Origin: Oscillatoriaceae cyanobacterium M7585_C2015_266
GTDB lineage: Bacteria > Cyanobacteriota > Cyanobacteriia > Cyanobacteriales > Oscillatoriaceae
Direction: 5' to 3'
Assembly: GCA_015295835.1 (NCBI GenBank)
Contig: DVEG01000004.1
Location: forward strand, 248,001-312,000
DNA: 64,000 bases
Shown here: piece after piece, positions 1 through 64,000 of the stretch
How the letters are laid out: every line of letters begins with the position of its first letter
Position numbering within the stretch: position 1 is the first letter of the stretch
Notes under the pieces: generated by a model
What the model saw: only the letters and a program-made list of their open reading frames with translations
The model's database searches: none
Told to the model about the DNA's origin: nothing
Program-made: the position numbers and the translations under genes

Positions 1-32
1 GGCTGGCTCCTGCCTTTTCGGGAAGTTTCCCA

Positions 33-407
33 ATGCAAAAATCTATTCCTATTCCAATTATTCCAGCAGTTACAGCTCAGACTGTAAGCCCTCCAGATAT
101 CAGCAACTACGCCCGGGCTGTCTTAGCTTTAGAACCCATTCGCAAAGATGCTTTAGCTAGAATTGAAAAAATCTTGGGAAAAGTTCCCTCAATTGTTTGC
201 AGTGAACCTAAAACTTTGAACGCCCTTTCAGGAGAAGCAAGGGAAATTGCAATCAATTTTTGCAATAAATCTAAGGAAATTGTTGAAAGTAACGGCTTGA
301 CAACTAATACATTTAACCAAATTACAATCAAGTTGCAAACAGATCCTACCTTGCAGCAGCAAATTCAACAAGAAATGCTCCGCATCCAGCAAAGTTATAG
401 AAATTAA
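33..407 (+). CDS. DUF4168-like protein, possibly 5' truncated by window edge
   Basis: Short protein of 124 codons rich in helix-forming residues. The order DISNYARAVLALEPIR followed by two helices and a Gln-rich end is what I recall of the DUF4168 family, small exported cyanobacterial proteins of unknown function. The ATG at 33 has a GGGAAG about 8 bases upstream that could serve as a ribosome binding site. However, the frame stays open to the window edge and no convincing signal peptide is visible from this Met, so the true start may lie outside. Transcribed in the same direction as sdhB, 160 bp away. Function unknown. Confidence 0.6.
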   Translation: MQKSIPIPIIPAVTAQTVSPPDISNYARAVLALEPIRKDALARIEKILGKVPSIVCSEPKTLNALSGEAREIAINFCNKSKEIVESNGLTTNTFNQITIKLQTDPTLQQQIQQEMLRIQQSYRN

Positions 408-570
408 CAAGTTCAATTTCGATTAATCCCTGGATTAGTTGTATAATCAGAAGGCAATTGTCAATTGACAACCGAAAAAATATCGCCACAGGGGAAATAT
501 AGACTGCTGACAATCCATGCCTCAGCATACAATAAATTATACACTCCCTTTCAGGGATTCAATAGCAACC

Positions 571-1617
571 ATGCAAGTTCGTTTCAATATAGTTCGACAA
601 AATCCCAACTCTAGCCCGCGTATCCAGACATACACCCTGGAAGTAAACCCAGGCAATACTATTCTAGATTGTCTCAATCGCATCAAGTGGGAGCAAGACG
701 GAACCCTAGCGTATCGTAAAAATTGTCGCAATACTATCTGCGGCAGTTGTGCGATGCGGATTAATGGGCGCACAGCTCTTGCCTGTAAAGAAAATATTGG
801 TAGAGAAATCGAAAGACTAAATAAAATTGCGGCACAGGCAAATAATAGTAAAGCTCCACAGCAAATAGACAGTATCCCAGAAATGACAATTGCACCGATG
901 GGCAATATGCCGGTGATTCGGGATTTAGTAGTAGATATGAGTAGTTTCTGGGCTAATCTAGAAGCTGTCGAGCCCTATGTTAGTAGCGAAGCGCGGCAAA
1001 TCCCAGAGAGAGAGTTTTTACAAACTCCTGAAGAGCGAGAGCAGCTGAATCAGACAGGTAATTGCATTTTGTGCGGGGCATGTTATTCTGAATGTAACGC
1101 TCGTGAGGTAAATCCCGATTTTGTAGGACCTCACGCCCTTGCTAAAGCATATCGCATGGTAGCAGATTCCCGCGACACTAAGACAGAAAGTCGCCTAGAA
1201 AAATATAATCAAGGCACTTTTGGCGTCTGGGGCTGTACGCGGTGTTTTAACTGCAATGCGGTTTGCCCAATGGAGGTAGCACCACTGGATCAAATTACTA
1301 AAATTAAAAGCGAAATTCTCGCTCGTAAGGATGAAAGCAGCAGTCAGCCAATTCGTCACCGCAAGTTGTTGTTGGAATTTGTGAAAGATGGCGGCTGGAT
1401 AGAAGAGCGTAAGTTTGCTACTCAGTTGTTTACCTACTCTTTTGCCGGATATAAAGAATTGGCGAAACTTCTACCCCTGGGATTTAGGATGCTAATTCGC
1501 GGGAAATTGCCTAAGAAATTTGTGCCTTCTAAGGGAACAAAAGAAGTGCGCTCGCTAATTGAATCCATTCAAAAACTAAACAAACAGTCTTTTTCTAAAA
1601 AACCTGACAAAAACTAA
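571..1617 (+). CDS. sdhB: Succinate dehydrogenase/fumarate reductase iron-sulfur subunit
   Basis: Electron-transfer subunit of succinate:quinone oxidoreductase, passing electrons from the flavoprotein subunit towards the quinone pool of the thylakoid or plasma membrane. The N-terminal ferredoxin-like domain has a 2Fe-2S set (C52, C57, C60, C72). The C-terminal domain has CILCGACYSECN and CTRCFNCNAVCP, the ligands for the 4Fe-4S and 3Fe-4S centres. An ATG at 517 is in frame, but family members start MQV.F.I.RQNP, matching the internal ATG at 571, so I chose that (348 aa). The flavoprotein gene is not adjacent, as is usual in cyanobacteria. hli follows 5 bp downstream, suggesting co-transcription. 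Confidence 0.93.
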   Translation: MQVRFNIVRQNPNSSPRIQTYTLEVNPGNTILDCLNRIKWEQDGTLAYRKNCRNTICGSCAMRINGRTALACKENIGREIERLNKIAAQANNSKAPQQIDSIPEMTIAPMGNMPVIRDLVVDMSSFWANLEAVEPYVSSEARQIPEREFLQTPEEREQLNQTGNCILCGACYSECNAREVNPDFVGPHALAKAYRMVADSRDTKTESRLEKYNQGTFGVWGCTRCFNCNAVCPMEVAPLDQITKIKSEILARKDESSSQPIRHRKLLLEFVKDGGWIEERKFATQLFTYSFAGYKELAKLLPLGFRMLIRGKLPKKFVPSKGTKEVRSLIESIQKLNKQSFSKKPDKN

Positions 1618-1622
1618 CTGCC

Positions 1623-1811
1623 ATGACTGAAAAACCATCTCTACCTCCAACCCCTCCTGCTACCGACAACAAATCACCAGAGCCAGCCTTTGGTTGGACT
1701 GCTTACGCAGAGCTTATCAACGGAAGATTTGCTATGCTCGGTTTTGTTGCCCTTTTGCTGCTTGAATTTTTCACCCATCAAGATTTGTTTACATGGCTTG
1801 GTTTACGGTAG
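1623..1811 (+). CDS. High-light-inducible chlorophyll-binding protein (Hlip/SCP)
   Basis: Single-helix member of the light-harvesting-like superfamily that binds chlorophyll and carotenoid in thylakoids and protects photosystem assembly under stress. The 62-aa protein has a Pro-rich N-terminus and then one membrane helix beginning with ELINGRFAMLG (residues 30-40), the ExxNGRxAMxG chlorophyll-binding signature. A hydrophobic stretch completes the helix. Starts 5 bp after sdhB, so is probably read on the same message; no separate promoter is obvious in the gap. Confidence 0.93.
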   Translation: MTEKPSLPPTPPATDNKSPEPAFGWTAYAELINGRFAMLGFVALLLLEFFTHQDLFTWLGLR

Positions 1812-1867
1812 AAAAATAAAGTGCGCAAGGTAATCGCTCTCAGATTCTTTCTTTTCATCTGGGGCGA

Positions 1868-2000
1868 CTAGGAAAGTGTTATAATGACTCTGTTAGTCTC
1901 TGGACTACGGTATTAGTCTTAGCGACAACCGCTGGCAGGTGTTTTTATTAACCTGGAGCGGTTGTTAATAAATTGGAAGCATTGTATCAAACTTTCCTAG
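1868..2000. other. Nested inverted-repeat element, candidate structured RNA or miniature element
   Basis: A perfect 10-bp terminal inverted repeat, CTAGGAAAGT (1868-1877) and ACTTTCCTAG (1991-2000), encloses a second strong hairpin. That hairpin has arms ACAACCGCT (1925-1933) and AGCGGTTGT (1957-1965), extended by CAGGT/ACCTG inside. A good extended -10 box, TGTTATAAT, lies at 1877-1885. The arrangement fits either a non-coding RNA starting near 1892 or a palindromic miniature element. No T-run terminator follows the 3' arm. Confidence 0.4.
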
Positions 2001-2086
2001 CAAAAGTCAAGTAAAATTTACAATAATTTACTTTTGGCATACAAGGCGGCGGCTTTTGAGGTTGGGGAGAAAAATAAGCAGGTAGA

Positions 2087-2125
2087 TAAGCAATAGAGTA
2101 AACAAGAGGGTAAGCAATAGAGTAA
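2087..2125. repeat. 15-bp direct repeat pair
   Basis: TAAGCAATAGAGTAA occurs at 2087-2101 and again at 2111-2125. It is followed by three tandem CCTTG units (about 2130-2145). This is simple-sequence-like intergenic DNA of the kind common in filamentous cyanobacteria. No function is evident. It lies between the nested palindrome and the convergent end of the 2211-2531 gene. Confidence 0.6.
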
Positions 2126-2210
2126 GATCCTTGCCTTGCCTTGCTCTTGAAATAACAAGACAGCGATTAGCAAGCGTCTGAACTGAAGCTGACACTACAC
2201 CTGCTTGCCA

Positions 2211-2531
2211 CTAAGACGCTTCCTGCCACAGTTCTAATTGCTGTAAGACTTCTTGTGTTTTTTTAGAAGCACGGTTAACGAAATCTTTCCAATTCTGGGC
2301 ATTCCACTCTATCTGCTCATCCCACCTAAATTTATTGGGGCAGTCGCCTGGTTCAGGTACGAAACCATCCAAGTCAGCAAAAGTTCTCAGTTGACAGCCA
2401 AAACCACCAAGGGTAGAAATGTGAAACATACCTCCCTCCCAGATATTTAAGTGCAAATTACTAATTCGAGCATTGCTGCTACTAACCCGAATAAAATAAG
2501 TAGAGATACTCAGGATAATTATGACGAACAT
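2211..2531 (-). CDS. Hypothetical protein with N-terminal membrane segment
   Basis: Not recognised. 106 aa, starting with a hydrophobic stretch (MFVIIILSISTYFI) that could be a signal anchor, then a soluble part with the unusual string DLDGFVPEPGDCPNKFRW and an acidic, Trp-rich tail. An internal Met at residue 35 (MFHISTLGG) could be the real start if the hydrophobic part is not coding. Isolated, convergent with the sdhB-hli unit. Coding status rests on a sensible amino-acid composition only. Confidence 0.45.
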   Translation of the reverse strand: MFVIIILSISTYFIRVSSSNARISNLHLNIWEGGMFHISTLGGFGCQLRTFADLDGFVPEPGDCPNKFRWDEQIEWNAQNWKDFVNRASKKTQEVLQQLELWQEAS

Positions 2532-2758
2532 TACCCCGTAGGTTGTTCCGGCTGTCTTGTCATGCCAAAAAATAGCTAGAACATCTCAATACCACGAGAG
2601 CGATAGACAGTATTGCAGCATCTGGAATGTCTGCTATTTCCTCTTCTTCTTGTATATTAAAAATTTTTCAGAATTGTCGTCTTGGCGGCAACCAGAGTTA
2701 ATATTATATTGATTGGGGTGAAAGCTTGTAGGGTGTGTGTTTTTAAGGATGCACTGCT

Positions 2759-3253
2759 ATGCCACAAAACGATAACTATTTAGCTTGGACATTTAATTCT
2801 CAAACTTCTTTTGTTCCTATTTTTTATCAGGGAGAAATTGTAGGTTTTTGCAAAGCTGATATAGCTGCCAGAATGACGGAATTTTTGAACGCCCAAGAGA
2901 AAATATACAAGGCTCTGCGGCTTTCTTGTTTAGATTATATCAGAAAATCAGGCGGTGACACTCTCAGAGTAGAAGAGTTAATGAGAAAGTACATTGCCAG
3001 GGCTGAGCGTCCGAAGTATGGAAGTAGAGCGATCGCGGCTATGTTGCGGGATCGCCAAATAGAACTTAACGTCAGCGATCGCGAATTCATTCGCTTCTGC
3101 GAAACCTATAAATTATCCTTTCAAGAACTCAAAGAAATTTATGCAGGAGAAGAAATCATTGACAGTCAACTAGGTCCGATTTCACGAATTTTAGGCATGT
3201 CAATTGAGGAATTAATCCAAATCAGAGATGGCGTCAATAAAACAACAGAATGA
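2759..3253 (+). CDS. Conserved hypothetical cyanobacterial protein
   Basis: 164 aa, soluble, mostly helical and charged. Not assigned to a named family. The reading frame is convincing: AAGGA about 9 bases before the ATG, typical cyanobacterial codon use, and an in-frame HIP1-type GCGATCGC in the middle. The C-terminal 60 residues (DREFIRFCETYKLSFQELKEIYAG... ILGMSIEELIQIRDG) resemble a helix-turn-helix-like or helical bundle fold, but no DNA-binding signature is clear. Stands alone between non-coding gaps of about 230 and 350 bp. Confidence 0.7.
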   Translation: MPQNDNYLAWTFNSQTSFVPIFYQGEIVGFCKADIAARMTEFLNAQEKIYKALRLSCLDYIRKSGGDTLRVEELMRKYIARAERPKYGSRAIAAMLRDRQIELNVSDREFIRFCETYKLSFQELKEIYAGEEIIDSQLGPISRILGMSIEELIQIRDGVNKTTE

Positions 3254-3604
3254 AAAGACTAGAAAGTAAGAAAAGTCACTTGTAAAAATAAAACCAAAAA
3301 ATTACGTACATTTGTGGCTCACTTAACCATGCAGCCTCTAGATTTTAAAAAGTTTGTACTTCGTATTAGAATGGGAGTAAAAAACGAGCCTCTATTCACA
3401 AAAAGGAGAGCTAGCTTGCAAAAAAAAGAAAACCCCTTTTTAAATAATCGCCTTCAGTAGAAACCAAAACCTAATCAATCCTAGCACTGGCAAAACCTAA
3501 GGCCAAAGTCAATGGCCATACCGATGCAGTTTAAAAACACCGCTGCAATTTCCAATTCGCCTAGAATAAAGAATCAAGTAGAGATTGCCGGCTCGAGGTA
3601 AAAT
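3254..3604. other. Gene-free gap, possible promoter only
   Basis: A 350-bp A/T-rich spacer. It holds a possible -10 box TAGAAT near 3563-3568 for the response-regulator gene and a short GGCC..GGCC hairpin near 3510. No open frame with a ribosome binding site and no strong terminator were found. Confidence 0.35.
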
Positions 3605-4015
3605 ATGCCCACAAAACCCAAAATAATGATAGTTGACGACGAACCAGATAATCTGGATTTACTGTACAGGACATTTCGACGCGACTTTCAAGTCTTTAGA
3701 GCCGACGTGCCCATCAACGCCCTAAAAATTTTGGAGCAGGAAGGTGAAATGGCAGTAATTATTTCCGATCAAAGTATGCCGGAAATGACGGGGACAGAAT
3801 TCTTGATGAAGATAAAAGAGAAATTCCCCCACACCATGCGGATCCTTTTAACCGGTTACTCAGACGATTCCCTAGAGGAAGAAGGAAATCAGATGAATGG
3901 GGCTGAGCTCTTCAAATGTATTACTAAACCTTTTGATCCACAAGAACTCAAGGCGATCGTACAGCAAGCCGCTGAAATCTACCAAACCGCTAAAGCAAGT
4001 AACGTTACCCTCTAA
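3605..4015 (+). CDS. Single-domain response regulator (REC only)
   Basis: A phosphorelay receiver without an output domain. All catalytic positions are visible: D11-D12 acidic pair, phospho-acceptor D55 in IISDQSMPEMTG, the Thr in LLTGYSD (about 83) and K108 in TKPF. The sequence style (VDDEPDNLDLLYRTFRRDFQV, SMPEMTGTEFL) is typical of receivers found ahead of HD-GYP or adenylate cyclase domains, but here the protein stops at 136 aa. GAGGT lies 6 bases before the ATG. No histidine kinase is adjacent, so it is an orphan; the partner cannot be named from this window. Confidence 0.9.
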   Translation: MPTKPKIMIVDDEPDNLDLLYRTFRRDFQVFRADVPINALKILEQEGEMAVIISDQSMPEMTGTEFLMKIKEKFPHTMRILLTGYSDDSLEEEGNQMNGAELFKCITKPFDPQELKAIVQQAAEIYQTAKASNVTL

Positions 4016-4240
4016 CAACCATTGTTGCGGTTAAAGACGATACAAAATCACCTGTAATCAGAAAGATTGAAGTCGATAAGATTTCAAAACGGCTTGTCGC
4101 AAAGCGCGAGTACAGAGAGCCATAAAACGCAGGGCGAATTTGGCCCCTGCTTGCTCCCTTTATCGTCCACTCCGGCATAAGAGGCATAAGAGCAGCAATT
4201 AATTGCTTTACCATCCCTCCCAAAAACCAGATTCAGCCTG

Positions 4241-4675
4241 TCAGCTTTCCTGGTTAATGCGCAATACCTGCAACTCCTGCTGCAACTGCTTTCCCCATTC
4301 TACAGCCAGGGCAACTTCTGTGAAAGGAATCCGAACGGGCGCAGTTGGCGAAAAAAACGAGAATTCCAGAGCAGCCGCTCCCCCCCTATTTGGTGGAGAC
4401 TGGAGGTTTACCGGTTGACCATCAATAAGCAATTTGATAGATTGGACGTCATCAAGAGTAAAAGTTTGCAAATTTATTGGTCCTTTGCGCGTTGGTTTTC
4501 CCCAAGTGATTTCCCTGCCAGCCTGCCCTAAAACTGCATATATATCGTATTTAGATCGCTGAAACTGCTTGGCCCAAATTCGATACGCTTCTACTTTTTG
4601 ATACTCGTTCCAACCCGCCCAAGCTAGCCAGATAAAAATGACCAATAGTGGCAACCACAGAAGCCCTCGTTCCAT
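4241..4675 (-). CDS. Hypothetical membrane-anchored protein
   Basis: 144 aa with one N-terminal membrane helix (residues 5-23, LLWLPLLVIFIWLAWAG) followed by a short amphipathic helix and a beta-rich domain (residues 50-140). The arrangement looks like a signal-anchored extracytoplasmic or thylakoid-facing domain. I do not recognise the family. It is divergent from the S8 peptidase gene with a 170-bp A/T-rich spacer that must hold both promoters. Confidence 0.7.
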   Translation of the reverse strand: MERGLLWLPLLVIFIWLAWAGWNEYQKVEAYRIWAKQFQRSKYDIYAVLGQAGREITWGKPTRKGPINLQTFTLDDVQSIKLLIDGQPVNLQSPPNRGGAAALEFSFFSPTAPVRIPFTEVALAVEWGKQLQQELQVLRINQES

Positions 4676-4848
4676 AATTTAATTTGTGATAAAAATAACT
4701 ATTTTGCAGTATACAAACCTGATTTTAGCAGTCATTCATAGGCAAGAAGTTAATCTTTAAAATATAAAATTAAGGCATAAGTTAATGCATATAAGCAGGA
4801 GTTGAGTTATCTTATTCAGCAGACTTGTGCTAAATTTAAACTTTTTCT

Positions 4849-6630
4849 ATGAGAAAATTTTTCCTGGCATGTTTGTTTTTAATAGGATTAGGTTGGGCCC
4901 TATTTAATTTCCAGGGGCTAGCTAACCAAGGTAAATTTGAGAGTATAGTGTTGGATTTCCGAGAGGAGGTGCCAGCAACCCAGATAGAAACTCAGATAAA
5001 AGCGATCGCGCAACAGTTCAAAGTCACACCCCATCTCAATAGTTTCATTTCAGCAGCCGATAATCTCTACATCGTAAACGGCGACAAGCAATTGCTAAAA
5101 GCCCTGAAAAAATCCAATGTTGCCAAATACACCGAATACATAGAACCCAACTACATATATTCAGCGCTTGCTGCTCCTAACGATCCCTTATGGAGTCAGC
5201 AGTGGAACTTGCGCAGCATTAACGTCGAAAGAGCTTGGGAAGAGACTAAAGGCAATGGCGTCACTGTCGCTGTCATAGATACCGGCGTCAGTCGCGTTCC
5301 CGACTTAAAAAATACTAAATTCACTAAAGGTTACGACTTTGTAAACGATAAAGCCGAAGTAGAAGATGACAATGGGCACGGCACACACATTGCAGGCACG
5401 ATTGCCCAAAGTACTAATAACGGCTACGGCGTGGCTGGCATTGCCTACGAAGCAAGCATAATGCCTTTGAAAGTACTAAGTGCCGGCGGCAACGGCACGA
5501 GCGCTGATATTGCCGAAGCAATTAAATTTGCCGCTGACAACGGCGCAGATGTCATTAACCTGAGTTTAGGTGGCAGTGGCGAAAGCCAGATGATACAAGA
5601 GGCAATTAATTATGCCTATAGTAAAGGTGTTGTCATTGTTGCTGCAGCAGGTAACGAAAACAAAAGTTCTGCCGGCTATCCCGCCCGCTATGCTAATGTC
5701 ATCGGCGTCTCTGCTCTTGATGCCAGCGGCTCAAAAGCTTTCTACTCTAATTTCGGAGCTGGCGTAGATATCTCCGCTCCTGGAGGCGATACTAGTAATG
5801 GCGAAATCGGCGGTATTCTACAAAATACAATTAATACTGAATCTGGTCAACCTGTCTTTGCCGCTTACCAAGGCACAAGCATGGCTTGCCCCCATGTGGC
5901 GGCTGTCGCTGCTTTGATTAAGGCTGTTGGCGTTAAAGATCCTAATGATGTGCGCAGCATCTTGCTCTCTTCAGCTCGTAAAGTTGAAAATGACCCCCTT
6001 AACCACTTCGGAGCGGGTCAATTAGATGCCGCCGCTGCAATAGAATTGGCAACTAAAGGACAATTTAGCTTCCGCGATTTCTTCCGCTGGCTGCGAGAAA
6101 ATGGCTATCTTAATTTGGGTTTCTGGATTGATGGCGGTGCTGTTGCCCTCCTGCCTAAAATTGCAATGGTTTTGGGTTCCTATTTGTTGGCGTGGTTGTT
6201 GCGCAATTATTTCTCTTTCCGCTGGAACTGGTTTTTTGCTAGTGGTCTAGTTGCTGGTAGTTCTGGGCTTTTCTTCCTGCGCGGTTTTTATATCTTTGAT
6301 GTGCCTCAGTGGCCATTTCGAGTTATGGGTAGTTCTATCCCTGAATTGGGGGGAGCTATACAGGGTAGCAGTGTGTTGAACCCGTTTTTTGCTAGTGTGC
6401 TGATTCCTACGATTCTGGTGGTGCTATTGCTGGGGCACCAACAATGGAAATGGTTTGCGATCGCTACGGCTATTGGCTTCTCTTGCTGTCTGGCTGTAAA
6501 CGCTGTAGTTTCGCCTGCTGTCTGGGGCTTGGGAACAGGAGCGCTCGCTCGCTCTTTCCTCGCTGTCAATGCTTTGCTTTGTTTCGCATTAGCCCGTCTG
6601 GCTCTTAAGGATGAAATAAAACTAGCATGA
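4849..6630 (+). CDS. S8 family subtilisin-like serine protease with C-terminal membrane domain
   Basis: Secreted or membrane-anchored endopeptidase. A signal sequence covers residues 1-25 and an I9-like propeptide about 30-105. The catalytic domain shows D144 (VAVIDTGVS), H177 (NGHGTHIAGT), oxyanion N269 (AAAGNE) and nucleophile S344 (GTSMACPHVA). After residue 420 come four or five hydrophobic segments to residue 593, unusual for simple secreted subtilisins. This implies the protease is tethered to the plasma or thylakoid membrane. The TGA stop overlaps the ATG of the next gene (ATGA), so the two are probably translationally coupled. Substrate unknown. Confidence 0.93.
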   Translation: MRKFFLACLFLIGLGWALFNFQGLANQGKFESIVLDFREEVPATQIETQIKAIAQQFKVTPHLNSFISAADNLYIVNGDKQLLKALKKSNVAKYTEYIEPNYIYSALAAPNDPLWSQQWNLRSINVERAWEETKGNGVTVAVIDTGVSRVPDLKNTKFTKGYDFVNDKAEVEDDNGHGTHIAGTIAQSTNNGYGVAGIAYEASIMPLKVLSAGGNGTSADIAEAIKFAADNGADVINLSLGGSGESQMIQEAINYAYSKGVVIVAAAGNENKSSAGYPARYANVIGVSALDASGSKAFYSNFGAGVDISAPGGDTSNGEIGGILQNTINTESGQPVFAAYQGTSMACPHVAAVAALIKAVGVKDPNDVRSILLSSARKVENDPLNHFGAGQLDAAAAIELATKGQFSFRDFFRWLRENGYLNLGFWIDGGAVALLPKIAMVLGSYLLAWLLRNYFSFRWNWFFASGLVAGSSGLFFLRGFYIFDVPQWPFRVMGSSIPELGGAIQGSSVLNPFFASVLIPTILVVLLLGHQQWKWFAIATAIGFSCCLAVNAVVSPAVWGLGTGALARSFLAVNALLCFALARLALKDEIKLA

Positions 6631-6854
6631 ATATCAGTGTTGAAGGTAAAATCGAACGTAAAGGCTTCGGAACTGGAACCTGGGCCATTATTAGCGACAA
6701 TGGTCAATCTTATGAAATTTATCAGGGCGCACCAAATGCACTGCTCAAATCCGGACAAAAAGTTAAAGTCACTGGCAAAGTGCGCAATGATATTATGACT
6801 ATGGCCATGATTGGCCCGGTTCTGGAAGTGCAAACTTTTGAAGTCCTTGATTGA
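6627..6854 (+). CDS. Small OB-fold-like protein coupled to the protease gene
   Basis: 75-aa, all-beta-looking protein (MNISVEGKIERKGFGTGTWAIISDNGQSY...KVKVTGKVRND). The alternation of short strands and the VEGxIxxxG..W.I..DNG pattern suggests a miniature OB fold like those binding oligonucleotides or acting as periplasmic inhibitors. The function is not known to me. Its ATG overlaps the protease stop by 4 bases. The tight coupling suggests the product modulates or accompanies the protease, an inference from position only. Confidence 0.8.
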   Translation: MNISVEGKIERKGFGTGTWAIISDNGQSYEIYQGAPNALLKSGQKVKVTGKVRNDIMTMAMIGPVLEVQTFEVLD

Positions 6855-6882
6855 AAAAAATCCCCGGTTTAATCAACCGGGG
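6855..6882 (-). terminator. Intrinsic terminator on minus strand, end of a candidate small RNA
   Basis: CCCCGGTT (6862-6869) pairs with AACCGGGG (6875-6882). On the minus strand the hairpin is followed by a run of seven T (6855-6861). No minus-strand gene ends here, so it may end a short non-coding transcript from about 6950. Confidence 0.7.
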
Positions 6883-6955
6883 ACGTTCATCAGGGTGCAT
6901 CTACCATAACACTCTTACACTCGCGAGTGTGTTTTTCCGGATTGAGATTAATAAA
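6883..6955 (-). ncRNA. Candidate small RNA ending at the 6855-6882 terminator
   Basis: Inferred from an orphan minus-strand terminator. Upstream of it the minus strand contains a perfect 14-bp palindrome ACACTCGCGAGTGT (6918-6931), which folds as a CGCG-loop hairpin, and then about 35 unpaired bases. The candidate would be roughly 100 nt long, the size of cyanobacterial Yfr RNAs. The Yfr1 core (ACUCCUCACAC) and a clear Yfr2-type GGAAACA were not found. The promoter is not convincing (T/A-rich stretch near 6950). Confidence 0.3.
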
Positions 6956-6960
6956 TTTGA

Positions 6961-6999
6961 TGGCAGTATTGCAGAATTTGCTACTGCCACTATTTTTTT
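6961..6999 (+). terminator. Intrinsic terminator after protease/OB operon
   Basis: TGGCAGTA (6961-6968) pairs with TACTGCCA (6982-6989), extended by GCA/TGC inside the loop. It is followed by TATTTTTTT to 6999. Positioned 107 bp after the small OB-like gene on the same strand. Confidence 0.75.
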
Positions 7000-7680
7000 G
7001 ACATAATAAAGATGGGTGCTGGGGGAGTGTTTGCATCCGACTACAACCATGTCGGCAGCCTGTCGGCTGTCCAATATTTGGCCCTTGCCTACATTTCTAG
7101 TTTATTTTAAATTTAGCAAATGCAGAATAGAAAAATTTAAAAATGCTAACAAGAAAAATACAAAAAATATTTTATCTAAAATTATTAAAAAGTAAATAAG
7201 AATAAACAAAATCTATTTTCTTGTGAATATTAAAGACATCCGGAAAAATATTAGAGGCGGAGAAAAATATAAGAGTGTAATTAAACTGCTAGTTTTAAGG
7301 CGTAAAAGGAGAAGAGAAAGCGAACAGTTAAGAAATTAGCATTTCCCTAATAACTATCTGCAGAATGCCATATGCTCAGCAGAACCAGTGGTGTATCTAC
7401 TTCAACGGAAAACATAAAATAAAATCAACCATGCTTTAGTATAGATTGGAATTGTCTGAGAAATGGCGGCAGAAGATGCAAAAAAATGAATCATGCAAGT
7501 AATAACCGAATTCTTACGTTACATCTGTGGGGCGCCAGTAAACAATAGCACTCCGGAAAAATATAAAGCAAATAAGTAATACCTGAATAAATTAAATTAT
7601 AATAATAAGTGAATGTGTTGATTCTAGGCTAGTCTAATCACTAAGTCCAGATATCACCAACGCCATAATAAACGTCTGGG
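7000..7680. other. Long A/T-rich gene-free stretch
   Basis: About 680 bp without a credible gene. It contains imperfect direct repeats TGTCGGCAG/TGTCGGCTG near 7050-7070 and a very A-rich central part (7100-7300). No frame longer than about 20 codons has a ribosome binding site. Nothing further is supported. Confidence 0.5.
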
Positions 7681-7682
7681 CA

Positions 7683-7778
7683 TCTTCCGCATCGATCTTT
7701 GGGGGTGAGATGACTCTGGCTCGTACGGCAAAGACTCGCTTTACTATAATGGCAAGCAGAAAAGATCGAGCCGGAAGA
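7683..7778. promoter_or_regulatory. 16-bp inverted repeat around a TATAAT before the CHAT gene
   Basis: TCTTCCG..TCGATCTTT (7683-7700) pairs with AAAGATCGA..CGGAAGA (7761-7778): 7 bp, a 2x2 internal loop, then 9 bp. A perfect -10 hexamer TATAAT sits inside at 7745-7750, without a good -35. ACTCTG (7713-7718) could also pair with CAGAGT (7783-7788), which would make a pseudoknot. It is either an mRNA leader fold or an operator around the promoter of the gene starting 50 bp downstream. Confidence 0.45.
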
Positions 7779-7827
7779 CTATCAGAGTAGTCGAGATTAA
7801 AGCCTGAAGCAGGAGTACGCTGAAGCT

Positions 7828-10245
7828 GTGACTCGGGAATTAGAATTTCATGTTTCTGTAACCCCGGTAGGGATAGACGAATACCTCGTTAGGACAGAAC
7901 AAGTGGCCCCTGGTGTGCCTTTGGCTGAAGAACAGGTTCGCTGGCCACTGGAAGAGTGGTTGGCGCAAGCGCGACAGCTAATGAAAGACCCTTTGCTGGG
8001 CTTGCTGGAAAGTGAAAAACCCTACACAGGAAGAGATAGGTTTACAAATTTAGACCCTAGACAAGAGTTAAACCTGATAGCCCTAGGGCAGCAGCTCTAT
8101 AACTCGCTGTTTCAAGGTACTTTAAGAGATAGTTGGACGGCAGCACAAAGTATCGCTCAGCACCGACGAGAGGTGTTGCGCCTAAGGTTAGGTTTAAAAG
8201 GAAACCGCCTACCCCGTTTACCTTGGGAAGTACTGCACGCAGGCGATCGCCCAATTGCTACCGGCACAAACATACTATTTTCCCGCTATCAACCCAACAA
8301 GGGCGTCAGCCATTGGCTTTGCTCACAATCTTCAAGCAACTCCTCTCTAAAAATATTAATGGCGATCGCAGCTCCCACCGACAGAGAAAGCCTAGAACTC
8401 AAACGGGAAGCCCTGCACCTACAGCAAGAACTGCAAAACCGTTCTGCCAGAGAAAGAGCAACGCTTCCAGCAATGGAAATAACTATCCTAGAACAACCGG
8501 ATCGCGCTGCTCTTACTCAAGCTCTAGAACAAAGTAAATATCATGTCTTTCATTATGCAGGTCACAGCAACTTAGGAACAGCAGGCGGAGAACTTTACCT
8601 TGTTAATCGCCGCACAGGCTTAACCGAAACTTTAAACGGCTCTGACTTGGCAGGTTTGCTAGCAAATAATGGCATCCAGTTAGCTGTTTTTAATTCCTGT
8701 CGAGGAGCACACACTGTTACAGCAGACCCCACCGCAGACTCAGGTGAACGCTCTCTTGCTGAAGCTCTTGTGAGTTTGGGTATTCCTGCTGTTCTGGCTA
8801 TGGCAGAAAGGATTCCAGATGATGTAGCCCTCACCTTGGCACGTTTATTTTACCGCAATCTCAATCAGGGCTATCCGGTAGATTTGAGTCTGAGTCGAGC
8901 TCGGCAAGGGTTGATTTCTGCTTACGGTTCTCATCAACTGTACTGGGCTTTACCAATTCTTTACCTGCACCCAGAATTTGACGGCTATCTCTCTTCTAAT
9001 CAGCGCCAAGTTGAAACTTTATATACACCTACAAAAGAATTCAGTTTTCCTCTGTCTCAAGATGAGGCGCTGTTGTCTTCAAAACCTTCTAATCTAGAAG
9101 AGTTCGAAGAGCTGAGCCAAGAAGAAATCGAGGGGATATTGGATGAAGTAGAATACGACGCACTCAATGAGCCAGAAGTGTCAGGTTTAGTTACGGATTT
9201 GCTGCGCCAGCTATCTAATTCTGAAAATAATTCAAGTCCATATGCACTGTCGAATGTCAATCAATCGCTTTCTGATGAAAGTGGTAGCAAGGGTTCTTTG
9301 CAAGCGCTCGCCCCACCAACACCACCTAACCAAGCAAGCGAATCTCAAGTTTCTAGAGCAGAAATACCGCCTAATAGGCGCCGACGCAGTGTTTCTTTCT
9401 GGAAAATGCGAGGGCTTGGTCCATTGCTTTGGCTACTACTCTGCGTATTGGGAATAATTAGCTTGTGGCACTTTCGTGACTTTCTGTTGATAGGGAATCC
9501 TAAACCAGTGGAGATGCCAACTGTGCCTCCAGTTGTCCCAACTAATCCAAAGTTTGAGCGTTTGGATTTAAGGAAAGCGAGTACGACGGAGCTTGTGGCG
9601 ATCGCAATTTCAGAGTTTAGTAAAGGTAATTTAAGCAATGGGCAAAAAGCCGTAGAAACTTTACTTGATCGCAATGCCCTGCAAGAAGCTAAAGCAGCTC
9701 TCAGCGCTGTTCCCAATAGTCAAAAAGACGAGCAAATAATTAACTTTCTCTACGGGCGGATGGCTTGGCAGTTTGTGCAATCTGGCGAAAGAGATTACAG
9801 TCTCCAAGATGTACGCCGTTACTGGGAAGCTGTTATCCGAGAACAACCTAAGTTGCCGCTTTATTATAATGCTCTAGGTTTTGCTTACTATGCCGACGGG
9901 GATGTAAATCGGGCTTCCGATATGTGGTCTCTCGTTACTACTTTAGAACCGGAAAAGGAGGGCCAACCTGCTTCATCTGGCAAAACTACGCAATCCCGTC
10001 TGAGTAAAGATGTGGCGATCGCTTATGCCGGTAGAGCTCTTGTACTTTGGAAAAGTGCTCTTAACCAGCCTCCTGCCGAACAAGTCTCTCGTTTGAAACG
10101 GGCGATCGAATTTCGTCAAAAGGTTTTAGCCTCCGATCCTTTGGGCTTTCAAATAGACGCCCTCAGCAATGACTGGCTGTGGCCTGAAGTTGCTATTCAG
10201 GATTGGCGCTCGCTCCTCGCTCTCAAAGAGCCAGTCGTTAAGTGA
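7828..10245 (+). CDS. CHAT-domain caspase-like protease, HetF-like architecture
   Basis: Cysteine peptidase-type protein of the CHAT family (Caspase, HetF Associated with TPRs). The N-terminal CHAT domain (about 1-390) carries the dyad H246 (HYAGHSNLG) and C291 (FNSCRGAH). An acidic Ser/Glu-rich linker (400-520), one membrane helix (about 532-550) and a Pro-rich hinge follow. A C-terminal helical TPR-like domain (600-805) contains PLYYNALGFAYYADGDVNRA. Length 805 and this order match what I recall for HetF, a regulator of cell division and heterocyst patterning, but many cyanobacterial CHAT proteins exist, so I give no symbol. GTG start with AGGAG 12 bases upstream. Stands alone. Confidence 0.88.
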   Translation: MTRELEFHVSVTPVGIDEYLVRTEQVAPGVPLAEEQVRWPLEEWLAQARQLMKDPLLGLLESEKPYTGRDRFTNLDPRQELNLIALGQQLYNSLFQGTLRDSWTAAQSIAQHRREVLRLRLGLKGNRLPRLPWEVLHAGDRPIATGTNILFSRYQPNKGVSHWLCSQSSSNSSLKILMAIAAPTDRESLELKREALHLQQELQNRSARERATLPAMEITILEQPDRAALTQALEQSKYHVFHYAGHSNLGTAGGELYLVNRRTGLTETLNGSDLAGLLANNGIQLAVFNSCRGAHTVTADPTADSGERSLAEALVSLGIPAVLAMAERIPDDVALTLARLFYRNLNQGYPVDLSLSRARQGLISAYGSHQLYWALPILYLHPEFDGYLSSNQRQVETLYTPTKEFSFPLSQDEALLSSKPSNLEEFEELSQEEIEGILDEVEYDALNEPEVSGLVTDLLRQLSNSENNSSPYALSNVNQSLSDESGSKGSLQALAPPTPPNQASESQVSRAEIPPNRRRRSVSFWKMRGLGPLLWLLLCVLGIISLWHFRDFLLIGNPKPVEMPTVPPVVPTNPKFERLDLRKASTTELVAIAISEFSKGNLSNGQKAVETLLDRNALQEAKAALSAVPNSQKDEQIINFLYGRMAWQFVQSGERDYSLQDVRRYWEAVIREQPKLPLYYNALGFAYYADGDVNRASDMWSLVTTLEPEKEGQPASSGKTTQSRLSKDVAIAYAGRALVLWKSALNQPPAEQVSRLKRAIEFRQKVLASDPLGFQIDALSNDWLWPEVAIQDWRSLLALKEPVVK

Positions 10246-10282
10246 ACACCTAAGCTATTAATTTATTTACTTTACTACTTTT

Positions 10283-10504
10283 TTACTTTTCGCTTTCGAG
10301 GGATTTTGAAATCAACAGACAGCCTGCTGCACAAGAGAGCACAAGCGCTCCATAGCACCAAATTGGCACATTCTTATTTAGTGGTGGTTTAATAGCAGCA
10401 TAATTGGGATTACTTAAAGCCCAGAAAGCTAAAAGAGAAACGCCGACTATTGTAAGCAGCAGCATTCCCCAAACAATAATTAAAGGATATACAGTTTTTG
10501 ACAT
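10283..10504 (-). CDS. Small two-helix membrane protein
   Basis: 73 aa with two membrane segments (residues 6-30 and about 48-66) joined by a short polar loop (SNPNYAAIKPPLNKN). This hairpin topology is common among small cyanobacterial membrane proteins of unknown role. Convergent with the CHAT gene, 37 bp apart, and upstream of ddl on the same strand order. Not recognised by name. Confidence 0.6.
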   Translation of the reverse strand: MSKTVYPLIIVWGMLLLTIVGVSLLAFWALSNPNYAAIKPPLNKNVPIWCYGALVLSCAAGCLLISKSLESEK

Positions 10505-10600
10505 AACAATCTATTATTAATTGCTAATCTGTAATTGTATATTAGTGAGGGATGGTAGATGATAATTAGTTTGTCAAACTACCTTCCCATTATATAGCAA

Positions 10601-11656
10601 TTAACTATTAAAACGCTCTAGTGCTAGTTGAATTAAACGATTAACTAATTCAGGAAAAGTAATACCACTGTAAGCCCAAAGCTGCGGATACATACTCAGG
10701 GAGGTAAAACCAGGGAGAGTATTAATTTCGTTAATTAGTATTTCGCCTGTTGATTCAATGTAGAAGAAATCAACTCGTGCTAAACCGGCAGCGTCGATAG
10801 CTAAAAAGGCTTGGATTGCTTTTTCCTGAATTTGAGTTGCGATCGCATCTGGAATATCAGCTGGAATAAATAAATTAGCCTTTCCGTCAGTATATTTCGT
10901 TTCATAGTCGTAAAAATCACTTTTATAAGTAATTTCGCCTACTACAGACGCCTGAGGATTGTCATTGCCCAAGACAGCGCATTCGACTTCTCTAGCGACT
11001 ACACCTGCTTCTACAATAATACGACGGTCATAACTAGCAGCATTATCAAGAGCAGCTTCTAATTGGGAACGCCCTCGCACTTTAGAAATACCAACTGAAG
11101 AGCCTAAATTAGCGGGTTTAACAAAACAAGGATAACCAAGAGTATTCTCAATTTGATCACATAGTTTAGGGAAAACACAGGGATTAGACCAAATTTGCGA
11201 GCGCGTCACAGCCATATATTTCACTTGCGGCAAACCGGCGCGCTCGAACATCATTTTCATTGCAATTTTATCCATCCCCAGAGCTGAACCTAAAACTCCA
11301 GAACCTACAAATGGCTTTTGCATTAGTGTCAACAATCCTTGGATGGTACCATCTTCGCCATTAGGTCCATGGAGAATAGGAAACCAAATATCTACATTAG
11401 CAGCAGCAGATGGGAATTGCCATAGATTGAGGTTAGAGGCTTCTGTTTGTAGAGGAGAGCCAGTTTCTAGAACTTGTTGAGAAACTTCAGGGGCTTGCCA
11501 GTAACCGTCTTTTTGGATATAAAATGGTATTAAGTCATATTTTGTAGCATTGTCATCTGTACCCAGAGCGCCTGCGATCGCCCGTGCCGACATAATTGAA
11601 ACCTCATGCTCCCCTGAACGCCCGCCGAATAAAAGCCCCACTCGCAATTTTGTCAT
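10601..11656 (-). CDS. ddl: D-alanine--D-alanine ligase
   Basis: Cytoplasmic ATP-grasp ligase making the D-Ala-D-Ala dipeptide for peptidoglycan. 351 aa, the usual length. The N-terminal motif [16 protein letters not shown] marks the substrate-binding start of the family. [16 protein letters not shown] is the ATP-grasp loop, and the C-terminal [20 protein letters not shown] carries the metal-binding Glu/Asn and the PGFT signature. Neighbours miaB and ispH lie upstream on the same strand but with gaps of 175 and 141 bp, so it probably has its own promoter. Confidence 0.96.
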
Positions 11657-11831
11657 TTTTGTTACCTACCTCATGAATTAAAATAAAATATGGGCATTAT
11701 ATTTTCCAGTCGCCTGTGACTTCTAAATCTACAATCCCCAATACTACTGCTTATGCTACTGTTCCGTGCTAAAACAACATAATATTACTATGCATTTTTA
11801 GCGTTTATGGACCATTGCGGGAATTAAAAAA

Positions 11832-13178
11832 TTATCTTTCAACCATTTGAGCGTTTAAACTGAAAGGGCGAACTTCTGTAATTTTAACCGCAACAATCTC
11901 ACCTCTGAGTACATTAATATCTCCCTTAAAAAAAGTAAGACGATTACCCCTAGTGCGCCCCATTACTTGTGTGGGATCTTTAGGGTTACAATCTTCAACG
12001 AGGATTTCTTCAATGCGCCCCATATAACGTTGCGATCGCTCGGCTGCTTTCTTTTTCACCAAATCATTTAGACGCTGTAGTCTATCCGCCTTTACTTCAT
12101 CGCTTATCTGATTTTCCCAAAGCGCTGCCGGTGTGCCGGGGCGGGGTGAATAAGCAGCGGTATTTACTAAATCAAATCCGATATCTTCCACCAGTCGCAA
12201 CGTATTTTCAAACTGCTCTTCTGTTTCTCCTGGAAACCCCACAATCACATCTGTACTCAACGAGGCATCCGGCATATAGCTACGAATCTTCTCGATAATG
12301 CGACGGTACTTCTCTTGGGTATAACCCCGCCCCATCGCCTTAAGAATATCATTATCTCCCGACTGAAAAGGAATATGGAAATGTTCACATACTTTCGGCA
12401 ATTCGGCACAGGCGCGAATTAGGCGCTCCGTAAAGTAGCGTGGGTGAGAAGTAGCAAAACGGATACGTTCAATGCCTGCAACATCGTGTACAAAATATAA
12501 CAAATCTGTAAAGGTGTGTAGATGTCGCCCCTCTGGTGTCACTCCCGGCAAATCCCGCCCATAGGCATCGATATTTTGCCCAAGCAGTGTCACTTCTTTA
12601 TAACCCTGACGCCCTAATTCTTCCATTTCAGCACGAATTGCTTCTGGTGTACGAGATTGCTCTCTTCCCCGCACAAAAGGTACGACACAGTAGGTGCAAC
12701 GCTCGTTACAGCCATATATGACATTTACCCAAGCAGTGACTTTACTTTCGCGGCGCGGCTTGGTTATGTCTTCTATAATATGAATTGGCTCTGTAGCAAC
12801 TACTTGATTGCCTTCAAAAACTTGCTCAAGCAAGTCTTTAAGACGATTAGCGTGTTGTGGTCCGATTATAAGATCTAATTCTGGCACTCGCCGCAATAGT
12901 GCTTCTCCTTCCTGTTGGGCAACGCAGCCGGCAACTATTAGGGTTAAATCGGGCTGTCGCCGCTTGCGCTCTGCTTGTCTGCCTAAGTAGGAATAGACTT
13001 TTTGTTCGGCGTTTTCGCGAATTGTGCAGGTATTAAATAAAATTAGATCGGCGTTGTTGGGATCTTCTGAATACTGGAATCCCATTTCTTCAAGAATGCC
13101 AGCCATGCGTTCGGAGTCGGCTTTGTTCATCTGGCAGCCGAAGGTTGTGATGTGGTAACGGCGGGGATTCTTGATCAT
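11832..13178 (-). CDS. miaB: tRNA-2-methylthio-N6-dimethylallyladenosine synthase
   Basis: Radical-SAM methylthiotransferase that adds the ms2 group to i6A37 of tRNAs reading UNN codons. Domain order is complete. The N-terminal UPF0004 domain has three cluster Cys ([32 protein letters not shown]), the radical SAM core has CNERCTYC, and a C-terminal TRAM domain holds [20 protein letters not shown]. 448 aa is normal. ATG start; single gene between ddl and ispH. Confidence 0.97.
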
Positions 13179-13319
13179 AAGCTGTGAGGTAATAATTAGA
13201 AATAGGTTTCAGGTTTTTATAAATTATTTATAAATTATAATGCGAGCGCTGCCCCCTGGCCATTAATTAGGGGCCAGACTTACACTGTGCCCCTGAATAT
13301 TTAGTACGCGCTCCCTCTT

Positions 13320-14528
13320 CTAAACCACCGCCACTGCTTTTTTCATTTCAAAAATTTTCTCAATCACTTCTTCAACTACTTTATCCGGAGTTGAAGCACC
13401 AGAAGTCACCCCTACTGTGATTTCCCCTTCTGGTAGCCAGTTTTCTTTTATTGTTAAATCGCCGTAGAGTACTTTATGTTCGATACGATTTCCTGGTTTT
13501 ATCCGCTCAGCGTTGTCGATGTGATAAGATGGAATACCACGTGCGATCGCTATTTGTTGTAATTGTGTCGTATTAGAAGAATTATATCCCCCTATTACGA
13601 CTATTAAATCTACTTTCTCCTCCACTAATTTCAACATTGCATCTTGTCTTTCTTGAGTGGCATCACAAATTGTATTAAATGCCAGAAAGTGCTGATTTAA
13701 CTTATCGGGACCATATTTTTTCATCATGGTACGCTCAAAAAGTTTACCGATTTGTTCAGTTTCACTTTTGAGCATAGTTGTTTGATTAGCAATGCCAACT
13801 CGTTCTAAATCTTTATCTGGATCAAATCCTGGCGAACTAGCTTGGCTGAATTTTTCCATAAATTCGTTGCGCTCGCCGCCATTTAGTATATAATTAGCGA
13901 CATATTCCGCTTCTTTCATGTTCAGCACTATTAGATATTTTCCAGCAAAAGAACTGGTTGCCAGAGTTTCTTCGTGTTTATATTTCCCGTGAATTATTGA
14001 TGTATAATTGCCTTTTTTGTGTTTTTCAACTGTATTCCAAACCTTTGTCACCCACGGACAAGTAGTGTCCACAATTGTGCAACCTTTATCATTGAGAAGT
14101 TTCATTTCTTGTACGGTTGCACCGAAAGCAGGAAGTATCACTACGTCGCCTTTTTCTACTACAGAAAAGTCTTTTTGTCCAGCTTTTATGGGAATGAATT
14201 CTATTTTCATTTCTTGGATGTGCTGGTTTACCGAGGGGTTGTGAATAATTTCGTTGGTAATCCAGATCCGTTCTGTTGGAAAGTGGGTACGGGTTTCATA
14301 AGCGATCGCTACTGCTCTTTCGACGCCCCAGCAAAAACCAAATGCCTCAGCCAGTCGGATTGTCACTTCTCCTTGCTGTAAAGTATAATTATTTTCCCTA
14401 ATTTTTTGAATCAGGGGGCTTTGATAAGCTGATTGCATGACAAAGGAAACTTCCTCAGCGTGACCAAATCCTTTGCGGAAGTAATTTTCCGATTGTTGTA
14501 GCGAGCGTTTGAATGCTTTTGTATCCAT
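13320..14528 (-). CDS. ispH: 4-hydroxy-3-methylbut-2-enyl diphosphate reductase
   Basis: Last step of the MEP isoprenoid pathway, reducing HMBPP to IPP and DMAPP with a 4Fe-4S cluster; it feeds carotenoid, phytol and quinone synthesis. Three conserved cluster Cys are seen: [11 protein letters not shown] (C66), [11 protein letters not shown] and [19 protein letters not shown] near the C-terminus is the substrate-binding signature. At 402 aa it has the about 50-residue N-terminal extension and inserts typical of cyanobacterial and plant forms. ATG at 14528. Confidence 0.97.
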
Positions 14529-14586
14529 GCCCTATTGTACCTAATTTTTTTTTATCATAAAGTATCAGGGCGTAAAACGAAAAATC

Positions 14587-15504
14587 TCAAACGGGGGGTT
14601 GAGAAAGTTCCAGATTATCGAAAAGTTGGAGTGCCGAGCGCCAGACTAAGTAACCGCGTTCACTTAAGTGCAAACCGTCGGTAGTTAAATCGAGACGGAG
14701 ATTGCCTTGAGAATCAGCAAACAGAGGGTAGAGATCGAGAAATTTCACACCTTCTTCAATAGCGAGCGCTGCTATTTGCTCATTGAGAGAACGAATACGT
14801 TGATTAGGGATTTGCAGTAAGCGCTTGCGCCCTTCCCATGTAGACTTAGCTCCACTGTGAGGTAAAATTGACTGAATAACAATATGAGCGTTACTGTGAA
14901 CTGTTTGCAAATCTTGTATAATTGCCCGCAGATTATTAATAATTGTTTCGTCCGCAATTCCCCGAATCAGATCATTAATACCAATCATTACAAAAATCGC
15001 ATCTGGCTGAGTGCGATCGAATAACGGCAGACGTTTGAGTAATCCCTCAGTAGTTTCTCCTGAAATTCCCTGATTTAGCCAATAGCGCCCAGGGGGTAAC
15101 ATATTTGTAGGAAACCAGAGACTGATTGAATCCCCAGCCAAAACCGTAAGTTTTTCAGGTTTTTTTTCAGCTGCTGCATCCGCTTCTCGCCGTAACTGAG
15201 CCACCCACTGTTCATAAGTCCACTTGTGACGTGGTCCTAATTCAGGAGAAGGGGAGGGTGGTTTTGGTGTTGACGCCTTAGTAGGAACAGGCTCAGCTTT
15301 AATTGTAATTTCAGCTAACTTACTCTCATAGCGGAGCAGTAACATAAAAACTGTCACTAGCAGGAGTATGTTAGAGGCAAAAGACAGCCAAGCCCAGGCA
15401 GGAAGTTTTTTCTGAGAATTGGAGACTCGTCGCCAAGGTGCGACAGGGTTGGAGGCAGGTTTTAATTGTGAAGGCACAAGAATTATCTCAACGAGACACT
15501 GCAC
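14587..15504 (-). CDS. SGNH/GDSL-type hydrolase, membrane anchored
   Basis: Esterase-fold hydrolase, probably outside the cytoplasmic membrane. One membrane helix (about 38-60) is followed by a Pro-rich linker (75-90). The catalytic domain then has all four SGNH blocks: LAGDSISLW (Ser), NQGISGETT (Gly), MIGINDL (Asn) and TDGLHLSERGY (Asp/His). This resembles cell-wall or polysaccharide deacetylase/lipase families, but the substrate cannot be told. A GTG (15474) preceding PSQLKP is an alternative start. Lies between ispH and amt, same strand. Confidence 0.85.
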   Translation of the reverse strand: MQCLVEIILVPSQLKPASNPVAPWRRVSNSQKKLPAWAWLSFASNILLLVTVFMLLLRYESKLAEITIKAEPVPTKASTPKPPSPSPELGPRHKWTYEQWVAQLRREADAAAEKKPEKLTVLAGDSISLWFPTNMLPPGRYWLNQGISGETTEGLLKRLPLFDRTQPDAIFVMIGINDLIRGIADETIINNLRAIIQDLQTVHSNAHIVIQSILPHSGAKSTWEGRKRLLQIPNQRIRSLNEQIAALAIEEGVKFLDLYPLFADSQGNLRLDLTTDGLHLSERGYLVWRSALQLFDNLELSQPPV

Positions 15505-15565
15505 CGCTTATTTCAATAGAGTAAGACAAACAGCCAGAAATCTTCAAGTAGAAAAGTGATAAGAA

Positions 15566-15588
15566 AGAAAAAAAGCGGCACAGCCGCT
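15566..15588 (-). terminator. Intrinsic terminator after amt
   Basis: AGCGGC (15574-15579) and GCCGCT (15583-15588) with an ACA loop. On the minus strand the hairpin is followed by a T-run (complement of 15567-15574). It sits about 45 bp past the amt stop. Confidence 0.85.
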
Positions 15589-15633
15589 GCAACAAATTAT
15601 AAAAGGTAGGCGCTCGCTACTATTTGCGCTCCC

Positions 15634-17220
15634 TTAATAAGGTCCTCCAGGTATCCCCTTAGTATCCTTAAGAAAGCCGCTATAGGCTTCCATACCATGT
15701 TCGCCTATATCCAAACCTTGCATTTCTTCTTCTTCAGATACCCGAATACCCAAAGTACTCTTGAGTGCCAACCAGAAGATAGTTGACATCAGAACAGTAA
15801 ACCCGCCCACCGACAAGATACCGAGAATTTGGGTAAATAATTGAGACAAGCCGCCGCCGAAAAACAACCCAGCTGCTGGGCCAGCTCCTTCTGTATAAAG
15901 AACCTGTTCGCCGATTTTGGCATTTGGCCCTAAAGCGAACAAACCTACCGCCAGAGTTCCCCAGATACCATTTACCAGGTGAACGGAGATAGCACCGACG
16001 GGGTCATCAATTTGCAAGCGATCAAAGAAAGTTACTGCGAAAACCACCAGAACGCCAGCGATCGCGCCAATAATTGCAGCCGAGGGAATACTTACGTAAG
16101 CGCAAGGTGCCGTAATTGCCACCAAGCCAGCCAGGATACCATTAATCACCATCGAAAGATCCGGCTTTTCCAGATACAGCCAAGCAGTAATAGTTGCTGC
16201 CAGCCCTCCCGTTGCTGCCGCCATATTTGTAGTCACAGCAATATGAGCAATCTGCCATGTCACACTCATAGTCGAGCCTGGGTTAAATCCAAACCAGCCC
16301 AACCAGAGAATCAAACAACCCAAAGTAGCAATACTCATATTGTGACCAGGTATAGCCACTGGTTTACCATCTTCATACTTGCCGAGGCGGGGTCCCAAGA
16401 TAGCCGCTCCCATCAGAGCTGCCCAGCCGCCTACGGAGTGAACAACGGTAGAACCTGCAAAATCCCAAAAACCGGGTTTTTGGTAGGCTACACTTAGCCA
16501 GCCGCCGCCCCAAACCCAGTGACCTGTAATAGAATAAGAAAATCCAACTAGCAGCAGACTGAAAATTAAAAAGTCAACAAATTTAATCCGTTCGGCTACT
16601 GCTCCGGAAACAATTGTGGCAGCAGTGCCGGCAAAGGCAAGTTGGAAGAAGAATTTCGCCCCTAGGGGAACACCTGTCCAATTTAGCGCGCTGAAGACTC
16701 CCTTATAGGCATCGCCGGTAGCGGGGCTATTGTCTGCGCCGGCGAGGAAGAATCCGCTTGTGCCGAAAAAGGGATTACCGTCACCGAACATTAATCCGAA
16801 CCCAATCGTCCAAAAGGCAACAGTAGAGAGGGCGAAGACAATCAGGTTTTTCGCTAATACGTTAACGGCGTTTTTTTGACGGCAAAAGCCTGTTTCCAAC
16901 ATGCAGAAGCCGGCATTCATGAAGAATACTAGCATGGCGGCAACCATCACCCACATTGTGTCTAGCCCAACTTTTAAATCTGTTGCCGTTTTGGCTAGTT
17001 CTTCTGGAGTTGGAGGAGTTTGGGCTACTGCCGCACACCCTAACCAGCCTAATCCGATTAAAGTAGCTAAAGGTATACAGGCTTGCCAACTGGGAGAGAG
17101 TCGCGCGCTCGCTGTTTGTATTTTTTTGCAGATGCGCCAGTATATAGAATAGGTATTTCGGCGAGGCGATCGCCTTTTTTTAGATTGCCTATTTTTTAGC
17201 AGCGTTTGTTGATATTTCAT
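15634..17220 (-). CDS. amt: Ammonium transporter
   Basis: Amt/Mep/Rh channel for ammonium uptake in the plasma membrane. 528 aa: a basic N-terminal extension, a signal-peptide-like segment ending CAAVAQT (about residue 68), then eleven predicted helices. Hallmarks include [45 protein letters not shown] and the pore His region [20 protein letters not shown]. The basic 40-residue leader before the signal peptide is long, so a start nearer the SP is possible, although no better internal ATG was found. A perfect CRP-type operator lies about 100 bp upstream. Confidence 0.95.
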
Positions 17221-17249
17221 CGCCTTTAAAAAAGCTTTCAGAAACTAGT

Positions 17250-17280
17250 AGTGTATCAGTTTTCTCTATGACAGCAAGAG
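17250..17280 (-). promoter_or_regulatory. Possible sigma-70-type promoter for amt
   Basis: Reading the minus strand, TTGCTG and TACACT are separated by 16 bases, with the -10 at 17250-17255. The predicted start near 17243 gives a short leader before the ATG at 17220. The CRP-type site would then centre about 80 bp upstream, within the range used by class I activators. Confidence 0.4.
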
Positions 17281-17317
17281 TTATCCAACTCGCTGCTGCA
17301 CAAGCGTCCTCGATATT

Positions 17318-17333
17318 TGTGATCTAGATCACA
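17318..17333. promoter_or_regulatory. Perfect CRP-family operator upstream of amt
   Basis: TGTGATCTAGATCACA is a perfect palindrome matching the TGTGA-N6-TCACA consensus of E. coli CRP and of SYCRP1, the cyanobacterial cAMP receptor. It lies in the 280-bp spacer between amt and purE, both on the minus strand, about 100 bp from the amt start. Regulation by cAMP is inferred. No GTA-N8-TAC NtcA site of equal quality was seen. Confidence 0.75.
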
Positions 17334-17502
17334 TACAAAATATATGCAATAATATATTGCACCAAGTTAATAATTTTAATTCTGTATCTTGTTTAACATT
17401 TTTCCTTATAAAGGGGTTAAATTGCTGAGTAGGGGATTGACAAATCGGTAACTAAGTGTTATTATCATTATCCAGCCCCTGTCAAAGCTCGAAAAAAGAA
17501 AA

Positions 17503-18030
17503 TTACTTCATTTTCATTTGTGCCAAATACTGCTGATAGCCCTCAGCAGCGAGTAGGGCTTGCTTATCAAGTACTGATTGTGTCTGGTTTTTACGATACA
17601 GTTGCACGCGTTCTAATAACTCCGGCTGTTGAGTAGCTAGAATTTGTACAGCAAGAAGTCCTGCATTTTTAGCATTACCGATCGCTACAGTAGCTACAGG
17701 GATGCCGGCAGGCATTTGCACAATTGAATAGAGAGAATCCACACCCTGGAGGTAGCGACTAGGTACAGGCACTCCAATAACTGGCAAAGGTGTAAGAGAA
17801 GCTACCATCCCAGGCAGGTGGGCAGCACCGCCAGCACCGGCAATAATAACTTTAATTCCGCGCAGATGAGCATTTTGGGCATATTCCACCATGCGTAAGG
17901 GAGTACGGTGAGCAGAAACGATCGCAACTTCACAGGGAATTTTAAAATCTTCGCAGACTGCGATCGCTTCTTTCATTGTCGGCAAATCGGAATCGCTGCC
18001 CATAATAATACCGATTTGTGGCTGAGTCAT
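17503..18030 (-). CDS. purE: 5-(carboxyamino)imidazole ribonucleotide mutase
   Basis: Purine synthesis enzyme converting N5-CAIR to CAIR. 175 aa, with the class I signature [12 protein letters not shown] at the N-terminus, [10 protein letters not shown] and the [14 protein letters not shown] active-site loop. The catalytic Ser, Asp and His residues are all present. Divergent from nagA with a 52-bp spacer. The partner purK is not in the window. Confidence 0.97.
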
Positions 18031-18082
18031 GGGATTTTAGAAATATAGGTTTTAAAATTTATATTTTAGAATCGCAAAAATT

Positions 18083-19324
18083 ATGAAAGATACCACAGCG
18101 CTGACAACGCTGCCGTCAAACTCCCATCTTGCAAACCTCCACATTGTCAATGCTCGACTGCCCGGTTACAAAGACTTGCAGCAGCTTTGGATTGACGAAA
18201 AAGGAGTGATAGCCGGGATTGCTCCCAATCATACTACAGTAGATAATACAGTGCCGAAACAATTACAAGTACTTGACGTTGAGGGCGATTGGATTTCCCT
18301 TGGAGGTGTAGATCTACAGATTAACGGAGCATTGGGCTTAGCTTTTGTCAATCTAGATTCAGACAATGCTCACCAATTAGCGACTATCTGTCAATTCCTA
18401 TGGGAACAAGGCGTTGATGCATTTTTACCAACTTTGGTAACAACCTCTATAGAGAATACACAGCGAGCGCTCTTCATCATCGCCGATTTCATACAGAATT
18501 CGACTATACCAAAAAAAGCAACAGCTCAAATTCTTGGCGTTCACCTAGAAGGGCCATTTCTCAACCCGGATAAGCGCGGTGCCCATCCAATCGAATTTTT
18601 AATGCCCCTAACTATGGCCAATGTTAAAAGCCTTATTAGTGAATGGGCTGAGATTATCAAAATTATTACTTTAGCACCTGAGTTGGATACCAGTGGTGAA
18701 ACGATTCCCTATTTACGCTCCCTCGGCATCACCGTTAGTCTAGGTCACTCTTTGGCTACATTTGCGCAAGCCCAGCAGGCATTTGCCCAAGGTGCCTCAA
18801 TGGTAACTCACGCCTTCAATGCTATGCCTGGGCTGCATCACCGAGAACCGGGGCTTTTGGGAGCAGCAATCATTCATCCAAATGTTTACTGTGGTGTAAT
18901 TGCTGACGGAAAGCACGTCTGTGTCGCCATGCTCGACTTATTGCTACGAGGGAGCTTTTATGAAAAAGGAGTATTTCTCGTCAGCGACGCCCTAGCACCT
19001 TTAGGCTTGCCCGATGGTATTTACCCCTGGGATCGGCGGTATATCGAAGTCAAAAATGGCACAGCGTGGGTGCGCCCTGACTATCATACCCCCCTTCATC
19101 TGCTTGATACCTTAGCCGGTACGACTTTGCCGCTACTTGTTGGTGTTCAGAATCTAGTTAAGTGGGGAATATGCGGAGTGGAAAGTGCGATCGCCCTTGC
19201 CACCGAATCCCCCCGAAGAGCCATTGGCTTACCTGGTTTAGAAATCGGAGTGCCAGCAACTTTATTGCGCTGGCACCTAGACGAATCCACTGCATCCTTA
19301 AGCTGGCAACGACTGTGCCAGTAA
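18083..19324 (+). CDS. nagA: N-acetylglucosamine-6-phosphate deacetylase
   Basis: Amidohydrolase that removes acetate from GlcNAc-6-P, used in amino-sugar or cell-wall recycling. 413 aa with LGVHLEGPFLNPDKRGAHP (metal-binding Glu), SLGHSLATFAQAQQAF (His), THAFNAMPGLHHREPG (His) and SDALAPLGLPDG (catalytic Asp). These are the family's ordered metal and substrate motifs. ATG start with no strong ribosome binding site; the purE promoter must share the short divergent spacer. nagB and a GlcNAc transporter are absent nearby, which favours a recycling role. Confidence 0.93.
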   Translation: MKDTTALTTLPSNSHLANLHIVNARLPGYKDLQQLWIDEKGVIAGIAPNHTTVDNTVPKQLQVLDVEGDWISLGGVDLQINGALGLAFVNLDSDNAHQLATICQFLWEQGVDAFLPTLVTTSIENTQRALFIIADFIQNSTIPKKATAQILGVHLEGPFLNPDKRGAHPIEFLMPLTMANVKSLISEWAEIIKIITLAPELDTSGETIPYLRSLGITVSLGHSLATFAQAQQAFAQGASMVTHAFNAMPGLHHREPGLLGAAIIHPNVYCGVIADGKHVCVAMLDLLLRGSFYEKGVFLVSDALAPLGLPDGIYPWDRRYIEVKNGTAWVRPDYHTPLHLLDTLAGTTLPLLVGVQNLVKWGICGVESAIALATESPRRAIGLPGLEIGVPATLLRWHLDESTASLSWQRLCQ

Positions 19325-19340
19325 TTCATGCGCAAGGTAA

Positions 19341-19375
19341 AAGGAAAAAGTCCCCTTTACTTTTTCCTTATTTTT
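19341..19375. terminator. Bidirectional terminator between convergent genes
   Basis: AAGGAAAAAGT (19341-19351) and ACTTTTTCCTT (19359-19369) form an 11-bp stem with a CCCCTTT loop. ATTTTT follows on the plus strand and TTTTACC on the minus strand. It serves nagA and overlaps the end of the convergent 19368-19703 gene. Confidence 0.75.
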
Positions 19376-19703
19376 CACTATTATTCTTTGGCTTAATAAC
19401 ACTTACCAACTCATAAAAATTCGCAGTAGGCGGTTTTAAAAACAAAGGAGTCATCTTATCCAAAATTGCCTGGGTTGCCTCACTCTTATTAGCTTCCATA
19501 TCTTCCACATTATCCCAGAAAATAATCGCAATTCCTTTATCAGTTCCAGGCTCTTGCAACAAATACGCCCCCTCAAAACCTTGGTTATAGGTTGAGACAG
19601 CTTTTTCAAAAAGTTGCTCCGCTTCATCAAACTTCCCCGGTTTGAATTCTCCGATCGCCACATAAGCAAATTTATGTCTTAAAAAATCTTGAAATTCTGA
19701 CAT
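19368..19703 (-). CDS. Small ABM-like dimeric alpha/beta-barrel protein
   Basis: 111 aa when started at the ATG at 19703, which has AGGAGA 7 bases upstream. A longer in-frame start at 19739 lacks a site. The pattern AYVAIGEFKPGKFDEAEQLFEKAVSTY...GAYLLQEPGTDKGIAIIFWDNVEDM is like the antibiotic-biosynthesis-monooxygenase/heme-oxygenase-like ferredoxin fold, usually a dimer. No active-site residues can be assigned, so the reaction is unknown. Convergent with nagA. Confidence 0.75.
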   Translation of the reverse strand: MSEFQDFLRHKFAYVAIGEFKPGKFDEAEQLFEKAVSTYNQGFEGAYLLQEPGTDKGIAIIFWDNVEDMEANKSEATQAILDKMTPLFLKPPTANFYELVSVIKPKNNSEK

Positions 19704-19873
19704 AATTGTCTCCTGATATGTTATGCCCACATTCCCCATGACGCAGACTTGCGCAGGCGTGTAAATTAAAATTTTAATTTTACCGCATCAGGGGTACCAG
19801 GGGCTATCTAGAAAAAGTGGACACTAAAGTCATAAAATCAAAAAGTCGGAAAAATTGGGAACCCAACAAATTA

Positions 19874-20554
19874 ATGAACGCAGTAGACGACAAAACCATT
19901 GTCAAAGAATATTTCAACGCTACTGGCTTCGAGCGCTGGCGGCGGATTTACGGCGATGGCGAAGTTAATAAAGTTCAGCGAGACATACGTGAGGGACATC
20001 AGCAGACAGTGGACACAGTAATTAGCTGGCTAAAAGCCGATGGCAACCTACAAGGGCTGTCAGTGTGTGATGCCGGTTGCGGTGTCGGAAGTCTGAGCAT
20101 TCCGCTGGCACAAGCTGGGGCAATAGTCTACGGCAGCGATATCTCCGAAAAGATGATTGCCGAAGCATATCAAAAAGCTAAGTCAACTTTGCTTCAAAAC
20201 AACTTCACGTTTACTGTGCAAGATTTGGAAACACTCAGCGGTTGTTTCCACACAGTGATTTGCTTAGATGTATTAATTCACTATCCACAAAACAAAGCAG
20301 CCGAAATGATTCGCCACCTTAGCTCTCTGGCTGAATCCCGCTTAATTCTCAGCTTTGCTCCCAAAACTTTGGCTCTTAGCTTGCTCAAAAAAGTGGGCGA
20401 ATTATTTCCCGGAGCAAGCAAAACTACTCGCGCTTACCAGCACCGTGAAGCGGATATAGTGAAAATTCTCGAAAATAACGGTTTATCTGTGAAACGGCAA
20501 GCGATGATTAGCACTCGCTTTTATTTCTCTCGCTTGCTGGAAGCCGTTCGCTAA
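19874..20554 (+). CDS. chlM: Magnesium-protoporphyrin IX O-methyltransferase
   Basis: Chlorophyll synthesis enzyme that methylates the C13 propionate of Mg-protoporphyrin IX using SAM. The N-terminal motif DDKTIVKEYFNATGFERWRR then IYGDGEVNKVQRDIREGH is diagnostic. The SAM fold follows with VCDAGCGVGSLSIPLA and VICLDVLIHYP. The frame extends upstream to a GTG at 19817, but known ChlM proteins begin just before DDKTIV, so I use the ATG at 19874 (226 aa). Stands alone, with a palindromic repeat after the stop. Confidence 0.95.
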   Translation: MNAVDDKTIVKEYFNATGFERWRRIYGDGEVNKVQRDIREGHQQTVDTVISWLKADGNLQGLSVCDAGCGVGSLSIPLAQAGAIVYGSDISEKMIAEAYQKAKSTLLQNNFTFTVQDLETLSGCFHTVICLDVLIHYPQNKAAEMIRHLSSLAESRLILSFAPKTLALSLLKKVGELFPGASKTTRAYQHREADIVKILENNGLSVKRQAMISTRFYFSRLLEAVR

Positions 20555-20572
20555 TTATTAGTGAAATTCTAG

Positions 20573-20603
20573 GAAACCGGGTTTGTTAAATAAATCCGGT
20601 TTC
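20573..20603. repeat. GAAACCGG palindromic repeat, terminator-like
   Basis: GAAACCGG (20573-20580) and CCGGTTTC (20596-20603) form an 8-bp stem, followed by TTACTTT. It is related to the 44451-44476 repeat. Likely a dispersed intergenic palindrome serving as the chlM terminator. Confidence 0.6.
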
Positions 20604-20676
20604 TTACTTTGACTTTGACTTATTCTATAATTTCATTATTCAGAGCAAAATTTGACTTATCCTAGAATATCCCAAA

Positions 20677-21060
20677 ATGATAATTCGGATTTTTTTAGCT
20701 GTAGCGGCTATTTTTGGTGGTTTTTCTGTGGCTGCAGGAGCCTTTGCATCCCATGCTCTCAAAAACTACTTAAATGAGCAATCAATCGCTATCTTTGAAA
20801 CGGGTGTTCGCTATCAAATGTATCATTCTCTGGCGCTCCTGTTGGTGGCTTTATTATTAACTCATGCCGAGTTGCCATTACCAACTGCACTAATAGCATC
20901 AGGAATCGCTTTTATCAGCGGTATAGTAATTTTTTCAGGCAGTTTGTATGCTCTGAGTCTGAGTGGGATTAAATGGCTGGGTGCTATTACTCCTCTGGGA
21001 GGAGCAGCATTTCTAATTGGCTGGGGGTGTTTGGCAGTAGCAGCTTTCAGCTTTAAGTAG
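20677..21060 (+). CDS. DUF423 family membrane protein
   Basis: 127 aa with four membrane helices. The N-terminal AAIFGGFSVAAGAFASHALKNYL and the central FETGVRYQMYHSLALLLVALL are the DUF423 (YgdD-like) signature; the FASHAL and MYHSLAL strings are highly conserved. Plasma-membrane protein of unknown biochemical role. ATG start; the spacer from chlM contains a T-rich stretch that may hold the promoter. Confidence 0.9.
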   Translation: MIIRIFLAVAAIFGGFSVAAGAFASHALKNYLNEQSIAIFETGVRYQMYHSLALLLVALLLTHAELPLPTALIASGIAFISGIVIFSGSLYALSLSGIKWLGAITPLGGAAFLIGWGCLAVAAFSFK

Positions 21061-21085
21061 CTTAAGCAGCTCTACTGAGGGGAAA

Positions 21086-21460
21086 TTATCTGCGAGTCAA
21101 TTCTGCAGTAAAGCCCATGCGAACGGCTGCTTTGAGGAGCCTATTTGCATTTTGTTCAGTTGAGACTTCCACTTGCCAACCTGTAACAGTAGTTGTTTTG
21201 AAATTTTTATAAAGTTTCCAAGTGCAACGACGGGTGAGCGCCATACCAGGAACTTCTGCTACTAAAGCGCTGACTAAGTAGTTTTGCAGCTGTATAGGTT
21301 TATTTTCTATTTGACCTATACGTACGCCCCAAGAATTTGTATCGATAGGGCGAGGGCAAGGCAGCAAAAACTCTGTTGTTTGACTAATTCCGGGCTGAAT
21401 TGCAGTTAAAAATGCACTGCCTGCTGCCAGGATAAAAGTTGAATATTTAAATCGGAACAT
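21086..21460 (-). CDS. Hypothetical exported protein
   Basis: 124 aa with a signal peptide (residues 1-26, hydrophobic core then QPGISQT). The mature part has two Cys (LLPCPRPIDTNSWGVRIG and RRCTWKLYKNF) that could form a disulfide. It has a compact alpha/beta look ending in NRLLKAAVRMGFTAELTRR. Not recognised. Divergent from egtC with a 64-bp spacer that includes a HIP1 site. Confidence 0.7.
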   Translation of the reverse strand: MFRFKYSTFILAAGSAFLTAIQPGISQTTEFLLPCPRPIDTNSWGVRIGQIENKPIQLQNYLVSALVAEVPGMALTRRCTWKLYKNFKTTTVTGWQVEVSTEQNANRLLKAAVRMGFTAELTRR

Positions 21461-21524
21461 ATAATAAAAGCGATCGCACCTACATAGTAATACAATACTA
21501 CAAAATTGCCAATAGAATTTGAGT

Positions 21525-22313
21525 ATGTGTCGTTTACTTGCTTATCTTGGCCCTTCTATATTATTAGACTATCTTCTATATAAGCCGGAACACTCCCTAA
21601 TTGTACAGAGCTATCAACCACGAGAGATGACAGCCGGTTTACTAAATGCTGATGGTTTCGGCATCGGCTGGTATCACCCACAGCGGGAGACAGACCCCTT
21701 TACCTACAAAAATATACTACCAATTTGGAACGATATCAACCTTCCCCAACTTAGTCGCTATATCGAATCGGGGTGTGTAATAGCGAATGTTCGTAGCGCT
21801 ACACCAGGGCAAGCAGTAGATTTAAACAATTGCCAGCCATTTCGAGCGGGTAAAATTTTAGGCATTCATAATGGCTATATTGAAAATTTCCGTTATAGCA
21901 TTTATAAAAAAATGCGATCGCTTTTGAACGAAAAAGCATACCTGCTCATAAGCGGCACCACAGATTCCGAACACATATTTGCACTGGTAATGCATGAATT
22001 GTTGACAAATCAGAAGCGCTCGCTAGCCGCTGCCACCCGCACTGCCCTTAACATTCTCGCCGACTTAGCAGCATCGCATCAAATAGCCGCTTCAGCCAAC
22101 CTCATACTCACAGACGGGCATCATCTAATTGCCACCCGATTTGCCGTAGACACAGCCATCCCCTCCCTCTACTGGTTGCGCGACGATCCCACCTTACCAT
22201 CTGCCGCACTCATCGCCTCCGAACCCTTATTTCCAGGCAACTGGAATCGCTGCCCAGAAAATAGCCTTATCACAGTAGGAGAAAACCTTGAAATTAACAT
22301 CTACCCCCTCTAA
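21525..22313 (+). CDS. egtC: Gamma-glutamyl hercynylcysteine sulfoxide hydrolase (EgtC-type glutamine amidotransferase)
   Basis: Class II (Ntn) amidotransferase-fold hydrolase that removes the gamma-glutamyl group in ergothioneine synthesis. A TTG at 21519 is in frame, but the ATG at 21525 gives MCRLLAYLG, which after Met removal exposes the nucleophile Cys as the mechanism needs. NADGFGIGWY, NVRSATPGQAVDLNNCQPF and HNGYIENF are the conserved GATase II motifs. It is first in an egtC-egtB-egtD operon, with egtB overlapping its end by 26 bp. The assignment to EgtC over generic YafJ-type amidotransferases rests mainly on this context. Confidence 0.9.
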   Translation: MCRLLAYLGPSILLDYLLYKPEHSLIVQSYQPREMTAGLLNADGFGIGWYHPQRETDPFTYKNILPIWNDINLPQLSRYIESGCVIANVRSATPGQAVDLNNCQPFRAGKILGIHNGYIENFRYSIYKKMRSLLNEKAYLLISGTTDSEHIFALVMHELLTNQKRSLAAATRTALNILADLAASHQIAASANLILTDGHHLIATRFAVDTAIPSLYWLRDDPTLPSAALIASEPLFPGNWNRCPENSLITVGENLEINIYPL

Positions 22314-23532
22314 AGACGCCATCCGCACCGCCTTACAACAGTGCCGGAGCCGCACCCTAAAACTATTTGAAAAAATAGACGACGCCACTTTCTACCAACA
22401 AATCCATCCCGACTTCAGCCCCATAGGCTGGCACTTAGGGCATATTGGCTACACCGAAGCACTATGGCTATTAGAATACAGTGCTCAACATCCGCCGCTG
22501 TTTCCCCAATATCGCCAACTTTATGCAGCCGACGGCTTACCGAAAAAAGAACGAGTGAAACTACCAACTCCAGCTCAAACAAGAGAATTACTAGAAATAA
22601 TCAGAGAAAAAGTCCTAAAATACCTAGAAATCGCACCGCTACAAGAACAAGAAAGACTCTGGCATTTTATTATCCAACATGAAAGCCAACACGGAGAAAC
22701 AATTGCGATTTTACTACACCTACAACAGTGGAATCAGAAAAACAACCCACAAATCCCCCAATTCTCTAATCCCGGCTCCCTACCGAAAAACGAAATGATA
22801 GAAATCCCAGCTGGCGCCTTTGAGATGGGGAGCGATGCCATAGAGGCACTAGATAACGAGCGCTCGCGTCATTACCGCCATCTTCAAACCTACTGGATCG
22901 ATCCCTATCCCGTCACATGCGGGCAATATCGAGAATTCATCGCCGCTGGCGGGTATGATAATCCCAAATGGTGGAGCCTTGAAGGCTGGGAATGGCTACA
23001 AGCCAATGCAGTGAAACAGCCCCTATATTGGATAGATAATCCTGCATTAGACAACCACCCCGTCTACGGCGTTAGTTGGTATGAAGCCGACGCCTATAGC
23101 CGGTTTGTAGGTAAGCGATTACCCACCGAAGCAGAATGGGAAAAAGCCGCAAGCTGGGATGCCGCTAACGCAACTAAACGTCTCTACCCCTGGGGAGAAG
23201 AAAAACCCACTTTTCAGTGTAATCATGATATCTTAATCGGCGGTACTACCCCTGTCAACGCTTACCCAGAAGGCGTAAGTTTTTACGGCTGTTATGATAT
23301 GCTTGGTAATGTTTGGGAATGGACATGCAGTTGGTTCGAGGGCTATGAAGGTTTTCAATTTTATCCATATCCCGGTTATTCCCAAATTTATTTTGATGGT
23401 AAACATAGAGTATTAAAAGGTGGGAGTTGGGCAACTTACCCTTGGGTTTTGCGCTGTAGTTTTCGCAATTGGTATCATCCGGGGGTGCGCCAGATTTTGG
23501 CGGGATTTCGCTGTGTCAAGAGTGAGTATTGA
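22288..23532 (+). CDS. egtB: Ergothioneine synthase EgtB (iron-dependent sulfoxide synthase)
   Basis: Non-haem iron enzyme joining trimethylhistidine (hercynine) to a thiol donor with O2. The N-terminal DinB-like domain (1-160) supplies probable iron ligands H52 (GWHLGHIGYTE), H131 and H135 (IQHESQHGET). The C-terminal FGE-sulfatase domain (165-414) shows IPAGAFEMGS, YPVTCGQYREF, VSWYEADAYSRFVGKRLPTE, LGNVWEWTCSWF and the final GFRCVK. TTG start overlapping egtC; the ribosome binding site AGGAG lies 7 bases before it, inside egtC. Stop overlaps the egtD start. Confidence 0.94.
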   Translation: MKLTSTPSKDAIRTALQQCRSRTLKLFEKIDDATFYQQIHPDFSPIGWHLGHIGYTEALWLLEYSAQHPPLFPQYRQLYAADGLPKKERVKLPTPAQTRELLEIIREKVLKYLEIAPLQEQERLWHFIIQHESQHGETIAILLHLQQWNQKNNPQIPQFSNPGSLPKNEMIEIPAGAFEMGSDAIEALDNERSRHYRHLQTYWIDPYPVTCGQYREFIAAGGYDNPKWWSLEGWEWLQANAVKQPLYWIDNPALDNHPVYGVSWYEADAYSRFVGKRLPTEAEWEKAASWDAANATKRLYPWGEEKPTFQCNHDILIGGTTPVNAYPEGVSFYGCYDMLGNVWEWTCSWFEGYEGFQFYPYPGYSQIYFDGKHRVLKGGSWATYPWVLRCSFRNWYHPGVRQILAGFRCVKSEY

Positions 23533-24542
23533 AAATAATCTGCCGAAAAATGAAAGATTTTAAAAAACGCCTGTGTATCGAGCAATTACTTGCAACTACA
23601 GAATTAAAAGAAGTAAATAGCAGCGATGTAATCAGAGGATTGACTCAATTACCAAAAACTCTGCCTGCGAAGTATTTTTATGACGCTCGCGGCTCTCAGC
23701 TATTCGAGGAGATTTGTAATCTACCAGAATATTATCTGACGCGTACAGAAACAGCAATACTGCGTCACTGTGCTGATGAAATTGCCAGCCTAACAGGAGC
23801 GTGCGAATTAGTAGAGCTCGGTAGTGGTAGCTCAACGAAAACACGAATTTTATTAGATGCTTATAATCAATTAGGAAAACCACTGCGCTACCTGCCAATA
23901 GATGTCAGCGAAAGCATTTTAGAAAGTAGTACCCATGCTTTGCTAGCGGATTATCCCTGCTTACAGATTCACGGATTAGTGAGTACCTATGAAATAGCGC
24001 TTGAGAAACTTGCTCCCTCACCACTGCCGACGCGAATGATTTGTTTTTTAGGCAGTACATTAGGCAATTTCCATCCTCAAGAATGCGATATTTTTTTATT
24101 ACAGATTGCTAAAGCTTTACAAAAGGGAGATTATTTTTTACTAGGTATTGACTTACACAAATCAAAGGAAATTATCGAACCAGCTTATAATGATTCACAG
24201 GGAGTAACGGCTGCGTTTAATCTCAATATACTAAATCATTTGAATTGGCGCTTTGAGGGAAATTTTGATACAGATGAATTTGAACACTGGGCTTTTTATA
24301 ATCAAGAGTTGCGGCAAATCGAAATGCACTTGCGGAGCAAGCGATCGCAAACAGTTTATCTGCGTGCTCTCGACTTAAAGGTAGAATTTAGCCCTGGCGA
24401 AACTATTCAAACTGAAATTTCTCGCAAATTTGACCTCAATATTATGTATTCCGACTTACAGAAACGGGGTTTAGCACCCCTCAAAGTTTGGACAGATACC
24501 AAGCAGTGGTTCGCTCTGCTATTGTGTCAGCGACAGACATAA
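23529..24542 (+). CDS. egtD: L-histidine N-alpha-methyltransferase
   Basis: SAM-dependent enzyme that trimethylates histidine to hercynine, the first committed step of ergothioneine synthesis. Recognised by LPKTLPAKYFYDARGSQLFEEICNLPEYYLTRTE, here cited in part, then LVELGSGSSTKTRILLDA (SAM site), FLGSTLGNFHP and a C-terminal FDLNIMYSDLQ region. The first start is a TTG overlapping the egtB stop (TTGA); an ATG at 23550 is the alternative. Third gene of the operon; egtA and egtE are not here. Confidence 0.94.
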   Translation: MKIICRKMKDFKKRLCIEQLLATTELKEVNSSDVIRGLTQLPKTLPAKYFYDARGSQLFEEICNLPEYYLTRTETAILRHCADEIASLTGACELVELGSGSSTKTRILLDAYNQLGKPLRYLPIDVSESILESSTHALLADYPCLQIHGLVSTYEIALEKLAPSPLPTRMICFLGSTLGNFHPQECDIFLLQIAKALQKGDYFLLGIDLHKSKEIIEPAYNDSQGVTAAFNLNILNHLNWRFEGNFDTDEFEHWAFYNQELRQIEMHLRSKRSQTVYLRALDLKVEFSPGETIQTEISRKFDLNIMYSDLQKRGLAPLKVWTDTKQWFALLLCQRQT

Positions 24543-24612
24543 ATAAAATAAATATGAAAGGCTCTTTAATTGGTTAATTTATTATGTTAATATTAATCTT
24601 AAAATTGAAAAG

Positions 24613-25230
24613 CTAACTGCAGATAGGTCGTTTACCAGGATTAACAGCGTGAACATATTCGCTGCCGTGATTTGGCCATCCTCGGCGGTAAGCAGCTTCT
24701 TCCACCTTGCCCCAACCTAATTGTAAGACGATTTCAAGGAAGTGAGATTTTTCCCATTTCCAGAGAGTAGCCCATTCCGTGCGAGAGGCGATCGCAGGCA
24801 CATCTGTAGGCTCTAGGAGACGGTAATCTTTACCATTATTAACACTCAGGTATAGATCCATTCCTACTGTTACTTTTTCCCAGAAAGCCAAAATTTCGGC
24901 TTTAGCCTCTTTAAGAATTTTGATATCTTTTGGCAGAGCAATAAGCTGATCATCTACTTGAGGAACAAGCAAAGTATGCCCCTTAACAGATATCTGACGC
25001 CAGACAATCCCTGATACCTGGTGTTCGAGCTGGTAGCGGTGAACCGCCGCTTTAAAATCTTGATAGGCAGCAAATTTTTGTAGTCCATCGGGTTTGAGAA
25101 ATTTATCTAAAGCGGGATTGCCTGTACAAGGAGTTGCTGCCAATTTTAGACGCTCTCCTTTCAGACATGCAGAGCGCTCTTGTGCCAAAATATTAATTAA
25201 ATCCTGAGTGGTGTAAACCTTCGAGGTCAT
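24613..25230 (-). CDS. Conserved hypothetical cyanobacterial protein
   Basis: 205 aa soluble protein. The N-terminus TTQDLINILAQERSACLKGERLKL looks like a helical targeting or interaction segment and is followed by a mixed alpha/beta domain with KILKEAKAEILAFWEKVTVG. Not recognised by name. Located 53 bp downstream of rodA on the same strand, so it may be transcribed with it. No membrane segment or catalytic motif is visible. Confidence 0.65.
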   Translation of the reverse strand: MTSKVYTTQDLINILAQERSACLKGERLKLAATPCTGNPALDKFLKPDGLQKFAAYQDFKAAVHRYQLEHQVSGIVWRQISVKGHTLLVPQVDDQLIALPKDIKILKEAKAEILAFWEKVTVGMDLYLSVNNGKDYRLLEPTDVPAIASRTEWATLWKWEKSHFLEIVLQLGWGKVEEAAYRRGWPNHGSEYVHAVNPGKRPICS

Positions 25231-25283
25231 AATCGTTTTGGGTTAAAATATTTTCCATTTGTAAAAAACTGCAAATGCAGCAG

Positions 25284-26534
25284 CTAAAACTTAAGTCTAG
25301 GACGATGATTAGCCACCGACTCTACTAATCCGATAGCAATCATATTACTAAGTAGAGCCGAGCGACCATAACTGAGCAGAGGCAGAGGAATTCCAGTTAC
25401 TGGAGCCATGCCAATATTCATACCAATATTAACCACCACCTGAAACACCATCATCGACAGCACACCAATTACTAACAGAGAGCCGAAATTATCCTTTGCC
25501 TTAATAGCAATCATCACCAGACGCAGACAGATTAGCCAGAAAACAAGAAAAACTATCATACAGCCAACGAAGCCCAGTTCTTCCCCGATAGCTGAAAAAA
25601 TGAAATCCGTATGTTGTTCGGGAATGAACTGTAGCTGAGTTTGAGTTCCTTTGTTGATTCCTTGTCCAAAAAGCTGACCCGCGCCAATGGCGATGCGAGA
25701 TTGGATCAGATGATAGCCTGCTCCCAGGGGATCTTTATCGGGGTTAAGGAAAGAAATTAAGCGCATTTTTTGATAATCTTTAAGCAATCCCCACAAAAAG
25801 TGTCCCAAGACACCTGCTCCGACATTGATAGAGAGAGCTCCTATTGAACCAAAAAAGGCCCAAGGAAGGGTGCGCCAGCCGATAACGCCCATTACAATTG
25901 ACCAGATAACCCAAGCAGGGATAAAGACATTATTCAGTATGGCGGCGACAATGGGAGAAATCAACAGGATTAGCCAGCCTGGGTTAGTATTTGCCCAGTA
26001 GAGCATTCCCATTGTGATTGCCGCAAACACCAGTGAGGTGCCGAGATTAGGCTCAAGAAATACTAACACCCACGGCACAGCTGCGATCGCCAGTACCTTT
26101 ACCATATCGGTAACCGTCTCGATACTGCGATTGTGCAAAACTGCTGCCAGAGTGATAATCAGCCCCACCTTACCAAATTCTGAGGGTTGAACATGGAACC
26201 CAAAAACGTTAATCCACCGCTGTGCTCCCAGAGCTTCCGTGCCGATAAACCTGACGGCGATGAGGGAAAAGTTGATTGCCCCGTAAATAATCCATTTCCA
26301 GTGAATTAAAATTTCATAGTGACTACGAGCGATAATTAGCGCGCATACTAAACCGACTGCGCCGGTGAGCCAGTGTTGCCACCAGTCTGTCTCTCCTTGG
26401 TGTAATTCTACGCTGCGAATCATAACGCCCCCTAAAAGAATCAGGGCGATTGTTAGGGCTAACAGTAACCAGTCGATTTGTTGCCAGGGCGTTAACAGGG
26501 AACTACTGCGAATTCTAGCTAGTAATCTTTGCAA
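25284..26534 (-). CDS. rodA: Rod-shape determining protein RodA (SEDS peptidoglycan glycosyltransferase)
   Basis: Polytopic SEDS-family enzyme polymerising lipid II for cell elongation with a class B PBP. 416 aa, ten or more helices. Signatures include RWINVFGFHVQPSEFGKVGLI, FLEPNLGTSLVF, LISFLNPDKDPLGAGYHLIQS and GIPLPLLSYGRSALLSNMI near the end. The start codon is TTG at 26534 with GGAAAG a few bases upstream, since no nearby ATG fits. The FtsW branch is excluded by the pattern near the N-terminus and by the LIQSRIAIGAGQLFGQG string more typical of RodA. Confidence 0.92.
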   Translation of the reverse strand: MQRLLARIRSSSLLTPWQQIDWLLLALTIALILLGGVMIRSVELHQGETDWWQHWLTGAVGLVCALIIARSHYEILIHWKWIIYGAINFSLIAVRFIGTEALGAQRWINVFGFHVQPSEFGKVGLIITLAAVLHNRSIETVTDMVKVLAIAAVPWVLVFLEPNLGTSLVFAAITMGMLYWANTNPGWLILLISPIVAAILNNVFIPAWVIWSIVMGVIGWRTLPWAFFGSIGALSINVGAGVLGHFLWGLLKDYQKMRLISFLNPDKDPLGAGYHLIQSRIAIGAGQLFGQGINKGTQTQLQFIPEQHTDFIFSAIGEELGFVGCMIVFLVFWLICLRLVMIAIKAKDNFGSLLVIGVLSMMVFQVVVNIGMNIGMAPVTGIPLPLLSYGRSALLSNMIAIGLVESVANHRPRLKF

Positions 26535-26774
26535 TGTCTTTCCGCCAAGAATATTGAATTAAGTGGGCCAATTTGCCTATATATTAACGTTAGATGCAAA
26601 TTTAGCACCTTTTGCCGCATCTCTTGCGATCGCCACACCCATAATTTTCTCTTTTTTTGCGCGTATTTAATTTCCTTTTCATTTTTATACAACTTAAAAT
26701 AACTTAAAACACAATATTACACGCATCAAAATAATTATAAACAATTAATTTTGATAAATAAAGCAATGCTTCTG
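26535..26774. other. A/T-rich spacer upstream of rodA
   Basis: No gene seen. Very A/T-rich with a HIP1-like GCGATCGC near 26626. It presumably carries the rodA promoter (reading leftwards), but no box stands out. Confidence 0.4.
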
Positions 26775-26810
26775 CAAAAAAGCCCAAAATCATTGAGATT
26801 TTGGACTTTC
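26775..26810 (-). terminator. Intrinsic terminator downstream of the Usp gene
   Basis: CCAAAATC (26784-26791) and GATTTTGG (26797-26804), extended with one mismatch by AG/CT. On the minus strand the hairpin is followed by a run of six T. It is about 185 bp past the universal stress protein stop, implying a long 3' untranslated region. Confidence 0.75.
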
Positions 26811-26992
26811 ACGGATAAATATTTTCGATTTCCTATGTTTTTAAAATATGTTGCACCTTGACGCTTAACAAAAGACAAGCTGCTTTTCCCAGAATCAAAA
26901 TCAAACCATATCGTTATTTTAACAACCCTGAATTTCTACTTTTTTTGGGAAGGTTGCAAGTTGACTGCGACGATGCCCCATTTACCAAGCTT

Positions 26993-27700
26993 TTAAATTG
27001 ACAGACAGTCTGAAGAAGAATCAAAACTTTCTGTCGACATCAAATTAGTCGGAATTCCCAGCACCGCACAAGGAAAATCATCGCCCAGTTCACGGATAAT
27101 TGAATGATTGGCAGATTTACAGCCTAAAAATAGCAAGGTAGCAGCTTCTTCTTCCACAACTTTTCTCAGTTCTTTAGCAATATTACCAAACCGCAGGTGA
27201 GCGGTGAAAGAGCCACGCCATTCTTCAGCCAGACAGCGAGCTTGCCATAAAATATGATCCGCTCGTTCAAGAGCTGTTATTGGAGCTGAAATAGTTTTAA
27301 AGCACTGCAGCTCGGAGGATGTCAGGCGCGAGCTAGCTGCCAGCCATTTTCTTACGGGTTGAGCGCTCTCAGTATTCTCGCAGTTTGACGAAGCAACCAA
27401 CGAGCTTTTTGTCAAGTTGAATAAATCTGAATACTGGCTAATTTGATTCTCATCTAAAACATATACAACTTGAACGGTGACTGGCTTACTTGTGGCGATG
27501 CGCGTTTGATGAGCCATCCAAAGGGCAAGATCGAGAGCCGTTTGACTTCTGGGAGAGCTGCTGTAGCCAACCACTAAATTTACTGATTTTTTAGAATCTG
27601 AGGCAGATGCTACTGGTTCTGGGCGCAACACCATTTGTTCGATTAAGTCATTACGACCAAGTGCGCTTTCCAGACGGGCTAACATTGACTTGACATTCAC
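26993..27700 (-). CDS. Universal stress protein (UspA family)
   Basis: About 235 aa, one Usp domain with an N-terminal extension typical of cyanobacterial members (MLARLESALGRNDLIEQMVL). VNLVVGYSSSPRSQTALDLALWMA is the first strand/helix, and the C-terminal ATLLFLGCKSANHSIIRELGDDFPCAVLGIP replaces the classic G-x2-G-x9-G nucleotide loop with a weaker version. ATP binding is therefore uncertain. Start chosen at the GTG (27700), which has GAGAGG 8 bases upstream; ATG at 27667 is an alternative. Same strand as the ion transporter upstream; both may respond to osmotic or ionic stress. Confidence 0.85.
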   Translation of the reverse strand: MNVKSMLARLESALGRNDLIEQMVLRPEPVASASDSKKSVNLVVGYSSSPRSQTALDLALWMAHQTRIATSKPVTVQVVYVLDENQISQYSDLFNLTKSSLVASSNCENTESAQPVRKWLAASSRLTSSELQCFKTISAPITALERADHILWQARCLAEEWRGSFTAHLRFGNIAKELRKVVEEEAATLLFLGCKSANHSIIRELGDDFPCAVLGIPTNLMSTESFDSSSDCLSI

Positions 27701-28093
27701 AGCTTTAACCTCTCTCAATTGAAATGAATCGCAAGACTAGGTAGGCCACCTGCTCAATTACTCAAGCTATTTCCAGTATAATTTACTCCTGTAGTTTTCA
27801 GTAGCGTTCAATACAATCTCTGGCACGGTTGTCAAGTTGAAAATAATTCCGGAATTCCTGCCATTTTTTATAATTAAACTAGCATGCTGAGCAGATAGCG
27901 TCAATCTCTCTTAAGTAGTAAATTTTGTTATTTAGACTACCTTCAATGTCCATTAATTGTACATATTTTTTGCTGGGGCGAGCTTTCTCCCACTACTCCG
28001 CCTAAAGAGTAAGTGAAAAGGATAAGAAATAACCCGCCAGGAACTCTGCTAGTTGGAACCGAACAACTGCACTTTTAACACCTAATTGCAAAA
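27701..28093. other. Spacer between Usp gene and transporter
   Basis: About 390 bp, mixed composition, no gene. It contains the palindrome ATTCCGGAAT near 27845 and several short T-runs. No strong terminator for the transporter was found, so read-through into the Usp gene is possible. Confidence 0.4.
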
Positions 28094-29431
28094 CTACATC
28101 AAAAACCGAATAGTTATGTAAAAAGCGGCTACAAATAACTGCATAACCATCACGGGAAATCCGTAGCGCAAGAACGTTTTAAAAGAAATCCGGCGACCGT
28201 GCAGTTCGGAAACACCTGCTGCTACAATATTAGCAGATGCACCTACCAGCGTGCCATTTCCTCCCAGAGTGGCGCCAAACATCATCGCATAAAATAAGGG
28301 TAGCACTTCTGGAGGAAATTGCCCTTGAAAGTCGGGAGACAATATTTCTGCAGGTGCTAGCCCAACATTAACTACATACTTTTTGAGCAATGGCACCATT
28401 GCTGCGACTAAGGGGATATTGGGTATAACGCTGGATATTATCCCGATAACAAAAAGCAAAACCATAGAACCTAAAGCGATATTTTTCCCTAAGACAAAGG
28501 CTAAGATTTCCGAAATGCCATCGATGACTCCGGTTTTTTCCAACCCGCCTATTAAAACAAATGTAGACATAAAAAATAATAAGGTACTCCAGTCTACATC
28601 TCGTAAGATATTGTTAACAGAATCAATTTGGCTGTGGTGAGCAAGTAGTAATGCCAAAGCGGCTCCCAACAAAGCAACAGCAGCGGGTGAGATGGGAATA
28701 GGCAGGTTTTCTCCAAATACAAAAAATATTAGTACAAAGGCGATGATTAGACTGCCGATAGCCAGAATTCGCGGATGATTGATTTGCGGGTGGGGAAGGT
28801 GTTCTAAATCGTCTAGTTTTTTCCGCCAGGTTTTAGGGAATAACCACGGTAGCATTATTAATATAGTGGCGATCGCTATCACTCCTCCCAGACTCAATTT
28901 TACCAAGTAATCTGTAAAACTGATATTCACAGCATTACCGACAATAAAAGTAGCTGGATCGCCAACTATCGTCAGCAATCCTGCACTATTTGCTACAAGC
29001 ACCATCAGAATTAGCAAGGGTACAAAATCCACTCCAATTTCTTCTGCCATTGGAGGAATTAGTGGTGCCAGTAACATCACAGTTGTTGCATTTGGCAAAA
29101 AGGCACATATGGGAGTTGTAATTCCTACAATCCCCAGCAGCAAACGCTTGCCTTTTCCTTTTGCCAGCAATACTATCTGAGTTGCTAAATAGTCAAATAT
29201 TTTCGTCGGTTCAAATGCTCTCACGAGTACCATGACGCCGAAGAATAAGCCAAGGGTGGCGTGACTACGGCTGATATATCCGATCGCTTCGTTTAATGTC
29301 ATTATATTGGTAAAAACCAGTATTAACGCCCCTAAAAAAGCAGCAATAGTTAGGTGGATACATTCTGTTATTACTAAAAAAATTACGCTGATAAATGTTG
29401 TGGTTGCTACAATTGCTTGCCAGTTTTCCAC
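28094..29431 (-). CDS. ArsB/NhaD-family ion transporter (anion/Na+:H+ antiporter type)
   Basis: 445 aa polytopic membrane protein with 11-12 helices in two inverted halves. ITTPICAFLPNATTVMLLAPLIPPMAEEIG and FGATLGGNGTLVGASANIVAAGVSELHGRRISF (cited as landmarks, residues about 110-135 and 390-420) carry the paired Asn/Gly motifs of the IT superfamily; DPATFIVGNAVNISF is the third. Substrate cannot be fixed: ArsB-like, NhaD-like or SLC13-like. The c-di-AMP riboswitch in its leader favours a role in Na+/K+ or osmotic balance rather than arsenite export; no ars genes are near. Confidence 0.88.
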   Translation of the reverse strand: MENWQAIVATTTFISVIFLVITECIHLTIAAFLGALILVFTNIMTLNEAIGYISRSHATLGLFFGVMVLVRAFEPTKIFDYLATQIVLLAKGKGKRLLLGIVGITTPICAFLPNATTVMLLAPLIPPMAEEIGVDFVPLLILMVLVANSAGLLTIVGDPATFIVGNAVNISFTDYLVKLSLGGVIAIATILIMLPWLFPKTWRKKLDDLEHLPHPQINHPRILAIGSLIIAFVLIFFVFGENLPIPISPAAVALLGAALALLLAHHSQIDSVNNILRDVDWSTLLFFMSTFVLIGGLEKTGVIDGISEILAFVLGKNIALGSMVLLFVIGIISSVIPNIPLVAAMVPLLKKYVVNVGLAPAEILSPDFQGQFPPEVLPLFYAMMFGATLGGNGTLVGASANIVAAGVSELHGRRISFKTFLRYGFPVMVMQLFVAAFYITIRFLM

Positions 29432-29549
29432 TTAATTCCTCCATCTATTACGATTAAACATTTCCGAATTTGTGTATGCTAAAACTGCCCGCGCCGAAAC
29501 ACGCGAAGCGCTCGCTATTGACTGTTAAATTACATTAAATCCAAGCTCT

Positions 29550-29571
29550 GGCCGCAAATTATTTTGCGGCC
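29550..29571. promoter_or_regulatory. Strong GC hairpin in transporter leader
   Basis: GGCCGCAAA (29550-29558) and TTTGCGGCC (29563-29571) form a perfect 9-bp stem with a TTAT loop. It lies between the riboswitch and the transporter start. No T-run follows on either strand, so it is not a classic terminator. AAGGAGG precedes it on the minus strand. Possible part of the expression platform. Confidence 0.45.
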
Positions 29572-29739
29572 CTCCTTAGAAGACTGTAAGTAATATTTCT
29601 ACAGGCTGTAAAAAATCCGATTTATTAATATCATAAAGCCTCCCTTGCTGTCAGGATTCATGCAAAAAGTCGTCTCTCTGAGATAACAGGGAAGCTGATG
29701 AGAACGGCAAGCTTTTGATTAAGAATGCTGTCTCTTCAG

Positions 29740-29945
29740 TCCCCCTCAATGCCGACGGAGTTAGCTGACGGGCTAGGGCTGAGAGGTACCCTTCTCCTGA
29801 AGCAGAAAAGCTAAAAGGTCAATGGTAAAAAATTGCTTAACAATATCTCCCTTTTGCCTTAGAACTTCCGCTTTGCAAAGATACGCCCCATAAAAAATTT
29901 GGTTCCTCCGCTCTAACACTCACCCTTTCAGTTGCTTGCCCTAAA
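29740..29945 (-). ncRNA. c-di-AMP riboswitch (ydaO/yuaA type) in transporter leader
   Basis: Read on the minus strand, the leader contains three conserved ydaO blocks in the right order. GAGCGGAGGAACCA is complementary to 29900-29913, GGGGCGTATC to 29880-29889, and CCCGTCAGCTAAC to 29760-29772, the last followed by TCCGTCGGC. These match the aptamer consensus GAGC.GGGGAACCA, GGGGUGAAUC and CCCGUCAGCUAAC..CGU.GGC. It lies about 310 bp before the transporter ATG. Members of this class bind c-di-AMP and usually repress ion transporter or wall genes. Ends are approximate and no clear terminator helix was identified downstream. Confidence 0.85.
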
Positions 29946-29973
29946 AGCCTGAGAGTTAGATTAGGCTGACTAT

Positions 29974-30065
29974 ATATAGCGCGTCTAAATCATTTGTACA
30001 TGTTGAAATGGTTTGGACACGTTCGCACCTCAAGTAATTGTACAAATTATTTAGGTTCGCTATAT
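29974..30065. repeat. Imperfect 27-bp inverted repeat, miniature-element-like
   Basis: Arms 29974-30000 and 30039-30065 agree at 23 of 27 positions: ATATAGCG, three variable bases, CTAAAT, one variable base, ATTTGTACA. They flank a 38-bp spacer. The arm reads into the presumed promoter of the riboswitch transcript. Structure is that of a small palindromic intergenic repeat. Confidence 0.6.
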
Positions 30066-30329
30066 TTTCAATTTCGATTATATTATATAATAGCATTTCT
30101 TTCCAAAAATGTCAAGCCCCCGCTCTGCTGAGTTTGAGAAGTGATAAAAGCTAGAAATTTCTCTGAAAGGCAAATATAGAATAGCAGAGAGGTAGGTAGA
30201 AAATTGCAGAAGGAAAGGCACAGCACGAAAATAACACGAATGCAGTAATAGAAACCTGTTTCAGGTTATCCGTGCTGTATAATGATAATGGTAATAATGG
30301 TAAATGGAAAATTCTCCATTAACAAAAAT

Positions 30330-30965
30330 TTATTTAGATAATTCGCTATTGAATTCATTGAAAGAGCGTTGTTTTAATTCAATAGATTGCGAACGTGGTG
30401 GTAAATTAAACAGCTTACGGAAGACATCATCAACCTGCTCGAATGGTACTTTACCCGTAACATTGAAAACGACTTTACCAGATTGATCGAGTAAAACTGT
30501 TTGGGGCACTGCGCCAGAAAAGTAATAGCCGGGGTCTGTTGGTTCGTAAGTAGATTTAGGGAAAATCGCATCGGCATTTATAGGGATAAAATCTGCTACT
30601 TGTCCGTAGAAAGATTGCAGATTAGAAACAACGTTTGCGTATTGTTTGCAATCGCTGCTGTCATCTACATAGAAAACTAAAAACGCTGGTTTGCCTCGCT
30701 GCAAAGAATCTGCAAGAGTGACTTTGGGGGGCACAAGAGAGCCATTACCGCCATAAAGAGCAAAAATATTACCGTCGAAATTATCGTCATTGATACCAGC
30801 TAGAGCAGGCGGCGTTAACAGCAACAGAGAGCCCACTGTGACTAAAAGCGCTAACAGACAGGTAGAAACGACTCGTCGCCACTGGTAGCAAAGAGCCAAG
30901 AAATAGCCTGGAAGAGCGATCGCAGTTTTCAAAAATTGCAACCCAAAAACCATCATCTCAAACAA
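30330..30965 (-). CDS. Thioredoxin-fold thylakoid protein, photosystem I accumulation factor-like
   Basis: 211 aa. N-terminal membrane segment (about 32-55, ending PPALAG) then a thioredoxin-like domain: NIFALYGGNGSLVPPKVTLADSL, FLVFYVDDSSDCKQYANVV, DFIPINADAIFP, GAVPQTVLLDQSGKVVFNVTG. The cis-Pro (AVPQT) is present. The redox CxxC is missing: only one Cys (DSSDCKQY) remains at that place, so it cannot work as a dithiol oxidoreductase. I recall cyanobacterial homologues annotated as a thylakoid photosystem I accumulation factor; that name is from memory. Single gene. Confidence 0.8.
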   Translation of the reverse strand: MFEMMVFGLQFLKTAIALPGYFLALCYQWRRVVSTCLLALLVTVGSLLLLTPPALAGINDDNFDGNIFALYGGNGSLVPPKVTLADSLQRGKPAFLVFYVDDSSDCKQYANVVSNLQSFYGQVADFIPINADAIFPKSTYEPTDPGYYFSGAVPQTVLLDQSGKVVFNVTGKVPFEQVDDVFRKLFNLPPRSQSIELKQRSFNEFNSELSK

Positions 30966-31067
30966 CTCTACTTTACTACCAGTTTAAGTGGTTTGAGAAG
31001 CATGCGTGGCGTTGAAACCCGATGATTGCCTTATAAACTGGCTATAGAAACTGAAAATAAAAAACCT

Positions 31068-31740
31068 ATGACAGTAGAAAAATCACTGGCGAGCAAATTT
31101 GCTCAATTGCCGCCGCTAGAAAATGGCTCGCCCCTGACACACCCCGAATTCGAGCGTCGCTACACAGCAATGCCCTATAAAAAGCCGAACTAATTGAAGG
31201 AGTTGTGTATATATCATCCCCCTTACGTTTCCAGCCTCATGCCCAACCACACAGCAATATCATTGGCTGGCGGTTGCTCGCACTGCTACACCAGGAGTAA
31301 GGCTAGGCGATAATGCTACAGTGCGCCTAGATATAGATAACGAGCTCTAACCCGATGCGTTGCTGCAATTGGAGCCTAATGCAGGCGGGCAGTCGCGCAT
31401 CGACACTGATGGCTATATAGAAGGCGCTCCCGAATTGATTGCAGAAGTTGCGGCATCTAGTGCATCCTACGATTTAAGCGACAAACTCCGAATTTATCGC
31501 CGCAATCAGGTACAGGAACATCTAGTATGGCAAGTTTACGAGAATAGGCTAAATTGGTACAGGCTTAGAGAGGGTGAATATATTCTCCTAGAGAAGGATG
31601 CTACAGGAATAATTCGCAGTCAGATTTTCCTTGGTTTATGGCTGTCGGTTCCTGCACTACTAGGGGGGATTTGGCGACAGTACTGGCAGTACTACAGCAG
31701 GGGCTAGCAACACCAGAAAACGCGGCGTTTGTGGCACGGA
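31068..31740 (+). pseudogene. Uma2-family (DUF820) nuclease remnant
   Basis: The DNA can be followed as a Uma2 gene. MTVEKSLASKFAQLPPLENGS begins it, TLEEFE-like and YTAMP.KAELIEGVVYISSPL follow after a frame change, then GVRLGDNATVRLDIDNEL is stopped by TAA where family members have Pro. It continues with PDALLQLEPNAGGQSRID..GYIEGAPELIAEVAASSASYDL. The last part changes frame again (LSVPALL then GDLATVLAVLQQGLATPENAAFVA). At least three disruptions, so not functional. Uma2 proteins are PD-(D/E)XK-like and abundant in cyanobacteria. Confidence 0.85.
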
Positions 31741-31886
31741 GCGCGACTGCCCTGCAGGGTAATCTCAAAGATTTGTCACAGCCTAGCTGACTGTAAGATG
31801 TCAATTGCGTTTGTAAATGATAAATTAACAGCAAAACTAATTTTCACAGGTACAATAACTATTCGTCGTTGGAGTATTTAACTACC

Positions 31887-32441
31887 GTGAGCCAAACCGA
31901 ACCGCAAACCCTACAAGAGCTACAAGCAGAAAACTCCCGGTTACGGGAAGAACTGCAAATGAAGGATCAACTCATTCAACAGTTATCCCAGGAGCTCTTC
32001 CGCTTGGTGAAGGGCAAACCAACTTTCATGCCTCAGCCGGAAGGGTGCGATCGCTACAAAGCTCAAATCCAAGCCTTACAAGAACAGTTGCGAGGAGTTG
32101 AGCAGCAAGTCAGTTTTTATCAAGAACAAATCGCCGCTCGCGATGCTGAGATATACCAGTTACGTCAGTCGGTACAGGAATTAACCGATCGCAGCCGTAT
32201 GTTAGAACAAGTCGTGCAAGAACTTCCTGGAGTTTATCGCGAGAAGTTTGCTGAACGTATGGCTCCTGTGAAAGAAAAACTTGCCGAGCTACAGCGCGAA
32301 AATCGTCAGCTCCATGCGGAGCTGCAAAGTGTCAGTTACCGTCTGGCAGTTAAATCTCGGCGCTCTACTGGCAAGCTGGATTTGCCCAGTTTTTCTCCCA
32401 CACCTAAATCGATCAATTTGCCTTCTTTAGGGAATGCTTGA
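31887..32441 (+). CDS. Coiled-coil protein of unknown function
   Basis: 184 aa, almost entirely heptad-like helix (LQELQAENSRLREELQMKDQLIQQL, given as residues 10-35 pattern, and again 60-150), then a basic Ser/Thr/Pro tail (RRSTGKLDLPSFSPTPKSINLP). Likely a cytoplasmic scaffold or dimer. The longest frame starts at TTG 31869; I prefer GTG at 31887, with GGAG 13 bases upstream, because neither has a strong site. Not recognised further. Followed by a weak terminator. Confidence 0.7.
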   Translation: MSQTEPQTLQELQAENSRLREELQMKDQLIQQLSQELFRLVKGKPTFMPQPEGCDRYKAQIQALQEQLRGVEQQVSFYQEQIAARDAEIYQLRQSVQELTDRSRMLEQVVQELPGVYREKFAERMAPVKEKLAELQRENRQLHAELQSVSYRLAVKSRRSTGKLDLPSFSPTPKSINLPSLGNA

Positions 32442-32469
32442 AAACCCCTCTGTACGGCGGCAAAAACTA

Positions 32470-32520
32470 GGCATGGGTTGACGGTGAACGCTTTCTCCCC
32501 CGTGCCTTATTTCCGATACT
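32470..32520 (+). terminator. Possible terminator after coiled-coil gene
   Basis: GGCATGGG (32470-32477) can pair with CCCGTGCC near 32509-32516 (one G-U), with a loop of about 31 bases and TTATTT after it. Weak but well placed. Confidence 0.35.
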
Positions 32521-32586
32521 AATTTTATTTTATAAGATGCACCCGATTGGACTTGCTCAGTATATTTATTACTCTGAAATCTTGAC

Positions 32587-32958
32587 TCAGGCTGCTACTA
32601 AGGTTGTCTCTGGCGCAAGCAGCGGCGGAGATTCCAGTGTTTTAGTTAAGGCGTCGTAACTATCAAAAATTTCAAATACTCTATCAAGCTGAGTAATTTC
32701 GAAAATTAGTTTCACGGGTGTCTTTACATTGCAAATTGCAAAACGACACTTCTTTTCACGAGCTAATTTCAATCCGGAAACTAGGGCAAACAGCCCCGAA
32801 CTATCTATGAAATCAACTTCAGTCATGTCAATCACCCAGACATCGTGTTCTTCAGCGGCAATGTCTGCTATTTGTTTCTGTAGAGCTTTGCCACCTATGG
32901 AATCTAAACGTGCTTGCGGCTGAAGAATTATGGGTTGCTTGCTCTGTTTGGTTGCCAT
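32587..32958 (-). CDS. STAS-domain anti-sigma-factor antagonist
   Basis: 123 aa SpoIIAA-like protein, a cytoplasmic partner switch. VIDMTEVDFIDSSGLFALVSGL holds the DSSG loop with the candidate phospho-serine S53/S54. The strand-helix order matches the family. A hydrophobic and Pro-rich tail (PPLLAPETTLVAA) extends the usual length slightly. The cognate serine kinase and PP2C phosphatase are not in the window. ATG start. Confidence 0.9.
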   Translation of the reverse strand: MATKQSKQPIILQPQARLDSIGGKALQKQIADIAAEEHDVWVIDMTEVDFIDSSGLFALVSGLKLAREKKCRFAICNVKTPVKLIFEITQLDRVFEIFDSYDALTKTLESPPLLAPETTLVAA

Positions 32959-33293
32959 AATTTTACCCTAGCTGGTAGATGTTGACTCTTGTAGTGCTGA
33001 TGGACTATCCTCAACAGCAACACTATTCTGATACTCTTATAAGATGGAACATGTTTCTGTTATCTGAGGAGGCTAAGCATCACCTCTACTCGTGTTTGCG
33101 ATCGCTGCTGACACCCTATGTTATACTGTATAGTGCCCCTCTTTTTACTTAAAATGTCTCTTACTTTTTAACTCACTATAGTTTTTACTTTAAGTAAAAA
33201 GTTTCCGCATCAGTTACACTTGATGCTATTTCCAAATATGAAGCAAATATGTTACAAGATACTAAGAGGATATTAAGACTTTGTTGAATATCA
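32959..33293. other. Divergent promoter spacer
   Basis: 335 bp between the STAS gene (minus) and the DedA gene (plus). Holds one HIP1 GCGATCGC and the palindrome TTTTTACTT-T-AAGTAAAAA (33182-33200). No gene seen. The palindrome could be an operator for either gene. Confidence 0.4.
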
Positions 33294-33911
33294 ATGGAAT
33301 TTATATCGCTAGAGACTATCCAGGAAATAGCCCATAATTATGGCTATTTAGCAGTTTTTCTAGGGATTTTACTAGAAAACCTGGGATTACCCCTGCCAGG
33401 TGAAACCATCACCATAGCCGGGGGTTTTATGGCTGGCAGTGGCGAACTGAGTTACTGGATTGTTCTCGGTTGCGCGCTCGCCGGTGCTACCATAGGAGGC
33501 AACTTCGGCTATTGGATTGGTCGCTATGGAGGATGGTCCTTACTCGTCAGCATAGGGCGAATTTTCCGCACTGACGAAAAAAAACTTATAGAACTCAAAA
33601 CCCGATTTAGCGAAAATGCCGGCAAAACTGTATTCGTCGGCCGGTTCATTGCTCTGCTACGCGTATTTGCCAGCCCTCTGGCAGGGGTTGCTGAAATGCC
33701 CTATATAAAATTCATGGCCTACAACCTAGCCGGGGCTACAGTCTGGGCAACTGTCATGGTTAGCCTGTCGTTTTTTGCAGGGCGACTTGTGCCGCTAGAG
33801 CAATTAGTCGCCTGGGCGGCAAAATTTGCTTTTGCTGCCTTCTTGCTAGTCGTCGCCTGGATTGCTATTCCTATCTGGCTAGAATCTCGCCAAGTAAGAA
33901 GCGAAGACTAA
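33294..33911 (+). CDS. DedA family membrane protein
   Basis: 205 aa membrane protein of the DedA/VTT superfamily, members of which act as lipid flippases or scramblases. Typical motifs: FLGILLENLGLPLPGETITIAGGFMAG (start of the fold, residues about 22-48), GNFGYWIGRYGGW and VFVGRFIALLRVFASPLAGVAEMPY. The last contains the conserved GRFxxxxR..xxxxAG. Four to five helices. ATG start; convergent with argG. Confidence 0.92.
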   Translation: MEFISLETIQEIAHNYGYLAVFLGILLENLGLPLPGETITIAGGFMAGSGELSYWIVLGCALAGATIGGNFGYWIGRYGGWSLLVSIGRIFRTDEKKLIELKTRFSENAGKTVFVGRFIALLRVFASPLAGVAEMPYIKFMAYNLAGATVWATVMVSLSFFAGRLVPLEQLVAWAAKFAFAAFLLVVAWIAIPIWLESRQVRSED

Positions 33912-33914
33912 AAG

Positions 33915-33945
33915 GGTAATGGGTAATAACTAATTACCCATTACC
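33915..33945. terminator. Perfect 13-bp hairpin between dedA-like gene and argG
   Basis: GGTAATGGGTAAT (33915-33927) and ATTACCCATTACC (33933-33945), loop AACTA. On the minus strand it is followed by TTTTAG. Likely a bidirectional terminator built from a dispersed GGGTAAT repeat. Confidence 0.6.
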
Positions 33946-33963
33946 AATTAACAAGTAAGTTAA

Positions 33964-35166
33964 CTAAGCTCTAGTTTTTTGCGACCAGATGCGGGTGGGA
34001 AGTCCCCAAATGTAAATAAAACCTTCCGCAGCCTTGTGGTCAAATGCATCCTCGGCTCCGTAGGTTGCCAAAGTGGGACTGTAGAGGGAATTCTCAGACT
34101 TGCGACCTACAATGGTAGCATTGCCTTTGAATAACTTCACTCGCACTGTGCCCGCTACCCGCTCTTGTGTTTTTTCAATGAAAGCATCAAGAGCCTGTTT
34201 GAGCGGACTGTACCACAAACCGTTGTAAATTATCTGCGAATAGGTTTCTTCAATGCCACGCTTATAATGGGTAACATCTGCCGTCAAACAAAGACTTTCT
34301 AAATCACGGTGTGCTGGAATAAGCACTGACATCGCTGGCGATTCATAAATTTCTCGCGATTTAATCCCTACCAGGCGGTTTTCTATCATGTCAATCCGCC
34401 CTATGCCGTGATTACCTGCTTTCTCGTTTAGCTGTTGGATTAGCTCCACCGGCGGCAGATTTTGACCATTGAGACTGACGGGAATGCCACTTTCAAAGCC
34501 TATTTCTATGTATTCCGGCTGGTTGGGTGTGTCGGCGATCGCTTTTGTCATCGCATAAATCTCTTCCGGCGGCTCTGTCCAAGGATCTTCTAGTGGCCCC
34601 GCTTCAATGCTCCGCCCCAGCAGGTTGCGGTCAATACTGTATGGTGAGGATTTCTTCACCGGCGAGGGAATACCAAAACGCTCTCCATAGGCTATAGTTT
34701 CCTCCCGGCTCATTCCCCATTCTCTCGCCGGCGCTAATACCTTCAAGTTGGGATTCAGTGCTGCGATCGCAACGTCAAACCGCACTTGGTCATTCCCTTT
34801 TCCTGTGCATCCGTGTGCTACCGCATCCGCTCCATATTTCTCCGCTACCTCCACCAATACCTTGGCTATTAGCGGTCGGGCAAGAGCTGTCGCTAAGGGA
34901 TAGCGATTCTCATACAAGGCATTCGCCTTAATCGCTGGGAATGCATAATCTCTGACAAAGCTTTCTTTTACATCTGCTATCAGCGATTCGACTGCACCTG
35001 ATTTTAGAGCTTTCTGTTTAATGGCCTCTATATCCTCCCCCTGGCCCAGATCTGCCGCTAGTGTTATTACTTCTTCTACTCCCCACTCGTTCTTGAGGTA
35101 AGGAATGCACACTGATGTGTCTACTCCCCCAGAATATGCCAGTACTACTCTTTTAGCGCGACCCAT
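33964..35166 (-). CDS. argG: Argininosuccinate synthase
   Basis: ATP-dependent ligation of citrulline and aspartate, in arginine synthesis. 400 aa. [20 protein letters not shown] is the PP-loop at the N-terminus; [13 protein letters not shown] and [17 protein letters not shown] are further signatures. Complete and typical. The monocistronic position between dedA-like and glycosyltransferase genes gives no operon clue. Confidence 0.98.
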
Positions 35167-35409
35167 TGATGTTTTGAACTTCTAATACAACCAAATCTGT
35201 ATTATCGAGGTAATTTTCGCTATTATCTATAAAAAATACCGATATTCTTAACGATTCACCCCACTTGGGGGCCAAAATTATTCTTTGTCTGTAAATTTTA
35301 ATTTTTGCACCCAGACGCGCTCGCACCCATACTTCTCACCTATCTCCCCCTTTTTTGCTACTTCTCTTCTAACAAAATTGCAAAATTTTCTTATATTAAG
35401 AGGTGATTT

Positions 35410-36348
35410 GTGTTTTTCAGTGTGGTCATTCCTACTTACAATCGCTTGCCAATTCTAAAAAAATGTTTGCAAGCATTGGAATGTCAGCAGTTAAACAATA
35501 ACAACCTAGTTTCAGATTATGAAATCATGGTTGTAGATGATGGTTCAACCGATGGAACGCAGGAATGGTTGGGAAAATGCCAAGCAGAATTTCCACATCT
35601 ACGCTGGTGCAAACAATCACATCAAGGGGCAGCGAGCGCAAGAAATATAGGTGTGGAAAAAGCTAAAGGAGATATTATAATTTTTATAGATAGTGATTTA
35701 GTTGTAACAGAAAATTTTATCCAAGCACATGCGGAAGGATTAGAACGAGGGAAACAAAAAACAGGGAGCGATCGCCTATTTACCTATGGACGGGTTATCA
35801 ATACTAGCAATTTCGAGAATCCAACAGCAGAACCTTATAAAATAACAGACTTTTCAGCAGCATACTTTGCAACAGGAAATGTAGCGATCGCCCGTCACTG
35901 GCTCCTAAAAGCAGGCTTGTTTGACACCCGCTTTCAACAGTACGGCTGGGAAGATTTAGAACTCGGTGTCCGCCTAAAAAAATTAGGCTTAAAATTAATT
36001 AAATGTCCAGCTGCTGTAGGCTATCACTGGCACCCTCCCTTTTCCTTAGAACAATTGCCAAGTTTAATAGAAAAAGAAATTCAACGGGGTCGCATGGGGG
36101 TTTTATTCTATCAAAAACACCCTACTTGGGAAGTACGAATGATGATTCAAATGACATGGCTGCACCGCATTCTTTGGGGAACTCTCTCCCTGGGAGGAAG
36201 ACTGAACGAACGAACACTAGCACCCCTATTACAATGGCTGATTGACCAAGGAAAATCTCAACTGGCTTTAGAAATTGCCCGCATATTCTTAAACTGGTAT
36301 AATGTCTGCGGAGTCTATGCAGCCGCTGAATCATTAAAGATTAAATAA
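35410..36348 (+). CDS. Family 2 glycosyltransferase
   Basis: 312 aa inverting GT-A fold enzyme. FSVVIPTYNRLPILKKCLQAL at the start, MVVDDGSTDGTQEWL (nucleotide-sugar binding) and FIDSDLVV (DXD metal site) are clear; QYGWEDLELGVRLKKLG is the ED acceptor motif. No transmembrane segments. GTG start with AGGTG 6 bases upstream. Sugar donor and acceptor unknown; likely cell-surface polysaccharide or glycolipid synthesis. Confidence 0.92.
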   Translation: MFFSVVIPTYNRLPILKKCLQALECQQLNNNNLVSDYEIMVVDDGSTDGTQEWLGKCQAEFPHLRWCKQSHQGAASARNIGVEKAKGDIIIFIDSDLVVTENFIQAHAEGLERGKQKTGSDRLFTYGRVINTSNFENPTAEPYKITDFSAAYFATGNVAIARHWLLKAGLFDTRFQQYGWEDLELGVRLKKLGLKLIKCPAAVGYHWHPPFSLEQLPSLIEKEIQRGRMGVLFYQKHPTWEVRMMIQMTWLHRILWGTLSLGGRLNERTLAPLLQWLIDQGKSQLALEIARIFLNWYNVCGVYAAAESLKIK

Positions 36349-36430
36349 TAAAATATTATAAAATATTTAAATAAAAAACGCAAGAAATCAAAACTAAATG
36401 TAAACTAAAACATTATTTGGAGGAGAAGGA

Positions 36431-36508
36431 GTGGAAGTGCTAAAAGATAAAGAAGCAAGCGCAAAACAGCAGGAATTTGCCCAGACAGAGCTTGGCAGAT
36501 TCTACTAA
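36431..36508 (+). CDS. Possible 25-aa micro-ORF before rpsB
   Basis: A GTG codon 5 bases after a very strong Shine-Dalgarno (GGAGGAG, 36419-36425) opens a 25-codon frame, MEVLKDKEASAKQQEFAQTE and five more residues, ending at a TAA. It lies between the glycosyltransferase and the rpsB promoter. It could be a leader peptide or a small protein. Only the ribosome site supports it. Confidence 0.3.
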   Translation: MEVLKDKEASAKQQEFAQTELGRFY

Positions 36509-36520
36509 ATATGCTACCCT
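36492..36520 (+). promoter_or_regulatory. Promoter of rpsB-tsf
   Basis: TTGGCA (36492-36497), 17-base spacer, TACCCT (36515-36520) with an extended TGC before it. Predicted start near 36527, giving a leader of about 90 nt that contains the pseudoknot fold. Confidence 0.55.
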
Positions 36521-36542
36521 AGGGAAGTTGTTTAAACTAGCA

Positions 36543-36608
36543 CATCCAGGGGTTCGGGTGTTTCCTTAAGGAAATCCGCCTGGATGGAAGGTTAACCCGA
36601 ATCAGGAG
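36543..36608 (+). promoter_or_regulatory. rpsB leader with potential H-type pseudoknot next to the Shine-Dalgarno
   Basis: Stem 1: CATCCAGG (36543-36550) with CCTGGATG (36579-36586), enclosing a hairpin TTTCC-TTAA-GGAAA (36561-36574). Stem 2: GGTTCGGGT (36551-36559), in the stem 1 loop, with ACCCGAATC (36595-36603), outside it. This gives nine pairs including one G-U. Stem 2 ends one base before AGGAG (36604-36608). The fold could block ribosome entry, as expected of S2 autoregulation; regulation is inferred. Confidence 0.7.
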
Positions 36609-36617
36609 AAAAAAACT

Positions 36618-37430
36618 ATGGCAATCATATCCTTAGCTCAAATGCTAGAGTCAGGGGTACACTTTGGGCACCAAACCCGACGGTGGAATCCCAAAATGTC
36701 CCGCTATATCTTCACCGAGCGCAACGGCGTTCACATCATCGATTTGGTGCAAACTGCCCAGTTGATGGAAGAAGCATATGAATATGTGCGCTCCGCTTCC
36801 GAGCAAGGGAAAAAATTTCTCTTCGTCGGCACAAAACGTCAAGCTGCCGGAATAGTCGCCCAAGAAGCAATGCGGTGCGGAGCTTATTATGTCAACCAAC
36901 GCTGGTTGGGAGGAATGCTTACCAACTGGACGACAATCAAAAGCCGGGTGGAACGTCTTAAAGAACTTGAGCGGATGGAAGAAATAGGCGCTATCGATCT
37001 TCGACCCAAAAAAGAAGCCTCCATGCTCCGCCGTGAAATGGCAAAACTACAAAAATACTTGGGGGGGATTAAAACAATGCGTAAAATCCCCGATGTAGTC
37101 ATCATCGTCGATCAAAGACGGGAATACAACGCTGTATTAGAGTGTCAGAAATTAAATATTCCAATCGTATCAATGTTAGATACTAACTGCGATCCCGATC
37201 TGGTAGATATCCCTATCCCGGCAAATGACGATGCTATCCGCTCAATTAAGCTAATTATCGGCAAATTAGCAGACGCAATCTATGAAGGGCGTCACGGTCA
37301 ACTCGATACCGGCGTAGAAGAAGAAGAATACGAAGATTACGAAGGCGCAGAAGAGGATTACGAGGAAGAAGAAGAAATCGACGACGAAAGCGAATCTGAA
37401 TTCAGCGATGACGAAGTAGAAGAAGAATAA
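36618..37430 (+). CDS. rpsB: 30S ribosomal protein S2
   Basis: Small-subunit protein S2. 270 aa with [56 protein letters not shown] and [19 protein letters not shown]. The body ends about residue 225 and is followed by a 45-residue very acidic tail (Glu/Asp with Tyr), common in cyanobacterial S2. AGGAG 9 bases before ATG. Followed by tsf as in most bacteria. Confidence 0.98.
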
Positions 37431-37443
37431 TTGAAGTAATGGT

Positions 37444-37484
37444 GTTTAGTTGTTATTTTAAAATCAAGAAAATGACAACTAAAC
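37444..37484 (+). promoter_or_regulatory. 16-bp intercistronic hairpin between rpsB and tsf
   Basis: GTTTAGTTGTTATTTT (37444-37459) pairs with AAAATGACAACTAAAC (37469-37484), one U-G, with a nine-base loop. No U-run follows, so it is unlikely to be a full terminator. It could set the ratio of S2 to EF-Ts by processing or partial attenuation. Confidence 0.6.
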
Positions 37485-37531
37485 CCAGAAAAAAAGTCAA
37501 AAAGTAGTCGTAAGTAGTAGGAACAAAAAAG

Positions 37532-38194
37532 ATGGCAGAAATATCAGCAAAACTTGTTAAAGAGCTACGCGAAGAAACCGGCGCTGGCATGATGGACTGC
37601 AAAAAAGCCCTGGCTGAAAATAACGGAGACAAGGAAAAAGCTAAAGAATGGCTGCGACAAAAAGGAATTACCTCGGCAGGTAAAAAAGAAGGTCGCATAA
37701 CAGCAGAAGGTCTGATAGATAGCTACATTCACACCGGCGGTCGAGTCGGCGTTTTAGTAGAAGTAAACTGCGAAACTGACTTCGTAGCTCGCGGGGAAAC
37801 ATTCCAAAACTTGGTGCGCAATATAGCTATGCAAATCGCAGCTTGCCCAAATGTAGAATATGTGAAAGTAGATGATATCCCTCCGGAAGTGGTGGAAAAA
37901 GAAAAACAAATTGAAATGGGACGAGATGACCTGGCTTCCAAACCTGAAAATATTAAAGAAAAAATAGTTCAGGGTAGAATCGAAAAAAGATTGAAAGAAA
38001 TGTGCTTGATGGAGCAGCCTTATATACGAGATCAAAGTATAACTGTAGAAGAATTGGTAAAACAACATATCGCTACCCTCGGCGAAAATATCCGCGTCCG
38101 TCGCTTTGCTCGGTTCGTATTGGGGGAAGGAATTGAAAAGAAAGAAAGTAATTTTGCTGAAGAAGTAGCCGCTCAAATGAGTGGTAAAGCTTAA
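37532..38194 (+). CDS. tsf: Translation elongation factor Ts
   Basis: Nucleotide exchange factor for EF-Tu. 220 aa, the short cyanobacterial form. Signatures: [19 protein letters not shown] at the N-terminus and [17 protein letters not shown]-terminal [16 protein letters not shown] completes the dimerisation domain. Second gene of the rpsB operon. Confidence 0.98.
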
Positions 38195-38212
38195 GGCAGA
38201 AAAAAGAAAAAG

Positions 38213-38250
38213 AAAAAAGGCAAAGGCAATAGTCTTTACCTTTTTTCTTT
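38213..38250 (+). terminator. Terminator after tsf
   Basis: AAAAAAGGCAAAG (38213-38225) and CTTTACCTTTTTT (38234-38246), one mismatch, with a GCAATAGT loop and a T-rich 3' arm running to 38250. It lies only about 15 bp before the next gene, so read-through may occur. Confidence 0.65.
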
Positions 38251-38264
38251 AAAAGGAGTAAATT

Positions 38265-39125
38265 ATGGTGAGAGCAATAGATAAAATTGAAAAAGATATT
38301 GCAGAACTGGAAGAAACAACCAGAAATACCGCTCTTCAATTGTATAGTATTTACTTTAATTATTTGACAGAATTGGGGAAAGCAGTGCGGCAACAATTAA
38401 TTCTAGCAAGTTACCATATCTGCACTCAGGGATATGCAGAATCATTTCTGAAATTGTCTCTAAGTCAAAGACAACAATTACAACAAGAAATACGAAAATT
38501 AAGTAAAAAAGCACAAGAAATGCTATTGGCAGCCCTGTGCCGCCCTGTAAAGGAATCTTTAGAATTGCCAATGGCAGAAAATCGCTTTTTAACAGCAGTA
38601 AATCCGTTATTTCATCAAGGAGCAGAACAAAAAGCAGAACAACCTCCCGAAAATTTGGAAATGTCTAATCTGGTAAGTAATCCAGAACAACTGGCACAGT
38701 GGCAAAAAACTTTGGAAATAGCCCTCGCTAAAATCCTGCAAACTACATCCCAGAAAGCTAATCAATTACTACAACAAGCAGGAATATTACCACCAAAATT
38801 GCCAGAAACCATCCTGGAAGCAGCAGCTAGAGCAGAAGCCGGTGAAGCCGCCGTTGCAGGACTTCCTAATTTGATTAATGTACTAATCGAAACTGAAAAT
38901 GCTGAAGAATCTCAAAAATCTACTATTACTCAGTTAATTGCAATCCACTTGCGACTACCTGAAATAGAATTTGCTGACGCCAAAGTTATGGCTGGACGCT
39001 CTCAAATCCGCCAACTTACAGCAAAATTGAATAAAATTAAACGCGATTATCAAAAAAAACAACGCGAACGTGCGATCGCTGAAGCAGAAGCTGCCTGGCG
39101 TGCTACTTGGGTCGAAGATGATTAA
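38265..39125 (+). CDS. Hypothetical helical protein between tsf and recG
   Basis: 286 aa, highly helical and charged, with a first coiled-coil-like block (1-120) and a second (170-285) ending in a basic, Arg/Lys-rich helix (RQLTAKLNKIKRDYQKKQRERAI). No membrane segment or enzyme motif. AAGGAG 7 bases before ATG. I recall similar unnamed cyanobacterial proteins beside tsf and recG, so the linkage may be conserved, but no function is known to me. Confidence 0.75.
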   Translation: MVRAIDKIEKDIAELEETTRNTALQLYSIYFNYLTELGKAVRQQLILASYHICTQGYAESFLKLSLSQRQQLQQEIRKLSKKAQEMLLAALCRPVKESLELPMAENRFLTAVNPLFHQGAEQKAEQPPENLEMSNLVSNPEQLAQWQKTLEIALAKILQTTSQKANQLLQQAGILPPKLPETILEAAARAEAGEAAVAGLPNLINVLIETENAEESQKSTITQLIAIHLRLPEIEFADAKVMAGRSQIRQLTAKLNKIKRDYQKKQRERAIAEAEAAWRATWVEDD

Positions 39126-39181
39126 ACCTAAAATAGAAAAAGTAAAATTATTTTTATTTTTACTAAAATATAGGAGAAAAA

Positions 39182-41680
39182 ATGCAAATAGAACAACCTA
39201 ATTGGCTCCAATTACAAAAAGCTCTATCTAAAGAAGAAGAACACGGTTTTATTAACATAAAGGGCAAAGAAAAATTATTTAGTCAATTTCTAAATGAAAG
39301 CTTGAAACAGCCACCAAAAAATATACCAACAGAAGAAAAAAAAAGATGGTATAATATGGCATTTGCTTATGCAAAATATTCAGAATTAAATGTGGAAGAA
39401 AGACAAAGTTTGATAGAAGACACTCGCAGATTTCTCCAACAACAAGAAAGAATATGCGAAATACAAAAACAAAAAGAAGAAAAAAATAAAAAATTATTAT
39501 TGGAACAGGAAGAGGAAAAGAAATATATAAATGGTAAGATAAATATTCAAAAGATAACGATAAATGGTAAAGATATTACTCCAGAAATACCCCTGAGTCG
39601 ATTACAAGGAATAGGTCCAAGAAATGCAGAACGTCTGGCAAAATTAGGACTGTATACCGTAAACGATTTACTGTTTTACTACCCCCGTGATCACGTGGAT
39701 TACGCCCGTCAGGTGAAAATTGCTGAATTGGAACCAGGAGAAACTGTAACAATAGTAGGAACAGTAAAACGAAGTAATTGTTTCACAAGCCCAAAAAATA
39801 AAAAATTAACAATTCTGGAAATAGTATTGACAGATAAAACAGGACAAATAAAAATCAGTAGATATTATGCAGGTCGCTTAAGCAGTCGCGCCTGGCAAGA
39901 ACAACAAAAACGAATATATTCCGTAGGTTCAGTAGTAGCTGCATCAGGATTAGTGAAAAAAAATGAATACGGCATATTCTTAGAAAATACCCAGTTGGAA
40001 ATACTCGATAAAATGGGAGAAATAAATTCCATAAAAGTCGGACGATTTGTACCAGTTTACCCCCTCACAGAAGGAGTGGGAGCAGAAGTTGTAAGAAGAG
40101 CAGCGATCGCAGCAATGCCGGCAGTAAAACATCTTAAAGATACTCTACCAGATGGATTACGAAAACGCTACGGATTAATCTCATTACCAGAAGCGATCGC
40201 TAACATTCACTTCCCTATAGATCGCAATATCCTCCAAGAAGCTCGTCGTCGTCTCATATTCGATGAATTTTTCTATCTCCAACTTGGATTACTCAAACGC
40301 CGCTATAATCAACGTCAAAGACAAAACGCAGCCCCCCTTACATCACAAGGAAAACTAATCAATCAATTCTACGAAATACTCCCTTTCAAACTCACAAATG
40401 CTCAACAGCGTGTGATCAACGAAATTATTGAAGACATAAAAAAACCAGAACCAATGAACCGATTAGTACAAGGCGATGTCGGTTCTGGCAAAACTGTTGT
40501 TGCTGTCGTCGCTATTCTAGCCGCTATTCAATCTGGCTATCAAGCAGCTCTCATGGCTCCCACAGAAGTCTTAGCAGAACAACACTACAAAAAATTAGTC
40601 ACTTGGCTAAATCTACTAAACATTCCAGTAGAATTACTAACCGGCTCAACTAGCGCCGCTAAACGACGACAAATATACAGTCAAATAGAAACTGGAGAAC
40701 TCCCCGTATTAGTCGGAACTCATGCTTTAATTCAAGAGCCAGTAAAATTCCATCGTCTCGGTTTAGTCGTCATTGACGAACAACACCGTTTTGGTGTAGA
40801 ACAACGGGCAAAATTACAACAAAAAGGTATTGACGGCGTTCCTCATGTTTTGACAATGACAGCTACACCTATTCCCCGCACTTTGGCTTTGACTTTGCAT
40901 GGTGATTTAGATGTAAGTCAAATTGATGAAATGCCCCCAGGTCGAAAACCAATTCAAACTACAGTTCTTTCTGCAAAAGATCGTAACCATGCCTATGATT
41001 TAATTCGCCGTGAAGTTGTTAAAGGACACCAAGCTTATGTCGTTTTACCTTTGGTGGAAGAATCGGAAAAATTAGATTTAAAATCAGCTCTCGAAGAATA
41101 CCAACGTCTACAAGAAGTTATCTTTCCTGAGTTTAATGTCGGTCTTCTCCACGGACGTATGAGTTCAGCACAAAAAGAAGATGCGATCGCACAATTCCGC
41201 AATGGAAAAACTCATATCCTAGTAGCCACTACTGTTGTAGAAGTAGGAGTAGATGTGCCCAATGCTACAGTTATGCTCATAGAAAATGCCGAAAGATTCG
41301 GTTTATCTCAATTACACCAATTGCGGGGTCGTGTCGGACGAGGTGGTGAAAAATCTTATTGTTTGTTGATGCTTGATTCTAAAGCTAATGCTGATGCTCG
41401 TCAGCGAGTAAATATATTAGCACAGTCTCAAGATGGGTTTTTTATTGCTGAAATGGATATGCGATTGCGCGGTCCTGGTGAAGTTCTCGGCACTCGTCAA
41501 GCTGGTTTGCCAGATTTTGCTTTCGCTAGTCTTGTAGAACATCAGGATGTTTTAATTCTCGCTAGAGATGCAGCTGAAAAAGTTATGGAAAAAGACCCAA
41601 CTCTCAAAAGTTGGCCTCTTATGAAGGCAGAGTTGACACGTCGTCATCAAAAATTAATGGCAGGTGCAGTTTGGAGCTGA
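39182..41680 (+). CDS. recG: ATP-dependent DNA helicase RecG
   Basis: Branch-migration helicase that remodels stalled forks. 832 aa. The first about 135 residues (very Lys/Glu-rich) are an extra N-terminal region typical of cyanobacterial RecG. Then LSRLQGIGPRNAERLAKLG and the OB wedge domain (140-320). Helicase motifs: Walker A VQGDVGSGKTVVA, DEQH box IDEQHRFGVEQR, TATPIPRTLALT, and C-terminal LLHGRMSSAQKEDAI and QLRGRVGRGG. ATG start after TAGGAG. Confidence 0.97.
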   Translation: MQIEQPNWLQLQKALSKEEEHGFINIKGKEKLFSQFLNESLKQPPKNIPTEEKKRWYNMAFAYAKYSELNVEERQSLIEDTRRFLQQQERICEIQKQKEEKNKKLLLEQEEEKKYINGKINIQKITINGKDITPEIPLSRLQGIGPRNAERLAKLGLYTVNDLLFYYPRDHVDYARQVKIAELEPGETVTIVGTVKRSNCFTSPKNKKLTILEIVLTDKTGQIKISRYYAGRLSSRAWQEQQKRIYSVGSVVAASGLVKKNEYGIFLENTQLEILDKMGEINSIKVGRFVPVYPLTEGVGAEVVRRAAIAAMPAVKHLKDTLPDGLRKRYGLISLPEAIANIHFPIDRNILQEARRRLIFDEFFYLQLGLLKRRYNQRQRQNAAPLTSQGKLINQFYEILPFKLTNAQQRVINEIIEDIKKPEPMNRLVQGDVGSGKTVVAVVAILAAIQSGYQAALMAPTEVLAEQHYKKLVTWLNLLNIPVELLTGSTSAAKRRQIYSQIETGELPVLVGTHALIQEPVKFHRLGLVVIDEQHRFGVEQRAKLQQKGIDGVPHVLTMTATPIPRTLALTLHGDLDVSQIDEMPPGRKPIQTTVLSAKDRNHAYDLIRREVVKGHQAYVVLPLVEESEKLDLKSALEEYQRLQEVIFPEFNVGLLHGRMSSAQKEDAIAQFRNGKTHILVATTVVEVGVDVPNATVMLIENAERFGLSQLHQLRGRVGRGGEKSYCLLMLDSKANADARQRVNILAQSQDGFFIAEMDMRLRGPGEVLGTRQAGLPDFAFASLVEHQDVLILARDAAEKVMEKDPTLKSWPLMKAELTRRHQKLMAGAVWS

Positions 41681-41694
41681 TAATAAATTAGATT

Positions 41695-42114
41695 TTAATA
41701 ACCCGCCGGCGGCAGTAAATATGTTGCCCAAGTCTCTTCGCCGTTTTTATTTTTCAAAAGCCGCGCTAATCTCCAAGTCTTGGCTTGTTCCTGCCGCTGC
41801 AAATATACTTCAAAAGGCTTTCTTGACTGTCTTATTTCTTTATTTGATAGTTTGACCTTTATGTCATACGTCCCGTTTATTCGGAACCCTTGTAAATCCT
41901 CTATCTGAATCGGTTCTCGTTTCTTTATTGTTATCTTTTCAATTTCTAATTCCGGCGGCTGGGATAAATGTAATTGTTTTTCTAATTGTGCTTGTGTTTG
42001 GCTCAACTGTAATGCGAGCGCTTGTTTTACCAGTTGATTATTTGGCCCAGGGCCAATCTCTGTGCAAGCCGTCAGCAAGATTGTTAAAATTACCACTAAA
42101 AATTTTTTTAGCAT
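41695..42114 (-). CDS. Hypothetical lipoprotein
   Basis: 139 aa with a type II signal peptide: MLKKFLVVILTILLTACTE, lipobox LTAC, acyl-Cys at residue 17. The mature part is helical (34-60) then beta-rich, with EDLQGFRINGTYDIKVKL. Probably anchored to the outer or plasma membrane. Family not recognised. Convergent with recG, 14 bp apart. Confidence 0.8.
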   Translation of the reverse strand: MLKKFLVVILTILLTACTEIGPGPNNQLVKQALALQLSQTQAQLEKQLHLSQPPELEIEKITIKKREPIQIEDLQGFRINGTYDIKVKLSNKEIRQSRKPFEVYLQRQEQAKTWRLARLLKNKNGEETWATYLLPPAGY

Positions 42115-42187
42115 CCGTTTCTCTCCTGCCGTTTTTTTTGTTCCATGCTACTATATATCCTTGTCTCCTTTAATTTTGAAATTAATT

Positions 42188-42853
42188 ATGTCACGAAAAA
42201 CTATCGGATTGAGCGACGATCGCCTTTTTGATTATTTATTGTCAGTTTCTCTGCGTGAACCACCAATTCTCCGTCAATTACGAGAAGAAACTGCTCTTCA
42301 CCCCTGGGCTCGCCTGCAAATAGCCCCTGAACAAGGTCAGTTTATGGCTCTCTTAGTACAATTACTAAAAGCTGAAAAAACTCTGGAAATTGGTGTTTTC
42401 ACAGGCTATAGTTCTCTCTGTGTCGCTCTTGCTCTCCCCCCCAGCGGTAAAATTATCGCTTGTGATATTAGTGAAGAATATACTAATGTGGCTCGTCGCT
42501 ATTGGCAAGCTGCAGGCGTGGCAGATAAAATTGAACTTCACCTCGCCCCCGCTCTCGAAACTCTCGACTCCCTTCTGGCAAATGGACAAGCAGAAACTTT
42601 TGATTTTGTTTTTATTGACGCAGATAAAGAAAATTATCTTAATTATTATGAGCGCTCGCTTCTTCTTACTCGTCGCGGCGGCTTGATCGCTATTGATAAT
42701 ACTCTCTGGAATGGACTTGTCGCCGATCCTCTAATCCAAGATTCCCGCACTCAATCTATCCGCGCTCTTAATAATAAGTTACTCTCTGATAACCGTATTT
42801 CTCTTAGTCTTCTCCCTATCGGCGATGGCTTGACTCTCGCTCTTAAACTTTAA
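42188..42853 (+). CDS. SAM-dependent O-methyltransferase (class I, family 3)
   Basis: 221 aa from the ATG at 42188. The frame reaches back to 42062, but that part is antisense to the lipoprotein signal and does not resemble the family. Typical motifs: LLKAEKTLEIGVFTGYSSLCVALALP (SAM site; residues about 60-85), DISEEYTNVARRYW, FDFVFIDADKENYLNYYE (metal Asp) and GGLIAIDNTLWNG. Relatives are caffeoyl-CoA or catechol O-methyltransferases; the substrate is unknown. Confidence 0.93.
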   Translation: MSRKTIGLSDDRLFDYLLSVSLREPPILRQLREETALHPWARLQIAPEQGQFMALLVQLLKAEKTLEIGVFTGYSSLCVALALPPSGKIIACDISEEYTNVARRYWQAAGVADKIELHLAPALETLDSLLANGQAETFDFVFIDADKENYLNYYERSLLLTRRGGLIAIDNTLWNGLVADPLIQDSRTQSIRALNNKLLSDNRISLSLLPIGDGLTLALKL

Positions 42854-42965
42854 TTATTGCAGCTCAGATTTAGGTACCCCTGGTTAGTGTGCTTTTTACA
42901 ATATATCAAGATATTTCTTCCCCATCAAACACATTATAGTCAAACACTCCCTACTTGTCAATAGG

Positions 42966-43877
42966 TTATTTCACCCCAAATAAAAGTGCTACCCCGCTTA
43001 AGGCTATTAAAACTCCTAAAATCGCTCTTAAACTGATTTTTTCCCCTAACCAGTAAGCAATCGGAATAATAAATAAAGGGCTTGTGGCACTTAGTGTCTG
43101 AGTAATACCAGCAGCAGCGAATTTTAAACTAACTTGTTGTAACCATATCCCTAAATAAGTGCTGAAAAATGCAGTTAAGGCTATAACTAAAAACAAGTTT
43201 TTCGATTTTAATACTTGTAGCTTAATGGCACTTTTCTGCCATAACATCCATAATAGTAATACTAAACTACCAGAATTTAATCTCACAAATGTACTCCACA
43301 AAGGATCAATGGAATTCTGAGCAAGGGCAGCACGGGAAAGCACAGCAGCACTGGCATCCCCAAGAGTGGATACTGTTGCCCAACCTATGCCAATAACTAA
43401 AAATCTCCCCTTAGTGGCAGTGTCGGCAACTCTCTCACTGATTACCCACGCTACCCCCGTTAAGGTAAGCACTATACCACACCAGGCGATCGCTGTTAGT
43501 TTTTCCTGTAGAAAAATCATCGCAATCACGGCTACAGTCGGTGCCGTTAACACTTTAAATAATAAAGTACGTCGTGCACCTAGGAAATTAAAAGCAGCAA
43601 ATAAAGCAGTATCAGCAACAGCAATGCCAATTACACCAGAAAATACTAGCATCCAAAACGCAAAAGGTTCTAAGACTGGCAGCGTTTGCCCCTGAATTAA
43701 AAAAGTAATCACCAAAAAGACGCTTGCTATTATCCCCTTTACCAAATTTAAATGTAATGGCGGGATTTTCTCCCCTACCCGCTCATATATAACTGAGGCA
43801 CTCGCCCATAAACCCGCAGCGCCTAGTGCTGCTAATTCCCCTTTGACTTGATTTAGCCACTCAAAAAAAGCAATCAT
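42966..43877 (-). CDS. EamA/DMT-family exporter
   Basis: 303 aa with ten predicted helices in two EamA halves (about 10-145 and 155-300). GELAALGAAGLWASASVIYERVG is the first half, IGWATVSTLGDASAAVLSRAAL the second. Plasma-membrane drug/metabolite transporter; substrate unknown. The final LGVLIALSGVALLFGVK is typical. Single gene. Confidence 0.92.
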   Translation of the reverse strand: MIAFFEWLNQVKGELAALGAAGLWASASVIYERVGEKIPPLHLNLVKGIIASVFLVITFLIQGQTLPVLEPFAFWMLVFSGVIGIAVADTALFAAFNFLGARRTLLFKVLTAPTVAVIAMIFLQEKLTAIAWCGIVLTLTGVAWVISERVADTATKGRFLVIGIGWATVSTLGDASAAVLSRAALAQNSIDPLWSTFVRLNSGSLVLLLWMLWQKSAIKLQVLKSKNLFLVIALTAFFSTYLGIWLQQVSLKFAAAGITQTLSATSPLFIIPIAYWLGEKISLRAILGVLIALSGVALLFGVK

Positions 43878-44088
43878 ACGTAAACTGTAAAATCATAAAA
43901 CACTTATGATTGATTTTATCTTAAGTTGTATGAATTTATGTAAATAAATATAAAAAATATGGCCAAATTTTAGCCAAAGTTATAATAAAAATGGTAAAAA
44001 TAGTAACAAAACGTAGCAAATTTTAATGTATTAATAGCAACTATCGACTGGGTAATTTAATAGTGAGACAATTCTTCAGGAGATAAGC

Positions 44089-44433
44089 ATGACTTACTCA
44101 TTTGACATTTTAGGAATATCGCCGCTTTTACATTTCTTTAATCAACAACATTTACAGCATTCACAGCAGCGCCAATGTGTAGAGTATGTTGGCACTCGCA
44201 AGTGCACACTAGATGCATTTATTCAATCTGTTGAGGCAGTTTCTCCCAAACGTGGTTGGGATGTGGATGACGTTGTGGAGACAGTAATTAATTTCTGGGT
44301 GAATAATTCTGATAAAATTAGCTATTGGCGGGAGCGACTAAAAGATGCAGGCAAAGAAAATCTTTTAGTGGCACGAATCGGTGACATCGAAGCGTTACGG
44401 GCGACTTTTGATGCACTTTTCAACAATGACTAA
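44089..44433 (+). CDS. Conserved hypothetical cyanobacterial protein
   Basis: 114 aa soluble protein. Landmarks: SPLLHFFNQQHLQH, then CVEYVGTRKCTLDAFIQSVEAV and WDVDDVVETVINFWVNN. Two Cys (about 28 and 38) and a His/Gln-rich N-terminal segment are noticeable. Strong start: AGGAGA 7 bases before ATG. Not recognised; a terminator-like palindromic repeat follows. Confidence 0.7.
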   Translation: MTYSFDILGISPLLHFFNQQHLQHSQQRQCVEYVGTRKCTLDAFIQSVEAVSPKRGWDVDDVVETVINFWVNNSDKISYWRERLKDAGKENLLVARIGDIEALRATFDALFNND

Positions 44434-44450
44434 TACAATACTATACTAAA

Positions 44451-44476
44451 AACCTGGTTTCCGAGAGAAACCGGGT
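44451..44476. repeat. GAAACCGGGT palindromic repeat
   Basis: ACCTGGTTTC (44452-44461) with GAAACCGGGT (44467-44476), one G-U pair, loop CGAGA. Same family as 20573-20603, with a fragment (AAACCGGGTT) at about 63131. Probably a dispersed terminator-like palindrome. Confidence 0.6.
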
Positions 44477-44654
44477 AATATTTATGGAAAGACGCACTCA
44501 ATAAATTATTAAATTAAATTATCTACTGAGGGAAACCCCCACCATATGGAATATATCTTATGTGGCAACACCTTCTCCATTATTCATATACTAGCACAAG
44601 TGTGTAAAATTACACAATTTTTTGAAAAAATCTGGCACCTAAACTGGCACAATG

Positions 44655-45641
44655 TTAAAATTCCAAGGATTGAATAACTTTGCGAATGATTTCAGCAGAG
44701 TGTTGTAGCTGTTTTTCTTCTGCTGGGGTTAATGATAAATTTAAAATTCGCGTTACGCCTAGACGGTTTAATACTGCTGGTAAACTTAGACAAACATCAG
44801 AAATTCCATATAATCCGTTTATTAAGGTGCTGACTGTTAAAACTCGATTGCGATCGCGTAATATTGCCTTAACAATTTCCGTCACCCCCAAACCTATAGC
44901 ATAACTTGTTGCTCCTTTACGTTTAATAATTTCATAAGCTGCATTTTTAACTTGTTCAAAAATAGCTCGAAGAGTATCATTTTCAGTTTCTAAACCATCT
45001 GGCACCAAATGCATTCCCGATATATTAACCTTACTCCAGACAGGAACTTCACTATCCCCATGTTCACCGATAATATAAGCATGCATACTGCGGGGATCAA
45101 TTTTAATTTTATCTGCCAATAGAGAGCGAAAGCGTGCCGTATCTAAAACAGTTCCGGAGCCGATAACACGATTACTAGGGAAACCAGATAATTTCAGAGA
45201 AACATAAGTCATTATATCAACAGGATTTGTCACCAGAAGTAAAATAGAATTAGGGCAATATTTAACCACTTCAGGAATCAAAGTTTTAAAAATTCCCACA
45301 TTGCGGCTGACAAGATCCAAACGAGTTTCGCCAGGTTTTTGCTTAGCTCCAGCAGTAATAATCACAATATCTGGATCATCACTATCAGCCAAAGTGCCGG
45401 CGCGTACTATAGTTGGTTCTACAAAAGGGAGACCATGGATCAAATCCATAACTTCCCCTTGTAGCTTTTCTTGATTAACATCAACAAGCAGCATTTCATT
45501 GAGAGTATTTTGGATCAACATAGAGTAAGCGATCGCCATACCCACCTGCCCAGTGCCAACAATAACACCCTTAAGGGGGCGGCGAATAGCACTCATTGTT
45601 TGGGTAATATCACCAGTAACTGTGAATAACTGTTCAAACAT
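44655..45641 (-). CDS. ldh: L-lactate dehydrogenase
   Basis: NAD-dependent reduction of pyruvate to L-lactate in the cytoplasm. About 328 aa from the ATG at 45641 (AGGTGG about 9 bases upstream; a GTG at 45653 is in frame). [18 protein letters not shown] is the NAD loop. [14 protein letters not shown] has Gln at the substrate-specificity position, which marks LDH rather than malate dehydrogenase. [13 protein letters not shown] carries the catalytic His. Next to ppsA, with a terminator between them. Confidence 0.93.
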
Positions 45642-45661
45642 AAATAAACCCACCTAAAACC

Positions 45662-45692
45662 AAAAAACTGCCCCAGAGAAAGCCTCTGGAGC
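45662..45692 (-). terminator. Intrinsic terminator after ppsA
   Basis: Stem GC-CCAGAG (from 45670) with CTCTGG-GC (to 45692), loop AAAGC, one mismatch. On the minus strand it is followed by TTTTTT (complement of 45662-45667). Separates ppsA from ldh. Confidence 0.85.
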
Positions 45693-45714
45693 AGAGGAGA
45701 GCAACTTTCACCTT

Positions 45715-48228
45715 TTACGAGACGCCTTCCATTTTAGCAATGTCGAGAAGCGTCTTAATTACCGAGTCAGGATTCAAACTGATAGAATCAATACCCAACT
45801 CAACCAGGAAGCGAGCAAACTCAGGATAGTCGCTGGGAGCTTGACCGCAGATACCGATCTTGCGATTATTCTTCTTAGCCTTTTCGATAACCATGCGTAC
45901 CATATCCTTGACGGCTGGATTACGTTCATCAAAGATATGAGCAACCAGAGCCGAGTCGCGATCAAGACCTAGAGTCAACTGCGTCAAGTCATTAGAACCA
46001 ATCGAGAACCCATCAAACACTTGACTGAACTCATCAGCCAAGATAACATTACTGGGTATCTCACACATCACATAGACTTGCAAGCCATTTTCGCCGCGCT
46101 TCAAACCATGTTTTTCCATTTCAGCCAACACACGACGACCTTCATCGGGAGTGCGGCAGAAAGGAATCATCGGGATAACATTAACTAAGCCCATTTGATC
46201 GCGGACAAGCTTGAGAGCCTTACATTCTAACCCGAAAGCTTCAGCATACATCGGGTCATAATAGCGAGAGGCACCGCGCCAACCGATCATCGGGTTTTCT
46301 TCCTTCGGCTCAAACTGACGTCCGCCGAGCAAATTAGCATATTCATTGCTCTTAAAGTCAGACATGCGGACAATAACTGGATTAGGATAGAAAGCCGCAG
46401 CGATCGTGCCGATACCCTGAGCCAGCTTATCTACAAAGAAATCAGGCTTATGAGGATAAAGCGCGGTAAGTTCAGCAATTTCCTTCTTAACCGCCTCATC
46501 TTCGAGTTCATCATATTTAATCAAAGCCAGCGGATGGCACTTGATATGATTAGCGATGATGAATTCGAGACGAGCCAAACCGACACCATCACAAGGAATA
46601 GAAGACAAACCGAAGGCCTCTTCAGGGTTGCCCACATTCATCATAATCTTAGTGCGGGTAGTGGGCAGTTTATCGAGTTGAGTTTCCTCTACCTCGAAAG
46701 GCAGTAAACCATTATAAACCTTCCCCTCTTCACCTTCAGCGCAGGAGATAGTAATTTCCTGACCAGTTTTTAGTACACCGGTAGCATTGCCGCAACCAAC
46801 GATCGCCGGAATCCCCATTTCGCGGGCGATAATCGCAGCGTGACAAGTGCGACCCCCTTGATTAGTAACGATCGCACTTGCCTTCTTCATGATTGGCTCC
46901 CAATCAGGGTCCGTCTTATTAGTTACCAAAACTTCCCCTTCTTGGAATTCATCAATGCGGTGAACATCCAGGATGACACGGGCTTTACCTTGACCGATCA
47001 TTTCCCCGACAGCACGACCGGTGACCAGTACTTCCCCTGTTCCTTTGAGTTTATAGGTGCGCAGAACACTACCAGATTTTTGAGACTGTACCGTTTCTGG
47101 GCGGGCTTGCACGATATACAGTTCTTCAGTGATACCATCTTTAGCCCACTCAATATCCATCGGTGTATCTTTACCCCGCACCGCGGAGTAGTGTTCTTCT
47201 ATTATTGTCGCCCATTTAGCAAGCAGCAGAATTTCGTCATCAGTCAAGCAATATTTATTACGTTCTGATTCTGGTACTGGTACGTTCTTTGTTAATTTCG
47301 ATCCGCCTACGTCATACACCATTTTAATTTCTTTGGTGCCGAGGCGTTTTTCTAAAATTGGGCGGAAACCTTGTTTTAGTGTTGGTTTGAAAACAAAGTA
47401 TTCATCAGGGTTTACTGCCCCTTGGACGATGTTTTCGCCCAAACCATAGGCAGCAGTAATTAAAGCGGCATTCTTAAATCCACTTTCTGTGTCTATGGAA
47501 AACATCACCCCAGAGCAAGCTAGGTCGGAACGTACCATTTTTTGTACGCCTACTGATAGGGAAACGCTAAATTCATCAAAGCCGGGGTGTTTTTCTGCGT
47601 ATTGACGACGGTAAGAAATAGCGCGATCAGTAAATAGAGAAGCAAAGCACTTATGGCAAGCTTCCACAACCGCCTTTACGCCATGAACGTTCAAATATGT
47701 TTCTTGTTGACCCGCAAAACTGGCATCCGGCAAGTCTTCAGCAGTAGCGCTGGAACGAACAGCAACGTCTAAATCACTACTGAATTTTTCACATTCTTTT
47801 TGATATTCCGGACCAAATCGCTCACAAAACTGGGTGTTAGAGCCATAACGCTCACACAGTTTTAGGTAAGCGTCAGTAATAGCATCTTCCAGTTCTTTAG
47901 GAAATGGCGTATTGAGAACCAAGGCACGGGCTTGTTTACCCCGTTCCCGCAAATTGTTTACATCATCTAAATTTAGGTCTTCAAACAACTTGCGCAGCTT
48001 TTCTTCTAATCCTGCTTTTTCTATAAAATAGCGATAAGCATAAGCAGTTGTTGCAAAACCTGTGGGAACGTTGACTCCTTTAGATGACAATTGTTGGATC
48101 ATTTCACCCAAGGAAGCGTTTTTGCCGCCTACTAATGCTAAGTCGGCAATTCCCACTTCTTCAAACCAAAGTACGAATGCTTTCTCTTTGGCTTCTTGGG
48201 ATTTTTTTTCTGGAGCTGTACTCACCAT
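45715..48228 (-). CDS. ppsA: Phosphoenolpyruvate synthase
   Basis: Pyruvate + ATP + water to PEP + AMP + Pi. 837 aa from the ATG at 48228, which has AAGGAA 8 bases upstream; a start at 48258 lacks a site. N-terminal PPDK-type ATP-binding domain (VGGKNASLGEMIQQL, SSATAEDLPDASFAGQQETYLN cited as residues about 170-195), swivelling phospho-His domain GGRTCHAAIIARE (H about 462), and C-terminal PEP barrel ending GICGQAPSDYPEF with the catalytic Cys. Length fits PpsA rather than PPDK. Confidence 0.97.
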   Translation of the reverse strand: MVSTAPEKKSQEAKEKAFVLWFEEVGIADLALVGGKNASLGEMIQQLSSKGVNVPTGFATTAYAYRYFIEKAGLEEKLRKLFEDLNLDDVNNLRERGKQARALVLNTPFPKELEDAITDAYLKLCERYGSNTQFCERFGPEYQKECEKFSSDLDVAVRSSATAEDLPDASFAGQQETYLNVHGVKAVVEACHKCFASLFTDRAISYRRQYAEKHPGFDEFSVSLSVGVQKMVRSDLACSGVMFSIDTESGFKNAALITAAYGLGENIVQGAVNPDEYFVFKPTLKQGFRPILEKRLGTKEIKMVYDVGGSKLTKNVPVPESERNKYCLTDDEILLLAKWATIIEEHYSAVRGKDTPMDIEWAKDGITEELYIVQARPETVQSQKSGSVLRTYKLKGTGEVLVTGRAVGEMIGQGKARVILDVHRIDEFQEGEVLVTNKTDPDWEPIMKKASAIVTNQGGRTCHAAIIAREMGIPAIVGCGNATGVLKTGQEITISCAEGEEGKVYNGLLPFEVEETQLDKLPTTRTKIMMNVGNPEEAFGLSSIPCDGVGLARLEFIIANHIKCHPLALIKYDELEDEAVKKEIAELTALYPHKPDFFVDKLAQGIGTIAAAFYPNPVIVRMSDFKSNEYANLLGGRQFEPKEENPMIGWRGASRYYDPMYAEAFGLECKALKLVRDQMGLVNVIPMIPFCRTPDEGRRVLAEMEKHGLKRGENGLQVYVMCEIPSNVILADEFSQVFDGFSIGSNDLTQLTLGLDRDSALVAHIFDERNPAVKDMVRMVIEKAKKNNRKIGICGQAPSDYPEFARFLVELGIDSISLNPDSVIKTLLDIAKMEGVS

Positions 48229-48455
48229 ACGGTTAATTCCTTTAACCTTGAGTCTCAATCATATACTAGCAGTCTGACAATATTTTGGCAATTTTCTTTC
48301 TAAAGAAAACTTGAAATTATTTTGTATTTTATTTTACACCTTTTTAAATTTTGTAAAAAATTTTTGCAGTTTTAAATAACATTTGAGTTGTTTATTAATA
48401 AATAATAAAAAAAAAGGGGGAAGAGTCGAGGTTATGGTAGAGAAGTTGAAATAAC

Positions 48456-48481
48456 AAAAAAATACCCACCTTAGAGATGGG
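48456..48481 (-). terminator. Intrinsic terminator after HD-domain gene
   Basis: CCCACCT (48465-48471) and AGATGGG (48475-48481), one G-U on the minus strand, loop of three, followed there by TATTTTTTT. About 30 bp past the stop of the HD gene. Confidence 0.75.
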
Positions 48482-48510
48482 GGAGAAAAGTCTCAAAACA
48501 GACGAGCGCA

Positions 48511-49377
48511 TCAAGCGGCGAATTTTTGGTGATCTGTTTCTTGAGAGGGTTCATGTTCTACCCGGAAGACATTAGCATAGAGATTAGCAATAATTTGTTT
48601 ACCCTCTTGAGTTAGTTCCAGGTAGCGTAGGGCATCTTGAATATAAGGATAAACACCGTGCCAATAAAATTTCGGGTAGTTTTTTCGCAAATCACCTGGA
48701 TTACGATAGCCGAGGACTTTATTTGCGCCTATTTCTTCAAACTCGTAGAACAGAGCGCTGATTTTTTGTAAGTAGCGTGGATCACTAAGTTGACCGATCA
48801 AGTCAGCAGCGCGCACTAAACCAGGATAATTAATCGTATCTTGGTGATCTTCATCATTGGGTACCGGAAAACGAGTCAATTCAATATAGCGTCCGATCGC
48901 ATCAGCATCGATTAACTTATGGCCCCCAAATCGTTCTTGAATAAACAATTTACCGCGATCAACATGATAAGGCGTCAGACTAGCATCCGTTGCCCCTGGG
49001 GGCAGGGCCACTTTTTTACCATCGCGACCGGTAGCATACAAACCTTCTTCGATATTGTCCGAGCGGCAGACGCCTTTAACATAGCCAATATCATGGCACA
49101 ACAAAGAAATAGTGAAGTGCAGCCAATCTTCACAGGAAACCCCACCTTCACGAATATGCTTGCCCCTGATGATTGCCTGTCCCACCAGCGTTACTAATAT
49201 AGTATGTTCAACATTATGATAGAGGGCATCGCTATTGGCGATATTTTCCAGGGCCATTCCTCCGGCCCAGGCAATAATTTCCCCATAAGCGGATTTGTAC
49301 CCCCCATAAGTGCGGCGGTAACAAGCCTGTAGCTGTTCAACGAAGGTGTTTATCAGGAGTTCAGTACAGTTAAACAT
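48511..49377 (-). CDS. HD-domain metal-dependent phosphohydrolase
   Basis: 288 aa. LYHNVEHTILVTLVGQAI and LLCHDIGYVKG provide the H...HD metal ligands of the HD superfamily; a later VRAADLIGQLSD gives the final Asp. Likely cytoplasmic phosphohydrolase acting on a nucleotide or cyclic nucleotide. The mid region (GVSCEDWLHF, PYHVDRGKLFIQERF) suggests a cyanobacterial subfamily I recall as uncharacterised. ATG start; a 250-bp spacer separates it from ppsA. Confidence 0.88.
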   Translation of the reverse strand: MFNCTELLINTFVEQLQACYRRTYGGYKSAYGEIIAWAGGMALENIANSDALYHNVEHTILVTLVGQAIIRGKHIREGGVSCEDWLHFTISLLCHDIGYVKGVCRSDNIEEGLYATGRDGKKVALPPGATDASLTPYHVDRGKLFIQERFGGHKLIDADAIGRYIELTRFPVPNDEDHQDTINYPGLVRAADLIGQLSDPRYLQKISALFYEFEEIGANKVLGYRNPGDLRKNYPKFYWHGVYPYIQDALRYLELTQEGKQIIANLYANVFRVEHEPSQETDHQKFAA

Positions 49378-49496
49378 ATTCAGGGTCCTTACCTCAACGT
49401 GAGCGTCACCACTCTGTAGGAAACAGCTAAAGAGTTAAATTAAATATCTTCAGCTACTATCCAATTCATGAAAAACTCATCGATTTAATTATTTTA

Positions 49497-49682
49497 TTAA
49501 TCGCTAGTGTACAGCCACCCCCTGCGAACCGCATAGAGCAGTCGATTGATTAATCTTTGGTCTTGTTCGTTAAGTCCATCACTTAACAGTGCAGCCTTAA
49601 TCTGTTGTCGATGAGTTTTATTAAGATAACCGGTTTTCCAAACCTGGAAACAGAGTTCTGACAAATTGAATTTTGGCAGCAT
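49497..49682 (-). CDS. Small conserved protein of the LLS..RRG family, copy 1
   Basis: 61 aa. The C-terminal half, IKAALLSDGLNEQDQRLINR and then LLYAVRRGWLYTSD, matches the C-terminus of the protein at 58424-58627 (LLSKDTLSPEEQEHIDKVFD then ALRRGLLRVVD) in spacing and key residues: LLS, acidic-Gln, I, RRG and a final Asp. A helical cyanobacterial family of unknown function. No signal peptide. Confidence 0.75.
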   Translation of the reverse strand: MLPKFNLSELCFQVWKTGYLNKTHRQQIKAALLSDGLNEQDQRLINRLLYAVRRGWLYTSD

Positions 49683-50052
49683 GACTTAAGATTCTCGAAA
49701 AACCTATTTAAGTCTTTAGATTTTAGGATGAGGTATTTTTTCTGCTGCCGGGGTGATGAACATCCCTCATGGCTGTGATAATACCGCTTTTCCTCTGTGA
49801 TCGAAATCTCTAAAAATCGGTTATGGGAATTTCTTAATAAAGCGATCGCGATCACCCCCGCATAATCAATTTTCAAATTAACTTAATTAATTTAAGCAAA
49901 ATATAGAAGAGGCGATGTTGATAAACCTTGCTGAGTTTGATAAAATTAAAATGGCGAACAGTGACTTTTTTGCCATCTGTCGTAGAAGGGATGGCAGGGC
50001 TTGCACTATCCATAGAGAATAAATCTATAACCAGTTTCAGACAACAAATAAA
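49683..50052. other. Gene-free gap before metalloprotease
   Basis: About 370 bp. Holds a GCGATCGCGATC HIP1 cluster near 49841 and small hairpins. A 97-codon minus frame at 49583-49876 overlaps copy 1 of the small family and looks non-coding. Likely promoters for both flanking genes. Confidence 0.4.
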
Positions 50053-52788
50053 ATGAGAAAGATATCACTTTACTTGTGTATTTTGCAAGGTATTTTTTTA
50101 GGGATATATCCGACACTATTGAGTCAGGTAGTAGCAACACCAGCAAATAAAGCAAGAGAAGAAGCGAGCGCCAACAAACAAGAGACAATCAAAAGCGAAT
50201 CAGAAGCGCAAGATATAGAAGAATTCCTAAAAGATGCAGAAAAATTAGAGGGAATATTCACACTCTACCGCCACAAAAAAACAGGAAAAATATACCTAGA
50301 ACTAAAGCCAGAGCAACTGAACAAAAACTACTTAGCAACCATCACCCTAGAATCAGGTATAGGCGAACAGTTTCTTTACAGTGGTTTGCCATTGCAAGAT
50401 TTTATATTTTACTTCCAAAAAATAAACAACACCTTACAATTTGTGCTCCGCAACGTAAATTATCGCACAAATCCAGGCGATCCGCAAGAGCGATCTGTCA
50501 ACCGTTCGTTTAGCGACTCAGTACTATATTCCCTAGAGATAAAAAACAAAAATTCCGAAAAAAACACCATAATTATCGATTTAGGAGATTTGTTTTTACA
50601 AGACGTACCAAATCTAGCTTCGCTGCTGAAAAGTACTGGCAGTGTTTACGAGATAGATGAGAGCAAAACCTATTTTGGCAATGTAAAAGTCTTTCCTGAA
50701 AACATAGAAATAGAATCAATTTACGGCTTCAAAAATGAGTTGGAGGGGAAATGGAAACAATTACAAACACTTCCCGACAGACGCGCCTTCAACCTAAAAA
50801 TACACTACAGTTTATCCGAGCTGCCAAAAAATAACGGCTATATACCGCGCCTTGCAGACGAGCGAGTAGGTTATTTCACCACCAATTATCGAAACTTCTC
50901 CAATATCAGCGGCAAAGATCCGATGGTGCGCTACATAAACCGTTGGCATTTAGAAAAACAAGATGTAAACGCGCCACTGTCGCCGCCAAAAAAACCGATC
51001 ATATTCTGGATTGAAAATACAGTGCCACTAGAATACCGCGATGCAATACGTGAAGGCGTTTTAATGTGGAATAAAGCCTTTGAAAAAGCGGGATTTCTCA
51101 ATGCGCTCGAAGTGAGACAAATGCCAGACAATGCCGACTGGGATCCGGCTGATGTACGCTACAATACAATTCGTTGGCTAACTTCAGTCGATGGTGCATT
51201 TGCTATAGGTCCTTCTCGCGTCAACCCGCTGACAGGAGAAATTTTAGATGCAGATATACTCGTAGATGCCAATATGGTGAGAGCGGCGAAGCAAGAATAT
51301 CGCAGCCTAATTCAACTCAAGCAGTCGGGAAGGAAGTCGTTTATCTCTAATTTAATAAAAAATAGCAACTTGTGCGGGTTTCCTCACGCCTTTGATAACC
51401 AATCTCAGCCGCAGACAAAACAATTACTAACCAGTTTAATAGAGAAATACGATTTGTGCTTTAGCATGGAAATCGCCCATCAAGCGGCAGTAGGCTCAAT
51501 GGCGCTTTTACTATTGCACAATGTTATGCCGAGTGGGGAGGAAATGAAAGAATATACCCGGCAATTCATTCGCTATTTGATAGCTCACGAAGTCGGGCAT
51601 ACATTGGGCTTGCGGCACAATTTCCGGGGCAGTACTATGCTTAAACCAGAAGAATTGAATAAGACAGAAATAACACGTACTCGCGGGTTAGTAAGCAGCA
51701 TTATGGATTATGTGCCAGTGAATTTGGCACCAATAGGGGAAAAACAGGGAGATTATTTCCCACAAGTAGTAGGACCATATGATATATGGGCGATCGCATA
51801 CGGTTATCAGCCTAGTGGTGCGAATACACCAGAACAAGAAAAAACATTTTTAGAAGCGATCGCTTCCCAACAAGCGAATAACCCAGAATTAGCTTATTCT
51901 CCTGATGAGGATAGTTTCGATCTTGATCCGACTGCCAACTACTTTGACATGAGCAGCGATCCCTTACGTTATGCTCAATGGCAAATGGACAACGCTCGCA
52001 TTTTATGGGAACGCCTCAATAAGCTGTATCCGACAGCGGTAGAAACTTACAGCGAAGTGAGCGAGATGTTTAACACGATATTTGGGCAATATTTGCACAA
52101 TGCATATGTGCTGACGAAATATATTGGTGGTCAGTCATTTTATCGCGATCGCCCAGGCAGTGGCAGTGGGCGATTGCCATTTGAGCCAGTACCAATAGCC
52201 AAACAGAGAGAAGCCCTAGCCGCCTTGCAGAAGTATATTTTTGCTGAAGATGCGTTTAATTTCCCGCCAGAGTTATTGAATAAACTAGCGCCCTCTCCCT
52301 GGGTGGATTTAAACGCAAATATATTTTTCGACCGTCTTGACTTTCCGATACACGACATAGTATTTATTTCGCAAGTTATAATCCTGCAAAAGCTGCTGTC
52401 AGGCGAGCGCATGGAGCGATTACGCGATATCGAAATCAAATCTCCACCAGAACAAGCCCTGACATTACCGGAATTATTCAATACATTATTAGCTGGAATT
52501 TGGACAGAGGTGCTTAAGCCCCGCGACGGTGTGCCTAATATTTCTAGTTTCCGCCGTAGCTTACAGCGCGAACACTTAAATATTCTTATTAATATGGTGT
52601 TACGCCGAAATTCTGTTCCTGAAGACGGGCGAGCGCTTGCTTGGGAACAATTACGTCAGCTTGGTGAAAAAATTGAGCGTTGTTTGCGACGACAAGGGCG
52701 GGATATGAATGACTATACTAAAGCCCATCTTGAAGAAATTCAAAGCCGTATTGTTAAAGCCCTTGACGCTCCTCTGCAATCTCGTTAG
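50053..52788 (+). CDS. Zinc-dependent metalloprotease (DUF5117/DUF5118 type)
   Basis: 911 aa secreted protease. Signal peptide 1-31 (ILQGIFLGIYPTLLSQVVA). After an N-terminal beta domain (residues 60-320, with GIFTLYRHKKTGKIYLEL and the repeated NRS, DLGDLF features), the catalytic metzincin-like site is HEVGHTLGLRHNF with H512, E513, H516 and H522; SSIMDYVP is the Met-turn. Large C-terminal helical domain. This matches the DUF4953/5117/5118 metallopeptidases, with unknown substrates. Strong terminator follows. Confidence 0.9.
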   Translation: MRKISLYLCILQGIFLGIYPTLLSQVVATPANKAREEASANKQETIKSESEAQDIEEFLKDAEKLEGIFTLYRHKKTGKIYLELKPEQLNKNYLATITLESGIGEQFLYSGLPLQDFIFYFQKINNTLQFVLRNVNYRTNPGDPQERSVNRSFSDSVLYSLEIKNKNSEKNTIIIDLGDLFLQDVPNLASLLKSTGSVYEIDESKTYFGNVKVFPENIEIESIYGFKNELEGKWKQLQTLPDRRAFNLKIHYSLSELPKNNGYIPRLADERVGYFTTNYRNFSNISGKDPMVRYINRWHLEKQDVNAPLSPPKKPIIFWIENTVPLEYRDAIREGVLMWNKAFEKAGFLNALEVRQMPDNADWDPADVRYNTIRWLTSVDGAFAIGPSRVNPLTGEILDADILVDANMVRAAKQEYRSLIQLKQSGRKSFISNLIKNSNLCGFPHAFDNQSQPQTKQLLTSLIEKYDLCFSMEIAHQAAVGSMALLLLHNVMPSGEEMKEYTRQFIRYLIAHEVGHTLGLRHNFRGSTMLKPEELNKTEITRTRGLVSSIMDYVPVNLAPIGEKQGDYFPQVVGPYDIWAIAYGYQPSGANTPEQEKTFLEAIASQQANNPELAYSPDEDSFDLDPTANYFDMSSDPLRYAQWQMDNARILWERLNKLYPTAVETYSEVSEMFNTIFGQYLHNAYVLTKYIGGQSFYRDRPGSGSGRLPFEPVPIAKQREALAALQKYIFAEDAFNFPPELLNKLAPSPWVDLNANIFFDRLDFPIHDIVFISQVIILQKLLSGERMERLRDIEIKSPPEQALTLPELFNTLLAGIWTEVLKPRDGVPNISSFRRSLQREHLNILINMVLRRNSVPEDGRALAWEQLRQLGEKIERCLRRQGRDMNDYTKAHLEEIQSRIVKALDAPLQSR

Positions 52789-52816
52789 ATTTTAATTAAT
52801 TTATTTAATTTATTTT

Positions 52817-52843
52817 AGCCCGCCCGACGGGCTTTTTTATTTT
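52817..52843 (+). terminator. Intrinsic terminator after metalloprotease
   Basis: AGCCCG (52817-52822), CGGGCT (52828-52833), loop CCCGA, followed by TTTTTT. Confidence 0.9.
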
Positions 52844-52901
52844 TGAGTAAAATAGAAATGAACGATTTCTTAATGCTTATTTTTAATAAATTAACATTTT
52901 T

Positions 52902-55097
52902 TTATAAAAAAGAAGGAATAGTAATTGCGAATTCAACCCCTTGTTCTGAGTCTGAAAAAACCTCTATTTTGCCCCGGTGTTTTTGGATAATTTGATAACA
53001 GATAGCCAGCCCCAGCCCTGTACCTTTTCCCACAGGTTTTGTCGTGAAAAAAGGGTCAAATATTTTTTGACGAATTTCCGGAGGTATAGCAGGGCCATTA
53101 TTCCAGATACGCACACGAATGAAGTTATTTACCGTTTCCGTTTTTATTATAATAGTTGGTTTTTGAGATTTTTCTTCTAAGGCATATATAGCATTTTGCA
53201 AGATATTCATAAAAACTTGATTTAGTAAAGCTGGATAACACTCAACTAACGGTAAATTACCATAATGTTTGATTACACAAATTCCCTGCAATTTGCTGTT
53301 GAGTATTAACAAAGTACTGTCAATTCCTTCGTGAATATTTACTTGTTTAATTTCCGATTCATCAAGACGAGAGAATGTGCGTAGGGAGAGGACAATATGG
53401 CGGATGCGCTCGACTCCTGAATGCATGGAAGAGAGAATTTCTAACAAATCTTTGCTGATAAAATTCAGTTCGATATTGGCGATCGCATCTTTAATTTCTT
53501 GAGGAGGATTAGGATAATGTTGCTGATAGAGTTGTAACAAATTAAGAATATCTCTGATATAGTTGCAAGCGTGCGTAAGATTGCCATAAATGAAATTAAC
53601 AGGGTTATTGATTTCGTGAGCAACACCAGCGACGAGCTGACCGAGAGAAGACATTTTTTCTGCTTGCACAAGTTGAGCTTGAGTTTGTCGAAGTTCAGAA
53701 AGTGCCAGTTGGAGACGATGTTGTTCAGCTCGTAATTGTGCTTCAGTTTGTATGCGGGCTTCTTCCGCCTGTTTGTTAGCAGTGATATCTCGCCAGCAAC
53801 CTATGATTTCGTTTTCTACTAACTTAAGCTCATCGTGCAACCAGCGATATTCTCCGTTTTTATATCGAAAGCGATATTCGCGAGAGCAATAGCCTTGCTG
53901 AAACAATAGAGATAAGCTAGCAGATATTTGTGGGACGTCATCGGGGTGAATTTGCTGACTCCAAAAGGTAGTATTTTCGAGAAATTCGTTTGGTTCATAG
54001 CCGGTGATCGATTTAACATTATCGCTGATAAAAGTAAAGCTAAAATCACCATCATTATTGCAACTATAAATTACAGCAGGGCTGTAGGCTAATAAATACT
54101 GCAACCTTTGTCGAGTTTTACGTAATTGCAACTCAGTGCGTCGGTGTTCGACAATTTCGAGGATTAATTTTTCATTGGAAAATTTTAATTCTGCCGTGCG
54201 CTCTTGCACGCGCTCTTCGAGTTGAGAATTGAGAAGACGAACCGATTCTTCAGCACGTTTACGCTCGTTAATTTCGGCATTAATAGTGTTAGCGATCACT
54301 CGACTTGTATGAAATGCCATTATTGCTGCCACTGTTGCAGCTATTCCCATGCTAGCGCCAATTATCAATAGCCGCAGCTCATCTGCTTTTTGCAGTTTTA
54401 ACAGCGCCTCTTCCTCTTGTATTTTAGCTAATTCAATCAGCTTGTGTAAATTTTCTGAAAGGCGATCTAGCTGGATAGCAATTTTTCCGCTAACAGAGCG
54501 CAAAATAATGCGTTGAGCATATTCTATCTGAGAAGGCTGTAAATTTAACGGCTGGATTTGTTTTAAAATATATTCCAATAATTCTGCGTAGGATTCGAGA
54601 GTGGTTTTATAATTTATTAATAATGTTGTTAATTCTGAATTAGCGATTTGAGATTTTTGCTGAAAGCTAGCTTGCAAAGAGGCGAGATTTTCGCGGTCCC
54701 TTTGCGCCTTATCAATTGATTGGAAAAAACCCTCAATTTCGTCTTGTACCCATTCGGTATTTCCTAATACATGTACCAAACGCATTTGATGCGATCGCGC
54801 CCTGACGAGAGAAATTTGCAGTTGCATGAGCAGGTATTCAAATGCATCAGCATTTTTCAATTTAACGAGCGCCTGTTTATGATAGATATCGGCGACAATA
54901 ATACCAGTACCCATGCCCAAAAGGGCAATGCCAATAGCCAGGGCATATCCGCCACCAATTTGCTGACTTAAACTCCACCGAGAAATTGCGCGCCTGATAT
55001 AACGCACCAGAAATCCCTTGAAATCAAAGCCCCTAGAATGCTGCGGCTCAAACTCGTCTACAACTCCGGCAGAATTTTGATTCTTTTGTTTCACCAT
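52902..55097 (-). CDS. PAS-containing sensor histidine kinase
   Basis: Membrane-bound kinase, about 731 aa from the ATG at 55097 (GGGGAAG upstream; a GTG at 55118 is also open). Two helices (about 45-67 and 240-262) flank an extracytoplasmic helical sensor. Then a long coiled coil (260-340), a PAS/PAC domain (345-450, FSFTFISDNVKSITGYEP, SREYRFRYKNGEYRWLHDE), a second coiled coil, HisKA with phospho-accepting His in VAGVAHEINNPVNFI, and HATPase with NILQNAIYALEEK (N), IRIWNNGP-like G1 and GKGTGLGLAI (G2). The cognate regulator is not adjacent. Confidence 0.93.
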   Translation of the reverse strand: MVKQKNQNSAGVVDEFEPQHSRGFDFKGFLVRYIRRAISRWSLSQQIGGGYALAIGIALLGMGTGIIVADIYHKQALVKLKNADAFEYLLMQLQISLVRARSHQMRLVHVLGNTEWVQDEIEGFFQSIDKAQRDRENLASLQASFQQKSQIANSELTTLLINYKTTLESYAELLEYILKQIQPLNLQPSQIEYAQRIILRSVSGKIAIQLDRLSENLHKLIELAKIQEEEALLKLQKADELRLLIIGASMGIAATVAAIMAFHTSRVIANTINAEINERKRAEESVRLLNSQLEERVQERTAELKFSNEKLILEIVEHRRTELQLRKTRQRLQYLLAYSPAVIYSCNNDGDFSFTFISDNVKSITGYEPNEFLENTTFWSQQIHPDDVPQISASLSLLFQQGYCSREYRFRYKNGEYRWLHDELKLVENEIIGCWRDITANKQAEEARIQTEAQLRAEQHRLQLALSELRQTQAQLVQAEKMSSLGQLVAGVAHEINNPVNFIYGNLTHACNYIRDILNLLQLYQQHYPNPPQEIKDAIANIELNFISKDLLEILSSMHSGVERIRHIVLSLRTFSRLDESEIKQVNIHEGIDSTLLILNSKLQGICVIKHYGNLPLVECYPALLNQVFMNILQNAIYALEEKSQKPTIIIKTETVNNFIRVRIWNNGPAIPPEIRQKIFDPFFTTKPVGKGTGLGLAICYQIIQKHRGKIEVFSDSEQGVEFAITIPSFL

Positions 55098-55386
55098 TAA
55101 AACTTCCCCTTTTGTCACTGACTGCCAAGCAGTAATTCAAGAAAGTTGGCGAAAGTGAGCCTTTTGTGTAAGTATTTACCCACGTGGCAAACAGGGGTGG
55201 TTTCTGTAAAGTATTTGAGACATCCACGGGCGTAACATTATTTTACACAGAGAGGCTTTAGCAGAGCGCTCGCCTCTATTTCCAGCATCACCGTGGTATA
55301 ATTATAACTATTATTCAAAAAGTACAAAATTGGTCACTTGAAACCAGAATATAAAAATCCCCATTACCTCTAATCCCGGCATTACA

Positions 55387-56247
55387 ATGCAAACCCTGCA
55401 AAAATCTGGCACACTTTATATAGTGGGTACGCCTATTGGTAATCTAGAAGACATAAGTTTCCGAGCAGTGCGGATTTTAAAACAAGTAGATGCAATCGCA
55501 GCAGAAGATACACGCCACACTGGTAAACTTCTGCACCATTTTCAAATTAAAAAGCCCCAGATTAGCTATCATGAACACAACCAGCTACAGCGAATTCCAG
55601 AAATATTGGAGCGGTTACATCAGGGAGCGACAATTGCCCTAGTTACAGATGCCGGAATGCCTGGAATTTCCGATCCGGGATATGAATTGGTAAAAGCTTG
55701 TGTTAAAAATGGAATTACAGTAGTGCCTATCCCGGGAGCAAGTGCAGCAATTACAGCTTTAAGTGCAGCAGGATTACCTACTGAGCGATTTGTATTTGAG
55801 GGGTTTTTGCCTGTAAAAGGTAAAGAGCGACATCAGCGTCTGGAAATGTTACAATCTGAATCCCGTACTATTATTTTATATGAAGCACCGCACCGTTTGC
55901 GAGCTACTTTACAAGATTTAATAAATATTTTTGGAGGAGAGCGTCAGATTGTTATAGCCAGGGAATTAACAAAACTACACGAAGAGTTTTGGCGAGGAAC
56001 AATTGAAAAAGCGCTAGACTATTACAGTCAGCGAGAACCTCAAGGAGAATTTACTCTCATCATCAGTGGCTCTCCCAAAATAGAAACGCCAATTTTATCA
56101 GAAGAATCGATAAAATCGGAATTAATAAAATTATTGAAACAAGGAATGTCGCGCTCAGACGCCAGCCGTAAAATAGCTGAGCAAACCTCATTGCCTCGTC
56201 GCCAAATTTACCAGTTATCCCTGACAATAAATAACCAAAATTTATAG
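55387..56247 (+). CDS. rsmI: 16S rRNA (cytidine-1402-2'-O)-methyltransferase
   Basis: Methylates the 2'-OH of C1402 in the ribosomal P site. 286 aa: GTLYIVGTPIGNLEDISFRA at the N-terminus, AEDTRHTGKLL, YHEHNQ, LVTDAGMPGISDPGYELV and VPIPGASAAITALSAAGLP are the tetrapyrrole-methylase-fold signatures of the family. The C-terminal helical KxGMSRSDASRKIAEQ domain is present. Complete. Confidence 0.97.
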   Translation: MQTLQKSGTLYIVGTPIGNLEDISFRAVRILKQVDAIAAEDTRHTGKLLHHFQIKKPQISYHEHNQLQRIPEILERLHQGATIALVTDAGMPGISDPGYELVKACVKNGITVVPIPGASAAITALSAAGLPTERFVFEGFLPVKGKERHQRLEMLQSESRTIILYEAPHRLRATLQDLINIFGGERQIVIARELTKLHEEFWRGTIEKALDYYSQREPQGEFTLIISGSPKIETPILSEESIKSELIKLLKQGMSRSDASRKIAEQTSLPRRQIYQLSLTINNQNL

Positions 56248-56248
56248 T

Positions 56249-57532
56249 ATGTATCGAAAGATTTATATAGCTGCCTGCCTAATAGTTTTTACTTCCCTGA
56301 TTCAAAAGGTTTCTGTAGCGCAAACACCTCGTGAGGCAGAGGTACAATTTCAATATGGTAATGCTTTGAAAGCACAAGGAAAATTAGATGAGGCAATCGC
56401 AGCCTATCGAGAAGCTATACGGATAAATCCAAATTCGGCAAAATTTTATAATAATTTGGCGCTCGCTTTGAAAGCACAAGGCAAATTAGATGAGGCAATC
56501 ACGAATTATCGTCAAGCTCTTAGATTGAATCCCAGAATAGCAGCTATTCATTATAATTTAGGAGTGGCACTGGCAGAAAATAACCAACTCGCAGAAGCAA
56601 CGTTGGAATTTGAAGAAGCAATTCGTATACAGCCGTTTTTTGCCGAGGCTTATAATAATTTGGGAACGGTTTTACAAGCTCAGGGGCAAACTATAGAAGC
56701 AATGGCTGCTTTCCGGCAAGCTACTAATATTAATCCCCGGTTGAAAAGTGCGCAAATGAATTTAGCTAGTTTATTATATCAGAAGGGGCAGTTTCAAGAG
56801 GCGCTCGCAGTTTTGAAACAAGCAATTACTTTTATTCCCAACCAGCCTGAGTTGCAATTGAAGTTAGCAAATTCTCTCAAAGCAGTAGGAGATATTCCTG
56901 AAGCCCTCGCAATTTATCGGCAAATTACCAGCAGTCAGCCAAACAATGTTGAGGCGCAATTTAATTTAGCAATGCTTCTGCAGCAGCAAAAACAGCCTCA
57001 GGAGGCAATTACAGCTTATAAGAAAGTTATTGCCCTACAACCAAATAATAGTGAAGCTTTTAAAAATTTAGGCAGTTTGCTACTAGCTCAAGGCGAACTC
57101 AGAGAAGCAGTAGAAGCATATGATAAGGCGCTCGCTCTTAATCCTTCTTTACAAGATGAACTCAAGCAATCTTTAGTTGAAACCCGTCTAAAGTTAGCAG
57201 AGCAGTATGTTAATGCAGGGCAGATGATAGAAGCGATCGCTCAGTGGCAAAAAGTAGTAAAAATCGAACCAAATTTACCTGAAATTCACAGAATTTTAGC
57301 AGACGCTTTAATGGAGCAACAGCGGTATACTGAAGCAATCCCTGTCTATCGGGAAGTGATTCGTCTTACTTCTCCTACTGCACGAATTTATAATAATCTC
57401 GGCATAGCGCTCTATCAAACTGGGCAACGTGAACAAGCAATCTCTGCTTGGCGGGAAGCTATTCGCATTGATCCCTACTATGGCGAAGCCTACCTAAATC
57501 TGGGCAATGCCCTCAGCCAGCAGCAACGTTAG
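56249..57532 (+). CDS. TPR-repeat protein with signal peptide
   Basis: 427 aa. Signal peptide (residues 1-24, ending SVAQT) then about eleven 34-residue TPRs, each with the A..Y..A motif and GNALKAQGKLDEAIAAYREA-like cores. Exported or lumenal protein-interaction scaffold; partners unknown. Starts 1 bp after rsmI, so co-transcribed. Confidence 0.92.
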   Translation: MYRKIYIAACLIVFTSLIQKVSVAQTPREAEVQFQYGNALKAQGKLDEAIAAYREAIRINPNSAKFYNNLALALKAQGKLDEAITNYRQALRLNPRIAAIHYNLGVALAENNQLAEATLEFEEAIRIQPFFAEAYNNLGTVLQAQGQTIEAMAAFRQATNINPRLKSAQMNLASLLYQKGQFQEALAVLKQAITFIPNQPELQLKLANSLKAVGDIPEALAIYRQITSSQPNNVEAQFNLAMLLQQQKQPQEAITAYKKVIALQPNNSEAFKNLGSLLLAQGELREAVEAYDKALALNPSLQDELKQSLVETRLKLAEQYVNAGQMIEAIAQWQKVVKIEPNLPEIHRILADALMEQQRYTEAIPVYREVIRLTSPTARIYNNLGIALYQTGQREQAISAWREAIRIDPYYGEAYLNLGNALSQQQR

Positions 57533-57638
57533 TTGAAAGTTAATAATCTGTAATCAGTAATAATCATTTGATTCCTGATCCCCAATCTGCAAAACATGTA
57601 AATTTTAAAAAGACAGTGAAAGGAGATTTAAAAAGAAT

Positions 57639-57818
57639 ATGCAAGGAATGACTGGTTTTGTCGTGCCTGCGATCGCCGTATTTGCGATCACCTATATTCT
57701 AGGCGTACTGATTCTTTTATTCAACGGATTGTCTGGCATGATAGAGGCGATTCCCCAATGGACACTTGCCCTTATATCCCTGACTATCTTGGTTTATCGC
57801 CTCCCTCTGACAAAATAA
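57639..57818 (+). CDS. Small two-segment membrane protein
   Basis: 59 codons: MQGMTGFVVPAIAVFAITYI, then LGVLILLFNGLSG, IEAIPQWTLALISLTILVYR. One long and one shorter hydrophobic stretch suggest a membrane hairpin. GGAG is about 14 bases before the first ATG and nearer to a second ATG (57648). HIP1 sites lie inside the frame. Not recognised. Supported by composition and the terminator-like palindrome after it. Confidence 0.6.
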   Translation: MQGMTGFVVPAIAVFAITYILGVLILLFNGLSGMIEAIPQWTLALISLTILVYRLPLTK

Positions 57819-57908
57819 AATTCTCCCCTTTTTAGTTCTCATTCAGCCTGCAGGGCTGTGAGGACATAAGTTCAGATTTTAAGTATGCTTTATAACCTGA
57901 GAAGAAAG

Positions 57909-57931
57909 CGATCGCGATCGCTATTTTTTGG
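57909..57931 (+). terminator. Terminator-like hairpin made of two overlapping HIP1 sites
   Basis: AGCGATCGCGATCGCT (57909-57924) is a perfect 16-bp palindrome of two overlapped GCGATCGC units, followed by ATTTTTT. It would fold as a 6-bp stem with a CGCG loop. Placed about 90 bp after the small membrane protein. Confidence 0.5.
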
Positions 57932-57966
57932 TATCTCAGATCACATACAAGCACGGATTAAATCAC

Positions 57967-58037
57967 ATCTACTCGAAGATAGAATCATTAATTCTAACAG
58001 TGTTAGATGATTCATATTATATTAATATCGAGTAGAT
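57967..58037 (+). other. Nested palindrome directly upstream of the HisKA-like gene
   Basis: ATCTACTCGA (57967-57976) pairs with TCGAGTAGAT (58028-58037), 10 bp. Inside are GAATCA (57982-57987)/TGATTC (58008-58013) and TCTAACA (57993-57999)/TGTTAGA (58001-58007). The outer stem ends 7 bases before the ATG at 58045. Either a leader fold that hides the start or a palindromic miniature repeat. Confidence 0.5.
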
Positions 58038-58044
58038 AAACACT

Positions 58045-58266
58045 ATGCGTGAAGATATATCAGAACAACTGAGGTTTTTTTATAGAATATCTTATGAATT
58101 CCGCCTACTGCTAAATGCGATTTTACTGTCAGTGGAATTACTCGAACGTCAAGGCTCAGAATGCAACGATAAAATTCGCAGCGAATCTCTACAGTGTATT
58201 CGAGAATCAGCCAGACAGATGAATCAACTATTTAAAGAGATCCTAGCAACTTTGAGCGTAGAGTGA
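58045..58266 (+). CDS. Lone HisKA-like dimerisation domain lacking the phospho-histidine
   Basis: 73 aa. SYEFRLLLNAILLSVELLE, then SLQCIRESARQMNQLFKEIL, aligns by eye with the H-box helix of cyanobacterial histidine kinases (S-H-E-F-R-T-P-L-N-A-I-L). Here His is Tyr17, and Thr-Pro is Leu-Leu. No HATPase domain is found downstream, and no ribosome site upstream. It may be a decaying kinase fragment or a dimerisation partner/inhibitor of an intact kinase. Confidence 0.6.
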   Translation: MREDISEQLRFFYRISYEFRLLLNAILLSVELLERQGSECNDKIRSESLQCIRESARQMNQLFKEILATLSVE

Positions 58267-58423
58267 GGACTTGAGCCATCGAATCAAACATTAACAAAAA
58301 AGTTGATAAAAAATCTGTTTTGGGCTGTTTTTGGGTTGGAAAAAAAAGTGAGTAATCACTGAGATATTTCAAGTTAAAAAAACAGTAAGAAAATAGCAGA
58401 AAAACACCCCTTTAAAACCCATA

Positions 58424-58627
58424 TTAGTCCACAACCCTGAGCAAACCTCGGCGCAGTGCATCAAAAACTTTATCAATATGTTCTTGCTCTTCAGGGCTGA
58501 GTGTATCCTTAGATAAAAGCGTCGCCATAAACAGTCTTTGATCGGCACGTGTAATCCGGTGAGTAGAAAAAATCCGTTGCACGACTTGCTCGATTGTGGA
58601 GTTGGGTGATTTGCCTTGAGACTCCAT
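58424..58627 (-). CDS. Small conserved protein of the LLS..RRG family, copy 2
   Basis: 67 aa from the ATG at 58627, which has GGGAG 4 bases upstream; a start at 58732 (102 aa) is possible but the extra part lacks resemblance to relatives. IEQVVQRIFSTHRITRADQR then LLSKDTLSPEEQEHIDKVFD and RRGLLRVVD. Paralogue of 49497-49682. Soluble, helical, function unknown. Confidence 0.75.
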   Translation of the reverse strand: MESQGKSPNSTIEQVVQRIFSTHRITRADQRLFMATLLSKDTLSPEEQEHIDKVFDALRRGLLRVVD

Positions 58628-58732
58628 AAGGCTCCCGTAACACGATACCTCTAGTTTGACAGTGTATGATTCTACGTTTAAGAACAAGTAATAATTATAG
58701 TCAGGCGAGAAAGAGAGAGTACCGAGTTGCAT

Positions 58733-59202
58733 CAGCTATATTAACAGAGAGAGTAGAGGGCGAGAGGGCGGCTGCACATACCCCGATAATCTCAGGCTGG
58801 ACTTATCATCATCTAGTCTGCCCCGAAAGTCTCTGCTACTATCACAACCAACGTCAAATGCTGCCTTATAGGGATTAGCCATTGCAGCGGCTGGCTAGGA
58901 GTTGAGATATTTTGCGATCGCAGTAGATAGTTGTTTGCGGGTTCTCAGAAATAAGTATTTTTCCCCTTTATTTTCAGAACAGCTTAATCGCCGAGCAGTC
59001 TATACGAATCCTAGTAGCAACTTCTAGAACACGGTTTTCTTGCCATGTGCTACAACTGCGAGCAAAGCAGTTCCCAAAGCTGCACTTGACGCCTGTGCTG
59101 ACACTGCTTTCACTTGCAGGGTTCATTTTCATCCTAGAATCTTAAAATACTGTAAACTTTTTCGATTCGGCGTCAGTTCTATCCACCAGCAGAGGAATAA
59201 CT
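58733..59202. other. Gene-free spacer upstream of GH57 gene
   Basis: 470 bp. One HIP1 (GCGATCGC near 58916) and a possible promoter near 59115-59140 (TTGCAG with TAGAAT). Short plus frames at 58666-58878 and 59040-59264 look non-coding. Nothing else supported. Confidence 0.45.
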
Positions 59203-60831
59203 ATGGCTATTGGTTATCTTGCCCTTGTCCTCCACGCCCACTTACCTTTTGTCCGGCACCCTGAGAGTGACTACGTTCTAGAAGAAGAGTGGCTTTACGA
59301 GGCGATTACAGAAACTTATATTCCTTTACTGCGAGTATTTGAAGGATTAAAGCGAGACGGCATAGATTTCAAAATCACAATGAGCATGACCCCTACTTTG
59401 GTGTCAATGCTACGCGATCCACTGCTGCAAGAACGCTACGATCATCACCTAGCGATGTTACAAGAACTGGCCGAAAAAGAAATAGAACACAACCAACACA
59501 ACGGCCACATTCGTTATTTAGCAGAACACTACGCTCGCGAGTTCAGGGAAACTCGTCAGACATGGGAAAAATACAAAGGCGATTTGGTAGTAGCATTCAA
59601 GCAATTCGCAGACACTAATAATATAGAAATTATTACCTGCGGGGCAACCCACGGCTACCTGCCGCTAATGAAAATGTATCCCCAGGCAGTCTGGGCACAA
59701 ATTCAAGTAGCTTGTCAACACTACGAAGAAAACTTCGGGCGACCCCCCAAAGGCATCTGGCTGCCAGAATGTGCATACTATGAAGGGCTAGAACGGATGC
59801 TAGCAGATGCCGGCTTGCGCTACTTTATTACAGACGGTCACGGAGTGCTCTATGCCCGTCCCCGCCCCCGCTTTGGCACCTACGCCCCTATTTTTACAGA
59901 ATGCGGCGTTGCCGCTTTTGGTCGCGATCACGAATCATCTCAACAAGTGTGGTCTTCTCAGGTTGGTTATCCTGGTGACCCGGTTTATCGGGAATTTTAT
60001 AAAGATTTGGGTTGGGAAGCAGAATACGAATATATCAAGCCCTACATTATGCCCAATGGCCAGCGCAAAAACGTCGGTATTAAATATCACAAAATTACCG
60101 GTCGCGGGCTAGGGTTAGGAGATAAGCAGCTTTATGATCCCTACTGGGCGCGGGAAAAAGCCGCTGAACACGCAGGGAATTTCATGTACAACCGGGAGCG
60201 TCAAATCGAACACCTGTACGGGATTATGCAGCGCCCTCCAATTATCGTTTCCCCCTATGACGCCGAACTTTTTGGTCACTGGTGGTATGAGGGCCCCTGG
60301 TTTATTGATTATCTGTTCCGCAAAACGTGGTACGACCAGCATACCTATGCAATGACGCACTTAGCAGATTATCTACGCAATTACCCAACTCAACAAGCTT
60401 GTCGACCTGCTCAATCAAGCTGGGGCTTTAAGGGTTTTCATGAGTATTGGCTGAATGAAACTAATTCTTGGATTTATCCCCATTTGCATAAGGCAACAGA
60501 GCGGATGATCGCTCTCTCGTGTCGGGAACCTGAAGATGAGCTGGAACTGCGTGCTCTCAACCAAGCGGCGCGGGAACTGCTATTAGCACAATCTTCTGAC
60601 TGGGCGTTTATTATGCGTACCGGTACAATGGTTCCCTACGCCGTGCGCCGCACTCGCTCTCACTTGATGCGTTTTACTAAGCTTTTTGAGGATATTAATA
60701 TTGGCAAGATCGATTCCGGCTGGCTGTCTAAGGTGGAGGCGATCGATAATATCTTCCCTAATATCGATTATCGTGTTTATCGTCCCCTCGGGTTTGTGCC
60801 AAAACAGAAGGTGGCGGCTGAAGTTGTGTGA
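59203..60831 (+). CDS. 1,4-alpha-glucan branching enzyme, GH57 type (DUF1957)
   Basis: Glycogen-branching glycoside hydrolase. 542 aa: GYLALVLHAHLPFVRHPE is the GH57 N-terminal motif 1; THGYLPLM motif 2; GIWLPECAYYEG has nucleophile E189; SPYDAELFGHWWYEG has acid/base D353. The C-terminal DUF1957 helical domain holds SSDWAFIMRTG and the final IDYRVYRP. AGGAA 7 bases before ATG. Many cyanobacteria also carry a GH13 GlgB; this would be a second branching system. Strong terminator follows. Confidence 0.92.
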   Translation: MAIGYLALVLHAHLPFVRHPESDYVLEEEWLYEAITETYIPLLRVFEGLKRDGIDFKITMSMTPTLVSMLRDPLLQERYDHHLAMLQELAEKEIEHNQHNGHIRYLAEHYAREFRETRQTWEKYKGDLVVAFKQFADTNNIEIITCGATHGYLPLMKMYPQAVWAQIQVACQHYEENFGRPPKGIWLPECAYYEGLERMLADAGLRYFITDGHGVLYARPRPRFGTYAPIFTECGVAAFGRDHESSQQVWSSQVGYPGDPVYREFYKDLGWEAEYEYIKPYIMPNGQRKNVGIKYHKITGRGLGLGDKQLYDPYWAREKAAEHAGNFMYNRERQIEHLYGIMQRPPIIVSPYDAELFGHWWYEGPWFIDYLFRKTWYDQHTYAMTHLADYLRNYPTQQACRPAQSSWGFKGFHEYWLNETNSWIYPHLHKATERMIALSCREPEDELELRALNQAARELLLAQSSDWAFIMRTGTMVPYAVRRTRSHLMRFTKLFEDINIGKIDSGWLSKVEAIDNIFPNIDYRVYRPLGFVPKQKVAAEVV

Positions 60832-60864
60832 ACAGCCGACGGTTTGAAGATTAATGGACGGTAA

Positions 60865-60895
60865 AGGCTCCCTGGGGGAGCCTGTATTATTTTTT
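60865..60895 (+). terminator. Intrinsic terminator after GH57 gene
   Basis: AGGCTCCC (60865-60872), loop TGG, GGGAGCCT (60876-60883), then GTATTATTTTTTT. Strong. Confidence 0.9.
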
Positions 60896-60956
60896 TCTCT
60901 TTGCCCACGACTGCTCCCGTTCCTAAAAATTTTTGTAAATTTTTGTAAAAACAGCT

Positions 60957-60986
60957 ATTCTGTAAAATTAAATACAGAATTTTTTT
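60957..60986 (+). terminator. Second hairpin with T-run before the tandem small genes
   Basis: ATTCTGTA (60957-60964), TACAGAAT (60973-60980), then TTTTTT. As the GH57 gene already has a terminator at 60865, this one may act as an attenuator in the leader of the gene at 61052. Confidence 0.6.
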
Positions 60987-61051
60987 GCTACATTGATATT
61001 AGAGGCAAACAAGCCAGTCCACAATCAACCCAAAACCAGGAGGAATCCACT

Positions 61052-61255
61052 ATGTCTGCTCAAGATCAAGCTCGTGCCCTCATGATCCGCCACCACCACC
61101 TGATCAAAAACCGACAACAATCCCTGTTGTGTCGCTCAGCAGCAGAAGTTGGGCTTCCCCCTGAAGAAGCTGCTAACTATTGGACTCACATCCAAGGCAA
61201 GCCTCTTGCGGCTAGTCAATATAGTTACAACCGCTCTCACTCAACAATGAGCTAA
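61052..61255 (+). CDS. Small conserved cyanobacterial protein, tandem copy A
   Basis: 67 aa, soluble: MSAQDQARALMIRHHHLIKN, then RQQSLLCRSAAEVGL, and an end YNRSHSTMS. Very close to copy B (61305). The ATG is preceded by AGGAGGA at about 7 bases, much better than the longer frame starting at 60854. His triplet and basic helix noticeable; no known function recalled. Tandem with copy B, 49 bp apart. Confidence 0.8.
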   Translation: MSAQDQARALMIRHHHLIKNRQQSLLCRSAAEVGLPPEEAANYWTHIQGKPLAASQYSYNRSHSTMS

Positions 61256-61304
61256 TTTCCACAGCCTCTACTGCCAACCATCTAATAAAAGGAAGCAATC
61301 AACT

Positions 61305-61499
61305 ATGTCTGCTCAAGATCAAGCTCGTGCCCTCATGAGCCGCCACCACCACCTGATCAAAAATCGACAACAATCTCTACTTGCCCGTTCTGCAGCAGAA
61401 GTGGGCATCGAAGTCGATGACTACTGGACTCATACCCAAGGCAAACCCTCTGCCTCCTACCGCGTCACTTACGATCGCAGTCATTCAACTATGAGCTAG
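61305..61499 (+). CDS. Small conserved cyanobacterial protein, tandem copy B
   Basis: 64 aa. The first 33 residues match copy A except at two positions, and the DNA of that part is nearly identical. The second half has diverged (a 3-aa deletion near VGIEVDDYW; YRVTYDRSHSTMS end). Ribosome site AAGGAAG. Recent tandem duplication. Confidence 0.8.
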   Translation: MSAQDQARALMSRHHHLIKNRQQSLLARSAAEVGIEVDDYWTHTQGKPSASYRVTYDRSHSTMS

Positions 61500-61843
61500 A
61501 TTTGTGCCTCAAGCACTACGCGCGCACGCCAAATTGGCTAGGAGACATTAAAGCTTTAGTCTTAAGCTTTGAAAAAAAAATATTAGTGGACTCAGTTGCA
61601 TAAAACTCAAAGTAGGGGCGTTCTTATACAACCAAAAGCAACGCCCTAAAATTTTTGTCTGCATATTGTAGTATATATAAATAAATCATCTTAATTTGGC
61701 TGCAATGGGAGACAAAAAAGAAGACACAGATTGGCAAAACGGAAAACATGCAAAATTTAACCGTTAGTGCCCAAGCCCACAAGACAGAAAAAACAAACAA
61801 TCCAAAAATAAAGAAAAAATATTGATAAAATAAAAAAAACTTG
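61500..61843. other. Spacer with weak hairpin
   Basis: About 340 bp. A possible terminator: GGGCGTT (61616-61622) with AACGCCC (61640-61646), 17-base loop, TAAAATTTTT after. Also AAAGCTT..AAGCTTT near 61550-61572. A 20-codon frame at 61705 has no ribosome site. Nothing else. Confidence 0.45.
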
Positions 61844-63046
61844 ATGATGCAAGAAACTCTCTCCTCAATCCCTCAGCAAGACTGCCTATCCCTGGAATTG
61901 ACAGCAGCTGCGATCGCAAACGACTCCCCAGAACTTACGCATCTGGAAATATATCTAACCATTCATTTTGACGAAGTATGGCAATCCATAGCTGGAGGTA
62001 GAGTTAAATTCGGTATTCAAAACGGGCAACTAAAACTCAAACTAGAAAACGGTAAAATACTAAACTGCACAGCAGAAGAAACAGAAGCGATCACTCCTAT
62101 CCAAGTAACCCTCACCGGCACAGAAACAGAACCCTGCTGGGAATTTTCCGCCCCACCTAAACAACCAATTTTAAAAGGCTCACTCCCTAACCTCAAACTC
62201 GGCACCCTACAAGTCACCGCTACCCCCTGTCTCATACAAGCCGTCTTCGATATTCCCCCCACCGCCATTCACCTCACCGACGCTGAGGGATTGTGGCCAC
62301 ACGACATCAGCCCCAACAAACACGCAATATTACAAACCAAACTAACCAACACACTCAGGCAACTAACACTCAAACCCCGTTTTAGTCGAGTAATCGTTTT
62401 CCAAGACAACAACCTGCAAAATGCCCCCTACTACAGCAATCCCAACCCTAGCCCATCAGTCGTCGAACCCACAGAACTCGCCGAAGCACTTCAACAAATA
62501 TTAACCGCTCAAACCAATGACTTTTTGCAACTAGCCAAAATTGCCAAACTCGATCCCCTTGTCGACTTTGCAGGTGCCTACCTCCTAGGAGCCACCCTAA
62601 CTAATTGCGATCTCAGTGGCAGCAATCTCGCCCGTGCCAACCTGCGCGGTGCCGATTTAAGCGATGCAGACTTGAGCGAAGCTAATCTTAGTGGTGCTAA
62701 CCTGGCAGGTGCCGATTTGAGCGGAGCACTGCTGAGCAATGCTAATCTGGCAGGCGCTGACTTGCATCGCTGTTCCCTAGCATTGGCAAATTTGAGCGGT
62801 GCTAATCTTAACAGCGCTAATATCGAGGCAGCCAATTTGAGTAATGCCAATTTGAGCGAAGCTGATCTCACTAATGCCATACTCAGAAATGCCGACTTAC
62901 AACATGCCGGATTGGTACAGACAAAACTCACAGGTGCTGACTTGAGCAATGCAAAAGTTACAAAAGCACGATTTAAAAAAGATTCTGGAGTTTCCGAGGA
63001 ATTGCACCGATATTTGCAAGAAAAGGGAGCAATTTTTGAAGATTAA
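61844..63046 (+). CDS. Pentapeptide-repeat protein with N-terminal beta domain
   Basis: About 400 aa. The first 200 residues (beta-rich, LSLELTAAAIANDSPELTH, VKFGIQNGQLKLKLENG) are not recognised. A cap DFLQLAKIAKLDPLVDFAGA (about 227-247) precedes about 25 A(D/N)LxX pentapeptides (250-380) forming a right-handed beta helix. A short C-terminal VSEELHRYLQEKGAIFED caps it. Start at ATG 61844 (the TTG before it and ATG 61847 are alternatives). The cap is shared with the next gene. Confidence 0.9.
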   Translation: MMQETLSSIPQQDCLSLELTAAAIANDSPELTHLEIYLTIHFDEVWQSIAGGRVKFGIQNGQLKLKLENGKILNCTAEETEAITPIQVTLTGTETEPCWEFSAPPKQPILKGSLPNLKLGTLQVTATPCLIQAVFDIPPTAIHLTDAEGLWPHDISPNKHAILQTKLTNTLRQLTLKPRFSRVIVFQDNNLQNAPYYSNPNPSPSVVEPTELAEALQQILTAQTNDFLQLAKIAKLDPLVDFAGAYLLGATLTNCDLSGSNLARANLRGADLSDADLSEANLSGANLAGADLSGALLSNANLAGADLHRCSLALANLSGANLNSANIEAANLSNANLSEADLTNAILRNADLQHAGLVQTKLTGADLSNAKVTKARFKKDSGVSEELHRYLQEKGAIFED

Positions 63047-63157
63047 AAAGGTTTGAAGGTAGGCTTACTTTTTCACAAGTATCGCAACTCAAGACTGCTT
63101 GCCTACTACTATCAATGAAAAAAAGTCGGCAAACCGGGTTGTTGTGAAGCTTACTTT

Positions 63158-64000
63158 ATGATTTATGAAGCAGATCAATTTCTAAAACAAGGAATTTCTC
63201 AATATCAGTTCGGTGAGTTTGAAGCAGCTTTGCTCTCTTGGCAAAAAGCACTAGCGATTTATCGGGAAATATCCGATCGCCGCAAACAGGGAGCAGCACT
63301 GGGAAACATAGGAGCAGCATATCAAGCACTGGGAAATATAAAAGAAGCGCTCGCTTGTTTCCAGCAACATTTGAACCTCGCCCGCACAATCGACGACAAA
63401 CAAGGAGAAGCAAATGCCCTATTGAATCTGGGCAATGCTTATCTGTTTATAGAAAATTACCAGGAAGCGATCGCCTACCTACTATTGTACTTAGAAATAA
63501 CTCAACAAAGCCAAAACTGGCACAATCAGGCACGCGGACTCAATTTACTTAAATACGCTTACCAATCTTTAGGAGAAACCGCAAAAGCAAAACAATGCCA
63601 GCAGCAAATTTTAGCCCTCGCACGAAAAATCTTTCTACAAAATACAACAACAGATTTCTTAGCGATCGCATGCTCCCTAGAACTCGACCCCTCCATAGAT
63701 TTCGCAGGTGCCGATCTCAGCCAACTCGATTTACACTACATTGACTTACACAATGCTAATCTCAGCGGTACAAACTTCCGTAATTCTAACTTGAACCTAG
63801 CGGATCTCGTCGGCGCAAATTTAACCGCAGCTGATCTCAGTTTTGCCCAACTTGTCAATGCTAACCTTGCCGGAGCCAACCTAAGTTTCGCTAATCTCAC
63901 AGGTGCTGATTTGCGAACTAATCTCAGTGGTGCTAACCTCAGCGGCGCCCTACTTAGTAACGCTAATTTAAAAAGCGCTTATTTGTGCCGTGCTAATTTA
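63158..64000 (+). CDS. TPR + pentapeptide-repeat protein, cut by window end
   Basis: 281 codons visible, no stop. N-terminal about 150 residues are four TPR-like units ([77 protein letters not shown]). A cap [20 protein letters not shown] (about 166-186) then starts pentapeptides ([23 protein letters not shown] and so on) that run past the end. Same family cap as the previous gene. ATG at 63158. Confidence 0.88.

Follow-up and report, generated by a model that had tools for sequence, protein, structure and literature searches.

In Synechocystis, a c-di-AMP riboswitch regulates slr0753, which encodes a putative chloride-efflux transporter, according to the available excerpt of a 2023 review (PMC10117731), and Ncr1680-slr0753 is listed as a conserved arrangement in the accessible part of a transcriptome paper (PMC5386190). 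The pairing of riboswitch and transporter is already known from this organism. In the excerpt of a salt-stress study, no Slr0753 protein was found and another candidate gene alone was named as salt-induced; Nelson 2013 is cited in other papers for osmoprotectant genes in cyanobacteria. A precedent for control in the off-direction is the kdp riboswitch of Bacillus thuringiensis, as given in the available part of PMC6488665. The locus described here lies in a window of 64,000 nucleotides (the whole stretch of DNA analysed, to which all coordinates refer unless a locus is named) from Oscillatoriaceae cyanobacterium M7585_C2015_266. It very probably represents a canonical RF00379 riboswitch with an expanded P2 stem, heading the leader of a single-copy slr0753-like transporter gene under c-di-AMP off-control, with transcription attenuation as the likely ancestral mode.

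A scan of the whole window with cmscan and Rfam 15 gave a match to the c-di-AMP riboswitch family RF00379 at 29935-29736 on the minus strand (48.9 bits, E 2.5e-8; gathering score 38 bits). The original prediction had placed a c-di-AMP riboswitch on the minus strand from consensus blocks found in order, and had named a search of this strand with the Rfam ydaO-yuaA model as the check; the blocks are present as claimed, and class and strand are borne out by the score above threshold. In the whole genome (3.98 Mb) this is the sole RF00379 match above the cut-off; a weaker match (C23, 27.2 bits) was rejected, as it lies antisense within a 298-aa ORF and is not matched by the cyanobacterial model R1. 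R1 was built from 27 aligned aptamers of the 77 suitable cyanobacterial ones, the window being excluded and four members of its family included. It scored the window at 111.6 bits (E 8.8e-26, 29974-29736, minus strand) and matched nowhere else in the 64 kb, even at E values as high as 10; all 41 columns invariant across the 27 aptamers are kept, and all pairs in the R1 alignment are standard. The window's Rfam score is the second lowest among the over-threshold matches listed, as would suit a chance or degenerate look-alike; the low score is accounted for by the misplacement of P1 in RF00379 (see below), and the R1 score, obtained without the window in training, refutes this explanation, the probability of which is close to nil. 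The aptamer lies in the 5' leader of the transporter gene and on the same strand, and a diadenylate cyclase domain (PF02457, DAC; E 5.6e-39) is encoded in the genome as a putative source of the ligand. Sequence and comparison together establish the aptamer with its conserved core, show that it recurs ahead of the transporter in relatives, and reveal a diadenylate cyclase gene in the genome.

A single match to NsiR1 (nitrogen stress-induced RNA 1), a heterocyst-associated RNA, was also recorded in the window at 6853-6906 on the minus strand (57.2 bits versus the Rfam cut-off of 39). It is flanked on one side by a subtilase-like ORF (4849-6630) and on the other by an ORF of 805 aa (7828-10245) which we take to encode a CHAT-domain, hetF-like protein; no tandem array of NsiR1 was found. 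At another cyanobacterial locus (L114, 2451-2511), the Rfam Plastid-psbN 5'UTR model was matched with 54.3 bits (cut-off 50).

The R1 alignment sets the corrected extent of the aptamer at 29736-29974 on the minus strand, of which the Rfam match covers just 29736-29935. The extent first claimed, 29740-29945, captured the aptamer but fell about 30 nt short of its 5' limit. The 5' strand of P1 (GCC, 29966-29964) lies within an exact copy of the block GTCAGCCTAATC (29970-29959), 35 nt upstream of the Rfam start, and in the consensus fold of the R1 alignment its 3' strand is GGC at 29751-29753. Two of the four P1 pairs are non-standard when the window is aligned by Rfam. The true P1 strand was missed both by Rfam and by the original prediction because P2 is expanded; this stem spans 29913-29959 in the window fold, with arms at 29959-29951 and 29921-29913, and a long variable hairpin insert, 75-78 nt of which are hidden in the model alignments, occupies 29795-29886. 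With up to two mismatches allowed, GTCAGCCTAATC was found in 106 of 155 aptamers and was missing from 49, and shuffled controls gave two matches. In 61 of the 106 the block begins 0-9 nt downstream of the Rfam start; in 44, among them the window, more than 8 nt separate it from the Rfam match. RNAalifold likewise placed P1 at the GTCAGCCTAATC block in its consensus of the 27 aptamers, where 14 of 26 consensus pairs show changes on both sides with pairing kept in at least one of the 27 sequences. The P2 arms pair at five or more of six positions in 58 of 79 aptamers, compared with about 30 after the arms were swapped (76 of the 155 aptamers were dropped from this control, the anchor being missing). 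The energy-minimum fold of 29970-29660 contains the same P1 and P2 as the consensus.

The gene behind the aptamer (28094-29431, minus strand) encodes a CitMHS/ArsB-like transporter of 445 aa with a GTG start, GGAGG being located upstream at 29442-29438 (PF03600, E 1e-61; PF02040 (ArsB), E 1.2e-14), and is the sole copy in the genome. The distance from the aptamer to the GTG at 29431 is about 305 nt, close to the 310 bp proposed before, and the polytopic transporter with a neighbouring universal stress protein (Usp) gene is as had been described; the Usp-domain protein has 241 aa (26993-27718, minus strand; PF00582, E 1.9e-6). The proposed ArsB/NhaD type is retained as regards an ion transporter as the target, but not as regards ArsB or NhaD identity, since the curated NCBIfam cut-offs were missed by the ArsB models (107 bits, cut-off 457; 93.3, cut-off 415; 91.2, cut-off 760) and by the NhaD models (50.9 bits, cut-off 577.1; 41, cut-off 80). 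The features of an slr0753-type protein were found, namely CitMHS membership, a single close homologue and a gene that follows a c-di-AMP riboswitch. Each of the four Synechocystis-like genomes has one strong match to the window transporter, with 71-73% identity; an aptamer directly precedes this gene in three of them (G076, G080, G093), and in the fourth (G014) the gene follows an aptamer at a distance of about 3.2 kb. In both genomes of this Synechocystis-like genus that were tested, SbtA is near-identical to PDB Slr1512. The window transporter is inferred to be the slr0753 orthologue by way of these Synechocystis-like genomes rather than of slr0753 itself.

RF00379 occurs in 93 of 386 cyanobacterial genomes (293 without a match) and in all eight genomes of the window's family. 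The context sample comprised 154 over-threshold aptamers outside the window from 99 related genomes, with less than 2.9 kb of downstream sequence for 31 of the aptamers. The first recognised downstream gene was an Nrt-like ABC permease (57), a Usp gene (43), an slr0753-like transporter (39), an ABC ATPase (1) or something else (14), so that in 140 of 154 cases it belongs to one of three recurrent modules; the 14 others include what, by eye, we take to be glycosyltransferases, cation antiporters and a P-type ATPase. This three-module pattern may already be in print. The link to the transporter and the Usp gene, which had been regarded as unusual, is common in cyanobacteria (39 + 43 of 154), and its transporter part is published for Synechocystis slr0753. 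Within the stretches compared, 51 of the 80 named transporter loci include an aptamer; a Usp gene intervenes before the transporter in 36 of these and is lacking there in 15. Counted among the 51 is L116, whose aptamer, truncated at the contig end, lies 2.9 kb upstream. No aptamer was found at the other 29 loci in the stretch compared, some of these stretches being incomplete.

At L136 (7325-7729, genome G390), an internal deletion has reduced the transporter behind the aptamer to an ORF of 134 aa with just short transporter matches. The aptamer-transporter interval of L056 (1255-1565) holds a short remnant which by eye resembles the start of an ABC permease, as if a deletion had put the transporter behind the permease's aptamer.

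Several family relatives show the order aptamer, transporter, aptamer, ABC permease, binding protein, ATPase, Usp, and three of these carry a third aptamer before Usp. The ABC block that parts transporter from Usp in these relatives is absent from the window. It was most likely lost, since the ABC binding protein has no close relative in the window genome (best identity 36-39%) and no second, decayed aptamer was found before the window Usp gene at E up to 10.

Upstream of the aptamer, a candidate promoter, TTGACA-17-TATTAT, was recognised by consensus match (30087-30115, minus strand; 11 of 12 positions). Between it and the aptamer lies a 92-bp imperfect inverted repeat (29974-30065, minus strand) with 27-nt arms that are 85% complementary; the region 30080-29968 folds strongly (-28.2 kcal/mol), and no such repeat was seen in the relatives' leaders compared. 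An origin of this repeat from a repeat family is unsupported, one copy being present in the genome. Directly 3' of the aptamer, a stem-loop at 29689-29745 (minus strand) folds with about -21 kcal/mol, and a similar sequence was seen by eye in family relatives. The 9-bp GC hairpin at 29550-29571 (minus strand), which had been offered as the expression platform, exists as a perfect palindrome with a loop of 4; the proposed role was discarded, because the hairpin has no T-run, occurs once in the genome, and has its 9-nt arm within 700 nt downstream of 1 of 154 aptamers only (in an ABC-permease leader). A short ORF common to the leaders was considered by eye and dropped because it is absent from some relatives.

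The missing terminator helix of the original prediction was confirmed: there is no terminator-like site in 29300-30350, and with a separate finder no candidate stronger than -3.7 kcal/mol emerged within the 250 nt that follow the aptamer, so that a stable hairpin with a T-run, as in an intrinsic terminator, does not stand between aptamer and gene in the window. The transporter leaders of six of seven family relatives carry a terminator-like hairpin of -8.8 to -10.8 kcal/mol, which follows the Rfam end at a distance of 102-105 nt; in the seventh (G386) the hairpin, located before ATTTTT, is weaker at about -4.9 kcal/mol. This place is occupied in the window by a weak, remnant-like hairpin at 29664-29687 (minus strand; -3.1 to -4.3 kcal/mol), which is followed by TTTTT and is not called a terminator. 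Over all aptamers, terminator-like hairpins at -8 kcal/mol are moderately enriched only (52 of 154, versus 22 of 154 shuffles). Transcription attenuation is likely the ancestral mode, as the terminator is carried by the family relatives, and the read-out in the window genome is uncertain, as no strong intrinsic terminator is predicted there.

If the terminator was lost in the window lineage, the aptamer might bind c-di-AMP and control translation or RNA decay rather than termination, a reading that we regard as a serious, if less probable, contender. It is favoured by the lack of a terminator-like site in 29300-30350 and the weak homologous hairpin (about -3 to -4 kcal/mol), as well as by the many cyanobacterial ABC-permease leaders in which a mere 45-100 nt or so separate the aptamer from the start of the coding match and translation control is plausible; the window start codon, however, lies about 305 nt from the aptamer, which is long for direct masking of a ribosome-binding site, and the aptamer was not seen to pair with the Shine-Dalgarno sequence in the window leader. 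Very improbably, the riboswitch could instead be decaying, with the ABC block lost, the aptamer kept and the platform gone: the weakened terminator, the 92-bp inverted repeat between promoter and aptamer and a Usp gene without its own aptamer would agree with this, but the aptamer itself speaks against it, with none of its 41 invariant columns altered and every model pair standard.

If, as we prefer, the canonical riboswitch keeps the transporter under off-control, the window aptamer would bind c-di-AMP by analogy with its class, and high c-di-AMP would lower transporter expression as in studied class members, so that anion export by the predicted chloride-efflux-type transporter would track the osmotic or ionic state. 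To switch off anion export is the most probable role of the window riboswitch, with direction and read-out inferred from the class. Against this reading weigh the missing terminator, the long spacing to the start codon, the 29 of 80 transporter loci and 293 of 386 genomes in which no aptamer was found, the salt-stress result on Slr0753, and the moderate enrichment of terminator-like hairpins. In a wider reading, which as a whole is rather unlikely, the cyanobacterial c-di-AMP riboswitch would serve a single compact regulon for anion homeostasis. This regulon would consist of three modules, an slr0753-like transporter, an Nrt-like ABC importer and Usp, each of which frequently has a separate aptamer. 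In the window lineage the cluster would have shrunk to a single aptamer with transporter and Usp, and the leader would have replaced termination by a different read-out, to which the 92-bp hairpin at the RNA 5' end might contribute; Usp might be a second, protein-level c-di-AMP sensor.

Riboswitch class and target are both known, and the locus is a well-supported new example of their pairing; the corrected 5' boundary and the regulon count are useful additions. RF00379 misplaces P1 in members with an expanded P2, and these therefore receive lower scores; the 140 of 154 aptamers before three recurrent modules point cyanobacterial c-di-AMP work at anion transport.

Compared with the kdpFABC riboswitch of B. 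thuringiensis, as described in the available part of PMC6488665, the window aptamer likewise precedes an ion-transport gene; c-di-AMP promotes an intrinsic terminator there, whereas none was found in the window. With the ydaO/yuaA leader of RF00379 it shares the conserved core and the stem order and passes the gathering score, but it differs in the expanded P2 and the long hairpin insert, and Rfam puts its P1 35 nt too far 3'. The Synechocystis slr0753 leader, likened by description from the accessible parts of PMC5386190 and PMC10117731, combines the same kind of RNA with the same kind of transporter as the window.
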